Assembly: GCA_017461775.1 (NCBI GenBank)
Contig: JAFTXD010000096.1
Location: 1 to 47,800, forward strand
Reading direction: 5' to 3'
Length of the DNA: 47,800 nucleotides
From: Lachnospiraceae bacterium
GTDB lineage: Bacteria; Bacillota; Clostridia; Lachnospirales; Lachnospiraceae
Below, piece by piece: positions 1 to 47,800 of the stretch. The position numbers and the translations under genes were made by a program. The notes beneath the pieces are model-generated. The model was not told the origin of the DNA, ran no database searches, and saw only the letters and a program-made list of their open reading frames with translations. The stretch's first letter is position 1. Every line of letters begins with the position of its first letter.

Positions 1-2
1 GG

Positions 3-1358
3 AAAAGCCATGGACTTAGGAGTGAACAGATTTTCAGATACGGCAGAGAAGATAACTGGTGGGGGCCCGCTGGGCAAACTGGTCCTTGTGGACCGGACAC
101 AGAGATATTCTATGATATGGGTAAGCCAAAATGTGGTCCCAATTGTGGTCCATCCTGCCATTGCGGCAAGTATGTTGAGATTTGGAATAATGTCTTTATG
201 CAGTTTAACAAAGAGGCAGATGGTAGTTTTACAGAGCTAAAACAGAAAAATGTGGATACTGGTATGGGCTTGGAGCGTGTACTGACTATTTTCAACGGAA
301 AAACAAATGTGTATGATACCGAATTATTTATACCGGTTATGGAAAAGCTCAAAGGGATTCTGGACAGGGAAGGAAAAGTTCTTACGGAAAGAGATAGGAG
401 AATTATTTGCGAGCACACCAGAACTACCACATTTATTCTTGGCGATCCGATGAAGATTAGTCCGTCTAATACAGAGCAGGGATATATCTTAAGAAGATTG
501 ATTCGAAGAATTATCCGATTGTTTAAGAAAGCTGATATTAATACAAATTATCTGTGTGAGCTGTCAGATGTAATTATTCAGCAATACAAAACAACCTATT
601 CGGAGCTTGGCGAAAACAGAGAGTTTATCTTAGAGCAATTGCAAAAGGAATATACTTTGTTTTCAAAGACCTTGGATGATGGCTTAAAAAAGGCAAACAG
701 ATATCTTGATAATACCCCACAAGGTGGAATTCTTAGCGGTGAGCTTGCATTTAAGTTGTACGATACCTATGGTTTCCCAATTGAGTTTACATCAGAGCTT
801 GCGCAGGAAAGAGGATATCAGGTGGATATGGGTGGATTTCATAAGAAATTTGAGGAGCATCAAAATAAATCCAGACAAGGAGCAGCAGGGAAATTTGCAG
901 GAGGCTTGGCTGACAATAATGAACAGACAGCAAGGCTTCATACGGCAACACATTTATTAAACGGAGCATTAAGGAAGGTTCTTGGTGACGAAGTGTCTCA
1001 AAGAGGTAGCAATATTACTTCCGAGCGTTTGCGTTTTGATTTCTCTTTTGGAAGAAAGGTGACTAAAGAGGAACTTGCACAGGTAGAGGCAATTGTGAAT
1101 GAAGCTATCAAGAAAAATATAGATGTAATTTTAGAAGAAATGACACCAGAGAAAGCATATGAAGAAGGTGCTGTCGGTGTATTCTCCGGTAAGTATGGAG
1201 AGATAGTAAAGGTTTATACAATCCCTGGATATTCCAAAGAAATTTGTGGTGGTCCTCATGCTAAGAATACTGGGGAACTTGTTTCATTTAAGATTTTAAA
1301 AGAGGAAGCTTCTTCTGCAGGAGTTAGGAGAATTAAGGCAGTGATTGATGCGCAGTAA
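3..1358 (+). CDS. alaS: Short-form alanyl-tRNA synthetase, 5' end cut by window edge
   Basis: Alanyl-tRNA synthetase attaches alanine to tRNA-Ala. The frame is open to the left edge, so the true start lies outside; 451 residues are visible. The first residues carry the class II active-site end ([11 protein letters not shown]), then a Cys-rich insert ([14 protein letters not shown]), the [10 protein letters not shown] motif, the HxxxH editing-domain motif (HTATHLL) and the second zinc-ligand pair (CGGPH). The protein stops just after the editing domain, so the C-Ala/DHHA1 region of full-length AlaRS (about 870 residues) is absent. No trace of it follows, only a terminator, so this looks like a natural short paralogue rather than a break. 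Base composition is AT-richer than most of the window, which with the neighbouring broken genes hints at acquisition. Whether it serves general translation or a special role cannot be read here. Confidence 0.9.
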
Positions 1359-1387
1359 ACATGGGAAGGGGTAATATGTACATTGTG

Positions 1388-1421
1388 AATGCCGCAGAGC
1401 GTATCTGCGGCATTGATTTTT
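1388..1421 (+). terminator. Rho-independent terminator after the AlaRS gene
   Basis: An 11-bp perfect stem (AATGCCGCAGA / TCTGCGGCATT) with a 5-nt loop is followed by GATTTTT. It sits 30 nt past the AlaRS stop codon. Confidence 0.9.
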
Positions 1422-1463
1422 AACCCAATAAGGTATGTTACTGCTATAGAGTTCTAAATATGG

Positions 1464-1529
1464 CAAAAACGGAAAGGTTTTTCGGAAAAGTCGCGTTATT
1501 ATATGAGTGTAGCTACAAAAACGGAAAGG
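1464..1529 (+). repeat. 14-bp direct repeat ahead of the AraC-kinase gene
   Basis: CAAAAACGGAAAGG occurs perfectly at 1464-1477 and at 1516-1529, 52 bp apart. The second copy supplies the ribosome site of the GTG start at 1539. The first has no nearby start codon, so it may be a duplicated leader or a regulatory repeat. Confidence 0.6.
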
Positions 1530-1538
1530 AGTGTAAGC

Positions 1539-2834
1539 GTGTACAGAGAAATTATTCAAGATAGCATTGATTATATTGAAGATAACATCAAGTGTGATAT
1601 TTCAGCTGGAGAGTTGAGTGAGAGAGCCGGATTTTCAGTGTTCCATTACTATAGATTGTTTCAGACCGCTGTCGGATTACCTGTAATGCAATATATATTA
1701 AGGCGAAGATTGCTGAATGCTATCTATGAGATAAAATGTGGAAGCAGAATGATAGATGTGGCGTTGCTGTATGGTTTTGAAACACATGCCGGCTTTTACA
1801 AAGCATTTGCACGTGAATTTGGATGTACACCTGCACAGTACTTGAAACTGCATAGGGTGAAAAAGCCTTATAGAATCAATATTGTTAAGGAGGAACATGT
1901 AATGGTTACACATAAAAAAGCGACAAGCATATTAAAGAAGTGGGGATTGGAGAATGAAACCATTTCTGATATTTACTACGATGGAAGTGGTAATAGGAAT
2001 GAAAATGCTTTCTATATTGGCAAGGACTATGTTTTAAAATTTTCAGCAAATTTGGGTAAACTCAAAAACCATATTACAATTTCAAAGGCATTGGAAAATG
2101 GGGGATTGTTTGCGGCGACACCGGTGAAAACTCTGGAAGGAAAGGAATATATCGCAGAGGGAGAATTATTTTTTTGCTTATCAAAACGCTTGGAAGGTCA
2201 GCAGATAAATATTATCAACTTGTATGAAGATGATATGGTAGGAAATGCTCGTTTCGTAGGCGAAGTGATAGGGCAGCTCAGTAAAGCCTTGGAAAGCGTG
2301 GAAGCTTTGGTTAAAGATGCCAATATTTATGAGAGTGTTACAAGCTGGGCAATTCCACAGCTTAGAGGAAAGATTAATGTTTCGGAAGAAGTTTTTGCGG
2401 ATTATGTAGAAAACTTTGGAGAGATATTGAAAACACTTCCTGTACAGGTGATTCACAGAGACCCCAATCCTGGAAATATCATTGTGGCAGAGGATAAATG
2501 GGGATTTATCGACTTTGAATTGAGCGAGAGGAATATCAGAATTTTCGACCCTTGCTATGCAGCAACTGCTATTCTGTCAGAGAACTTCGAGTTGGAAAAT
2601 GAATCTAAATTAGCGAAGTGGATTCAGATATATAAAAACATTATCTACGGATATGATGATGTGGTAAAACTTACAGCAACAGAGAAAAAAGCAGTGCCGT
2701 ATGTTGTTTTATCCAATCAGTTGATTGCCCTTGCATGGTTTGAAGGGAAGGAGAAGTATCAAGAGATATATGAAACCAACAAAAAGATGACGGAATGGCT
2801 GGTGTCTGTATGGAGTGAGTTGGGTATTGAGTGA
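1539..2834 (+). CDS. AraC-type DNA-binding domain fused to aminoglycoside-phosphotransferase-like kinase
   Basis: Residues 1-105 form an AraC/XylS double helix-turn-helix (YREIIQDSIDYIEDN, then GFETHAGFYKAFAREFGCTP). Residues 122-431 are an APH/choline-kinase-like fold: ATP-contact Lys in YVLKFSA (about 167), catalytic loop HRDPNPGN (306-313), metal motif DFE (325-327). The kinase may modify an aminoglycoside or another small hydroxyl or amino substrate; the substrate is unknown. I chose the GTG at 1539 because AAAGGAG lies 7 nt upstream, whereas the ATG at 1503 has no ribosome site. A second strong ribosome site and ATG lie exactly at the domain junction, so the kinase could also be made alone as 310 residues. 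The two-domain order suggests a regulator acting together with its enzyme. It sits in the AT-richer left segment. Confidence 0.8.
   Translation: MYREIIQDSIDYIEDNIKCDISAGELSERAGFSVFHYYRLFQTAVGLPVMQYILRRRLLNAIYEIKCGSRMIDVALLYGFETHAGFYKAFAREFGCTPAQYLKLHRVKKPYRINIVKEEHVMVTHKKATSILKKWGLENETISDIYYDGSGNRNENAFYIGKDYVLKFSANLGKLKNHITISKALENGGLFAATPVKTLEGKEYIAEGELFFCLSKRLEGQQINIINLYEDDMVGNARFVGEVIGQLSKALESVEALVKDANIYESVTSWAIPQLRGKINVSEEVFADYVENFGEILKTLPVQVIHRDPNPGNIIVAEDKWGFIDFELSERNIRIFDPCYAATAILSENFELENESKLAKWIQIYKNIIYGYDDVVKLTATEKKAVPYVVLSNQLIALAWFEGKEKYQEIYETNKKMTEWLVSVWSELGIE
1887..1904 (+). promoter_or_regulatory. Internal ribosome site and ATG at the domain junction
   Basis: AAGGAGG at 1887-1893 stands 8 nt before an in-frame ATG at 1902. 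The ATG opens precisely where the kinase domain begins, so a separate kinase product is likely. Confidence 0.6.
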
Positions 2835-3166
2835 GATTTGAATGCAAGAACAATCAAAACGGTAATTCAGTACGTACGCCGAGAGAAATTGATTTTTGAT
2901 AGATAATGAGCATATATAAAAAGCGGCAGAAGAATCTATAAGTATGTACTTGACCAATATCGTATGAGAATGTATAATCGAGAAAAAGATTTAGGAGGAT
3001 TTTGCATGTTAAGTGTTATTGTAATGGAGAAAATCGCAAAATAAATATTGCAGGGTGATTTTTAGTTTTGCGCTAGGAGTCTGCCCATTTGTTGACACAT
3101 AGGTTGTCAACGTTTTCGCCTTACAATTGCTTAATATTGTGGTATATATATTTCCATAGATGATAT
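2835..3166. other. Intergenic stretch with only gene remnants
   Basis: No recognisable gene is present. A 12-codon ORF (3006-3044, MLSVIVMEKIAK) has an excellent AGGAGG site 7 nt upstream, and its frame is open back to about 2910, as expected for the tail of a decayed gene or for a leader peptide. A perfect GTTGACA/TGTCAAC inverted repeat with a 7-nt spacer lies at about 3091-3111 and could be an operator. Confidence 0.4.
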
Positions 3167-3195
3167 TAGCATGACTGTATGGTCATGCTATTTTT
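3167..3195 (+). terminator. Rho-independent terminator
   Basis: The 9-bp perfect stem TAGCATGAC / GTCATGCTA with a 6-nt loop is followed at once by TTTTT. No intact gene ends just before it, so it probably belonged to the decayed segment upstream. Confidence 0.85.
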
Positions 3196-3212
3196 ATGTT
3201 ATGGCGACGAGG

Positions 3213-3299
3213 AAAATGTGCATCGTGCTTGCACGGATGCACATTTGACGACCGCTAATCAGAGCGAGATTCGCACAGCGTATTTCGTCTCTGGTTTTT
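3213..3299 (+). ncRNA. Candidate small structured RNA, two hairpins ending in a T-run
   Basis: The first hairpin has an 11-bp stem (AAATGTGCATC / GATGCACATTT) extended by GTGC/GCAC over a TT turn. The second runs from CAGAGCGA (3260) to TCGTCTCTG (3285-3293) and is followed by GTTTTT. No open frame crosses it. The layout is that of a short terminated RNA, but no clear promoter was found and the family is not recognised. Confidence 0.35.
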
Positions 3300-3333
3300 G
3301 GAAGTATATGGGATAATCATATAGAGATTTAAT

Positions 3334-3376
3334 GGCCATAGTATCTTAATGCACTTAGGGTATCTATGGTCTTTTT
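3334..3376 (+). terminator. Hairpin and T-run just upstream of the MutS2-like gene
   Basis: GGCCATAG (3334-3341) pairs with CTATGGTC (3364-3371), followed by TTTTT. It lies about 44 nt before the next start codon, so it could end the upstream RNA or act as an attenuator. Confidence 0.6.
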
Positions 3377-3419
3377 GCGTTAAGGCGATGTTACAGTTTA
3401 GAGTGAAAGGAAAAAGAAA

Positions 3420-4697
3420 ATGAATATTGAGAGACAAATTGAATTTGACAAAGTAAAAGAGATATGGGCTGATTTAGCTATTACGGACCTGGCGAAAGAA
3501 AAAATCAGAGATACACCCCTGTATTTTTCTGAAACGGAATTGAAAAAGCAATTAAGGGATACAACAGAAGCCAGGTTTCTGATTGAAAAAATGGGAACAC
3601 CGCCGTTGCAAAATATTACTGAAATAAAAGAGGTTTTAGTGATAGCTGAAAAGGGGGATTGTTTAACGCCTTATCAATTAGAGCGGGTAGAAAAAGTTTT
3701 GGTTGCAGTAAAACGGCTAAAGGATTATTTAGCAAGGGGGAAAATATATCAGAATTCCTTGGCTTATTACGACGAAAATCTGGATTCCATCTCAGAACTA
3801 CGAGAAGAAATATGCAGCAAAATTAGGAATGGAGCCGTGGATGATTATGCATCAAAGGAATTAGAGCAGATACGAAAGCAAATTGTAAAGTGCGAAGAAC
3901 AGATGAAGCAAAAGGCGGAGCAAATTCTACGTTCCAATATGGAATGCATGGCAGACAATTATTGTACCTTTAGAAATGGACGGATATGTCTTCCTGTGAA
4001 AAAGGATTATAAGTTTAAGATATCCGGCAGTGTTATAGATAAGTCTTCTACCGGCAGCACATTATTTATGGAACCATCAAGTGTTGCGAAATATTATGAA
4101 GAGCTGCAATTGCTCAAAATAAGCGAGGAAAATGAAGTATACAACATTTTGTACACCTTATCCGCTTTTGTTTTGGCATCTGCACCTGTACTAAATGCAG
4201 ATTTGTCGATGATTGAAAAACTGGATTTTATTTTCTCCAAGGGAAAATTAAGCATTGATATGGAAGCGACCGAGCCGACAATTAATACGGAACGAAGGAT
4301 GAGATTAATTGAGGCGCGCCATCCCTTGATGGATAAAACGATAGCAGTGCCATTACAGTTTGAGGTGGGGGAAAAGATACGAGGGATTGTGATAACAGGT
4401 CCGAATACGGGAGGAAAAACCGTAGCAATTAAAACGGTTATGCTAAATTGTATCATGGCGCAGTGTGGATTGCATGTCACATGTAAACAGGCGGATATCT
4501 GTATGAACAGTTCTTATCTGTGTGATATTGGCGATGGGCAGAATTTATCGGAGAATTTGTCTACATTTTCTGCACATATAACCAATGTGTTGGAAGTTTT
4601 AGGTGAAGCAAATAAGGACAGCTTTGTGATTATGGACGAATTAGGCTCCGGTACAGATCCTAACTTCATGAAGGATAAGAAGGAGGGAGCACAATGA
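3420..4697 (+). pseudogene. MutS2-type ATPase, truncated after Walker B
   Basis: The 425-residue frame has the core and ATPase of a MutS2-like protein: a helical lever region with charged coiled-coil segments (about 140-185), Walker A GPNTGGKT (about 327), the ENLSTFSAH switch motif, and Walker B in FVIMDELGSGTDP. Right after that motif the sequence stops matching the family, reads NFMKDKKEGAQ and ends. MutS2 proteins are usually near 790 residues, so the end of the ATPase domain, the dimer interface and any nuclease (Smr) domain are missing. The last codons look like the tail of a different gene, since their TGA overlaps the ATG of another short frame. I read it as a deletion scar. The start has AAAGGA 8 nt upstream. 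It is probably inactive. Confidence 0.8.
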
Positions 4698-4738
4698 GAT
4701 GTGATAGTTATAGAAATTATTTAAGAGTTCTTATATGA
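4694..4738 (+). pseudogene. Stub of a downstream gene at the deletion scar
   Basis: A 14-codon frame (MRCDSYRNYLRVLI) starts at an ATGA overlap with the previous stop and has AGGAGGG 6 nt upstream. Such coupling is normal for operon genes, but the frame ends at once, so it is likely the 5' stub of a lost gene. Nothing recognisable follows up to 4875. Confidence 0.4.
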
Positions 4739-4875
4739 TGAGCGAGCCGAAAGTGATTGATGGGTTTATATCGAATATTTGATATTAAAGAACGAGTTTG
4801 TGTATGGCGCTTTTCATAGAATCCCAAAAGCCTGAATAGAATAGTAAGGTATACTATTTGATTCGGGAGGAAACT

Positions 4876-5832
4876 ATGTCAAAGACAACTAAAAGACTGC
4901 TATTTACCATTGTATTGCTTCTTGGTCTGTGTTTATGGGGAGTGTTTCGATTTTTGCTCAGCCATGGTCACCATTTTAATATTTATATTTTCCCGCCCAG
5001 TCCCCAGAGGTATGTAGCGATAGCGCTGGATTATATGGATAATGGTATCTATGCGGAAGGGGATGCCTGGAAGGCTAAGAAGGTTGCTATCATGAAGCGG
5101 GCAGAAAATCTGGAGAACTACGCAGATACACATGAGTTATTGAATGAGGCACTGGTTATTGCTGGAGGAAAACATTCCGTGTTACTTACTGTAAATGCAC
5201 AGGATGCGCTGATAGCAGAGCAGGAAAATCCCACGGTGAGCCTGGATGCAGATGGAATTTTGTATGTGAAATTGCCTGCATTTGCAGGTACGGAGGGCGC
5301 GCGGGAGTATGCGGATAAGGTTGTAGATTTTGTGGAAGAGAATGAGGAGGAAATAAAGGGTGTCATTATTGACTTACAGGACAATACCGGTGGCAACCTG
5401 GGGCCCATGCTGGCAGCGGTATCCCCTTTTCTTCCGGAGGGGCAGCTTTTATCCTTTCGAATAAAAGAAAAGGACCAGCCGGTCGCCCTTTCTGACGGCT
5501 CCGTAACTGGTGGTGGCAGTAATATGTTGGTGGATGAGGTTGAAATAGACAAAGTTCCGGTGGCAATACTGCAAAATGAGTGGACAGCAAGCTCGGGAGA
5601 AGCCGTGCTGCTTGCATTCCGTGGGCTGGATTATGCGAAAACTTTCGGCAGTTCCACTGCCGGATATTGCAGCTGTAATACGGTTCATTATCTATATGAT
5701 GGTGCTATGATGCAGCTGACTGTAGGAAGTAATGTAGCAAGGACCGGAGAGGAATTCTGCGAAGTGCCTATTTTACCGGAGGTAGAAACGGAAACGCCAT
5801 TAGAGGCGGCAAAGAAGTGGATTTTAGAATGA
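4876..5832 (+). CDS. Membrane-anchored S41 peptidase, nisin-resistance-protein-like
   Basis: 318 residues: a single N-terminal membrane anchor (8-28) and an extracellular S41 protease core without a PDZ domain. Visible motifs are GGKHS (His100), VIIDLQDNTGGN (164-174), the nucleophile motif TASSGE (237-242) and FGSSTAGY. In the lantibiotic-degrading protein NSR (about 320 residues) the active pair is a His near residue 98 and a Ser in TASSAEM, so length, anchor and both motifs fit. That makes cleavage of a lantibiotic-like peptide at the outer membrane face the best guess; another S41 role stays possible. The start ATG has GGGAGG 5 nt upstream, preferred over an upstream TTG. A peptide-resistance-type ABC operon lies about 5 kb downstream. 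Confidence 0.75.
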   Translation: MSKTTKRLLFTIVLLLGLCLWGVFRFLLSHGHHFNIYIFPPSPQRYVAIALDYMDNGIYAEGDAWKAKKVAIMKRAENLENYADTHELLNEALVIAGGKHSVLLTVNAQDALIAEQENPTVSLDADGILYVKLPAFAGTEGAREYADKVVDFVEENEEEIKGVIIDLQDNTGGNLGPMLAAVSPFLPEGQLLSFRIKEKDQPVALSDGSVTGGGSNMLVDEVEIDKVPVAILQNEWTASSGEAVLLAFRGLDYAKTFGSSTAGYCSCNTVHYLYDGAMMQLTVGSNVARTGEEFCEVPILPEVETETPLEAAKKWILE

Positions 5833-5860
5833 ATATAATTCTGAAAAACGGGGCTGTGTG

Positions 5861-5889
5861 TTGAAGAATGACAGATAATTTGATATAAT
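5861..5889 (+). promoter_or_regulatory. Sigma-A-type promoter
   Basis: TTGAAG and TATAAT are separated by exactly 17 nt. It would start transcription near 5896, ahead of the gene at 5939, so that gene need not depend on the S41 promoter. Confidence 0.65.
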
Positions 5890-5938
5890 AAATAAAAAGT
5901 TTCTGCCGAATGTGTGTCGTATGAAAAGGAGAAAGCGT

Positions 5939-6748
5939 ATGGTAAAGAATATATGGGCACAAAAATGCAGTAAAAGGGTGATATTTATTATATTGGGATT
6001 GTTTGCAGTTATTTTTCTTATTCTGGGTACTGTCATAGCGGTGATTGGGCACAAGAATGTAAAGGCAATGAATAGCTGCATCGATGCCGCGTTGGAGGAA
6101 ATAAAGCGGAATTATACGGTAACACCTTGTGATGCAGGTGAGTATAAGGAAATGAAGATTTACGGTGTGCTGAAATTTCATGTGGAGCAGTATGACATAG
6201 AAGAGCTGGGGAATTTGTCCGTGATGCGGGTAAATATGGGTATAATGCAGATGGCTACGGTGGTTATTACACCCCGGGATAGGAATATGCCACTGTTGTC
6301 TGCGGATTATATGTATATATTGGGAAATCGCAAATGTTATTTGGAATTCTATGATGTGGTAAAAGAAAAGGACGAGCAATACTGCACGTTACTAGCAGCG
6401 CTTTCACAGGTACAGGGTAACTATGAGCATTTAGAGAACATTGCCACTTCTCCTGCGTGGTATGAGCCTTTGTTGACCGTAACCGCATATAAGGCGGGTG
6501 ATTCTACAGCGGATCAGGATTTACAGGGAATGTTGGTGGATAGTCTGGAAACCTATCTTACACATTCCAAGAAATGCGAGGTACTGAAGGAAGAGGCAAA
6601 GAAGGAGAAAGCGGCCATAACACTGGAATATACGGATGGTTTGATTGAAAAGGGTGGAATTTCCACCGATGTATTTAAAAATGCATTAGGAGATGCGGAA
6701 ACAAAACGGTTCTTTGATTGCGTATTTTTTGGAACGGCGACAAGGTAA
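5939..6748 (+). CDS. Membrane-anchored protein of unknown function
   Basis: 269 residues. A basic N-terminus and one strong hydrophobic segment (about 15-37) suggest an anchor with the rest outside or at the membrane. The soluble part has a block reading TPRDRNMPLLSADYMYILGN, followed by YLEFYDVV; its Pro-rich turn and repeated strands faintly recall the bilin-reductase/RCC-reductase fold, but I cannot establish this. The C-terminal 60 residues are charged and helical. The ATG at 5939 has AAAAGGAG 7 nt upstream and is preferred over in-frame starts further up. It follows the S41 protease by 106 nt, has its own promoter and ends at a strong bidirectional terminator. Confidence 0.7.
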   Translation: MVKNIWAQKCSKRVIFIILGLFAVIFLILGTVIAVIGHKNVKAMNSCIDAALEEIKRNYTVTPCDAGEYKEMKIYGVLKFHVEQYDIEELGNLSVMRVNMGIMQMATVVITPRDRNMPLLSADYMYILGNRKCYLEFYDVVKEKDEQYCTLLAALSQVQGNYEHLENIATSPAWYEPLLTVTAYKAGDSTADQDLQGMLVDSLETYLTHSKKCEVLKEEAKKEKAAITLEYTDGLIEKGGISTDVFKNALGDAETKRFFDCVFFGTATR

Positions 6749-6841
6749 AAAGGAAGGTATCACGATTTTATGAACCATCTTACATAATTGCTTGAGCATA
6801 TCCGGATGGAGGATTTTAGAATAACATATAAAGTAGCTAGT

Positions 6842-6894
6842 AAGGGGGCTATTGAAAAATGAATGAGGAATCATCATTTTTCAATAGCCCCCTT
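6842..6894. terminator. Bidirectional terminator between convergent genes
   Basis: A perfect 21-bp stem (arms 6842-6862 and 6874-6894) begins with AA and ends with TT. It separates the anchored protein from the convergent chemoreceptor gene. Confidence 0.9.
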
Positions 6895-6906
6895 TATAAG
6901 TAGCAT

Positions 6907-8442
6907 TTAGTTTTCTTTTAATAATAGATTAATTTCATTCACCATCTCATTAATGGCTGCAATGTGCTCTGTCATTTCGGCAATATCCTTCACGTTGCTG
7001 TCCACCATTTCGTTGATAGTGATAAACTGCGTGTTCTCCTGCTGGATGCTTTCCGCAATGTTCTGGTTGATAGAAACGGTATTTAGGATGACAGCAGCCT
7101 GCTTATTGTGGGCTTCGCCCATGGTGCTTACCGCGTCTGCGGAAGAGTCCAGAAGATTGGTCATATCCTGAATTCCCTTAAATACATTGTTAAAGTATTC
7201 GTTTTGTTTCTCCAGCTTCTGTGAATTCTCTTCTACATGTACCGTAATTTCATTTACGTTGTTCTGTACCTTGTTGATAACATCCTTTACCTCTTCCAGA
7301 GAAAGTCTGGTGCTGTTGGCCAGGTTACCTACCTCCTGGGCAACTACGGCAAAGCCCTTGCCTGCTTCACCGGCTCTGGCTGCTTCGATGGAGGCGTTGA
7401 GTGCCAGAAGATTGGTGGAAGAAGAAATATCATTGATAAGGTCAAAGGTTACGCCGATTTCCTTTACGGCATCGGAAAGCTTCTGTGCCACATCATTGGT
7501 GGTGCGCATGGACTGGGTAACCTCACTGTTGATGGTATGTAAATCGCCTAAGAGGCGTTCATTTTCTCTGGATTTATCCAGCAAATCTCGAGAGGTGTTT
7601 TCTACCTTGGTTACATTATCCTCCACCACATTTTTCCACTTGTCCAGTTCACTTAAGTTGGTCATACTTTCTTCCGTACGGGTACTGAGCTGGTTGCTGT
7701 TTTCCAAAAGAAGCTCACTGGTGGCTGACAGCTCCTGCGCAGAGGCGCTTTCACTGTCGGAAATCTGGGAAAGAGAAACTCCGGCAGCATGCAGTCTTTC
7801 GGATAACTGTTGCACAGAGGAAAGGATGCTCATAACATGCTCGTTGTTCTTTTCCAGCTCATCCTTTTTGGCATTGACCAGAAAGTATGAGACAAAGAAG
7901 ACAAATATAAGCAGTCCGGTCAGGGACAATACCAGAGCAACCAGACACATAAGGGTGTCCGCCAGGAATAATTCATCCTTTACCGGCATCAGGTCGCTGC
8001 CACGTAAGAACCAGCCGATGAAGAGGGACACCATACAGGCAAGTCCACTGAAAAGCAGAAGCTTAATGTCCAGAAAGAATGCTATAAGTATCAGGAAGAA
8101 AAATAGAAATCCCCAGAAGGTTCTGGAAGGAAGCATATAAAGAATATAGTTCCACTGGATAATTAATACGATTGCGGAAAAGATTTTACCGACTTTTAAA
8201 CGTCCCGGCTTTAAGTATCCGTTCTCATCAAAGGATGTTCTCACAATCAGGATGGCACCGATAAAGAAGCAAATGTCCATGAGCGCAAAGAGTATCAGGA
8301 CAATCCAAGGGGTGTCAGGATAAAATCCCAGTAACTTTTCCGTGTTAAACATAAGTGTAGCGCACATGCAGGCACAAACTAAGATGATAAGCCCCCACTT
8401 AAAGACGGCTGACAAATACACTTCAACAGCACTTTTTTTCAT
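6907..8442 (-). CDS. Methyl-accepting chemotaxis protein with a six-helix membrane sensor
   Basis: 511 residues. Residues 1-190 hold about six membrane helices with little periplasmic sequence and the motif [12 protein letters not shown] (95-106). No HAMP domain is obvious. Residues 200-511 are a cytoplasmic coiled-coil signalling domain with the conserved hairpin tip [20 protein letters not shown], which contacts CheA/CheW. The same sensor type is found at the N-terminus of the divergent histidine kinase, so both probably read the same membrane-borne cue. The Met at 8442 is preferred because AAAGGAG precedes it at the right distance; an upstream Met would add 15 charged residues without a ribosome site. 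Confidence 0.9.
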
Positions 8443-8511
8443 AAAACTTCTCTCCTTTTCAGACTTCTTTTCCCTATTATAAAACATAATGGAAAAGAAA
8501 AGCTGAAAAAT

Positions 8512-8550
8512 CCATTATCTGGTCAATAAAACCCATTATTCGGTCGTTGA
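8512..8550 (+). promoter_or_regulatory. Two direct repeats in the divergent promoter region, candidate LytTR operator
   Basis: CCATTAT..GGTC occurs at 8512-8524 and 8533-8545, exactly 21 bp apart (two helical turns), just upstream of the kinase -35 box. LytTR-type regulators, one of which is encoded by the second gene downstream, bind pairs of direct repeats with this periodicity. Confidence 0.5.
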
Positions 8551-8557
8551 TTTTCAT

Positions 8558-8585
8558 TTGCAAAAAGGTAAAATAAGAGTAATAC
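8558..8585 (+). promoter_or_regulatory. Probable promoter of the kinase/LytTR operon
   Basis: TTGCAA and TAATAC are separated by 16 nt, immediately downstream of the 21-bp direct repeats. Confidence 0.45.
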
Positions 8586-8597
8586 ACTGGATGTTTT

Positions 8598-9812
8598 ATG
8601 GGTACTGCGGGGAAGAAAATGAATGTCATAAAGAAGTATTGGGATTCGGTTTATTTATATGTTTTACTTTTGATTCCGGGTTTTTGTATGTGTGCCGGAA
8701 TATACTGGTCTATTTTAAAATGCGTGGGCATGTATGAGCATTTATCCTGGACACAGATTTTGCTTTTTGATTTCAGCCAGCTGGTGTATCTTGGGATCGC
8801 GCTGTTTTTTATATTTAAGAACAAAAAGGATTCTTCCTACATACCGGAGCATCTGTTTTGGGTGAAGGGCTTCACGGTTCTGATTTTATTCATACAGTAT
8901 AATGTGATTCTATACTTATTTCCATCACCCCATGTGTGGGAATGTACCTTTTTGTTTTTTACAATAATTGTTTTCCTGTTTGATAGTAAATTGCTGACCA
9001 TAAATGTGATTTTATACTTTATCTCCCTGGTGGTAGCCTATAGTATTTTGCCGGAGGCGTTTCTTCCTTTGGAGGATGAAAATATAGTGGAAATCATGGC
9101 ATATCGGATTATGATATACTGGCTGACGGCGATTTGTATCATGATTATTGTATATTTTGTGGAGCATTTTCTGATGCAGGCCAAGGAAAGCAACGAAGAA
9201 AATATACGCCTGATGGAGAAGCAACTGGATTATTATAAGGATGTGGAATTTCTGGATAAGGAGCTTCGTAAGTTCCGTCATGATATCAGGAATCATTTTC
9301 TGTGCATGGAGATGTTGATGAAAAATGAAAGAACCCGGGAGCTACAGGAGTATTTTCAGGATTTGCAACAGGATTTTGCTTTTCAGGAAAATGTGTATTT
9401 TTCCGGGAATGATATTATAGACGCCATCTTGAACCATGACCTGCCCCACTATTGTAATAGCCGGGTGGTGTATAAGGTTCATGGGAATCTGCCGGAGATT
9501 GCTACGGTATCCCCAATGGATTTGTGCACGGTATTTTCCAATCTGCTATCCAATGCCATCACATCTGCAAATGCATGTGTGGATGTCGGCGGGGGAGAAA
9601 TAGATATCTCATTTGGCGGTGGGAAAAAGTTTTTTTCCATTATCGTAAGCAACAGTGTTTTGGAGCAAGAAACCGGGAAGGCTCGTAAGAAGAGCCGCAA
9701 CCATGGTTTTGGAATGGGTAAGATAAAAGGGGTACTGGAAAAATACAACGGAAAAATGGAGCTGGATGTCCAGCAGAAGATGGTTACAATTGCCATATAT
9801 CTTCCAATTTAG
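8598..9812 (+). CDS. GHKL sensor histidine kinase with a six-helix sensor
   Basis: 404 residues. About six membrane helices (20-193) include IQYNVILYLFPS (99-110), closely matching the divergent chemoreceptor. The cytoplasmic part has the phospho-acceptor box FRHDIRNHF (His228) and a GHKL ATPase with FSNLLSNAITSA and HGFGMGKIKGV. This is the AgrC/NatK-like class that partners LytTR regulators, and one follows 19 nt downstream. An alternative start at 8619 would remove seven residues; neither start has an ideal ribosome site. Confidence 0.9.
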   Translation: MGTAGKKMNVIKKYWDSVYLYVLLLIPGFCMCAGIYWSILKCVGMYEHLSWTQILLFDFSQLVYLGIALFFIFKNKKDSSYIPEHLFWVKGFTVLILFIQYNVILYLFPSPHVWECTFLFFTIIVFLFDSKLLTINVILYFISLVVAYSILPEAFLPLEDENIVEIMAYRIMIYWLTAICIMIIVYFVEHFLMQAKESNEENIRLMEKQLDYYKDVEFLDKELRKFRHDIRNHFLCMEMLMKNERTRELQEYFQDLQQDFAFQENVYFSGNDIIDAILNHDLPHYCNSRVVYKVHGNLPEIATVSPMDLCTVFSNLLSNAITSANACVDVGGGEIDISFGGGKKFFSIIVSNSVLEQETGKARKKSRNHGFGMGKIKGVLEKYNGKMELDVQQKMVTIAIYLPI

Positions 9813-9831
9813 GATACTTAGGAGTGAGTGC

Positions 9832-10548
9832 ATGAGAATTGCATTATGTGATGATCAGAAAATGGTTTATGAGGAGCTTGGAGAACTTTTACAAAAATTT
9901 TCAGAAGAGCATCCGTTAAAAAATGAATTTATGTATTTCGAAAAGCCTTCGGCGTTATTTGAATACATGGGAGAAAATCCACTGGATATTGTCTTTATGG
10001 ATTTGGAGTTTTGCGACGAGGCAGAGGATGGGATACTGTGGCTAAAGCGAATGAAAAAGTCATTTCCCCATACGATAGTAATCATTCTGACAGCCTATGA
10101 GAATCGTTATAAAGAGGGCTATGAGGCCAGGGCATTTCGATTTATGACAAAACCTCTTGAGGAGAAGGAGCTCTTTGCCTACCTGCAGGTTAGTATGGAG
10201 GAGTTGCAGCTGAACCAGAGTGTATCCATAACCAGGCGAGGGCTGGTGCATTCCATATTGGTACAGGACATTTTTTATCTGTCCGCACATTTTGGAGGCA
10301 GTGAGTTGTGGACGAAGGAAAATAGGTATTTCTGTGAGGAAAGTTTGGTACAGTGGGAGCAGCAGCTTCCTTCCAGCATATTTTTCCGATGTCACAGTAA
10401 GTATCTGGTGAACTTATCCCGTGTTCTTACTTTTGAAAAGCAGATGATTACGCTGGTAAATGGAGAGAAGATTCCGGTGTCCCGCAGGAAGTGGAAGGCA
10501 TTTCAGTTGGCATATATGAGATTTGATACTAAGGGGTATCAGGTATAA
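9832..10548 (+). CDS. LytTR-family response regulator
   Basis: 238 residues. The N-terminal receiver has an acidic pair CDD (6-8), the phosphorylated Asp57 in VFMDLE and Lys107 in MTKPL. The C-terminal LytTR domain (about 135-232) contains the FFRCHSKYLVNLSRV block. It is the cognate output partner of the kinase just upstream and is expected to bind paired direct repeats such as those at 8512-8550. The ATG has AGGAG 7 nt upstream, preferred over an in-frame extension into the kinase gene. A terminator follows. Confidence 0.92.
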   Translation: MRIALCDDQKMVYEELGELLQKFSEEHPLKNEFMYFEKPSALFEYMGENPLDIVFMDLEFCDEAEDGILWLKRMKKSFPHTIVIILTAYENRYKEGYEARAFRFMTKPLEEKELFAYLQVSMEELQLNQSVSITRRGLVHSILVQDIFYLSAHFGGSELWTKENRYFCEESLVQWEQQLPSSIFFRCHSKYLVNLSRVLTFEKQMITLVNGEKIPVSRRKWKAFQLAYMRFDTKGYQV

Positions 10549-10553
10549 AATGG

Positions 10554-10582
10554 ACCAGAAGCGTGTTGCTTCTGGTTTTTTT
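10554..10582 (+). terminator. Terminator of the kinase/LytTR operon
   Basis: A 9-bp stem ACCAGAAGC / GCTTCTGGT with a 5-nt loop is followed by a run of seven T. Confidence 0.92.
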
Positions 10583-10624
10583 AGTAGATATGTGTTAGAG
10601 TTTTTTTGTTACAGGAGGTGTGGG

Positions 10625-11323
10625 ATGAGTCGAATATTAATCATAGAGGACGAGGAAGATATCAATCGTCTTCTCTACAAAATAGTAAAAAAAGAAGGCT
10701 ATGAGGTAACCCAGGCATACTCGGGCACAGAGGCGAGGCTTTTGCTGAATCAGGAAATGCCGGACCTGATACTGCTGGATTTGATGTTGCCTGGAATGAA
10801 GGGAGAGGAGCTGACGACTTACGTTCGGCAGGAGAAGAAATGCTCTGTGCCGATTATTATTTTGTCTGCCAAAACAGCACTGGAGAATAAGGTGGAGCTC
10901 CTTACCATGGGAGCGGACGATTATATAACCAAGCCTTTTGAGCCACAGGAGGTGTTGGTGCGTGTGATGGCGGCTCTGCGGAGAGCAGGGATGAGGGAGG
11001 CAGCAACACAAAAGGAAAGCGAGTTGCAGGAATATACGTACAAGAATCTGGTGTTAAATCCGGTATCCAGAAAGATCACGGTGAAGGGGCAGGAGATTAC
11101 CTTAACACCCCATGAATATGAGATTCTTTTGATACTGCTAAAGCAGCCGGAGAAGGTGTTTTCCAGGGATGCCTTATATGAGCTGGTGTGGAACAGCGGC
11201 TATCTGGGAGAAGATAATACAGTAAATGTGCATGTCAGCAATATTCGTAAGAAGATTGCGGCAGCAGATAAGGAAGAAGAGTATATTAAGACGGTATGGG
11301 GAATCGGTTTTAAAATGGCGTAA
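10625..11323 (+). CDS. OmpR/PhoB-family response regulator
   Basis: 232 residues. The receiver domain has acidic residues at 9-11, phospho-acceptor Asp52 (LLDLMLPG) and Lys103 (ITKPF). The C-terminal winged helix (about 135-232) ends in the TVWGIGFKM motif typical of OmpR proteins. AGGAGG lies 6 nt before the ATG. It heads a unit with an ABC ATPase, a permease and a histidine kinase, so it most likely controls that transporter in response to a cell-envelope or peptide-antibiotic signal. Confidence 0.93.
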   Translation: MSRILIIEDEEDINRLLYKIVKKEGYEVTQAYSGTEARLLLNQEMPDLILLDLMLPGMKGEELTTYVRQEKKCSVPIIILSAKTALENKVELLTMGADDYITKPFEPQEVLVRVMAALRRAGMREAATQKESELQEYTYKNLVLNPVSRKITVKGQEITLTPHEYEILLILLKQPEKVFSRDALYELVWNSGYLGEDNTVNVHVSNIRKKIAAADKEEEYIKTVWGIGFKMA

Positions 11324-11418
11324 TCAATCTTTATGTTTTCTTTAAACTTTCTTGAGGACTTATTAATGGGGAGAAGGGTAAGATGTTCACGTAAAGAGAA
11401 AACAAGGAGGGGAGTTTT

Positions 11419-12342
11419 ATGGAAAACATAGTAGAAGCAAAGAATCTCACCAAGCGGTATCAGAGCTGTATGGCCTTGCAGCAGGTGAATCTAACGGTAA
11501 AACGGGGAGAAATCTATGGTCTGGTGGGTGCAAATGGTGCGGGTAAAACCACTTTTTTAAAACTGCTGGCAGGACAGATTTTCCCAAGTGAAGGGGAGTT
11601 TACCTTATTCGGTGCCCACCAGCAGAGGGCGCAGGAAAAGCAGAGAATGCGTACCGGAGCTATCATTGAGATGCCGGGCTTTGTGCCACAGCTGACCATT
11701 GAACAGAACATGGAGTATTATCGGAGGCAAAAGGGGATTCCCGGAGATAGGGTTATAGAGGACACCTTAAAGACCGTGGGGCTGTGGGAGGTCAGGAAGA
11801 AGAGGGCTAAGACCCTTTCTCTTGGTATGAAGCAGAGGCTGGGACTGGCTATCGCATTGATGGGAGAGCCGGAGCTGCTCTTATTGGATGAGCCTATCAA
11901 CGGGCTGGACCCCAGTGGAATCATTGAGATGCGAAATCTTTTAAAGAAACTGAATCAAGAAAAGAATATGACCATTATTATTTCCAGCCATATCCTAAGT
12001 GAGCTGGAGCAGTTGGCTACGGTGTACGGTTTTCTGGATAAGGGGCGCATGTTGGAGCAGTTATCCGCACGGCAGCTACATGAAAAATGTGGAAACTATC
12101 TGGAAATTGTAGTGACGGATGTGGAAAAGTATATTGTGCTTCTGGAGAAAAAGCTACAGCATAAGGATTATTTGGTGCTGGCAGATGGAACGGTGCGTAT
12201 TTACGGGTTGGAGAAGGACGCGGTGGCGTACAGTGCTCTTGCTAGTGAGAACGGAATCGGAATCCGTGGTATGAGTCTGAAGCAGAACAGTCTGGAGGAT
12301 TATTATATGAGTATCACAAAGGGGGGACGGGAAAATGCTTAA
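11419..12342 (+). CDS. ABC transporter ATPase, BcrA/lantibiotic-immunity type
   Basis: 307 residues: Walker A GANGAGKT (37-44), signature LSLGMKQRLG (133-142), Walker B LLLLDEP (153-159), and a C-terminal extension of about 80 residues typical of drug and lantibiotic exporters. It powers export or removal of a toxic peptide from the membrane together with the permease, whose start it overlaps by 8 nt. AAGGAGGGG precedes the ATG. The bound regulator/kinase pair supports induction by its substrate. The exact peptide cannot be read from sequence. Confidence 0.9.
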   Translation: MENIVEAKNLTKRYQSCMALQQVNLTVKRGEIYGLVGANGAGKTTFLKLLAGQIFPSEGEFTLFGAHQQRAQEKQRMRTGAIIEMPGFVPQLTIEQNMEYYRRQKGIPGDRVIEDTLKTVGLWEVRKKRAKTLSLGMKQRLGLAIALMGEPELLLLDEPINGLDPSGIIEMRNLLKKLNQEKNMTIIISSHILSELEQLATVYGFLDKGRMLEQLSARQLHEKCGNYLEIVVTDVEKYIVLLEKKLQHKDYLVLADGTVRIYGLEKDAVAYSALASENGIGIRGMSLKQNSLEDYYMSITKGGRENA

Positions 12343-13111
12343 TTATATGAGAAGTGAGTGGTATCGTATTACCCATAGCACAGCGATTTACATGTTCACA
12401 ATTATTATGTCAGGATTGACACTTGTTTTAAATGTATTACTTTATGCGCTGGATAAATCTGATGTTTCCTTTCCATACGGAACCCAGTCCTTTTCTCTTA
12501 GTATTTTAGCCTCCGGTATGATGACCATGTTCTTTGCCGGATTGGCAGTAGTAAGTCTGTTATTTTCCGGCGATAAGAAAAATGGGCTGATGAAAAATGC
12601 GCTGGCCTTTGGAATCTCCAGAGAGAAGATGTTTCTGGCAAGATGTATTATCTGTGTGGTAAGTTCGCTGTGCAGTCTGGCAGTGATTCTTGCCGTGTAT
12701 ATTGGCAGTGCAGTACTGTTGCTTCCTATTGGCGTGGAGCCGGATGCTGTGGGAATTCTGCTACGAGGCGTGGGCTACACCCTTCCCATGGCAATTGCGG
12801 CGGAAGTATTGGCAGTGGCCTTTATTGACTTTATGGATAAGGAGCTTATCGCCTGCTTGGGCTGGTATATCTTTATTGGAATGCTTCCGAAGTGCTGTGC
12901 CCTTCTGGGCTTAAAGTTTCCTGTGTGGAAAAGAATTGCGGGATGGATGCCTTGGAATTATCTGGCCGAGGAAGTGAATGTGAATATGAGCGGTTGGAGC
13001 TGTATGTGGGAGACGCCGGAGGGGGCAGCAAAATGCTTACTTGCCGGTGGCATCGGACTTATCTTGTTCCTGATAATGGGACTTGAGTTGTGTAGAAAAC
13101 AGGAGCATTAG
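12335..13111 (+). CDS. ABC-2-type permease, lantibiotic-immunity-like
   Basis: 258 residues with about six membrane helices and a short cytoplasmic N-terminus (NYMRSEWYRI) that starts many BcrB/LanE/LanG-like permeases. The block SGDKKNGLMKNALAFGISREKMFLARCI between helices 2 and 3 resembles the coupling helix of ABC-2 permeases. At this size it is not a BceB-type protein (about 650 residues). Its start overlaps the ATPase gene, indicating translational coupling. Confidence 0.85.
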   Translation: MLNYMRSEWYRITHSTAIYMFTIIMSGLTLVLNVLLYALDKSDVSFPYGTQSFSLSILASGMMTMFFAGLAVVSLLFSGDKKNGLMKNALAFGISREKMFLARCIICVVSSLCSLAVILAVYIGSAVLLLPIGVEPDAVGILLRGVGYTLPMAIAAEVLAVAFIDFMDKELIACLGWYIFIGMLPKCCALLGLKFPVWKRIAGWMPWNYLAEEVNVNMSGWSCMWETPEGAAKCLLAGGIGLILFLIMGLELCRKQEH

Positions 13112-13144
13112 TGCAGATAATGGAAGAAAGGGGCGTAGGATGGA

Positions 13145-14050
13145 ATGATATATATATTGGTTGTGATTCTTTTGGTGGCAACTGGGTATCTGGGAATACG
13201 CCTGTTTTTGCTGAAAAAGGCTATGAGAGAAGCTTCTTGCCAGTTACAGGAGATTAACAAAGCATTACAGGAAAATCGTCTGGTGAAGATTTCCTCTCCG
13301 GATAGGACGCTGGAGGAGCTTTTGGCGGATATTAACAATTCTTTGCAGACCATTCGGGGGGAGAAGGTTTCTTTTTTGAAGAGAGAACTGGAATTTAAGC
13401 AGCAGATGGAGAATATCAGCCATGATTTGCGGACACCGCTGACTTCCATGATAGGGTATCTGCGGATTATGGATGTGAGTGGTCTGGCGGAAGAGGAGCA
13501 GCAGGATTTGCAGACTGTGCTTAAGAAGGCGGAGCGCTTGCAGGAGCTGATTACAGAGTTTTATGATTTTTCCAGACTCAGTGCCAAGGAGTATGGACTT
13601 ACCATGGAGCGGCTGGATGTGGCAAAATGTCTGCGAAATTCTCTGGCGGAGGGATATGCAGATTTGTCACAAAAGGCGCTTAAGGTTACTGCGGAAATAT
13701 CGGATACACCTCTGTTTATCTCTGGTGATGAGGGGGCACTGAAGAGAGTGTTTCAAAATCTTTTGCAGAATGCAGCCCGGTATGCAGTGAGTACACTGGC
13801 AGTAAATGCCGGGGAGGATGGGGAATCGGTCATTATCTCTTTGAGAAATGATGTGGCGGATTTGGGGCCACGGGATGTGGAGCGGCTTTTTGAGCGGTTC
13901 TATACAAGGGACAAAGCCAGAAACAGTGATTCTACCGGGCTGGGACTTACCATTGCCAAAGAGCTTGTGGAGCAGATGAATGGAAGTATGGAAGCGGATA
14001 TGGAGGGGCAGCTGCTGAACATCACAATGGGGTTTCCAAAACAGTTATAG
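13145..14050 (+). CDS. Sensor histidine kinase, small intramembrane-sensing type
   Basis: 301 residues. A single N-terminal membrane helix (2-23) is followed by a linker with an EELLADIN segment, the H-box NISHDLRTPLTSMIGY (His93), the N-box FQNLLQNAARYA, and a G-box region ending in STGLGLTIAKEL. With almost no external domain, it is likely to sense through the membrane or the neighbouring transporter, as described for peptide-antibiotic kinases. It is the last gene of the regulator/ABC unit and presumably phosphorylates the OmpR-type regulator at its head. Confidence 0.9.
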   Translation: MIYILVVILLVATGYLGIRLFLLKKAMREASCQLQEINKALQENRLVKISSPDRTLEELLADINNSLQTIRGEKVSFLKRELEFKQQMENISHDLRTPLTSMIGYLRIMDVSGLAEEEQQDLQTVLKKAERLQELITEFYDFSRLSAKEYGLTMERLDVAKCLRNSLAEGYADLSQKALKVTAEISDTPLFISGDEGALKRVFQNLLQNAARYAVSTLAVNAGEDGESVIISLRNDVADLGPRDVERLFERFYTRDKARNSDSTGLGLTIAKELVEQMNGSMEADMEGQLLNITMGFPKQL

Positions 14051-14068
14051 GATTGTAGGAGATAGTAA

Positions 14069-14091
14069 ATTCCCGGGAATGATGCTATAAT
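14069..14091 (+). promoter_or_regulatory. Promoter -10 box with a perfect palindrome before the GH28 gene
   Basis: ATTCCCGGGAAT (14069-14080) is a perfect 12-bp palindrome ending 5 nt before TATAAT (14086-14091). The -35 element is weak. The palindrome fills the promoter spacer, so a dimeric regulator binding there would control the pectinase gene. Confidence 0.5.
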
Positions 14092-14120
14092 GGTTTCAAC
14101 GAACATTAAGGAGGCGGCCT

Positions 14121-15386
14121 ATGAATACCATGAAAGAGTTTTTCCCCGATGGTACCCCCATCGACAGCTGGTTTTATGACACCCATGTACCTGCACTGGA
14201 GGAGATGGGGAAACAGTATGTATTCACCGATTATAATATTTTTGCGGATGGAAAGATTTATACGAAAGAAATTCAGAATCTGATTGATATGGCTCATGAA
14301 GAGGGTGGCGGTGTCATCGTGGTACCGAAGGGAACCTATATGACCGGCTCCATTTACTTTAAACAGGGGGTGCATCTGTACGTGTCCGGGGGCGGTGTAC
14401 TGAAGGGCAGCGATGATATCAGTGATTATGATGTGAAAATCACCCGAATAGAGGGGGAGACCTGCAAGTATTTTACGGCGCTGATTAATGCGGACGGAGT
14501 AGATGGTTTTACCATGTTTGGACCGGGTACCATTGATGGAAACGGGCTGAAATCCTGGAGAGCCTTCTGGCTGCGTAGAAGCTGGAATCCCAAGTGTACC
14601 AATAAGGATGAGCAGCGACCTAGACTAGTGTATATCTCTAATAGTAAGAATGTACTTATCGCGGATTTGCATCTGATAAATTCACATTTCTGGACGACTC
14701 ATATTTACAAATGTGACCATGTAAAATATCTGAATTGTTATATCTACTCTCCGGCCGGACCGGTGAGAGCACCGAGTACGGATGCCATTGACATCGATGT
14801 GTGCAAGGATGTGTTGGTGAAGAACTGTTACATGGAGGTAAATGACGACTCCGTAGTATTAAAGGGTGGAAAAGGTCCCTGGGCAGATACCCAGGAGGAG
14901 AATGGCTCCAATGAAAGAGTTATCGTAGAGGATTGTACCTACGGTTTCTGCCATGGGTGCTTAACCTGTGGTTCGGAGTCGGTGCACAACCGGAATATCA
15001 TCATCCGCAGGATTAAGGTGGGAAGCGGCCACAATCTGGTGTGGCTGAAGATGAGACCGGATACGCCACAGCATTATGAATATATTACGGTGGAGAATGT
15101 GGAAGGAAAGATTACCAATTTCCTGAATATCAATCCATGGACACAGTTCTTTGATTTAAAGGACAGAAAGGATGTGCCGCTGTCCTATGCGGACCATATT
15201 ACCATTCGGAACTGCAAGTGTGAATGTATGAATTACTTCAATGTTAAGCCGGATGAGAGCCAGTACCGATTGTCAGACTTTACTTTGGAGAATCTGGAAA
15301 TTCAGGCAAGAAATAATGGATTTAAGCAGGAAGCCATTGAAAATGTAGTGGTGAAAAACGTGGCAGTAGAAGAGATAGAATCGTAA
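14121..15386 (+). CDS. GH28 polygalacturonase-family glycoside hydrolase, cytoplasmic
   Basis: 421 residues in a right-handed beta-helix pattern. The catalytic signatures of GH28 are visible: STDAIDID (Asp221), NDDSVV (Asp242 and Asp243), a CHGCLTCGSE block with His278 standing for the usual GHG.SxGS motif, and RRIKV. It would hydrolyse galacturonic-acid linkages; exo-polygalacturonase or rhamnogalacturonan-type action is plausible. No signal peptide is present, so it should act on imported oligosaccharides in the cytoplasm. AAGGAGG lies 6 nt before the ATG. It stands alone between a kinase gene and a strong terminator. Confidence 0.92.
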   Translation: MNTMKEFFPDGTPIDSWFYDTHVPALEEMGKQYVFTDYNIFADGKIYTKEIQNLIDMAHEEGGGVIVVPKGTYMTGSIYFKQGVHLYVSGGGVLKGSDDISDYDVKITRIEGETCKYFTALINADGVDGFTMFGPGTIDGNGLKSWRAFWLRRSWNPKCTNKDEQRPRLVYISNSKNVLIADLHLINSHFWTTHIYKCDHVKYLNCYIYSPAGPVRAPSTDAIDIDVCKDVLVKNCYMEVNDDSVVLKGGKGPWADTQEENGSNERVIVEDCTYGFCHGCLTCGSESVHNRNIIIRRIKVGSGHNLVWLKMRPDTPQHYEYITVENVEGKITNFLNINPWTQFFDLKDRKDVPLSYADHITIRNCKCECMNYFNVKPDESQYRLSDFTLENLEIQARNNGFKQEAIENVVVKNVAVEEIES

Positions 15387-15392
15387 AGAAAG

Positions 15393-15424
15393 GCCGGGGG
15401 CTTAGATAAGTCCCCGGCTGTTTT
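15393..15424 (+). terminator. Terminator after the GH28 gene
   Basis: GCCGGGG pairs with CCCCGGC across a 12-nt loop, followed by TGTTTT. Confidence 0.88.
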
Positions 15425-15487
15425 AATTAATTTACCTTTTTGAAAAAGTGTTACCAATGCTGGTAAGTTTATTTTGATGTAGTAGAT

Positions 15488-16147
15488 TTATGCATTCTTT
15501 ACAAATGCGTTCTTTTCTTTTAAGCCATGCTTAATCATATCAGATACACAGATAAGCAGGAATACTTCTGCAAAAATGTGTGAGAATTCTGCAATCCAGT
15601 GATAGATTGCTACTGCCTCATCGCTTCCGTTAGCCATTACGCCAATGAAGCAATTGCACAGCATGCCTACGTAGGATAATACAATCCACAGTACGCCTCT
15701 GGGATTCTTTAATTTAATATTTCCAATTGCTAAGATAACATTAAAGGTGGTCATTGCAATAAGAGTTACAAGTAAGAATGGCATATGGGTGGTCACTACA
15801 GGGATAACCGCTGCAGCGCTTAACAAGGTTGTGCCATTTGCAGGAAGCTTCTTTGCAAATACTGCGGAGCCAACGCCTACACATAATAAGATGAAACCGA
15901 TGGACTGCATCGGGAAGAAGCACTCTGTAAGAGTTACATAATCACAAACCTTAAATGCGTAAAGGAACTTCCACAGAATCTTGCAGATTCCGCCAAAGAA
16001 CAGCATGTATGCACCGGATGCCAGGATTGCATATTTATTGTAGCTTAATTTGTTATGCAATGCGGTCATAAGCTTTAAGTTAGCCATTAAAAATATTACT
16101 ACGGGTACAACGTCAACAATACCCATTACAACTGAAATTTCATTCAT
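15488..16147 (-). CDS. Polytopic membrane protein of unknown function
   Basis: 219 residues with about six or seven hydrophobic helices and short loops, no soluble domain and a short charged tail (KHGLKEKNAFVKNA). I do not recognise the family. It starts 53 nt after the soluble CZB chemoreceptor on the same strand with no terminator between, so the two are probably co-transcribed. That suggests, without proving it, a membrane sensor for the cytoplasmic receptor. The ATG at 16147 has GAGGAGAAG a few nt upstream and replaces an upstream in-frame Met. Confidence 0.75.
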   Translation of the reverse strand: MNEISVVMGIVDVVPVVIFLMANLKLMTALHNKLSYNKYAILASGAYMLFFGGICKILWKFLYAFKVCDYVTLTECFFPMQSIGFILLCVGVGSAVFAKKLPANGTTLLSAAAVIPVVTTHMPFLLVTLIAMTTFNVILAIGNIKLKNPRGVLWIVLSYVGMLCNCFIGVMANGSDEAVAIYHWIAEFSHIFAEVFLLICVSDMIKHGLKEKNAFVKNA

Positions 16148-16200
16148 TTTAACTTCTCCTCTCACAAGACATTTTTAGCAACACTTTTCTTAAAAAGGGA

Positions 16201-17613
16201 TTATTTTAATTCAAATGGGGTTATTTCGGTCCGGTCTCTATGGCCAAGGCTTTGCATTTTGCTTTGCACTGCTGTCAGTGCATTCACGTATGCGTTGTAG
16301 GTATCGTAGGTTTCCTGGAAATGGATAAGTGCCTGATTCATGTTGCCCTTTTCGTTAGCGGCCCAGGAATCGGTGGCCGCCTTATGTAAGTCCTTGTGAG
16401 CCTTTTCCAGCTGCTTAAACTCATTACTTTGAATCAGTGCAGAATCCGTCTGGTTGCGAAGCCACTTACCCAGCTTGCAGGAATCAGCGTTGTCCACCTG
16501 ATCTTGACGCAAACGTTCAAATCCCATGATATTATTGTAAATTCTCCACATAAAGATGTAGTGGTCTACCTCGAAGACCATAAGCCAATCCTGCTCGGTA
16601 ATGGAAGAGCAGCCTCTGACTAAATCGCTTCTGGCCTTGTCCAGATATCTTCCGATTTGGAAGATGCGTTTTCCCAACTGAATGGTGTCAGAGGAAAGAT
16701 TGTTGTAGCTGACAGAGATGCTGTCAATCTGGGTAAGGAATTCCTTGGTTACGTCGGTCTGGGTATCAATTTCTTCAAAGACACGATCTACACGCTGACG
16801 AATGTCAAAAATCTGGGTATTCATCAGCTGCAGTGCTTGGGAGGAGGCTTCCACCTTCTTGTTGCTTTCGTCCAGATTGCCGGTGGTTTCGTCCATGGAG
16901 GTAGCAAGGTCATTGATATTGGTTTTTAACTGGTCTACATAGCTGACGATGTCCTGAGTGGCTTCTGTGGTGTTAGTAGCCAGCTGACGTACCTGGTCTG
17001 CAACTACGGCAAAGCCACGACCTGCTTCTCCGGCTCTGGCGGCCTCGATGGAGGCATTCAGGGCCAGTAGATTACTTTGACTCGCGATATTGGTTACCAG
17101 ATTAACAATTTCGCTAATTTTTTCTACTTTTTCCTTGAAATTTTGCACCTGCTCATTCAGAGTGTGAATTTTGTCAGAGGATTGATTCACTGCAGCAATA
17201 CCCTCGTTCATATTGCGAGTAACATTGTCGGAGGTCTCTAAGATATCGTGGGTACTATTCTGTATCTGCCCCATGGCTTCAGCAATATGGTTGATGGAGT
17301 TTTCCAGATTCATGCTGGCATTTTCCATATCCTCAATGGACTCGGTCTGAAGCTGTACCTGTTCAATGGATTTCTTTATCAGAGTGTTGTCACCAATGGC
17401 TGCCATGGCTTCATTTAATCTCATGACAATAGGATTGTTGGAGATTTTACAGGAGGAGATGACTTGATTCAGCTTCTCTCCCAGCTGTGGATTGGAAAAC
17501 TCTGTGGTGTCAATTGCAGTCAAATCTCCGGCAATCATTCTGTCCATGGCCTGTAATAAAAGGGTAACATCCTGTTGCAAGGCGGTATCTTTTGTCTTTT
17601 TCTTCCCTAGCAT
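16201..17613 (-). CDS. Soluble chemoreceptor with C-terminal CZB zinc-binding domain
   Basis: 470 residues and no membrane helix. A short N-terminal region (1-80) is followed by a methyl-accepting signalling coiled coil with tip [20 protein letters not shown] (182-201). The C-terminal domain (about 340-470) is a chemoreceptor zinc-binding (CZB) domain with the expected 3-His/1-Cys set: His351 in DHYIFMW, Cys379 in CKLGKW, His406 and His410 in AHKDLH. CZB domains sense zinc or reactive oxygen/chlorine species through the Cys. The Met at 17613 has GAAGGAG 8 nt upstream; the upstream 30 residues are unlikely to be translated. Confidence 0.93.
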
Positions 17614-17745
17614 ATCCGTAACTCCTTCGTAAGTATTCAAAATATAGGTATATATTACCATAAAGAGCTTATGATTTAAATGATTTTTGGTAAAAAATGC
17701 CATGATATTTTGAAAGTTGTGGGAAAAAGTTTATAAGAAATTAAT

Positions 17746-17774
17746 TTGCATTGCAGGGGTGTTTGCAGTATGCT
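17746..17774 (+). promoter_or_regulatory. Sigma-A-type promoter
   Basis: TTGCAT and TATGCT are separated by 17 nt, about 26 nt before the start of the CmpB-like gene. Confidence 0.55.
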
Positions 17775-17799
17775 ATTTACCACAATGTGAGGTGCGAAT

Positions 17800-19092
17800 A
17801 TGTTTTCTGGATATGAATTTCTATGGTTATTTCTCGTGTATTCTTTTGGGGGCTGGATATTTGAGACTGTTTATGCGGCCGTAAAGCAAAGGCGATTTGT
17901 AAATAAGGGGCTGGTGAATCTGCCCTTTTGTGTGCTGTATGGTCTGGTAGCAGTATTCATCACTGTCTTTGGAAGAGAGTTGCAGGGCGTCTGGCTGTAT
18001 GTGGGCGCTGTCATCATGATAACAGTGTATAAGTGGACGGCAGGACGCATTATAGAGCGGATTTTTCACGAAAGATGGTGGAGCTGCAGCGAAAGACCAC
18101 TGACCATCGATGGGCATGTGTCTGTGCTGGATTCTGCGCTGTGGGGCTTTGTAGCGGTTGGCTGTATAAAGTGGGGAAATGGGCTGCTGGTGAAGGTATT
18201 TCACTGGATGCCGGGGATACTGGGTGTAGTGCTGCTGTGGATATTGGTGGTGGTACTTGGTCTAGATATCATTGCCACGTTGATCGTGAGCTATGGGAAT
18301 GCCAAGGAAAAGGCCAGGTGGGAAGAAATTGACCTGTCCTTTGCAGAGATTACGGATTCTTTTGGACGCAGGATATACGAGCGTATTGAAAAGCGAATCC
18401 AGAAGGCATATCCTCAGCTGCGAAAGGTGGCCCTTGTCAGGGAACCAGAGCTGGTGTTTGCTTATGGCTGTGGTTTTTATAAGCTGGTGTGGCTTTTTAT
18501 GATTGGCAGCTTTCTGGGAGATATTACCGAGACCATTTATTGTCGCATTACCGCAGGAGTATGGATGAGCCGGAGCAGCGTAGTCTGGGGGCCTTTCAGT
18601 ATCGTTTGGGGGCTTGCCATCGCCATGTTTACAGCCCTCTTGTATCGGTATAAAGAGAAGCCGGACAGAACCATTTTCTTTGCAGGAACGGTGTTGGGCG
18701 GAGCCTATGAGTACATATGCAGTGTGTTTACGGAGCTGGTATTTGGTAAGGTATTCTGGGATTACAGTCATATCAGATTTAATCTGGGAGGACGAATTAA
18801 TCTGCTGTACTGCTTTTTCTGGGGAATTGCCGCGGTGGTATGGATTAAGATGCTCTACCCCAGAATTTCCGGCTGGATTGAGAGGGTGCCTGTGAGGATT
18901 GGGAAAGTATTTACCTGGCTAATGGTAGTATTTATGTGTTGTAACATCGTAGTATCTTGTATGGCGCTAGTGAGAAGTACCCAGAGAGCGGAAGGAATTC
19001 CGGTCACCAGCAGCTGGCAGCAGACCATGGATGAGCGATTTGATGATGAGAGAATGGAGAGGATATACCCCAATGCAAAGGATAGATTTTAG
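17800..19092 (+). CDS. Tandem-duplicated CmpB-type (PF06541-like) membrane protein
   Basis: 430 residues built from two related membrane halves. The first (1-165) contains FLVYSFGGWIFETVY and the RPLTIDGHVSVLDSALWGF block; the second (about 225-355) has FMIGSFLGDITETIY and the FNLGGRINLLYCFFWGIAAV block. Each half has about four helices; a charged linker lies at 185-215. Proteins of this family are annotated as putative ABC-transporter permeases, but no ATPase is adjacent and the function is not established. Most relatives carry one copy, so the fusion of two is notable. Confidence 0.8.
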   Translation: MFSGYEFLWLFLVYSFGGWIFETVYAAVKQRRFVNKGLVNLPFCVLYGLVAVFITVFGRELQGVWLYVGAVIMITVYKWTAGRIIERIFHERWWSCSERPLTIDGHVSVLDSALWGFVAVGCIKWGNGLLVKVFHWMPGILGVVLLWILVVVLGLDIIATLIVSYGNAKEKARWEEIDLSFAEITDSFGRRIYERIEKRIQKAYPQLRKVALVREPELVFAYGCGFYKLVWLFMIGSFLGDITETIYCRITAGVWMSRSSVVWGPFSIVWGLAIAMFTALLYRYKEKPDRTIFFAGTVLGGAYEYICSVFTELVFGKVFWDYSHIRFNLGGRINLLYCFFWGIAAVVWIKMLYPRISGWIERVPVRIGKVFTWLMVVFMCCNIVVSCMALVRSTQRAEGIPVTSSWQQTMDERFDDERMERIYPNAKDRF

Positions 19093-19110
19093 GGTGGTAA
19101 ACCCTTCCAC

Positions 19111-19139
19111 TTGATATTGTGCTTGAGAATCGTTATCAT
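19111..19139 (+). promoter_or_regulatory. Promoter overlapped by a Fur-like box
   Basis: TTGATA and TATCAT are separated by 17 nt. Overlapping the spacer and -10 is TGAGAATCGTTATCA (19124-19138), which matches 13 of 15 positions of the 7-1-7 Fur consensus TGATAATNATTATCA. Iron-dependent repression of the three downstream redox genes is predicted. Confidence 0.65.
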
Positions 19140-19168
19140 AAAGAAAAAACAGAAAGAGAGTGACATGA

Positions 19169-19750
19169 ATGAAAAGACTTGCATTGGCTTTATTAGGATG
19201 TTTATTGCTCACCGGCTGTGGCAGTCAGAAGGTGCCGGAGCCGACGGTGGGAGAGAATTTAGATAATGTGGCAGTGGAGGAATCGGCTGCGCCGGAGGCG
19301 GAGAAGTACTATTTGACCTTTACGGCGAAGGATGTGGATGGGCAGGAGGTGACCAGCGATGTTCTGGAGGGTTCCAAGCTGACTATGTTAAATATCTGGG
19401 CGACCTACTGTAATCCTTGTCTGGAGGAGATGCCGTATCTGGGAGAGCTTGCAGCAGAATACGATTCTGCGGAGTTTCAGATTATTGGTATCTTAAGTGA
19501 TGTTTCGGAGCAGTCAAGCCAGGAGGATATTGATTATGCCAAGGAGCTGATTGCCCAGACGGAGGCGAACTATCCTCATTTGCTTCTGGGACAGGATTTG
19601 TACAGTACCCTTGTGGGTGGCGTCAGTGCGGTGCCGACGACCTTCTTTGTAAAGCAGGACGGTGAGGTGCTGGGGTATGTAACAGGAGCTGCGGATAAGG
19701 AAACATGGAAGGAGTTAATCGATGAGCTTCTTGCAGAAGTGGAAGAGTAA
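19169..19750 (+). CDS. TlpA-like thioredoxin-fold lipoprotein
   Basis: 193 residues. A lipoprotein signal (LLLTGC, lipidated Cys17) is followed by an acidic linker and a TlpA/ResA-type thioredoxin fold with active site WATYCNPCLEEMP (CxxC at 81-84) and a cis-Pro site in AVPTTFF. It acts outside the membrane as a thiol reductase or redox carrier. It is the first gene of a three-gene unit with a CxxC miniprotein and a membrane polyferredoxin, which suggests electrons pass from cytoplasmic donors through the membrane protein to this thioredoxin. The promoter carries a Fur-like box. Confidence 0.9.
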   Translation: MKRLALALLGCLLLTGCGSQKVPEPTVGENLDNVAVEESAAPEAEKYYLTFTAKDVDGQEVTSDVLEGSKLTMLNIWATYCNPCLEEMPYLGELAAEYDSAEFQIIGILSDVSEQSSQEDIDYAKELIAQTEANYPHLLLGQDLYSTLVGGVSAVPTTFFVKQDGEVLGYVTGAADKETWKELIDELLAEVEE

Positions 19751-19874
19751 ATTGTGGCTGGCCGGAGTGCTTTTGGGCGCGCTGTTTCTTGGTGTGGGAG
19801 CGTATAGCGGTCAGCTGGAAAATATGTACCGTAAAGCCATTATGATATGTCTGGAATGTATTGGAATCGGGTAG
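19722..19874 (+). CDS. 50-residue CxxC membrane miniprotein (CD1871A-like)
   Basis: This small frame overlaps the end of the thioredoxin gene by 29 nt in another frame and has GAAGGAG 7 nt before its ATG. It encodes a basic start (MSFLQKWKSK), one hydrophobic helix (11-28) and a tail ending KAIMICLECIGIG with a CLEC motif. The KAxxICLECIGIG ending is the hallmark of the CD1871A-type CxxC family, which I recall as being found beside thioredoxin and 4Fe-4S membrane genes, exactly as here. A redox-relay role is inferred. It is easily missed because of its size and overlap. Confidence 0.8.
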   Translation: MSFLQKWKSKLWLAGVLLGALFLGVGAYSGQLENMYRKAIMICLECIGIG

Positions 19875-19883
19875 GAGGCAGGT

Positions 19884-20747
19884 ATGAAAGCATTGTTACG
19901 TTTGTCCCTGTCAAAAATCCGTTTGCCCTTTCAGATTATTTATACGATTATCACTAATGGGTACGTCTTTGGATTTGTGCAGGGAAAAATATATAAGGGG
20001 ACGTTGAAATATGCCTGCGTGCCGGGACTGAATTGTTATTCTTGTCCGGGAGCGGTGGGCTCCTGTCCGCTGGGCGCATTGCAGGCGGCGTTGAATCAGA
20101 GAAATGTCAAGGTGCCCTTTGCTGTACTGGGATTTTTCTTTATTTTCGGAAGTGTCTTTGGAAGATTTGTATGTGGCTGGCTTTGCCCTTTTGGACCGGT
20201 ACAGGATTTATTGCATAAGATACCATTATTTCGGAAGAAAAAGCATTTGCCTTTTCATGGTGTGCTTAAGTATTTGAAATATGTGGTATTGGCAGGGCTG
20301 GTAATCATTGGCTCAGCCTTTTTATTTACCGGATTTGCCAAGGTGCCCGCTTTTTGTAAATATCTTTGTCCGTCCGGCATGCTTTTTGGGGCGATTCCTC
20401 TGGTGAGTATGAATGGAGATTTACAGTCCCGGATTGGTGGATTGTTTTTCTGGAAGCTGGGAATTTTGCTGGTGATTATTTTATTATCCATCAAGGTGTA
20501 CCGCCCTTTTTGTCAGTACTTATGTCCGTTAGGCGCCATTTATGGCTGGTTTAACCGTTTTAGCCTGGTGCAGGTGAAGTGGGAGCAGGATAAGTGCACT
20601 TCCTGTATGGCCTGTAAGAGAGCCTGCCCGGTGGATTTATGCCCGGAGGAGATATCTGTATCTGCGGAGTGTATCCGTTGTGGAAAGTGTGTGGATGCAT
20701 GTCCCCATGAGTGTATCCACTTGGGGAAGATACGTACCATCCGGTGA
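19884..20747 (+). CDS. NapH/CcoG-like membrane polyferredoxin
   Basis: 287 residues with about five membrane helices. It has a Cys-rich N-terminal loop (CVPGLNCYSCPGAVGSCP), three conserved membrane-edge motifs CGWLCP (97-102), CKYLCP (158-163) and CQYLCP (210-215), and a C-terminal double 4Fe-4S ferredoxin (Cys 238, 241, 244, 248 and 263, 266, 269, 273). The family moves electrons between the cytoplasm and external partners. AGGAGG precedes the ATG, 9 nt after the miniprotein stop. The likely partner is the thioredoxin-like lipoprotein. Confidence 0.9.
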   Translation: MKALLRLSLSKIRLPFQIIYTIITNGYVFGFVQGKIYKGTLKYACVPGLNCYSCPGAVGSCPLGALQAALNQRNVKVPFAVLGFFFIFGSVFGRFVCGWLCPFGPVQDLLHKIPLFRKKKHLPFHGVLKYLKYVVLAGLVIIGSAFLFTGFAKVPAFCKYLCPSGMLFGAIPLVSMNGDLQSRIGGLFFWKLGILLVIILLSIKVYRPFCQYLCPLGAIYGWFNRFSLVQVKWEQDKCTSCMACKRACPVDLCPEEISVSAECIRCGKCVDACPHECIHLGKIRTIR

Positions 20748-20987
20748 TTTGGGTATATGGCTGATAATTGGCATAATGTACCCAAATAAATGAATGAAAA
20801 CTAGTATTATGTAAACTAAATGGGTATATATAGAATTGTTTTCGCCTCATACCCAGAAAAATGGAAGAACTCTGGGTATGGGATATGGGATTCATTCCAT
20901 ATACCCAAAAGGTTTACATAAAACTGATAATTGGCCAAAAATGTAGAAAAAATGGGTCTGGTGAAGCACTAAAGTACTATATACCCA
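20747..20987. repeat. Nested palindromes with GGGTAT motifs inside 12-bp direct repeats
   Basis: GGGTAT occurs six times on either strand (20751, 20822, 20849-, 20874, 20901-, 20981-). They form ATTTGGGTA/TACCCAAAT (20747-20755/20779-20787) and a nested set: TTATGTAAAC/GTTTACATAA (20807/20912), GGGTATAT/ATATACCC (20822/20899) and CATACCCAG/CTGGGTATG (20848/20872). The 12-mer CTGATAATTGGC recurs perfectly at 20761 and 20924. The block lies between convergent genes and has no frame of note. It may be a small non-autonomous element or a cluster of binding sites. Confidence 0.7.
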
Positions 20988-21008
20988 ACAAAGGGATATT
21001 GTAATCAA

Positions 21009-21046
21009 AAAAAAGATGTCCTTCCCACGGGAAGAACATCTTTTTT
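21009..21046. terminator. Bidirectional terminator between convergent genes
   Basis: AAAAAAGATGT pairs with ACATCTTTTTT around CTTCC/GGAAG, giving a T-run on either strand. It ends the MFS gene and probably also the polyferredoxin unit. Confidence 0.9.
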
Positions 21047-21057
21047 ATATAAATTTA

Positions 21058-22371
21058 TTACTTTTCTTTATTACCCTTTACAAATACTATGCTCAGCACA
21101 AGTGCCACGATGTAAAGTGCGAGAGTTACGTAAAGTACATTCTGATAACCCGTAGGATTTACCATGTTGCCATCAATCTCTACCACTTCACCGGAGTGAT
21201 TTACAATCCAGGTTGCAAGCTGATTACCGGTAAGACCAGCAAATGCCCAAGCAGATAAGGTAATACCGTGAAGAGCACTGATGCTTCCCATACCATAGTT
21301 ATCGGAAAGTAAGGTAGGTACATTAGAGAATCCACCGCCATAACCTGCATTTACTACCATGATTAATGCTAACACAAGAGCGACTAATCCTACATTGCCT
21401 AAACCGTTGGAAATACCACCAGTTAAAATTACAAGACCGGTAAGTACAATGGAAGCGATGAAAATAATCTTATAAACAGTATTTCTGTCTTTCATAGTAT
21501 CTGCCCATGCGGATAAGCCAAGGCGTCCTCCGGCATTAAAGATAGCAGATACGGTAGAAATAATTCCTACGGAAGCTGCAAGGCCCAGACACTTTACAAT
21601 TGCCTTTTCCTGAGAGATTAATGCCAATCCACAAGTGATATTGATGTAGAACATTAACCAGATACCGATGTAGTTCATGATAGGTCTGGTCTTAATAACC
21701 TGAATGATGCTAGGCTTAGCTTCCTTACCGGAAGGTTCATGCCATCCCTCAGGCTTCTTTAATAATAAGTGACCGGTAAACATCATGATGAAGTATACCA
21801 CTGCAAGAATTAAGAACATCTGCCAGATACCATTCTCGCCAAGACCGGAAAGCATAGCCTGCATGATAGGACTTGCGATTGCCTTAGCAGCACCGAAGCC
21901 TGCTACTGCAAGACCGGTTGCAAGACCTTTTCTGTCTGCGAACCAGAGCATTAAGGTCTTAACAGGGGAAAGATAACCGGTACCAAGACCGACACCCATG
22001 ATGAAACCGTAGCAGATATAAATACCGATAAGTGCTACTACGCTTCCGGGATTCTTACCACCGTAGTAAATGAATCCGCCGGTACCTGCCATACCAACTG
22101 CAAAGCAGATTGCCGCGATTAAAGAAGACTTGTGGATATCCTTCTCAACTACATTACCTAAGAATGCTGCTGACATTCCAAGGAAGAAGATTGCGAAGCT
22201 GAATGCCCACTCAGTTGCACTCTTGGAGAAACCGATGTAGTCTGCGATTTCCTGACTGAAGATTGACCAGCAGTATACAGTACCGATACTGCAGTGTAAT
22301 AATAATGCTGGGATTGCGGCTCTGACCCACTTATTGGTGCGCCAGCCACCTTTTTTCTGTTCGTTACTCAT
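21058..22371 (-). CDS. OFA-family MFS transporter
   Basis: 437 residues and 12 predicted membrane helices. The start region HCSIGTVYCWSIF and the KxxDRKGLATGLAVAGFGAAKAI type block are characteristic of the oxalate/formate antiporter (OFA) branch of the major facilitator superfamily. Its substrate is probably a small carboxylate but cannot be named. The Met at 22371 has GAAAGGATG upstream. The gene stands alone, with a strong terminator downstream and a divergent PAP2 gene upstream. Confidence 0.88.
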   Translation of the reverse strand: MSNEQKKGGWRTNKWVRAAIPALLLHCSIGTVYCWSIFSQEIADYIGFSKSATEWAFSFAIFFLGMSAAFLGNVVEKDIHKSSLIAAICFAVGMAGTGGFIYYGGKNPGSVVALIGIYICYGFIMGVGLGTGYLSPVKTLMLWFADRKGLATGLAVAGFGAAKAIASPIMQAMLSGLGENGIWQMFLILAVVYFIMMFTGHLLLKKPEGWHEPSGKEAKPSIIQVIKTRPIMNYIGIWLMFYINITCGLALISQEKAIVKCLGLAASVGIISTVSAIFNAGGRLGLSAWADTMKDRNTVYKIIFIASIVLTGLVILTGGISNGLGNVGLVALVLALIMVVNAGYGGGFSNVPTLLSDNYGMGSISALHGITLSAWAFAGLTGNQLATWIVNHSGEVVEIDGNMVNPTGYQNVLYVTLALYIVALVLSIVFVKGNKEK

Positions 22372-22576
22372 AACTTTTGCATCCTTTCTTTGAAAAAAAT
22401 CTTTCGCGTTTATAAATTTTTTATTAAATGCACATAACCTTAGTAATAGTAGCACAAATGATTTTTGTTTGCAATGCGGTATTGGGGGGCTGGATTGTAC
22501 ATTTTTTAATACAAAATTTGGTATTGTCGGAATTATTAATTTTTTCTAAAGAGTCTTTAAGGTTTTCAAAAAAGGG

Positions 22577-22604
22577 TTGCAATGCGTTAAAGGTTGACTA
22601 TACT
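22577..22604 (+). promoter_or_regulatory. Sigma-A-type promoter of the PAP2 gene
   Basis: TTGCAA and TATACT are separated by 16 nt. The string TTGCAATGCG containing the -35 is repeated about 100 bp upstream in the same divergent region. Confidence 0.55.
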
Positions 22605-22638
22605 AAAGTGGTAAGTTGTTTTGAAAGAGGAGTGTGTT

Positions 22639-23298
22639 ATGAAGAGAAATGAGTTTTACGAAAAGTATAAGCATGGAATTCCTTTACTGGTGTACGCTAT
22701 TGTGTATCTGACATGGTTTTATCTCATAGAGAATCATCTGGAGGGACCGTTTACCATTATTCATACTCCGGTGGATGATTTGATACCTTTCTGCGAGCTG
22801 TTTATCATCCCCTATCTGTTGTGGTTTGGATATATGGCTGTGGTGGTAGGATACCTGTTTTTAAAGGATAAGGAAGAGTATCTCAAGTGCTGCTCCTTCC
22901 TGTTTATCGGGATGACGGTATTCCTTGTGATTTCCACCATATCCCCCAATGGGCAGGTACTGCGTCCGGTGATTATGGAAAGGGACAATGTATTTATTGA
23001 TTTGGTGAGAAGTCTCTATCGTACCGATACACCCACCAATCTGTGGCCCAGCATTCATGTGTTCAATTCCATCGGCTGTCATATTGCGGTATGTAAGTCT
23101 GAGAAGCTTAAAAACAATGGATTTATCCGTAATGGTTCCTTTGTACTTTGCGTACTGATTGTGTTGTCCACCATGTTTGTCAAGCAGCATTCCGTATTTG
23201 ATGTGGTGACTGCATTCCTGATGGCGGGAATTCTGTATCATGTGGTGTATTTACAGGAGAGAGTGATTGTAAAGGCTGTTCTTCGTCCCAAATTTTAA
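22639..23298 (+). CDS. PAP2-family membrane phosphatase
   Basis: 219 residues with about six membrane helices. Two PAP2 signatures are clear: PSIH (137-140) and the SxxxxxxHxxxD box with His184 and Asp188. The first signature is reduced to QVLRP near 107-110, without the full KxxxxxxRP form. Such enzymes dephosphorylate lipid phosphates such as phosphatidate, phosphatidylglycerophosphate or undecaprenyl pyrophosphate at the outer face of the membrane. AGAGGAG precedes the ATG. Confidence 0.82.
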   Translation: MKRNEFYEKYKHGIPLLVYAIVYLTWFYLIENHLEGPFTIIHTPVDDLIPFCELFIIPYLLWFGYMAVVVGYLFLKDKEEYLKCCSFLFIGMTVFLVISTISPNGQVLRPVIMERDNVFIDLVRSLYRTDTPTNLWPSIHVFNSIGCHIAVCKSEKLKNNGFIRNGSFVLCVLIVLSTMFVKQHSVFDVVTAFLMAGILYHVVYLQERVIVKAVLRPKF

Positions 23299-23379
23299 CT
23301 GAAAATTTACTATTTTTTATTTCTATTGCGTGAATGATATGCTATTATAAAATAGAAGAAATTTTGGACAGAAAGGCGT

Positions 23380-24930
23380 TTGATAAAATTGCATTTTATA
23401 CCAACGAAGCTAAAGGAAAAATTTGTTGAAAAATTTGGAGAAACTTTAAAGGCGGTCTTCCCGATACTGGGGATCGTCTTATTGTTGTGTTTTACCATTG
23501 CACCGATTCCACCCAGTATTTTGATGACGTTCCTGGTGGGAGCAGTACTTCTGATTGTGGGCATGCTGTTCTTTAATGTGGGTGTGGAGATTTCCATGAC
23601 TCCCATGGGTGAGCGTGTAGGTACCATAACTACAAAATCTAAAAATATTTTGGTGATGGTGCTGATAAGTTTTATTATGGGCTTTGTCATCACGGTATCG
23701 GAGCCGGATTTACAGGTGCTTGCACAGCAGGTACCCTCCGTACCTAATTTGGCACTGATTCTTGCCGTTGCTGCAGGCGTGGGGGTATTCCTCGTGATTG
23801 CTCTTCTTCGTATGCTGATTGGAATCTCTCTGGCAAGGCTTTTGGTTGTCTTCTACGCCATTATCTTTATATTGGCGATTTTTGTGCCCAAGGATTTCTT
23901 GGCGATTGCCTTTGATTCCGGCGGTGTAACAACCGGCCCTATGACGGTACCCTTTATCATGGCTTTTGGTATCGGTATTGCAGCAATCCGAAGCGATAAG
24001 CATGCGGCGGACGATTCCTTCGGTCTGGTTGCCCTTTGCTCCATCGGTCCTATTCTGGCAGTGCTGATTCTGGGTATGATTTTTAAGCCGGGCCAGGCAG
24101 AAGCTGTATCAGAGGCAATTCCTGATATTGCAGATACTGTGCAGCTTTGGGGACTTTTCGCAGAGGGATTTCCTACATATATCGAAGAAATGGCAGTGGC
24201 GCTTTTGCCCATTGTATTTTTCTTCGGATTGTTCCAGTTGATTTCCAGGGATATCAATAAGAAAGCCCTGGTTCGTATCGGTGTGGGAATTGTGTATACA
24301 TATATCGGTCTGGTGCTCTTTTTGACCGGCGTAAATATAGGCTTTATGCCTGCCGGAAATTATCTGGGACAGACGATTGCAGGACTTTCTTATTCCTGGA
24401 TTATCGTGCCTATTGGTATGATTATCGGTTACTTTATTGTACAGGCGGAGCCTGCAGTATTTGTGTTGACAAAGCAGGTAGAGGATTTGACTGCAGGTGC
24501 TATTAGTGCCAAGGCTATGGGGACAGCCCTTTCTTTGGGTGTGGCTTCTTCCGTGGGACTGGCTATGATTCGTGTATTAACTGGCATTTCTATTATGTGG
24601 TTTTTGGTTCCGGGTTATTTGATTGCACTGGTATTGACATTCTTTGTACCGAAGATTTTTACAGCTATCGCATTTGACTCCGGTGGAGTAGCATCCGGTC
24701 CGATGACTGCCACCTTTTTACTTCCCTTTGCTATGGGTGCGTGCCAGGCTGTGGGAGGTAATATTATAACTGATGCTTTTGGTATCGTAGCCATGGTAGC
24801 TATGACTCCGCTGATTGCGATTCAGATTATGGGTATGGTATTTACCATTAAGGAGAAGAAGCTTCAGAAGGTTGCAACTCCTGTGGCAGTGGAGCATACC
24901 TTTGGAGATATGGAAATTATCGAGCTTTAG
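23380..24930 (+). CDS. DUF1538 membrane protein, internally duplicated
   Basis: 516 residues with about 12-14 membrane helices in two homologous halves. The motif AFDSGGVTTGPMT (177-189) recurs as AFDSGGVASGPMT (431-443), each preceded by a FVP(K)..A stretch, and SEPD (107-110) is echoed by QAEPA (355-359). Repeated re-entrant-like motifs suggest a channel or secondary transporter. The PII-like gene 12 nt downstream points to regulation by a nucleotide-binding signal protein, as PII controls AmtB. The start is a TTG with GAAAGG only 3 nt away, or a second TTG at 23389 with long spacing; no ATG is available. Confidence 0.8.
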   Translation: MIKLHFIPTKLKEKFVEKFGETLKAVFPILGIVLLLCFTIAPIPPSILMTFLVGAVLLIVGMLFFNVGVEISMTPMGERVGTITTKSKNILVMVLISFIMGFVITVSEPDLQVLAQQVPSVPNLALILAVAAGVGVFLVIALLRMLIGISLARLLVVFYAIIFILAIFVPKDFLAIAFDSGGVTTGPMTVPFIMAFGIGIAAIRSDKHAADDSFGLVALCSIGPILAVLILGMIFKPGQAEAVSEAIPDIADTVQLWGLFAEGFPTYIEEMAVALLPIVFFFGLFQLISRDINKKALVRIGVGIVYTYIGLVLFLTGVNIGFMPAGNYLGQTIAGLSYSWIIVPIGMIIGYFIVQAEPAVFVLTKQVEDLTAGAISAKAMGTALSLGVASSVGLAMIRVLTGISIMWFLVPGYLIALVLTFFVPKIFTAIAFDSGGVASGPMTATFLLPFAMGACQAVGGNIITDAFGIVAMVAMTPLIAIQIMGMVFTIKEKKLQKVATPVAVEHTFGDMEIIEL

Positions 24931-24942
24931 TGTGAGGTGAAT

Positions 24943-25620
24943 ATGGGACATTTGTATTTGATGACCACCATTGTGGATCGTAAGATTGCAAAGCGTTATG
25001 TGGACTTATATGAAGAAAATGACAATCATGTTATGTTTATGGCATATGGTGTAGGTACGGCTACCAGCGATGTTCTGGATTATCTGGGTCTTGACCATAC
25101 GGAGAAGGTGATTATCTTTTCCGTACAGGAAGAAAGCTCCTGGGCCAATCTGAAAAAGCAGCTGGAAAAGAAGCTGAAGATTGACGCACCGGGAAATGGT
25201 ATTGCATTTACCGTTCCTTTAAGTAGTATCGGTGGGAATAAGGCGCTTCAGTTTTTGACGGAAAATCGTCCATTTCAGAAAGAGGAGGAATCTACATTGA
25301 AGGATACATCACATGAACTTATTGTAGTTATTGCAGAGCAGGGAAATATTGATTTGGTTATGGACTGCGCCAGAGAGGCAGGAGCCTATGGCGGTACGGT
25401 AATCCATGCGAAGGGAACCGGTACTCAGGAAGCCAGCAAATTCATGGGCGTGTCCATTGCGGCAGAGAAAGAAATGATTTTTATCGTTACCCAGAAGGCT
25501 CAGAAAAATAATATTATGAAGGCTATTATGGAAAATGCGGGACTGGATTCCAAGGCCAAGTCCGTAGTATTTTCACTGCCGGTAACGGATACGGCAGGTC
25601 TTCGTTTGATTGAAGATTAG
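24943..25620 (+). CDS. Tandem PII-like signal protein
   Basis: 225 residues as two PII-like ferredoxin-fold units. The second (about 117-225) is the clearer: ELIVVIAEQGNIDLVMDCAREAGAYGGTVIHAKGTG, then IFIVTQKAQKNNIMKAI. The first (1-100) keeps the same strand order with a more divergent sequence. PII proteins bind nucleotides and dock on transporters through a mobile loop. With the duplicated DUF1538 gene upstream, two PII units may face the two transporter halves. GAGG lies 5 nt before the ATG at 24943. Confidence 0.82.
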   Translation: MGHLYLMTTIVDRKIAKRYVDLYEENDNHVMFMAYGVGTATSDVLDYLGLDHTEKVIIFSVQEESSWANLKKQLEKKLKIDAPGNGIAFTVPLSSIGGNKALQFLTENRPFQKEEESTLKDTSHELIVVIAEQGNIDLVMDCAREAGAYGGTVIHAKGTGTQEASKFMGVSIAAEKEMIFIVTQKAQKNNIMKAIMENAGLDSKAKSVVFSLPVTDTAGLRLIED

Positions 25621-25680
25621 TATAATTTATAAAATGCTGCATACTATATTAGTAATAGAAAATTTGTGGGAGTATGCAGG

Positions 25681-26148
25681 ATGAGAACTGATACAAAGAG
25701 ACTTATTGGATGTGTCGCCATACCGCTGCTTGTCGGTGATCTGGCGGCATTTCTTACTATGGAGGGAATGGAATATTACAAGGAGGAGGTCACAAAGCCT
25801 GCACTGACACCGCCGCCATGGGTGTTTTCAGTGGTGTGGACCATATTGTATGTGGTGATGGGATATGCCAGCTTTTTGGTGAATGAGGAAGGAACCGGAG
25901 ACCAAAAAACTGCGCGATTTTTGTATTTCGCGCAGCTTTTCTTTAATTTCTGTTGGCCCATTGTATTCTTTAATTTCCGCTGGTATCTGTTTGCCTTTGC
26001 CTGGCTGCTTTGCCTGTGGTTTTTGGTATTGGCCACAATCAGAGCCTTTGGCGATATTTCACCCAAAGCAGGGAAGCTGTTGATACCATACCTTTTGTGG
26101 CTTACCTTTGCAGCGTACCTGAATTTCGGCGTGTACCTGCTGAATTAG
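25681..26148 (+). CDS. tspO: TspO/MBR-family membrane protein
   Basis: 155 residues and five membrane helices, the standard TspO size. Family blocks are KPALTPPPWVFSVVWTILYVVMGYA (helix 1-2) and the QLFFNFCWPIVFF block in helix 3. TspO proteins bind tetrapyrroles and other hydrophobic ligands; their role in anaerobes is unclear. GTGGGAG lies 8 nt before the ATG. Its stop codon overlaps the stop of the convergent GH43 gene. Confidence 0.9.
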   Translation: MRTDTKRLIGCVAIPLLVGDLAAFLTMEGMEYYKEEVTKPALTPPPWVFSVVWTILYVVMGYASFLVNEEGTGDQKTARFLYFAQLFFNFCWPIVFFNFRWYLFAFAWLLCLWFLVLATIRAFGDISPKAGKLLIPYLLWLTFAAYLNFGVYLLN

Positions 26149-27476
26149 GTGGCGGAGTATTTCTTTCCCCAGATGCAGATATGTTTATCATCGGTGCCGG
26201 TAAGGATTAAGGTGGGCTTCCATGCCTCGTAATCCCAAGCCGGCATTACCTTTAATTCTTCGGTGGTAGCAGCATAGGTAATGCGGATGGTAGTGCCATC
26301 TATCTGTTCCCAGTCGAAACGGATGGAATCCGCAAGCATGCCATGACCATTATCAAATAAAGACATTCGCACAGATGTCAGTGTGCCCTGTGGAACCATG
26401 GGTTGCAGACGGATTCTTTCATATTTTCCCACCAGCTGCTCTGTGGTAACCGGCTGCTGATATTCGCCGGCGTACTCTTCGGGAGATGCAACGGGCCATC
26501 CGTCGGTGGTCCAAAGCATTTTGCGGATATGCATGGTGGAGGGTGCTCCTTCTTTAAAATTCTTAGGGCGGATGTGGCTGCACAAGTACCACTGGCCATC
26601 AAAGTCCTGTAACACGGAGTTATGTCCCGGACCCATCCAGCCGGTTTCATCATCGTCAAATTTATATCCACAGCAAATCATATAACCCAGTGTGTTATCC
26701 ACATCGTTTAAATCCGTCATATCCCGACCGTTATGGTCTAAGTATGGGCCGGTAACGCATTTGCTGCGTCCTACACGGATATTGTAGTCACTCTTTAAGG
26801 ATGCATAGGATACAAAGAGATAGTAATAATCAGTATCTTTATTGTAAACAATGTAGGGACCCTCAATGGCACCGTCTGCCCAGAGCGGTCTGCGCGCCAA
26901 GCATTTGCCGAAATCATCCGGGCCGTTTAAGGCAAGTCCTGTAGTCGGGTCAAGCTCAATAATATGGCAGCCCCCCCAGAAGGAGCCGTAGACCATGTAC
27001 ATCTGTCCGGTATTATGGTCAGTGATAAGTCCCGCATCAATACCGTTTACCGGAATATTATCGGAAGAGCGGAATACGATGCCGCGGGAAGTAAAAGGAC
27101 CCTCCGGCTTATCTGCCACGGCAAGGAAAATGCAGGACTGACGCACTCCCCAGGAGGAATTGGAACAGTAGAGACGGTACTCTTCGCCTACCTTCACAAT
27201 ATCCGGAGCCCAGATGGCTTCGCTGTTTGTCCACTCCTTTGCCTCGGGAGGACATTCTACTACCTTTCCCAGCTTTTCCCAAGTAATCATATCTTTGGAA
27301 CGGCGGGCCTTACCCTCCGTACAGTATACAAAATAATCGCCGCTGACCGGATCACGGAACAGTGCAGGGTCATGAGCAAACCAGAGACTGGTAGTGGGGG
27401 GATTCCAAGGCTCCCCTTTCTTGGGCATGGGGTCGCGCTTTAGTGGTTCGGTTGGATAAATAATCTGCGGTGACAT
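26145..27476 (-). CDS. GH43-family arabinanase-like hydrolase, cytoplasmic
   Basis: 443 residues. A five-bladed propeller domain carries the GH43 catalytic acids: Asp36 in AHDPALF (base), Asp147 in VNGIDAGL (pKa modulator) and Glu205 in AIEGPYI (acid). The IDAGL and GHNSV blocks fit endo- or exo-1,5-alpha-arabinanases of subfamily 4/5, and the C-terminal 100 residues resemble the small beta-rich domain of those enzymes. No signal peptide, so it should cleave imported arabino-oligosaccharides from pectin side chains. AGGGAGG precedes the ATG. It is divergent from an NSS transporter gene. Confidence 0.9.
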   Translation of the reverse strand: MSPQIIYPTEPLKRDPMPKKGEPWNPPTTSLWFAHDPALFRDPVSGDYFVYCTEGKARRSKDMITWEKLGKVVECPPEAKEWTNSEAIWAPDIVKVGEEYRLYCSNSSWGVRQSCIFLAVADKPEGPFTSRGIVFRSSDNIPVNGIDAGLITDHNTGQMYMVYGSFWGGCHIIELDPTTGLALNGPDDFGKCLARRPLWADGAIEGPYIVYNKDTDYYYLFVSYASLKSDYNIRVGRSKCVTGPYLDHNGRDMTDLNDVDNTLGYMICCGYKFDDDETGWMGPGHNSVLQDFDGQWYLCSHIRPKNFKEGAPSTMHIRKMLWTTDGWPVASPEEYAGEYQQPVTTEQLVGKYERIRLQPMVPQGTLTSVRMSLFDNGHGMLADSIRFDWEQIDGTTIRITYAATTEELKVMPAWDYEAWKPTLILTGTDDKHICIWGKKYSAT

Positions 27477-27576
27477 AGAAAACCTCCCTAAAAATTCACA
27501 AAATATAATTATTGCAATTATATCATATATTGTAGGAAATTGCTCCTATTTTTTACTGTTTTAACGCTAAAAAGCA

Positions 27577-27606
27577 TTGGCAGATGGAAGCCTTTCATGG
27601 TATGAT
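27577..27606 (+). promoter_or_regulatory. Probable promoter of the NSS gene
   Basis: TTGGCA and TATGAT are separated by 18 nt, 30 nt before the start codon. An AT-rich stretch with TATAAT on the other strand (about 27510) likely serves the divergent GH43 gene. Confidence 0.5.
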
Positions 27607-27636
27607 AAGCGGAGCATAAAATGAAGGAGTTAAGCG

Positions 27637-29106
27637 ATGAAAGAAAGAGAGAAATTTGGTTCCAGATTAGGGTTTATTCTGGTATCCGCAGGCTGTGCCA
27701 TCGGTCTGGGCAATGTATGGAAATTTCCTTACATGTGCGGTCAGTACGGCGGCGCGGCATTTATTCTGATTTATCTGGTATTTCTGGCGATTATGGGCTT
27801 TCCCATTATGGTCTGCGAGTTTTCGGTAGGTCGTGCAAGTCAGAAAAGCTGTGCCACTTCCTTTAAGGTTCTGGAAAAGAAGGGGACAAACTGGCATAAA
27901 TATGGTTATTTTGGCATGCTGGGTAACTACATGCTGATGATGTTCTATACTACGGTAGCGGGTTGGACCATGTATTACTGCTATCGTGCAGCTATGGGAG
28001 AGTTTACGGACAAGGTACTCACCGTAGCAGAGGTGGAGGCAAAGTATGCTCAGATGACGGGGTCACCACAGACCATGTTACTTTGGATGATTCTGGCAGT
28101 GCTTCTGGCCTTTGGTATCTGTTCTTTAGGTATGCAGAAGGGTGTGGAGAAGATTACCAAGGTGATGATGATCTGCCTTCTGGCATTGATTATTGTTTTG
28201 GCAATTAATTCACTGATGCTTCCGGGCGCAGGAGAGGGTGTAAAATTCTATCTGATTCCGGATTTTCAGGGGATGCTGGATAAGGGCATCGGTAATGTGG
28301 TATTTGGAGCTATGTCCCAGTCCTTCTTTACCTTGAGTATTGGTATCGGTTCCATGGCTATTTTCGGCAGCTATCTGGACAAGAAGCGTTCTCTTGCGGG
28401 AGAGACCATCAGTATTACCATACTGGATACCTTTGTGGCAACCATGTCCGGTCTGATTATTATTCCGGCCTGCTTTTCATTTAACATTGAGCCGGGTGCA
28501 GGACCATCACTGATTTTCATTACCCTGCCCAATATCTTTAACCAGATGGCTGGCGGAAGAGTTTGGGGAAGCTTGTTCTTCTTATTCTTAGCTTTTGCTG
28601 CATTGTCTACAGTAATTGCAGTATTTGAGAATATTGTATCCTTTGGTATGGACTTATGGAACTGGAGCAGAACGAAATCCGTTGTTGTCAATATTGTAGC
28701 TATCATTATATTATCCATTCCGTGTGTGCTGGGCTTTAATGTGCTTTCCGGTATGGAACCTCTTGGCCCGGGCACCAATATTATGGATCTGGAGGACTTT
28801 TTGGTATCTAACAATCTGTTGCCTCTGGGCTCTTTAGTATATTTAAGCTTCTGTACCGGCAAAAACGGCTGGGGCTGGGAGAATTTCGAGAAGGAAGCAA
28901 ATGCAGGAGAGGGACTGAAATTCCCAAGATTCCTGCGTGGTTATATGACCTATGTGCTTCCGCTGATTATCGTAGTGATTTATCTGAAGGGATATTATGA
29001 TATGTTCTATTCCAAGGGAATGAGCTACTTTATTCCATGGATGTGCGTAGCGGTGGCATTCCTTGCACTAATCGGCTACTTTAGGTTCTATAGGAAAAAA
29101 GATTAA
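27637..29106 (+). CDS. Sodium-dependent NSS-family amino-acid transporter
   Basis: 489 residues and 12 membrane helices. The start has the family signature FILVSAGCAIGLGNVWKFPY with the helix-1 break that forms the substrate and Na+ sites in LeuT. The NSS fold is otherwise complete, including SLSIGIGS-like helix 6 (FFTLSIGIGSM). Bacterial members take up neutral or aromatic amino acids with Na+. AAGGAG precedes the ATG. Its stop codon overlaps the convergent acyltransferase gene. Confidence 0.92.
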   Translation: MKEREKFGSRLGFILVSAGCAIGLGNVWKFPYMCGQYGGAAFILIYLVFLAIMGFPIMVCEFSVGRASQKSCATSFKVLEKKGTNWHKYGYFGMLGNYMLMMFYTTVAGWTMYYCYRAAMGEFTDKVLTVAEVEAKYAQMTGSPQTMLLWMILAVLLAFGICSLGMQKGVEKITKVMMICLLALIIVLAINSLMLPGAGEGVKFYLIPDFQGMLDKGIGNVVFGAMSQSFFTLSIGIGSMAIFGSYLDKKRSLAGETISITILDTFVATMSGLIIIPACFSFNIEPGAGPSLIFITLPNIFNQMAGGRVWGSLFFLFLAFAALSTVIAVFENIVSFGMDLWNWSRTKSVVVNIVAIIILSIPCVLGFNVLSGMEPLGPGTNIMDLEDFLVSNNLLPLGSLVYLSFCTGKNGWGWENFEKEANAGEGLKFPRFLRGYMTYVLPLIIVVIYLKGYYDMFYSKGMSYFIPWMCVAVAFLALIGYFRFYRKKD

Positions 29107-29813
29107 AATAATATAAGGCAGACACCATAGCATAGGGGCTGATGGAGCAGATAAATCCAGATGCTCTTTCTGCCGATGATGTCAAGAACAGGGATTTTTA
29201 CGTTACAGATGCGTAGAAATCCCTTTGTGTTTTCCAAAATTCTTCCCAGATAATACCCTGTTACATACAGGAAAAACCATGGTAAAATGGAGAAGTAATC
29301 ACTGGAGTAAAAGCCCTTTGTGGGAAAACCGATGGGAATCAGCAGGATACTTTCCACACCAATGTTCCAGTCGTTACAGTTATAGAAAAGAAGAAAAAGC
29401 GCAAAAAACACAGCAAACCCTAAGAAGGCAGGGATATGCCTTAATAGCTTTTCTAAAGGAAGCATAAGCAGGATAGCGCAGCCCAGGAAGTTAAGCACCC
29501 CGAAAATGACAAGCTCACCGGGCATAAAAACGGCAGTAACCACAGTGATGATGAGTCCGCAGAGATTGATAAAAAGCCCCCGCTTTAATGCTTTGGAAGC
29601 TCCATAGGGCCACACCCAGCCGGAAAGCAGGATAAAAGACCAGCAGATAAATTGCTGCCAGATGCGGTTTCCCGGCCTGAAATACCAGGAAGTATCCACG
29701 CTGAAAACCATAAATATATCATATAGAAAGTGAAAGGCGATCATATGGATGAGAACGAAGCCCCGATATGTATCTAAAATGGAAAATCTTGTGTGTGTTA
29801 GTGCTGTCATCAT
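29103..29813 (-). CDS. Heparan-alpha-glucosaminide N-acetyltransferase-like membrane protein (DUF1624)
   Basis: 236 residues with about seven membrane helices. The opening RFSILDTYRGFVLIHMIAFHFLYD matches the catalytic-helix start of the DUF1624/HGSNAT family, and the end SIWIYLLHQPLCYG matches its last helix. Bacterial members are membrane acyltransferases thought to acetylate a sugar or lipid headgroup; the substrate here is unknown. Two consecutive ATGs (29813 and 29810) follow a GGAGAGG site. The stop overlaps that of the NSS gene. Confidence 0.85.
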   Translation of the reverse strand: MMTALTHTRFSILDTYRGFVLIHMIAFHFLYDIFMVFSVDTSWYFRPGNRIWQQFICWSFILLSGWVWPYGASKALKRGLFINLCGLIITVVTAVFMPGELVIFGVLNFLGCAILLMLPLEKLLRHIPAFLGFAVFFALFLLFYNCNDWNIGVESILLIPIGFPTKGFYSSDYFSILPWFFLYVTGYYLGRILENTKGFLRICNVKIPVLDIIGRKSIWIYLLHQPLCYGVCLILF

Positions 29814-29823
29814 AACCTCTCCG

Positions 29824-29853
29824 TTTACATTTAACCGTCAATTGTAGTATAAT
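29824..29853 (+). promoter_or_regulatory. Sigma-A-type promoter
   Basis: TTTACA and TATAAT are separated by 18 nt, 29 nt before the first NhaC-type gene. Confidence 0.65.
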
Positions 29854-29882
29854 ACTTTCAAATGTTTTTTTGGAGGGAAAAA

Positions 29883-31196
29883 ATGAAAAAAGGTAATTTT
29901 GTGGCACTCCTCCCCATTGGAGTGTTTATTGTGTTGTATTTGGGGCTTGGAATTCTCTTTGAATATGTGCTGAAGATTTCCATGGGATTCTACAATATCC
30001 CCATCGTGGTAATCTTTTTAGTGGCACTTTTGGTAGCCTGCATGCAGAATCGTAAGGTCAGCTTTGATGAAAAGCTGGACATTATGTCCCGGGGTGTGGG
30101 TGATAAGAATATTGTAACCATGATTCTGATTTTCATGGCAGCAGGTATTTTCGTAGGTGTGGTAGGAAGAAGCAGTGCGGAAAGTGTGGCATATTTCCTA
30201 CTCTCTGTTATTCCTGCACAGTTTTCCGTACTGGTACTATTTGTAGTTAGCTGCTTCGTTTCTGTGGCAATGGGTACCTCCGTGGGAACCATCACCTTGA
30301 TTTCACCGATTGCAGTGGCTGTTTCTGCAGGTTCCGGCTTCAGCCTTCCCCTGTGTATCGGTTCCGTAATGGGTGGTGCCATGTTTGGAGACAACCTTTC
30401 CTTTATATCCGATACTACTATTGCAGCATGTAATGGTCAGGGCTGTGAAATGAAGGACAAGTTCCGTGCAAACTTTGGGATTGCACTTCCAGCAGCTATT
30501 GCTACGCTGATTTTTATTCTGGTAACCTCTCTGGGCGCCGATGTGGGAGAGGGAATTGTGAAGGATTATAACCTTGTACAGATTATTCCTTATATTCTGG
30601 TGCTTGTGGGTGGTATCGTTGGTATCAACGTATTTGTGGTGCTTTTAATTGGTATTGTGTCCGGTTCTGCGATTATGCTCCTTACCGGTGCGGTGGAGGC
30701 TACAGCGCTTCTGGGCAATATGGGTACCGGCGCAGCAGGTATGTTCGAAACTACTATGGTAGCAATTTTAGTATCCGCTATTTGTGCGCTGATTCGTGAA
30801 AATGGCGGATTTACAGCACTTCTGGAGTGGATTAAAAGAAGCTTCAAGGGTCGTAAAGCAGGTCAGCTGGGCATGGGACTCCTTGTAGGTGCCATGGATA
30901 TTTCCACGGCAAACAATACCGTTGCAATCGTTATGGCGAACCCCATTGCTAAGGAAATGGCGGAGGAGTACGGTATTTCACCGAAAAAGACAGCATCCAT
31001 TCTGGATACCTTCTCCTGTATTTTCCAGGGAGTTATTCCTTATGGTGCGCAGATGTTGGTAGCAATTTCCGCTGCAGCAGAGCTGGGATATGAAGTGTCT
31101 GCATTCCAGATTATTCCGTATCTCTATTATCCGTTTTTATTGTTAGTAAGCTCGCTGATTTTCATCTTCCTTATCCCGGATAAGAAGAGTAAATAA
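29883..31196 (+). CDS. NhaC-family cation antiporter-like transporter
   Basis: 437 residues and about 11 helices. Family blocks GTSVGTITLISPIAVAVSAG and GDNLSFISDTTIAACNGQGC are the NhaC/Na+:H+ antiporter signature with the Asp-rich ion site. The C-terminal half repeats the pattern (MDISTANNTVAIVMANPIA). It may exchange Na+ for H+ or an organic acid. GGAGGG lies 5 nt before the ATG at 29883. The next gene starts 29 nt downstream, so an operon with the MFS and GDPD genes is likely. Confidence 0.87.
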   Translation: MKKGNFVALLPIGVFIVLYLGLGILFEYVLKISMGFYNIPIVVIFLVALLVACMQNRKVSFDEKLDIMSRGVGDKNIVTMILIFMAAGIFVGVVGRSSAESVAYFLLSVIPAQFSVLVLFVVSCFVSVAMGTSVGTITLISPIAVAVSAGSGFSLPLCIGSVMGGAMFGDNLSFISDTTIAACNGQGCEMKDKFRANFGIALPAAIATLIFILVTSLGADVGEGIVKDYNLVQIIPYILVLVGGIVGINVFVVLLIGIVSGSAIMLLTGAVEATALLGNMGTGAAGMFETTMVAILVSAICALIRENGGFTALLEWIKRSFKGRKAGQLGMGLLVGAMDISTANNTVAIVMANPIAKEMAEEYGISPKKTASILDTFSCIFQGVIPYGAQMLVAISAAAELGYEVSAFQIIPYLYYPFLLLVSSLIFIFLIPDKKSK

Positions 31197-31225
31197 GCGT
31201 TTCCCATATTTTAAGGAGGGTATTT

Positions 31226-32494
31226 ATGAAATTAAACTACAAGAGAACCATACTTATTGGTCTTGCATTTCTTTCCATCAGTTCCTTCTGGCAGATGTAT
31301 GACAACGTGGTACCGCTCATACTGAAAAATACCTTTGGTCTGGGAGAGACCCTGACCGGTACCGTAATGGCCATGGATAATGTGCTGGCCCTGTTTTTGC
31401 TTCCCTTTTTCGGCACACTTTCGGATAAGGTGAATACCCCTATCGGAAAGCGAATGCCCTTTATTATCGGTGGTACGACACTGGCAGTGATTTTACTGAA
31501 TGTGCTGGGCTATGCCAATGCGGCAAGAAAGCTGCCCTTGTTTGTGGCTGTACTGTTTTTTCTGTTACTTTCCATGGGCCTTTACCGCTCCCCTGCGGTA
31601 GCGCTGATGCCGGATTTGACTCCTAAGGCTTTGAGAAGTAAGGGAAATGCCATCATTAACCTGATGGGGGCCGTAGGTGGTATGCTGACATTGGTGATGA
31701 TTAAGCTTTTGGTGGGCAAAGGGGACACCCCGGACTACAGACCGCTGTTTACGGCAGTCTGTGTGATTATGGTAATCAGCATCGTAGTTTTATTTGTGAC
31801 CATCAAGGAAAAAACATTGCGTGAGGCAATGCCTTTGGAGGATGAATCCCGGAAGGACGAGCCCCAATCAACGGCTCAGCTTCCCAAGGAGGTTAAGAGA
31901 AGTCTTATATTCATTCTTTGCTCTGTAGCCCTTTGGTTTACCGCATATAATGCAGTGACCACCGCCTTCTCCAGATATGCCACCCATGTATGGGGACTGG
32001 AAAACGGCGGTTACGCCAATTGTCTGATGATGGCTACGGTAGCGGCTATTATCAGCTATATTCCCATTGGAGCAATCTCCGGCAAAATCGGCAGAAAGAA
32101 GACTATTTTGCTGGGAATTATCCTGATTACCACCTGTTATCTGGCAGCAGGTCTGTTTAACAGCTATCACTCCATTATGGTGGTATTCTTTGCCATTATC
32201 GGTTTTGCCTGGGCGGCAATCAATGTAAATTCCCTGCCCATGGTAGTGGAAATCAGTGCCGCAGGAGATGTGGGAAAATATACCGGATATTACTATACCT
32301 TTTCCATGGCAGCACAGGTAATTACCCCGATTTTATCAGGATTTTTGTTAGAAAATATATCTTACAGAACCCTGTTCCCTTATGCGGTAATCTTTAGTAT
32401 CGCTTCTTTCTGTACCATGAGTATGGTAAAGCACGGTGATGTAAAGCCACAGAAAAAGGGCAGTGTGTTGGAGAGCTTTGACGTGGAGGACTAA
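31226..32494 (+). CDS. MFS transporter, SLC45/GPH-like sugar carrier
   Basis: 422 residues and 12 helices. YDNVVPLILKNTFG and GTLSDKVNTPIGKRMPFIIGG (helix 2-3 loop) are typical of the GPH/SLC45-like branch that moves oligosaccharides or glycosides with cations. A hydrophilic central loop (about 195-225) separates the halves. AAGGAGGG precedes the ATG. Its place among pectin and arabinan enzymes makes plant-oligosaccharide uptake a reasonable guess. Confidence 0.85.
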   Translation: MKLNYKRTILIGLAFLSISSFWQMYDNVVPLILKNTFGLGETLTGTVMAMDNVLALFLLPFFGTLSDKVNTPIGKRMPFIIGGTTLAVILLNVLGYANAARKLPLFVAVLFFLLLSMGLYRSPAVALMPDLTPKALRSKGNAIINLMGAVGGMLTLVMIKLLVGKGDTPDYRPLFTAVCVIMVISIVVLFVTIKEKTLREAMPLEDESRKDEPQSTAQLPKEVKRSLIFILCSVALWFTAYNAVTTAFSRYATHVWGLENGGYANCLMMATVAAIISYIPIGAISGKIGRKKTILLGIILITTCYLAAGLFNSYHSIMVVFFAIIGFAWAAINVNSLPMVVEISAAGDVGKYTGYYYTFSMAAQVITPILSGFLLENISYRTLFPYAVIFSIASFCTMSMVKHGDVKPQKKGSVLESFDVED

Positions 32495-32502
32495 GGAGCG
32501 AA

Positions 32503-33315
32503 ATGAATATTTTGCTGAATGTTATTTTAATATTGGTGGTGGTGTATCTGCTTTTAGTAGCACCCCGCACCTTTGGAGTGGTGGACAAGGGGCCCTTTCA
32601 TAACAGGGACTATGCGCACAGAGGCCTCTTTGACAATGCCTCAGATGCGCCGGAGAATTCCCTGGCGGCCTTTCGAAAAGCAGTGGAGGCCGGCTATGGC
32701 ATCGAGTGGGATGTACAGCTGAGCAAGGATGAGATACCGGTGATTTTTCATGATGCCACCCTGGAGCGTATGTGTGGCGTAAAAGGGAACGTATGGGACT
32801 TTACCTTGGAGGAACTAAAAAGCTTCCATCTGGCAAATTCCCAAGAAACCATTCCTACGCTGGAAGAGGCGCTACAGATGGTGGACGGCAAGGTTCCCTT
32901 GATTATTGAGTACAAGTTGGACCGGGTGCAGACCCGTGTCTGTGAGCTGGCAGACAAGCTCCTTAGGAGCTACAACGGCCCATACTGTATCGAAAGCTTT
33001 CATCCCCTTGCCCTTATCTGGTACCGGAAAAACCGGCCGGACATTATGCGTGGACAGCTTTCGGGAGAGTTTTGGAAAGAAGATAAACAGTATCGCCAAC
33101 TGCAGTATTATGTGGTGGCATATCTTCTCACCAACGTAGCATCCAGACCGGATTTTGTGGCTTACAATCATTTGCATTACAAGAACCTATCTCGTAGAGT
33201 TTTCGCCTTTCTGGGTGGTCTCTCCGTATGCTACACCGTGAAAAACCAGCCAGACTATGAGCTGGCAAGGAAAAACTTCTCAATGATTATATTTGACAGC
33301 TTTATACCCAGGTAA
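32503..33315 (+). CDS. Membrane-anchored glycerophosphodiester phosphodiesterase
   Basis: 270 residues. One N-terminal helix (1-20) is followed by a GDPD TIM-barrel with YAHRGLFDNASDAPENSLAAF (His39, Arg40), metal ligands Glu68 and Asp70 in GIEWDVQLSKD, and the second catalytic His83 in FHDATLER. It hydrolyses glycerophosphodiesters to glycerol-3-phosphate, or lipid headgroups near the membrane. The gene begins 8 nt after the MFS stop with AAGGAG, so it is the last gene of that unit and a terminator follows. Confidence 0.92.
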   Translation: MNILLNVILILVVVYLLLVAPRTFGVVDKGPFHNRDYAHRGLFDNASDAPENSLAAFRKAVEAGYGIEWDVQLSKDEIPVIFHDATLERMCGVKGNVWDFTLEELKSFHLANSQETIPTLEEALQMVDGKVPLIIEYKLDRVQTRVCELADKLLRSYNGPYCIESFHPLALIWYRKNRPDIMRGQLSGEFWKEDKQYRQLQYYVVAYLLTNVASRPDFVAYNHLHYKNLSRRVFAFLGGLSVCYTVKNQPDYELARKNFSMIIFDSFIPR

Positions 33316-33319
33316 ATCT

Positions 33320-33355
33320 AATCTCCCGCGATGCAGTTGCATCCGGGAGATTTTC
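33320..33355 (+). terminator. Terminator after the GDPD gene
   Basis: AATCTCCCG and CGGGAGATT enclose an inner GATGC/GCATC stem with an AGTT loop, followed by TTTTCT. Confidence 0.88.
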
Positions 33356-33362
33356 TATGCAG

Positions 33363-33648
33363 AAAAATGTGGGTTTGGGCGCCGGGGAGAAGGGGTGGGA
33401 GCGTGGGGCTTTCCTGTGGTGAATGCGAAGATATTTAGAGTATCTTAGAGTTCTGTTCATTACCCAGGGGCAAGTGGACAAGGATGTCCACTTGAGGAGG
33501 CACTGCGCAAGGACGCGCATTGCCTCCGACCCGCAGCTGGTCAAGAAACTTAATCAGAACTCTTAGATACTCTTAATATCGTAGCCCTGAACCACAGGAA
33601 AGCCCCACGCTCCCATCCCTTCTCCCCGGCGCCCAAGCCCACATTTTT
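33363..33648 (+). repeat. Giant hairpin element, copy 1: candidate structured RNA
   Basis: A 286-nt palindromic element. The outer stem (33363-33420 with 33591-33648) is 58 bp, broken only by two G.U pairs on the + strand. An internal loop (GAATGCGAA against GTAGCCCTGA) follows, then a 26-bp stem (33430-33455 with 33555-33580) with T.T mismatches at 33436 and 33446. The core has hairpin A (9-bp stem, loop AAGGAT, 33471-33494) and hairpin B (GGAGGCA/TGCCTCC, C.T mismatch, TGCGC/GCGCA, loop AAGGAC, 33496-33527). The outer stem ends in TTTTT. It lies between a terminator and the merR promoter. A possible promoter (TTGACA 33293, TCTAAT 33317) could transcribe it. A second copy is at 43026. Confidence 0.85.
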
Positions 33649-33659
33649 CCTCACCTTCC

Positions 33660-33688
33660 TTGGAAAATTCGTCAAAATATGGTAAAAT
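33660..33688 (+). promoter_or_regulatory. Promoter of the merR-type gene
   Basis: TTGGAA and TAAAAT are separated by 17 nt, just after the giant hairpin, so the hairpin is not part of the merR message from this promoter. Confidence 0.6.
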
Positions 33689-33719
33689 AATGTAGGGGAT
33701 TTGGTGAGGAAGAGAAGTT

Positions 33720-34562
33720 ATGAAGTATAAGACCAGTGATTTATCAAAAATGTTGGATGTATCTGCAAATACCATTCGAAGATTTGCGGAAAAGGGATAT
33801 TTGAGCCCGGATAGAAATGACCAGAATCAGTATCGGCATTTTGGTGATGTGGATGTGGAGAAAATCACCTATATCAGCAAATACCGGAAAATTGGATTTG
33901 GTCATGAAGAGATTGCAGCCATGCTGAATGCCGATATTTTCCAGACCTGCGAGATTTATCAGAAAAAAATGGATGAGCTGGATTTGGAGATTGCCCGATT
34001 GCAGTCCCTGCGCCATATGGTGAAGGATGATGTGAACATGATGAAAGGCATCACAGAATATGGAAAGGATTTCATCGAAAGAAACAGCGTAGCAATGCAC
34101 TATGTATCCTATAAAAGTGGAAATCAGATTGTGAGCAGCCCCGGCAAGCAGAAGGTACTGCACCGTTTTATCTATGATTTTCCGGAAATCGAATACATAT
34201 ATATTATTCGTAAAGAAGATATTCTGAAACGAAATATCCGCTACGAGGAGGCCATTGGAATCCGGAGTAAGCTGGCCCAGAAGAAGAATATCGATGTGGA
34301 GGATAAGGATATTGAGTGCTACCCAGAGCAGGAGAGTGTTCTTAGGATTGTAAGACTCCCCATTGATTTTAATGATGAAAAACATGAAGAGAAGGAGATA
34401 ATCCAAAAAATTCTGTTCGATGATTTTCTGGAGTATATGGATGAAAAGGGATATATTTTGGATGGAGATGCGGTAGGTGTGAAGATTGGCTTCTCCAAAG
34501 AGGATGGAAAAGAGATGCAATATGTGGTATTAGGGATGCCTATAGTAAAAAAGTATGATTGA
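33720..34562 (+). CDS. MerR-family transcriptional regulator
   Basis: 280 residues. The N-terminal winged helix (KTSDLSKMLDVSANTIRRFAEKGYLSPDRND, then YRHFGDVDVEKITYISKYRKIGF) is MerR-type, followed by a dimerisation coiled coil (about 80-110). The C-terminal 160 residues form a ligand-type domain, possibly GyrI-like, ending in YVVLGMPIVKK. It has no Cys pair for metal sensing in the usual place. MerR proteins twist promoters with overlong spacers; exactly such a promoter lies downstream, ahead of the giant pectin enzyme, so that gene is the likely target and a pectin breakdown product the likely signal. GAGGAAGAG precedes the ATG. Confidence 0.88.
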   Translation: MKYKTSDLSKMLDVSANTIRRFAEKGYLSPDRNDQNQYRHFGDVDVEKITYISKYRKIGFGHEEIAAMLNADIFQTCEIYQKKMDELDLEIARLQSLRHMVKDDVNMMKGITEYGKDFIERNSVAMHYVSYKSGNQIVSSPGKQKVLHRFIYDFPEIEYIYIIRKEDILKRNIRYEEAIGIRSKLAQKKNIDVEDKDIECYPEQESVLRIVRLPIDFNDEKHEEKEIIQKILFDDFLEYMDEKGYILDGDAVGVKIGFSKEDGKEMQYVVLGMPIVKKYD

Positions 34563-34569
34563 CAGGTGG

Positions 34570-34609
34570 AATTGGTTGTATGTTTTGGACAATACAACCA
34601 ATTTTTTTT
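34570..34609 (+). terminator. Terminator after the merR-type gene
   Basis: A 12-bp stem AATTGGTTGTAT / ATACAACCAATT is followed by a run of T. Confidence 0.9.
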
Positions 34610-34635
34610 CGTTTAATCTGTAGTCTCCCCCTTTG

Positions 34636-34666
34636 TTGACTGTGACACGGTGTCATACTTTACACT
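34636..34666 (+). promoter_or_regulatory. MerR-type promoter: 19-bp spacer with perfect dyad
   Basis: TTGACT (34636-34641) and TACACT (34661-34666) are 19 nt apart, too far for ordinary sigma-A use but standard for MerR-activated promoters. The spacer holds the perfect dyad TGACAC-G-GTGTCA (34643-34655). The promoter lies 45 nt before the giant pectin-enzyme start and 74 nt after the merR-type stop. Confidence 0.75.
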
Positions 34667-34710
34667 AAAAACAGTGGCGAATTATCGTTAAAACAAATGG
34701 GAGGATTACA

Positions 34711-37700
34711 ATGAAACGCAAGACAAGACAACTTTTCAAAAGAGTCATTGCAATGGTATGTGCCGTTCTTACGGTATTTACCGGTATGTTTTCTGACGTG
34801 AGCACCGTGAATGTGCAGGCGGCAGGCGAGCATACCCTTTGGGTTGTGGGCGACTCTACCGTCAGCGCTTTTTCGGACGCATATTATTATCCGAGATACG
34901 GCTACGGAACTCAGTTAGGTAACTATCTGAATGATACCTACACTGTACAGAATCTGGCAGTGTCAGGAACAAGCTCTAAGAGCTTTACAACACATGCAAA
35001 CTATTCAACTTTGACTGGTGGCATAAAGGCAGGGGATACCTTGGTGGTTGGCTTTGGTCATAATGACGAAAAGGCCGACGATTCAGCAAGATACACCTCC
35101 CCTTTAGGTGACTATACCACCGAGGGATCCTTTGCTAAGAGCCTTTATGATAATTATATCAAGATGGCTCAGGACGCAGGCGCAGAGGTTATTCTCTGTA
35201 CCCCTATTGTAAGAAGAACTGCTACCACCGGTTCCTGGAGCAACAACCAGCTCCATGTGGCAAACGATGGTGACTACGCACAGGTCATCCGTGATCTGGG
35301 TAGTGCAGTAAGTGTGCCGGTAGTTGATTTAACTACACTTACTAAGAATCTCTATGATTCCTTAGGCGCAGAAGAGACTTTATATCTTCACGCATGGACC
35401 AAGAATGATGCAGGCAGCGTGGACAACACCCACCTGAATATCTATGGTGCAAAGAAGGTGGCATGGTTATTTGCAAATGCCGCAGCTTCTACCTCAACCA
35501 ATCTGGCGTCTGCTATCACTTTAGCAGCAGGCGAGCCTGCAAAGGCAACCGATTTGGTATCTAATCCGGACTTCGTGGAAAAGGACTATGATAACAATTT
35601 AGCACAGAGTACCTTATGGGCAGATTATACCATTGGTGACGTTGCATTTAAGGGTACTGCTTTCGGTAATCTGGGAGGAAATCCAAGTGCCTCCAATTAT
35701 ACCTTTGAGACAGATGCTAACGGCGATATGCATATGGTGGCTATGAATAATAAGGGTAAGATTGCAAGTACCGGAGACGGATTAATCATGTACTACTACA
35801 AGGTGCCTGTGACCAGTAGCTTCAGCTTATCTGCAAAGGCTACCGTGAATTCCTTTGATGCAAACTCACAGGTGGCATTTGGTTTGATGGCCCGTGATGA
35901 TATGTACATCGATTTATATGATCAGACCATTGCTTCCGATTATGTGGCGGCAGGTACTTTGGGTACCGGTTGCAATTGCTTCTATCGTAAGGATGGAAAG
36001 CTTGGCGGTAAGGCAGCTCTTTCCGGCACTCTTGCAGCGGGCAACAGCTACAATTTAAGCATTGTAAGCAATTCTGATGGTTATACCTGTACCTTTGGTG
36101 ATGAGACTCCCCAGAGTGCAGGCTACGATTTCGCACTTACCAGTGTGGATTCTGAGTATGTATACATTGGTATGTTTGTAGCAAGAAATGCAAACATTAC
36201 CTTCAGCAATATTGAACTTATTGTGGATGGCGTGACCATCGCAAGTACCGTAAAGCAGGAATACAGCGTAGCGGTGAGTGCAGAGGAAAACGGCAGCGCC
36301 AAGGCAAATACTTCTTCCGCAGTGGCAGGTACTACCGTAAATCTTACCGCAACTCCTAATGCGGGCTACTATCTGAAGGAGTGGCAAGTGGTAAGTGGTG
36401 ATGTGACCATCACTGACAACAGCTTTATAATGCCAGCCGGGAACGTAGAAGTGAAGGCAGTATTTGAAGCATATCCTACCTCATGGAATTTCCGCAGCGG
36501 CTCCGCAATTATGGGTACCGAAACGGGAGCTTTAGTGCAGGGCGCAACCCAGACCGTTGCAGGACTTACCATTGATGCAACCGCATCCGGTGCGAAGTTT
36601 GACTCTTATAACAGAAGCGATTGGGCGCAGGTAAATAATGGCACCGTCATTACCATTCCGGTAGAGGGCGCAAGTAAGGTAACCGTTACCTCCTATGGCG
36701 CAGGTGTGTTTACTGTAGATGGTCAGGCAGCTACAGAGAAGACCCAGACCTTTATCTGCACAGGTACTGACAATAAGGTAACCCTTACCTATACCGCAAA
36801 TGATTATCTTGGTGCTATCGAGGTAGTACCTTATGCTATGGTACAGGAAGGTACCGTAGATTTTAAAACTTCCAATCTTGCAGACGCTAAGGGCTTCTCA
36901 GGAGCAAGTATCGTGGATTCCGGAACCGGGCATGGTCTCCAGACCAAGGCGGCAGATGCAACCCTGACCCTTACCTTATCTGATTATGCCAATGTGGTAG
37001 TTACCACTTGTAGATATGGTGCAGGTCTTTCCGGTACTATGACAGCTTCTTCCGGAACTGTTTCTACAGCGGAAGTAGATGAGAGCGGAGCAAATGCACC
37101 TGTTTATACCGTAGCATACGCAGAGCCGGGTGAGCTCACCCTTACCTTTGCGTCAAATATGTATATTCACAGCGTAGCTGTAGAGTATGTGGAACCCATC
37201 GTTGGTGGTAACAGCATCACTGTAGCTGCTACCGAAGGTGGTAGTGCAGCAGCAGATGCGTCTGTAGCAACAGAAGGTACCAAGGTATCTCTTACTGCAA
37301 AGGCTGACGCAGGGTACTACTTCAAGGAGTGGCAGGTAGTGAGTGGCGGCGTGACCGTCACAGATAACAGCTTTACCATGTCTACAGGCAACGTAGAGGT
37401 AAAGGCTGTATTTGAACCATACAGATATGAGTGGAATTTCCGCAGTGGTTCTGCCATCATGGGAACCGAGAACGGTATCCTGGTACAGGGTAAGGCGGAG
37501 AGCTTTGAAGGATTAACCATCGATGCAACCGCATCCGGTGCAAAATTTGATGCATATAACAGAACTGATTGGGCACAGGCAAATGCCGGCACTGTAATTA
37601 CTGTTCCTGTAGAGGGCTCCAGTAAGGTGACCGTAACCTCTTATAGTGCAGGTTCCTTCTCCGTAGACGGCGAGGCAGCAACGGAGGCTTCACAGACCTT

Positions 37701-40700
37701 CTTTTGCACCGGTGAGGATAATAAGGTTACTATTGCATTTACCGCAAATGATTATCTTGGTTCCATTGCTGTAGTTCCTTATTCAGAGGCTAAGGCTGGC
37801 ACCATCGCATTTGGCAGCGCAGCAGCAGATGCTAAGTGGGACGGAGTTGCTTTAACTGACATGGCATTAGGAAACTCCCATGGTATCCAGACCAAGGCAG
37901 AGGGTTCAACCATTACTCTTACCTTAACAGATAAGGCAAACCTTGTAGTAACTACTTGCCGCTATGGTGCAGGTACCGGAGCAACTATGACAGCTTCTTC
38001 CGGTGAAGTAACCACTTCTACTTGGGATGAGAGTGGCGCAGACGGTATGGTATTTACCGTTATGGGCGTGGAAGCCGGTACTGTGACTCTTACCTTTGGA
38101 AGTAATGTATACATCCATGAGCTTATGGTGGAATACATGAAGGAGGTAGGAAATAGAAATATCGATGTTTGGGATTTAGGTGGTGTTTTAGAAAGCGATA
38201 CTAAGACTTACACCAATAATGTTACTCCTGAGGCAATTATTGCTGCAGGTATCAATAAGACCTATCCGGGTAATGTAGTATTCGGAGACTTGACCGTTGT
38301 AGCAAACAAGGGAAGTGACAGAATTTATACTACAGTAGAGGCATTAAAGGATGTTACCTACGGAACTTATGGTTATGCAACCAAAGAGTATGCAGATGGT
38401 TATACCTCTGCAGGCTGCTACTACACCAACGGTACCGGTGGTGCAAGCAGAAGATATCTGACCATCGCCAATGTACAGGCTGGGGATAAGATTGTATTCT
38501 ACGGCGGTATCCATGGTGGTTCCGATACCCAGTTCATCTTTGAAGGACAGGGAACGGCAAGTGCGCAGAAGGAAACCGTAGATATTAAGGCGGCAGAATT
38601 TGAAAGATTTGAATTTGTAGCAGAATATACCGGCACCTATAAGATTTGGGAAAATGCTGCCGGAAAAGCATTATATCACAGGGTAGTGAGAGTACCGGGC
38701 GTAGCAGTAAGCGGTACTATCAGTGTGGCTGAGGGTGACAACAAGTACATCGGAACCGCACATTCTGTAAAGTTTATTAACGATACTACCAAGCAGGAAA
38801 CCATGGCAGTGCTGGATGGTGATACCTTTACCGCAACCCTGGCTCCTGGCTACAGCTATACCGCAGTACTTATGGATGCGGTTGGTTATGGATTTACCGC
38901 AGACAGTAGAGTGGTTACCACCACCGATACAGAGGGCTTAACCGGTAAGACCGGCGTTAATCTTGTAATCGAGCCCAAGGAAACTTATACCTTCTCCGGT
39001 AAGATTACCGGCTTTGCAGATGGTTATGATGTTTCCAAGCTTTCGGTAACCATGGTTCCACCCGCAGACTCTACTCTGCTCAGTGTGGATTTAACCATTG
39101 ATGAGTCCTTAAGCTTCACCGCAATGCTGGAGCCGGATTCTGATTACACCATTCAGATTGCAGGTGTAAATGACTATGAGGTAAAGAGTGAGCTTGTAAT
39201 CAACAAGAATGCAAATTACAGTGCAGATATTCAGGTTGGATTAAAGCCTATGTACAAGGTAGACGGTGGATTTATCGGACTTGCAGAGGGGGCATCCTTA
39301 ACCGCACTCAGCTTTGAAAATGTGGAAGATGGCTATACCTACACAGCGGACGTAACCGCAGAAGGATACTCCATCAGCTTAAGAGATGGTTCTTATCAGG
39401 CAAAGGCTACCATTGATGGTTATAGCACAATCACCCATGTGGTAGTTGCAGGTGCAGCAGTAAGCAAGGATATTATGTTTAAGTCCACCGCAGCAGCTCC
39501 CGCACTTGATTGGGTAGCGGACGTATACGTAGGATATCCTGATAAGGCAAACAATTATGACACCGTAAGCGAGGCAGTAGCAGCTTGTGCAGCGATGAAG
39601 CCTTCTAAGGAAGAAGAGCGTATTACCGTACATATTGCTCCTGGTACCTACAGAGAGCAGATTGTAGTGAATACACCTTATATCAGCTTTGTAAACGATA
39701 CGGACGAAGAAGTATTATTAACCTGGTATTATGGTATCGGATATCAGTACTACAGTATTGATTCCACCGGATATTATAATCCTGAAAACGCATACGATCA
39801 GTATGCAAAGGGTAAGCCAAATGACTGGGGCTGTGCAGTATATATCAAGCCTGCAGCAACGGCATTCCGTGCAGAGGGCATTACCTTTGAAAATTCCTTC
39901 AACCGTTATATTACGGACGAAGAGCTTTTGGACGGCGCAGAGCCTTCCGGTTCAGAAGCAATCAGCTTTGAGAGAAAGTACGGCGCAGACGTACAGAGTA
40001 AGGCAGCTACCGAGCGTGCGGCAGCAGTGGTTATTAAGGCGGACAAGGTTGAGTTTATGGACTGTTCTTTCTTAAGTAGCCAGGATACCTTACTTACCGG
40101 TAATGCAGGTTACGATGTATACTTCAAGAACTGCTTTATCGAAGGTCAGACAGACTATATCTATGGTGATGGTAATGCAATCTTTGATGCATGTGAACTC
40201 AGCTTCAAGGGCTACAGTGCAGGAAGCACCGGCGGATATATTACCGCAGCAAAGCCTTCATCAGGTGTAAGCGGATACTTATTCAGAAACTGTGTAGTGA
40301 CCGCAAATGATGAGTTAACCGTAACTCCGGGCTATCTCGGAAGACCTTGGGGACCGGACGCGAAGGTAATGTTCGTAAATACCAAGTTAGAAAGCGCAGA
40401 CCTGATTACTGCAAAGGGCTGGCATGATATGAGTGGTGCAACACCGGAGAATGCAAACTTCTACGAGTATAACACCACCGATATGAATGGTAATGCAGTG
40501 GATACCTCTTCCCGTAGAGGTAAGGTTGCGGACGAAGCTACCGCGGCAGCATGGACCAGAGAATACTACTTTGGCGACTGGATACCTTACTACTATGTAG
40601 AAGAAGCTACAAGTGTTGCATTTGAAGTAGCACCTTTCGTAACCGATAATGGTGACATCAACACACCTTATCCGGGACATACCCTGACCGTAGGATATTC

Positions 40701-42975
40701 CTTAGGTGATGCAAATGATGCAAACGATGCTTCTAAGATTGAATGGTATCGTGTAAAAGAGGGCGCAACGGACGTATTAGTAAAGACCTCTTATGCAAGC
40801 ATTGACAAGACCTATGTAATCGCTTCTGAGGATATCGGATATCAGATTAAGGTAGTGGTAACTCCTGTAACCGTAAGTGGTGTAAGTGGCACCGCAGCTT
40901 CCTACACCGTAGAAGAAGTGGTAAGAGACGGTTATGAGAATCCGGATGCATCAGGCTCTGATGTTATCTTAGGCGATGGCGTAAACATTTTCCTTGTAGG
41001 TGATTCTACCGTGAAGGATTATTCCGCAGCAGGCATCTGGTCCGGCGGAAAGGCAAGAAACGAAGGCGCATGGGGTGAATTCTTCCAGAGCTACTTCAAC
41101 GACGAAAAGGTAACGGTTGTAAACTATGCAAACGGCGGTAGAAGTGCAAGAAACTTCATCAATGAAGGTTCTCTGGACTTAGTGGCTGAGAAGATTGGTG
41201 AGGGAGATTATCTCTTCATCCAGTTCGGTCACAATGACTGTGCAAACGGTTCCGGATATCTGGCAGACAGATATGTACCTCTTGGTGAGCCGGATGCAAA
41301 TGGTGTATATCCAACCACCGCAGGTACCAAGGTGGCAACACCTGCAGAGCTTGCAAATGCTGGCTATGGTGATACCTGTTATACTTATGACTGTGGCGGT
41401 ACCTATAAGTGGTATCTGATGCAGTATGTTGAGGTGGCAAGAGAAGCGGGAGCTACTCCTGTACTGGTAACTCCGGTATCCAGAATGTACTACAATTCTG
41501 ACGGAACCATTAAGGCGCATCATGATTCTACCGATGCAACCACCGGTACACAGGTAACCTCGAACAATGCTTACGTAACAGCAGTAAAACAGCTGGCAGA
41601 AGAGCAGAATATTCTGCTTGTGGATGGTTTTGAATTAACCAAGGAGCTTTTTGAGGATGCATATACTGCATGCGGCAGCAGTACTTATGGCGCACAGATT
41701 ATGCATACCGGTGATAAGACTCATAACAATAAGTTGGGTGGTTTGATTGAGGCAGCAGCAATTGCTTCTGCAATCCAGAATATGGAATTAAATATTTCCT
41801 ACGCAGTGAAGACTCCTGCACAGATTCTGGGCGAAACTACCGACGGAACTACCGTATTTAGCGTAAATGGAAGCAGTGTACTTACTGCATATGATATTAA
41901 CAGTGATTATGCGGATAGAGCTTCTTATTGGGAAGGCATCGGCCAGACCATGTTTGCAGCGATTGCAGAGAAGGCAGAAGCCCTTGCAGGAGAAGGTGAA
42001 GCGGATCCTACACCTACTGCAGCACCGACGCAGTCCCCTGCACCTACTGCGGCGCCTACCGAGTCCCCTGCACCTACCGCAGCGCCTACCGAGTCCCCTG
42101 CACCTACTGTAGCACCTACCGAGGCGCCTACAGCAACTCCTTCTGTCGATGATGTGAAGGCAGAGACCAGCAAGACAATGGATGCTTTAGAGGAGCTTGC
42201 AAACGTAGAAAATGTAGAAGAGCTTGTAGAAAAGATTGCAGATATTGTTGAGGAATATATTGAAACAATTTGTGATGTCTGGGCAGAGGCAACTACCGTT
42301 TCAGAAGATGTAATGAAAGAACTGGCTGATGTAGAGAAGCAGATTACAGAGCTGAATCCTGAGGCGAAGGTAATTCCTGAAAATCATCAGGATTGCGATT
42401 TCCCGATGCAGAAGGTAGAGAATGCACTTCTTTCTGCACCAGCAGGTGGTAGATTGTATGTGAAGTCAGCAACACTGGAGGATGAGCAGAAGACAGCAGC
42501 AAAGACTCTCAATGTAACCGATGCACAGCTTGCAGGAGCAGAAGTATTTGATATGACCCTGCTTGATGATGCTCGTACAGAGGCAGAGCTGGCAGCTCCG
42601 GTTCGTGTAACCTTTGGAATTACGGAAGGAATGACCGGCAAAGTACTTAAGCTGGTACATTTCGGTGAGAAGACGGAGCTTTTGGATGTAACTCTTAGTA
42701 CAGATGGAAAGAGTGCAAGTGCAGTAGTGACCAGCTTCAGTGAGTTTGCATTGATTGCAGTTGCTGATATTCAGCAGCCTGCTCCGGTAAATCCGCCCGC
42801 AAGCAGTACAGGCAATACAGGAAATACTGTGATTGATACAATTATAAGCGTAGTGTCACCGAAGATGGGTGATATGGGTAGTATGGTACCATGGCTTGTA
42901 ATTGGAACCATCGGTTTAGTATGTGTTGTTGCAGCGTTCGGAGTTTCCGTGCAGCGTAAAAAGAAAGAAGATTAA
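34711..42975 (+). CDS. Giant surface pectin esterase: CE8 plus two SGNH acetylesterase domains
   Basis: 2754 residues with a signal peptide (about 1-37). Domain 1 (45-255) is an SGNH/CE12-like esterase: GDST (Ser49), GFGHND (114-119), DNTH (Asp238, His241). Residues 517-830 and 831-1145 are tandem modules, each a bacterial surface repeat (GYYLKEWQVVSGDVTI type) plus a beta-rich NFRSGSAIMG unit. 1150-1595 are beta-sandwich modules. 1600-1960 is a CE8 pectin methylesterase with SSQDT (Asp1792), QTDYIYG (Asp1815) and LGRPWG (Arg1878). 2090-2400 is a second SGNH esterase (Ser2099, QFGHND 2171-2176, Asp2335, His2338). A Pro/Thr linker (2433-2477), an acidic helical region and a C-terminal SPKMGD/helix/basic tail follow. 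It would strip methyl and acetyl groups from pectin at the cell surface. Confidence 0.93.
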   Translation: MKRKTRQLFKRVIAMVCAVLTVFTGMFSDVSTVNVQAAGEHTLWVVGDSTVSAFSDAYYYPRYGYGTQLGNYLNDTYTVQNLAVSGTSSKSFTTHANYSTLTGGIKAGDTLVVGFGHNDEKADDSARYTSPLGDYTTEGSFAKSLYDNYIKMAQDAGAEVILCTPIVRRTATTGSWSNNQLHVANDGDYAQVIRDLGSAVSVPVVDLTTLTKNLYDSLGAEETLYLHAWTKNDAGSVDNTHLNIYGAKKVAWLFANAAASTSTNLASAITLAAGEPAKATDLVSNPDFVEKDYDNNLAQSTLWADYTIGDVAFKGTAFGNLGGNPSASNYTFETDANGDMHMVAMNNKGKIASTGDGLIMYYYKVPVTSSFSLSAKATVNSFDANSQVAFGLMARDDMYIDLYDQTIASDYVAAGTLGTGCNCFYRKDGKLGGKAALSGTLAAGNSYNLSIVSNSDGYTCTFGDETPQSAGYDFALTSVDSEYVYIGMFVARNANITFSNIELIVDGVTIASTVKQEYSVAVSAEENGSAKANTSSAVAGTTVNLTATPNAGYYLKEWQVVSGDVTITDNSFIMPAGNVEVKAVFEAYPTSWNFRSGSAIMGTETGALVQGATQTVAGLTIDATASGAKFDSYNRSDWAQVNNGTVITIPVEGASKVTVTSYGAGVFTVDGQAATEKTQTFICTGTDNKVTLTYTANDYLGAIEVVPYAMVQEGTVDFKTSNLADAKGFSGASIVDSGTGHGLQTKAADATLTLTLSDYANVVVTTCRYGAGLSGTMTASSGTVSTAEVDESGANAPVYTVAYAEPGELTLTFASNMYIHSVAVEYVEPIVGGNSITVAATEGGSAAADASVATEGTKVSLTAKADAGYYFKEWQVVSGGVTVTDNSFTMSTGNVEVKAVFEPYRYEWNFRSGSAIMGTENGILVQGKAESFEGLTIDATASGAKFDAYNRTDWAQANAGTVITVPVEGSSKVTVTSYSAGSFSVDGEAATEASQTFFCTGEDNKVTIAFTANDYLGSIAVVPYSEAKAGTIAFGSAAADAKWDGVALTDMALGNSHGIQTKAEGSTITLTLTDKANLVVTTCRYGAGTGATMTASSGEVTTSTWDESGADGMVFTVMGVEAGTVTLTFGSNVYIHELMVEYMKEVGNRNIDVWDLGGVLESDTKTYTNNVTPEAIIAAGINKTYPGNVVFGDLTVVANKGSDRIYTTVEALKDVTYGTYGYATKEYADGYTSAGCYYTNGTGGASRRYLTIANVQAGDKIVFYGGIHGGSDTQFIFEGQGTASAQKETVDIKAAEFERFEFVAEYTGTYKIWENAAGKALYHRVVRVPGVAVSGTISVAEGDNKYIGTAHSVKFINDTTKQETMAVLDGDTFTATLAPGYSYTAVLMDAVGYGFTADSRVVTTTDTEGLTGKTGVNLVIEPKETYTFSGKITGFADGYDVSKLSVTMVPPADSTLLSVDLTIDESLSFTAMLEPDSDYTIQIAGVNDYEVKSELVINKNANYSADIQVGLKPMYKVDGGFIGLAEGASLTALSFENVEDGYTYTADVTAEGYSISLRDGSYQAKATIDGYSTITHVVVAGAAVSKDIMFKSTAAAPALDWVADVYVGYPDKANNYDTVSEAVAACAAMKPSKEEERITVHIAPGTYREQIVVNTPYISFVNDTDEEVLLTWYYGIGYQYYSIDSTGYYNPENAYDQYAKGKPNDWGCAVYIKPAATAFRAEGITFENSFNRYITDEELLDGAEPSGSEAISFERKYGADVQSKAATERAAAVVIKADKVEFMDCSFLSSQDTLLTGNAGYDVYFKNCFIEGQTDYIYGDGNAIFDACELSFKGYSAGSTGGYITAAKPSSGVSGYLFRNCVVTANDELTVTPGYLGRPWGPDAKVMFVNTKLESADLITAKGWHDMSGATPENANFYEYNTTDMNGNAVDTSSRRGKVADEATAAAWTREYYFGDWIPYYYVEEATSVAFEVAPFVTDNGDINTPYPGHTLTVGYSLGDANDANDASKIEWYRVKEGATDVLVKTSYASIDKTYVIASEDIGYQIKVVVTPVTVSGVSGTAASYTVEEVVRDGYENPDASGSDVILGDGVNIFLVGDSTVKDYSAAGIWSGGKARNEGAWGEFFQSYFNDEKVTVVNYANGGRSARNFINEGSLDLVAEKIGEGDYLFIQFGHNDCANGSGYLADRYVPLGEPDANGVYPTTAGTKVATPAELANAGYGDTCYTYDCGGTYKWYLMQYVEVAREAGATPVLVTPVSRMYYNSDGTIKAHHDSTDATTGTQVTSNNAYVTAVKQLAEEQNILLVDGFELTKELFEDAYTACGSSTYGAQIMHTGDKTHNNKLGGLIEAAAIASAIQNMELNISYAVKTPAQILGETTDGTTVFSVNGSSVLTAYDINSDYADRASYWEGIGQTMFAAIAEKAEALAGEGEADPTPTAAPTQSPAPTAAPTESPAPTAAPTESPAPTVAPTEAPTATPSVDDVKAETSKTMDALEELANVENVEELVEKIADIVEEYIETICDVWAEATTVSEDVMKELADVEKQITELNPEAKVIPENHQDCDFPMQKVENALLSAPAGGRLYVKSATLEDEQKTAAKTLNVTDAQLAGAEVFDMTLLDDARTEAELAAPVRVTFGITEGMTGKVLKLVHFGEKTELLDVTLSTDGKSASAVVTSFSEFALIAVADIQQPAPVNPPASSTGNTGNTVIDTIISVVSPKMGDMGSMVPWLVIGTIGLVCVVAAFGVSVQRKKKED
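42004..42150 (+). repeat. Pro/Thr-linker minisatellite inside the giant gene
   Basis: A 30-bp unit encoding PAPTAAPTES is repeated in frame about four times with small changes. It separates the second esterase from the C-terminal anchoring region and probably varies in length between strains. Confidence 0.8.
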
Positions 42976-42979
42976 GATG

Positions 42980-43012
42980 AGGAAGAGGTGGGTATAATGC
43001 CCGCCTCTTCCT
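42980..43012 (+). terminator. Terminator after the giant pectin esterase gene
   Basis: AGGAAGAGG / CCTCTTCCT with an inner GGG/CCC, followed by a short AT tract (TATATAG). The T-run is weak. Confidence 0.65.
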
Positions 43013-43025
43013 TATATAGTGGAAG

Positions 43026-43306
43026 AAAGTATGGTAGGGGCAGGAATGGGGAGCGCACCGGAATAGGGCAGGGGAATTTTGAATATGGAAATATTTTAGA
43101 ATTTCTTAGCTTACTGCTCTATACACAGCGGAATTCGAGCATGGATGCTCGAATTAGGATGCACTGCGAATGGACGCGCATTGCATCCGACGCGTTGCTA
43201 TTTCTAACACATATGCAGTAAGCTTAGAAATTCTTAAATATTGGAATCTGAAAAATTCTCCTGCCCTATCCCGGTGCGCTCCCCATTCCTGCCCCTACCA
43301 TACTTT
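43026..43306 (+). repeat. Giant hairpin element, copy 2: candidate structured RNA
   Basis: A 281-nt homologue of the element at 33363. The outer stem (43026-43080 with 43252-43306) is 55 bp with one G.U and one A.C. A 9x9 internal loop (GAATATGGA against GGAATCTGA) precedes a 28-bp stem (43090-43117 with 43215-43242) with T.T mismatches at 43097 and 43107. Hairpin A has 9 bp and loop ATGGAT (43132-43155); hairpin B has GGATGCA/TGCATCC, a C.T mismatch, TGCG/CGCA and loop ATGGAC (43157-43188). The end runs into TTTTT. Pairing partners differ from copy 1 but match in position. It lies between a terminator and the hydrogenase promoter. Confidence 0.85.
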
Positions 43307-43337
43307 TTACAATATGTACGTAATTTAGCAAAATATG

Positions 43338-43366
43338 TTGCAATATGCTCTAAAGAATGATATATT
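43338..43366 (+). promoter_or_regulatory. Promoter of the [FeFe] hydrogenase gene
   Basis: TTGCAA and TATATT are separated by exactly 17 nt, about 30 nt before the start codon and downstream of the giant hairpin. Confidence 0.65.
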
Positions 43367-43395
43367 TTTAACAAACATACTTTGGAGGAAAATGT

Positions 43396-44907
43396 ATGAG
43401 AGGGATTTATTCAAATAAGACAAAAGTAAGACACGATGTATTTAAAGAAGTGGCTCGTATGGCTTTTGAAGGAGGAGACTTCTCCAGAATTGACGAGCTT
43501 CCTTATAAACTGGTGCCCGGTGAAGTGGGTAAAAATTATGACAACATTTTCTTGGAGAGAGCGATTATTGGTGAGCGTCTGCGTGCTACCATTGGACTGC
43601 CTATTCGCAGCATTACGGAGCATTCCATGCTTTCGGATGGCATTGACCAGAGTGCCATTGAGGAGAAGTATTATAATCCGCCACTGATTAATATTATCAA
43701 GTTTGCCTGTCATGCCTGCCCGGAGAAAAGAACCTTTGTGACCAATGCCTGCCAGGGCTGTATTGAGCATCCCTGCCGTGAGGTGTGCCCACGAGGTGCT
43801 ATCAGCATGGTGAACGGGAAGTCCGTGATTGATGAGGAGAAGTGCATCAATTGTGGCAAATGTGTGAATGCCTGTCCTTACAGTGCTATTGTGAGACAGG
43901 AGAGACCCTGTGCCAAAGCTTGCGGTATGAATGCGATTAAATCCGATGAATTCGGACGTGCAGATATTGATTATGATCAGTGTGTATCCTGTGGTATGTG
44001 CCTGGTAAGCTGTCCCTTCTCTGCTATCGTGGACAAGAGCCAGATTTTCCAGACCTGTCTGGCATTAAAGAGTGATGTGCCCATTTATGCGGCGGTGGCT
44101 CCTTCCTTTATCAGCCAGTTCGGTACCAAGGGAGATGAGGAGCATCTGCGTGGTGCGTTGAAGGCAGTTGGCTTTGAGGATATGGTAGAGGTTGCTATTG
44201 GTGCGGATCTTTGCGCTATCCAGGAGGCGGAGGACTTTTTAAAGGAGGTTCCGGAGAATTTACCGTTTATGGGTACCTCCTGTTGTCCGGCCTGGTCCGT
44301 TATGGCTAAGACCCAGTTCCCGGAGTATGCACATTGTATTTCCATGACTTTGACGCCCATGGTTTTGACTGCCCGAATGATTAAGGAGCAGCACCCGGAT
44401 GCCAAGGTGGTATTTATCGGACCCTGTGCGGCAAAGAAGCTAGAGGCATCCAGAAGAACGGTGCGGAGTGACGTAGATTTTGTATTGACCTTTGAGGAAA
44501 TGTCGGGTATCTTTGATGCTAAGGGTATTAAGTTTGATGAGGTGGAATCCGGTGGTAAATTGCAGGCTTCCAGTGCAGATGCGAAGGGATTTGCGGTAAG
44601 CGGTGGCGTAGCGAAGGCAGTTACCAATGTAATTAAGCAGATGGATCCGGAGCGCGAGGTGAAGGTTGTCAGCGCAGAAGGTCTTGCAGAGTGTAAGAAG
44701 ATGATGATGCTTGCAAAGGCGGGAAAATACAACGGCTACCTGTTAGAGGGCATGGCCTGTCCCGGGGGCTGCGTAGGGGGCGCGGGTGTACTCAGTGATG
44801 TAAAGAAATCATCCATGGAGCTGGAAAAGGCAAAGGCATCCTCCAATTTGAAAACTGCCACGGAGACAAACTTCAGCTCATACCTGAAATTCATTACGGA
44901 GGAGTAG
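43396..44907 (+). CDS. Group B-type monomeric [FeFe] hydrogenase
   Basis: 503 residues. The N-terminal half is rich in Cys: a CHACP..CQGC..PCREVCP block (105-131) and two 4Fe-4S ferredoxin motifs (CINCGKCVNACP from 150, CVSCGMCLVSCP from 196). The C-terminal half holds the H-cluster ligands: L1 TSCCPAW (294-300), L2 GPCAAKK (342-348), L3 EGMACPGGC (451-459). The TSCCPAW and GPCAAKK forms point to group B rather than the well-studied group A (TSCCPGW, MPCxxK). It probably exchanges electrons between ferredoxin and H2 in fermentation; direction is unknown. GGAGG precedes the ATG. No maturation genes are in the window. Confidence 0.9.
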   Translation: MRGIYSNKTKVRHDVFKEVARMAFEGGDFSRIDELPYKLVPGEVGKNYDNIFLERAIIGERLRATIGLPIRSITEHSMLSDGIDQSAIEEKYYNPPLINIIKFACHACPEKRTFVTNACQGCIEHPCREVCPRGAISMVNGKSVIDEEKCINCGKCVNACPYSAIVRQERPCAKACGMNAIKSDEFGRADIDYDQCVSCGMCLVSCPFSAIVDKSQIFQTCLALKSDVPIYAAVAPSFISQFGTKGDEEHLRGALKAVGFEDMVEVAIGADLCAIQEAEDFLKEVPENLPFMGTSCCPAWSVMAKTQFPEYAHCISMTLTPMVLTARMIKEQHPDAKVVFIGPCAAKKLEASRRTVRSDVDFVLTFEEMSGIFDAKGIKFDEVESGGKLQASSADAKGFAVSGGVAKAVTNVIKQMDPEREVKVVSAEGLAECKKMMMLAKAGKYNGYLLEGMACPGGCVGGAGVLSDVKKSSMELEKAKASSNLKTATETNFSSYLKFITEE

Positions 44908-44908
44908 A

Positions 44909-44987
44909 ATGTGAAAAATCCATAAATGCAAGATTTTTCACATGGCAAATTTGTCCCTGCGGGCCAAAGTTTGCGGGGAACGAAAGG
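44909..44987 (+). other. Two hairpins in the leader of the ECF-S-like gene
   Basis: A perfect 12-bp stem (44909-44920 with 44932-44943) without a following T-run is succeeded by GCAAATTTG/CAAAGTTTGC and CCCTGC/GCGGGG pairing, which reaches the ribosome-site region. It could stabilise the upstream message or mask the start. No known riboswitch was recognised. Confidence 0.45.
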
Positions 44988-45527
44988 ATGAAAACAGTTA
45001 TGAAAATTACAACAAAGAAAATCGCACTGACGGCAGTGCTGTTGGCTCTTGCCATTGCAAGCCAGTTTTTTAAGAATATGTCGGTATACGTGACCGGCTC
45101 CATTATTAACCTGATTCTGATTATGGCGGTACTTTTTGTAGGCGTAGGATGTGCGAGCATTATTGCCATTGTTACACCTGTTACAGCCTTTCTGATTACC
45201 GGTTCTCCCATTATGGCAGCCATGCCCCTGGTGATACCTGCGGTAATGATTGGAAATGAAGTACTGGTGCTGGTAGTGGGCTTATTAAAGAAGATGCCCC
45301 TTTCGGTCAAGATGGTGCTTGCATCTGTGGTAAAGGCTGCGGTTATGGGGCTTTTGATTTCCCTGATTATCATACCCACCTTTGGTCCGGGTACCAATCT
45401 GCCGGAGAAAGCACTGGCAGCAGCAAAGCTTACCTTCTCCCTGACACAGCTGATTACAGCACTTATTGGAGGAGTTTTGGCTTGTATCATTTTTCCTCTT
45501 GTAAAGAAGGGGGTTAATACTTTATAA
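44988..45527 (+). CDS. Small membrane protein, ECF-transporter S-component-like
   Basis: 179 residues with about five or six helices. The start KITTKKIALTAVLLALAIASQFF resembles the first helix of ECF vitamin-uptake S components, and the size fits. The substrate is not evident, and no ECF energising genes are here, so it would share a common module encoded elsewhere. An alternative ATG at 45000 is about equally placed relative to the AAAGGA site. It follows the hydrogenase by 80 nt and precedes an NhaC-type gene by 42 nt. Confidence 0.6.
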   Translation: MKTVMKITTKKIALTAVLLALAIASQFFKNMSVYVTGSIINLILIMAVLFVGVGCASIIAIVTPVTAFLITGSPIMAAMPLVIPAVMIGNEVLVLVVGLLKKMPLSVKMVLASVVKAAVMGLLISLIIIPTFGPGTNLPEKALAAAKLTFSLTQLITALIGGVLACIIFPLVKKGVNTL

Positions 45528-45569
45528 TGGTAAAGTGTTAATCCAAAAAACTACTTAGGAGGAAGTTGT

Positions 45570-47072
45570 ATGTATGCAACAGTATGGTCTTTGGTACCAC
45601 CACTTGTAGCAATTATTCTGGCACTGATTACCAAAGAGGTATATAGTTCGCTTTTTGTGGGAATTGTTACAGCGGCTTTGTTTTATTGTAATTTTAATGT
45701 GGTAACAGCGTATACCACGTTATTTGAGGAAGGATTTATTGCTTCTTTGGCAGATGGCTGGAATGTGGGCATTATTATCTTCCTTGTCATCCTGGGAACT
45801 ATCGTGGTTATGATGAACCGTGCCGGCGGCTCTGCAGCTTATGGTAAATGGGCGCAGGAGAAGATTAAGACCCGTAGGGGTGCTTTGCTTGCCACGGTTG
45901 GTTTGGGATGTCTGATTTTCGTAGATGATTATTTTAACTGTCTTACCGTGGGTAGCGTAATGCGACCGGTTACGGACAAGCACAATGTGTCCCGTGCGAA
46001 GCTGTCCTATCTTATCGATGCTACCGCAGCACCAATTTGTATGATTGCACCTATTTCATCCTGGGCAGCGGCAGTTGCCGGTGTGGTTGAGGGGTATGAT
46101 GGATTAGAGCTTTTTGTGAGAGCTATTCCTTACAATTTATATTCCTTGCTGACCATTGCCATGATGCTGCTTATTACCTGCTTTGATATTGATTTTGGTC
46201 CTATGAAAAAGCATGAGGACAATGCAAAGAAGGGTGATATCTTTACTTCCGGTAAGAAGGTGGAGGAAAATACAGCACTGGTGGCAAAGGGAAAGAACGG
46301 TAAGGTAATGGATTTATTCCTTCCCGTGGCGATTTTGATTGTCTGCTGTGTTATCGGTATGATTTATACCGGTGGATTCTTTGCCGGTGAGAGCTTTATC
46401 AATGCATTTGCAAACTGCGACGCATCCCTTGGCTTATCCATGGGCTCTGTAGCAGCGCTACTTCTGATTATTGTTTATTATATGCTTCGCAGAACCTTAA
46501 GCTTCAAGGAATGTATGGAGGCGCTTCCCGAGGGCTTTAGTGCCATGGTTGGCCCCATTTTGATTCTGGCTTTTGCATGGACTCTTGCAGGTCTCACCAA
46601 GGCACTTGGTGCACCGGAGTATGTAAGTGGTATTTTCATGGGAAGTGCATCCAATCTGGCAGCGTTCCTTCCTGCAATTGTATTTGTGGTATCTATTTTC
46701 CTGGCATTCTCTACAGGTACTTCCTGGGGAACCTTTGGTATCCTGCTTCCTATCGTAGTAGGAATCGGATTAAATGAAGAATTTTTAATCATCACCATCG
46801 CAGCATGTCTTGCGGGTGCAGTTTGTGGAGACCATTGTTCACCGATTTCCGATACTACCATTATGGCATCTGCGGGAGCGCAGTGTGACCATATGAATCA
46901 TGTATCCACACAGCTTCCTTATGCGATTCTGGTTGCAGTGGTTTCCTTTATCGGTTATGTGCTTAGCGGATTTGTGCAGAACGCAGTTGTGGTACTGGTT
47001 GTGTCCATAATCCTGTTGTTTGCAATATTATATGGGGTAAAGGCACTTACTGTGAGAATGAGTAAAAATTAG
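45570..47072 (+). CDS. NhaC-family Na+/H+ antiporter-like transporter
   Basis: 500 residues and about 12 helices. Family motifs are clear: LIFVDDYFNCLTVGSVMRPVTDKH (ion-site Asp pair), STGTSWGTFGILLPI and CGDHCSPISDTTIMASAGAQCDH. It is closer to the 500-residue NhaC/YuiF-like carriers than the 437-residue protein at 29883, so the two are separate paralogues. Exchange of Na+ for H+ is likely. TAGGAGGAAG precedes the ATG, and a terminator follows. Confidence 0.9.
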   Translation: MYATVWSLVPPLVAIILALITKEVYSSLFVGIVTAALFYCNFNVVTAYTTLFEEGFIASLADGWNVGIIIFLVILGTIVVMMNRAGGSAAYGKWAQEKIKTRRGALLATVGLGCLIFVDDYFNCLTVGSVMRPVTDKHNVSRAKLSYLIDATAAPICMIAPISSWAAAVAGVVEGYDGLELFVRAIPYNLYSLLTIAMMLLITCFDIDFGPMKKHEDNAKKGDIFTSGKKVEENTALVAKGKNGKVMDLFLPVAILIVCCVIGMIYTGGFFAGESFINAFANCDASLGLSMGSVAALLLIIVYYMLRRTLSFKECMEALPEGFSAMVGPILILAFAWTLAGLTKALGAPEYVSGIFMGSASNLAAFLPAIVFVVSIFLAFSTGTSWGTFGILLPIVVGIGLNEEFLIITIAACLAGAVCGDHCSPISDTTIMASAGAQCDHMNHVSTQLPYAILVAVVSFIGYVLSGFVQNAVVVLVVSIILLFAILYGVKALTVRMSKN

Positions 47073-47089
47073 TTTTTATAAATATGAGG

Positions 47090-47119
47090 TGAGCAGGTCC
47101 TTTGGGGCCTGCTCATTTT
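47090..47119 (+). terminator. Terminator after the NhaC-type gene
   Basis: TGAGCAGGTCC pairs with GGGGCCTGCTCA (one T.G) over a TTT loop, followed by TTTT. The next ribosome site begins directly afterwards. Confidence 0.85.
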
Positions 47120-47129
47120 GGAGGTTACA

Positions 47130-47800
47130 ATGGGAATTTTTGAAATTAAGGACAACTTTTATCTGGACGGGAAGCCTTTTCAGGTGATTTCAGGCAGTAT
47201 TCATTATTTCCGTACCGTGCCGGAGTATTGGAAGGATAGACTGGAGAAATTAAAGGCCATGGGCTGTAATACGGTGGAGACCTACATCCCCTGGAATGCC
47301 CATGAGGCGAAAAAGGGACAGTTTTGCTTTGAGGGCAGACTGGACGTGGTGAAATTTGTGAAGCTGGCGCAGGACTTGGGCTTGTATGTGATTCTTCGTC
47401 CTTCGCCCTACATCTGCGCAGAGTGGGAATTTGGCGGATTGCCGGGCTGGCTCTTGAAGGAGGACGGTATGCGCCTGAGAGCCTGCTACGAGCCGTACCT
47501 TAAGCATGTGCGGGAGTATTATGAGGTACTCTTTCCTTTGATTACACCTTTGCAGATTACCCAGGGTGGTCCGGTGATTATGATGCAGGTGGAAAATGAA
47601 TATGGCTATTATGGGGACGACCATAAGTATATGGAAACTATGCGGGATATGATGCTGGAGCTTGGCGTGGAAGTGCCGCTGATTACTTCGGACGGTCCCT
47701 TTGAAGGCTCCTTGAACGGTGGCTGTGTGGAAGGCGCTCATCCTACCGGAAATTTTGGCTCCAGAACGGCTGAACGTTTTGCAGTACTGGAAAAGTATAC
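47130..47800 (+). CDS. GH35 beta-galactosidase, 3' end beyond the window
   Basis: The first 223 residues are visible. Family GH35 hallmarks appear in order: the opening DGKPFQVISGSIHYFR, PWNAHE (55-59), the LRPSPYICAEWEFGGLPGWL block (89-108), and GGPVIMMQVENEYG with the acid/base Glu157. The nucleophile Glu lies beyond the window end. No signal peptide is present, so it should hydrolyse beta-galactosides, for example galactan side chains of pectin, in the cytoplasm. GGAGG is 5 nt before the ATG. Confidence 0.93.
   Translation, partial: MGIFEIKDNFYLDGKPFQVISGSIHYFRTVPEYWKDRLEKLKAMGCNTVETYIPWNAHEAKKGQFCFEGRLDVVKFVKLAQDLGLYVILRPSPYICAEWEFGGLPGWLLKEDGMRLRACYEPYLKHVREYYEVLFPLITPLQITQGGPVIMMQVENEYGYYGDDHKYMETMRDMMLELGVEVPLITSDGPFEGSLNGGCVEGAHPTGNFGSRTAERFAVLEKY

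What the first reader, a model, noticed from the sequence alone, without database searches (positions are those of the whole stretch)
33363..43306. Two homologous 285-nt giant hairpins with covarying arms: a possible new structured RNA family
Copies at 33363-33648 and 43026-43306 share a four-part architecture: long outer stem, about 9x9 internal loop starting GAAT and ending CTGA, a 26-28-bp stem and a two-hairpin core. Stem sequences differ but remain paired: between the T.T mismatches, G-C (33440/33570) becomes A-T (43101/43231) and A-T (33442/33568) becomes T-A (43103/43229). Hairpin B changes GAGGCA/TGCCTC to GATGCA/TGCATC, and hairpin A is wholly different yet still 9 bp. Unpaired features stay fixed: two T.T mismatches exactly 10 positions apart, a C.T mismatch in hairpin B, two GGA hexaloops. 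In copy 1 both imperfect outer pairs are G.U on the + strand. Both ends run into TTTTT. This argues for a selected + strand RNA fold.
Basis: seen in the sequence. Interest (0 to 1): 0.87.

Follow-up and report, generated by a model that had tools for sequence, protein, structure and literature searches.

The report
Mobile hairpin DNA with self-matching arms
The two giant hairpins are copies of an RNA family that is already catalogued (TwoAYGGAY), but in this gut bacterium they look like a scattered mobile DNA element whose long outer arms differ from copy to copy while each pair of arms still matches almost perfectly.

Summary
The inner ~165 nt of both hairpins is Rfam RF01731, TwoAYGGAY, listed in 2010, so the family is not new. 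New here: (1) this incomplete genome holds 37 copies, its sister species one, and at least 32 of 138 genomes of the genus have any; one sister site is cleanly empty; in G006, 22 of 30 fetched copies share a repeated unit, most with inverted ends. It spreads like a MITE; no enzyme was seen. (2) The 39-72-bp outer stems lie outside the Rfam model and differ between copies, yet each pair of arms is ~95% complementary. Alignable own pairs show 142 mirrored to 33 one-sided columns, many of them transversions and indels. (3) Own outer-arm mismatches show no clear + strand preference (25:18). This favours arm-to-arm DNA copying over RNA selection for the outer stems. Against it: one sister pair changes mostly one-sidedly (6:49), and the core keeps a mild + strand signal. 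No expression data. A relative has a second, non-Rfam core with similar arms.

The parts
33362..33420 (+). Copy 1, 5' outer arm (59 nt, G-rich)
   Evidence: 97% complementary to 33591-33649; outside the Rfam match
33423..33587 (+). Copy 1, TwoAYGGAY core (inner stem with two T.T mismatches, two GGA hairpins)
   Evidence: RF01731, 111.8 bits, model 1-168; mismatches
33591..33649 (+). Copy 1, 3' outer arm (C-rich, with a T run at its end)
   Evidence: sequence
43026..43080 (+). Copy 2, 5' outer arm (G-rich)
   Evidence: fold; one search gives 43026-43117 and 43215-43306 (outer plus inner stem), 89% complementary
43084..43248 (+). Copy 2, TwoAYGGAY core
   Evidence: RF01731, 113.9 bits, model 1-168
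43252..43306 (+). Copy 2, 3' outer arm (C-rich, running into a T run)
   Evidence: fold
33323..33349 (+). Terminator-like inverted repeat just before copy 1, followed by ATTTTCT
   Evidence: read by eye; not picked up by the scans
42981..43011 (+). Terminator-like inverted repeat just before copy 2
   Evidence: read by eye; not picked up by the scans
33720..34562 (+). MerR-family regulator, between the two copies
   Evidence: PF13411, E 7e-13; best listed match in sister genome G032 28%
34711..42975 (+). 2754-aa GDSL / pectinesterase protein, between the two copies
   Evidence: PF13472 and PF01095; not at the G032 site
32503..33315 (+). GDPD gene, left neighbour; in G032 a GDPD gene directly precedes the hydrogenase gene
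   Evidence: PF03009
43396..44907 (+). Iron-only hydrogenase gene, right neighbour of copy 2
   Evidence: PF02906; 97% identical in G032

Best explanation
The hairpins are copies of a high-copy, mobile, palindromic DNA element that carries the TwoAYGGAY core. It sits in gaps between genes, in part beside terminators. Its long outer stem is not passed on as a fixed sequence and, in this genome, is not kept by selection on an RNA. Mutations, transversions and small indels included, are copied from one arm to the other, most likely when the nascent strand folds back on the palindrome during replication (template switching). So each copy drifts to its own arm sequence while staying self-complementary. 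The conserved core (T.T mismatches, GGA loops) is what the moving or binding machinery recognises, as folded single-stranded DNA or as RNA. Shown: copy number, patchy occurrence, an empty site, copy-specific self-complementary arms, mirrored changes, near strand symmetry of own arm mismatches. Inferred: template switching as the process, recognition of the core, an enzyme acting in trans.
For: 37 copies in the own genome, all over the cut-off, 1 in sister species G032 (85% complete); 32 of 138 genomes of the genus have any, a lower bound because 18 candidates a genome were scored. Clean empty site in G032 for copy L021, right after a terminator T tract. In G006, 22 of 30 fetched copies share a repeated unit, most of them with inverted ends near TAAATGGAAAGTTAGT / ACTAACTTTCCATTTA. 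Outer stems in 30 of 37 own copies: 1661 matched columns, 78 not. Arms of different copies barely align: mean score 10.6, control 8.7 (the better of reversed and complement), core identity mean 74%, 435 pairs. Mirrored against one-sided columns: L008/L009 9:1, L037/L066 18:1, L069/L041 20:1; 17 of 435 own pairs passing a score limit, 142:33, with 82 transversions and 26 indel columns among the mirrored (the 17 pairs share 17 copies, so they are not independent). Own outer-arm mismatches 25 G.U-type, 18 A.C-type, 22 transversion-type. Per-lineage core cells G.U 75: A.C 60, against 6S 45: 11 by the same rule. + strand more stable than - in 53 of 106 cores; 6S in 30 of 30. Terminator-like sites next to 11 of 57 element flanks, 9 of 285 shuffled and 1 of 166 distant ones.
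Against: No transposase or recombinase was seen: by eye none among the 15 largest clusters of similar flanking ORFs (441 ORFs, 150 loci) nor in a 2-kb G006 unit. No target duplication is visible at the clean empty site. In G079/G085 arms change mostly one-sidedly (6 mirrored: 49 one-sided over eight loci) and arm self-identity is 84% against 96% in the own genome, so mirroring is not general. Signs of a + strand RNA: on core pairs predicted for both strands G.U 59: A.C 35, and alignment folding energy lower on + in 5 of 6 lineages, though by 0.7-7.9 kcal/mol against 23 for 6S; outer-stem mismatches in G006 35:11 (14 patterns of near-identical copies); with 60-nt flanks the folds hold 584 G.U on + and 473 on - over six genomes, though cores alone hold 223 and 257; G006 cores fold slightly better on + (p 0.016); the window copies too (-209.8/-201.4 and -174.6/-173.9). 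GGA is strand-specific. Copies of one family are not independent, so 53/106 and 30/30 contrast two families only.
Confidence: 0.57

Rival explanations
1. CsrA-sequestering small RNA: transcribed TwoAYGGAY hairpins present GGA loops that bind and titrate CsrA, as proposed in PMC4333381; many copies raise the dose.
For: GGA is in loop 2 of 38 of 38 aligned cores and in loop 1 of 34 of 38. CsrA genes are in 50 of 61 relatives, two in the own genome, and in 9 of the 10 TwoAYGGAY genomes (the exception G007 is 59% complete). Published motif match (passage read). Mild + strand G.U excess.
Against: CsrA is about as common in genomes without the element (41 of 51). Four of 38 cores lack GGA in loop 1. 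No promoter-like site was found on the + strand from 33200 to copy 1 or from 42900 to copy 2; those found lie after the hairpins. Tandem orientation to neighbouring genes is even (++ 36, -- 33 of 122 loci). It does not explain copy-specific outer arms or their mirrored changes.
Confidence: 0.21
2. Two-way transcription terminator or 3'-end insulator: a giant hairpin ending in a T run on both strands stops read-through from either side.
For: Copies are rare in gaps between divergent genes (8 of 122) against convergent (31) and tandem (69) ones. A and T runs close the outer stem of some copies, copy 1 included. As palindromes they run G-rich in and C-rich out on both strands (own genome).
Against: A separate terminator-like repeat already adjoins 10 of 30 own copies by scan and both window copies by eye. 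Several outer ends lack a T run. A terminator needs neither a conserved 165-nt core nor GGA loops. At least one orthologous site in G032 does without.
Confidence: 0.12
3. attC-like recombination sites: folded single-stranded hairpins that let a recombinase exchange gene cassettes; the MerR-pectinesterase segment between copies 1 and 2 would be such a cassette.
For: The segment is bracketed by two same-strand copies and is absent at the G032 site. Fixed unpaired bases in the stem. The resemblance to attC is recalled, not tested.
Against: No recombinase seen beside copies (by eye). attC core-site motifs and the spacing of copies were not tested. The sites printed look like single inserts, not cassettes.
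Confidence: 0.06

Closest known systems
Rfam RF01731 TwoAYGGAY (listed in PMC2864571; clan CL00106)
   Same: Both window copies match the full 168-position model far over the cut-off.
   Different: The Rfam match leaves out the long outer stem. The 39-72-bp copy-specific outer stem, the high copy number and the mobile behaviour are not in the passages that I read of the five listed papers (of seven) that hold the name; the word 'mobile' does not occur in the 2010 paper's main text.
Bacterial MITEs and palindromic intergenic repeats (REP/BIME, Correia, ERIC; recalled)
   Same: Short, many copies, intergenic, palindromic; in G006 framed by inverted ends.
   Different: In the own genome copies hardly share arm sequence. 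No partner transposase seen.
Template-switch mutations that keep hairpins paired (PMC8794818; abstract and passages read)
   Same: Mirrored multi-base changes that keep stems perfect.
   Different: That paper reconstructs rRNA gene histories and mentions microRNAs; here 40-70-bp arms on a multicopy element have changed almost throughout.
CsrB/RsmZ-type CsrA-binding RNAs (PMC4333381, passage read)
   Same: GGA motifs in hairpin loops.
   Different: Two sites at most, dozens of copies, no evidence of transcription here.

Membership tests
RF01731 TwoAYGGAY | Covariance-model score over the gathering cut-off, full length | tested here: met
   111.8 and 113.9 bits, cut-off 43, positions 1-168
RF01731 TwoAYGGAY | Two hairpins with AYGGAY loops | tested here: met
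   Copy 2 ATGGAT and ATGGAC; copy 1 AAGGAT and AAGGAC, A in place of Y. Among 38 cores GGA in loop 1 of 34, in loop 2 of 38
RF01731 TwoAYGGAY | Acts as an RNA | tested here: inconclusive
   Only indirect: weak strand asymmetry; no expression data
MITE | Short, multicopy, patchy between relatives | tested here: met
   37 copies against 1 in the sister species; at least 32 of 138 genomes
MITE | Terminal inverted repeats shared by copies | tested here: inconclusive
   Seen in G006; not in the own genome, where arms are copy-specific
MITE | Target-site duplication | tested here: inconclusive
   None visible at the one clean empty site L021/L192; TA at both ends of G006 copies could be one
MITE | Related autonomous transposon or transposase | tested here: inconclusive
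   None seen by eye in flanking ORFs of 150 loci or a 2-kb G006 unit; no family search was run on them and the rest of the genomes was not searched
CsrA-binding sRNA | GGA in hairpin loops | tested here: met
   Loop 1 in 34 of 38, loop 2 in 38 of 38
CsrA-binding sRNA | Transcribed and bound by CsrA | not testable with these tools
   Needs RNA-seq and a gel shift
attC site | Simple sites of a recombinase at the ends, with a cassette recombinase | not tested
   Only flanking ORFs were looked at, no recombinase seen

The most novel reading that the evidence does not exclude
Intergenic sites in this genus carry long palindromes whose arms belong to the site and are rewritten from each other, while unrelated hairpin cores (TwoAYGGAY, a second non-Rfam core, others) come and go at the apex: a class of mobile hairpins that enter or seed palindromes, whose long stems are made by copying and not inherited. 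If so, much of the covariation behind RF01731 comes from DNA copying and not from RNA selection.
Probability: 0.25. Interest if true: 0.75.

Novelty: new variant of a known kind. Interest (0 to 1): 0.52.

Why it matters
Covariation is widely taken as proof that a sequence works as a structured RNA. Here copies of a catalogued RNA family show covariation that, in the outer arms of this genome, is mirrored, rich in transversions and indels, and without clear strand preference, which is what DNA arm-to-arm copying predicts. If confirmed, a strand test (G.U against A.C) should be run before long-stem families are called RNAs, and these elements become a natural, multi-locus record of template switching in bacteria.

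Tried and rejected
Cross-lineage G.U:A.C count: 36:34 for 38 aligned cores against 196:1 for 30 6S RNAs. Dropped as main evidence because one search showed that the 19 rows from other genomes carry 126 cells that are no pair of any kind, so misalignment alone would give equal G.U and A.C (in the 19 own rows: G.U 6, A.C 2); replaced by per-lineage counts. A strand control on 6S by arm alignment was too weak to use (19:12).

L069/L041 as strict orthologs: same neighbour gene and same terminator at the same place, but the cores are not each other's nearest relatives, so independent insertion at one site is not excluded.

Composite element bracketing the MerR-pectinesterase segment: suggestive only; no other pair was tested. 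Loss of SbcCD as the reason palindromes persist: not supported; own, G032, G079 and G085 genomes have SbcD over the cut-off, and 7 of 17 genomes with two or more copies do, against 75 of 138 in all (p 0.30). Phages and plasmids: no match to copy 1; one exact core pattern: none in viral contigs and another none in genome contigs (that answer warns that records near the window may be left out). An autonomous copy in G006: none recognised by eye in four stretches.

Rows dropped: of 37 own copies, outer arms were counted in 30. Left out: L015, L017, L025, L026 (contig ends), L028, L032 (arms cut short by contig ends) and L024, which has full flanks but no outer stem. L067's arm starts 26 nt out and runs into a longer inverted repeat. 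Of 37 flank probes, 25 had a match in G032 that I used (not all need be orthologous), and 8 of those sites were printed.

Full report
What is there. Both hairpins exist as described and are far beyond chance. A covariance-model scan places the inner ~165 nt of each in Rfam RF01731, TwoAYGGAY, at 111.8 and 113.9 bits (cut-off 43). The family was listed in 2010 as a probable RNA, probably not cis-regulatory, from human gut, gamma-Proteobacteria and Clostridiales (PMC2864571, passages). PMC4333381 proposed that it binds CsrA (passage). Of seven papers in the held library that hold the name, five were listed, and I read passages of those five; none of the passages speaks of mobility, copy number or a long copy-specific stem.

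Copy number and spread. The window lies in a 2.9-Mb, 172-contig assembly, 82% complete, with 37 copies over the cut-off. Of 61 genomes (own and 60 relatives) 10 have the family, all in the same genus. Over 138 genomes of the genus it is 32, a lower bound since 18 candidates a genome were scored. Sister species G032 (hydrogenase 97% identical) has one copy. By contig coordinates G032 is the MAG RGIG4572, a Lachnospiraceae bacterium from roe deer rectum (my inference). Of 37 flank probes, 25 had a usable match in G032. At L021 the G032 site is cleanly empty: the homology stops and resumes at adjacent bases, just after a terminator T tract. Some other sites in G032 hold different inserts. Of four that I folded, two are strong foldbacks (211-nt piece, MFE -93.7 against -44.4 shuffled; 730-nt piece, -411.8 against -186.1) and two are weak (-58.3 against -51.7; -117.7 against -101.2). 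In complete genome G006, 22 of 30 fetched copies share a repeated unit of about 0.45-0.7 kb, most with inverted ends. The element therefore spreads like a MITE. By eye no transposase is among the 15 largest clusters of flanking ORFs (441 ORFs of 150 loci); no family search was run on them.

Between copies 1 and 2. In G032 a GDPD gene is followed directly by the hydrogenase gene; the MerR regulator, the 2754-aa GDSL/pectinesterase gene and both hairpins are missing at that place. Whether the pair of hairpins carried the segment in is open.

The outer stem. Thirty of 37 own copies were counted: arms 39-72 bp (one, L067, 84), 1661 matched columns, 25 G.U-type, 18 A.C-type and 22 transversion-type mismatches and 13 gaps. 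One copy with full flanks, L024, lacks the stem. Arms of different copies hardly align (mean 10.6 against 8.7 for the control; 9 of 435 pairs score 20 or more, no control does), while cores are 74% identical on average. So the arms were not passed on as a fixed sequence, or have since drifted far, yet each pair matches.

How the arms change. In pairs that can still be aligned, columns in which both arms changed alike outnumber one-sided ones: L008/L009 (cores 95% identical) 9:1, L037/L066 18:1, same-site pair L069/L041 20:1. Over 17 of 435 own pairs that pass a score limit it is 142:33, and the mirrored columns include 82 transversions, 34 transitions and 26 indel columns; these pairs share 17 copies and are not independent. 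Stepwise RNA compensation should favour transitions through G.U and should seldom mirror indels. Template switching between the arms of a palindrome can do both (PMC8794818, abstract and passages). Against this, eight orthologous loci of G079 and G085 (flanks 82-98% identical) show 6 mirrored and 49 one-sided columns, and their arms are 84% self-identical against 96% in the own genome. There the stems look as if they decay. The one-sided changes over all eleven pairs were G.U-type 22, A.C-type 15, transversion 13, gap 2.

Strand test. If pairing were kept for an RNA, G.U should be tolerated and A.C not. Per lineage, in pairs at least 70% Watson-Crick, the cores hold G.U 75 and A.C 60 (p 0.23); 6S RNA of the same genus, same rule, 45 and 11 (difference p 0.002). 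On pairs predicted on both strands it is 59:35 against 15:1 (p 0.019). The + strand is the more stable one in 53 of 106 cores, for 6S in 30 of 30. Results that point the other way: alignment folding energy is lower on + in 5 of 6 lineages (by 0.7-7.9 kcal/mol; 6S by 23); G006 outer stems have mismatches 35:11, though in 14 patterns of near-identical copies; folds with 60-nt flanks hold 584 G.U on + and 473 on -, summed over six genomes, while cores alone hold 223 and 257. Inner-stem mismatches by self-alignment are 25:23 over six genomes. Copies of a family are not independent, so this compares two families only. A mild + strand signal remains and leaves room for an RNA role.

Context. Gene neighbours by a simple ORF caller over 122 loci: tandem + 36, tandem - 33, convergent 31, divergent 8, the other 14 incomplete. 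Terminator-like sites adjoin 11 of 57 element flanks, 10 of 30 copies. The 5' arm is G-rich (41% G, 13% C in the own genome; skew 0.52 there, 0.56 in G079 and G085, near zero in G006 and G098). Because the element is a palindrome, this holds for both strands and says nothing about direction.

A second core. In 752 kb of G085 I met 17 places, plus one in G079, of another palindromic core of about 111 nt. Of 16 measurable copies 12 have arms scoring 18 or more; these are 82% self-matched (510 of 622 columns) and 36% G, and arms of different copies score 9.7 on average. The example tested reaches no Rfam cut-off. At one orthologous site G079 has TwoAYGGAY and G085 has this core; the 3' arms are homologous (41 of 50), the 5' arms hardly (33 of 48, gapped). 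For this core one strand folds better in 15 of 16 copies, with the same caveat of non-independence.

Judgement. The family is known; the outer arms, their mirrored change, the mobile behaviour and the second core are what is new, as far as the searches named here go. I hold DNA arm copying on a mobile palindrome as the most likely account of the outer stems (0.57), and leave the function of the core open between DNA recognition and a CsrA-binding RNA.

Noticed in passing
L430:15691-15930 (G085) and 17 further places: A second multicopy palindromic element with a conserved ~111-nt core and copy-specific, mostly G-rich arms; the example tested reaches no Rfam cut-off. At L430/L240 it occupies the site where the sister species has TwoAYGGAY.
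   Followed up: partly
L203 (G032), insert opposite own copy L064; related sequence in L194: A ~700-nt foldback, arms about 316 columns with 243 matches, MFE -411.8 against -186.1 for shuffled sequence; apparently another class of giant palindrome.
   Followed up: no
L184 (G032), insert opposite own copy L022: A ~190-nt palindrome, MFE -93.7 against -44.4 shuffled, at the site where the own genome has TwoAYGGAY.
   Followed up: no
window 33650-43025: MerR regulator plus giant GDSL/pectinesterase gene form a segment bracketed by the two hairpins and absent from the sister species at this place.
   Followed up: partly
L287 (G079) against L472 (G085): Where G079 has a truncated TwoAYGGAY element, G085 has only a bare palindrome of about 13 bp with the same outer bases: either an insertion into a hairpin loop or a collapsed palindrome.
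   Followed up: partly
G098:C50 (L279): TwoAYGGAY copies at 4206 and 5363 lie 1,157 bases apart in what looks like a tandem repeat; outer arms of several G098 copies contain a further repeat GGTGGTCCTGGGGAC.
   Followed up: no
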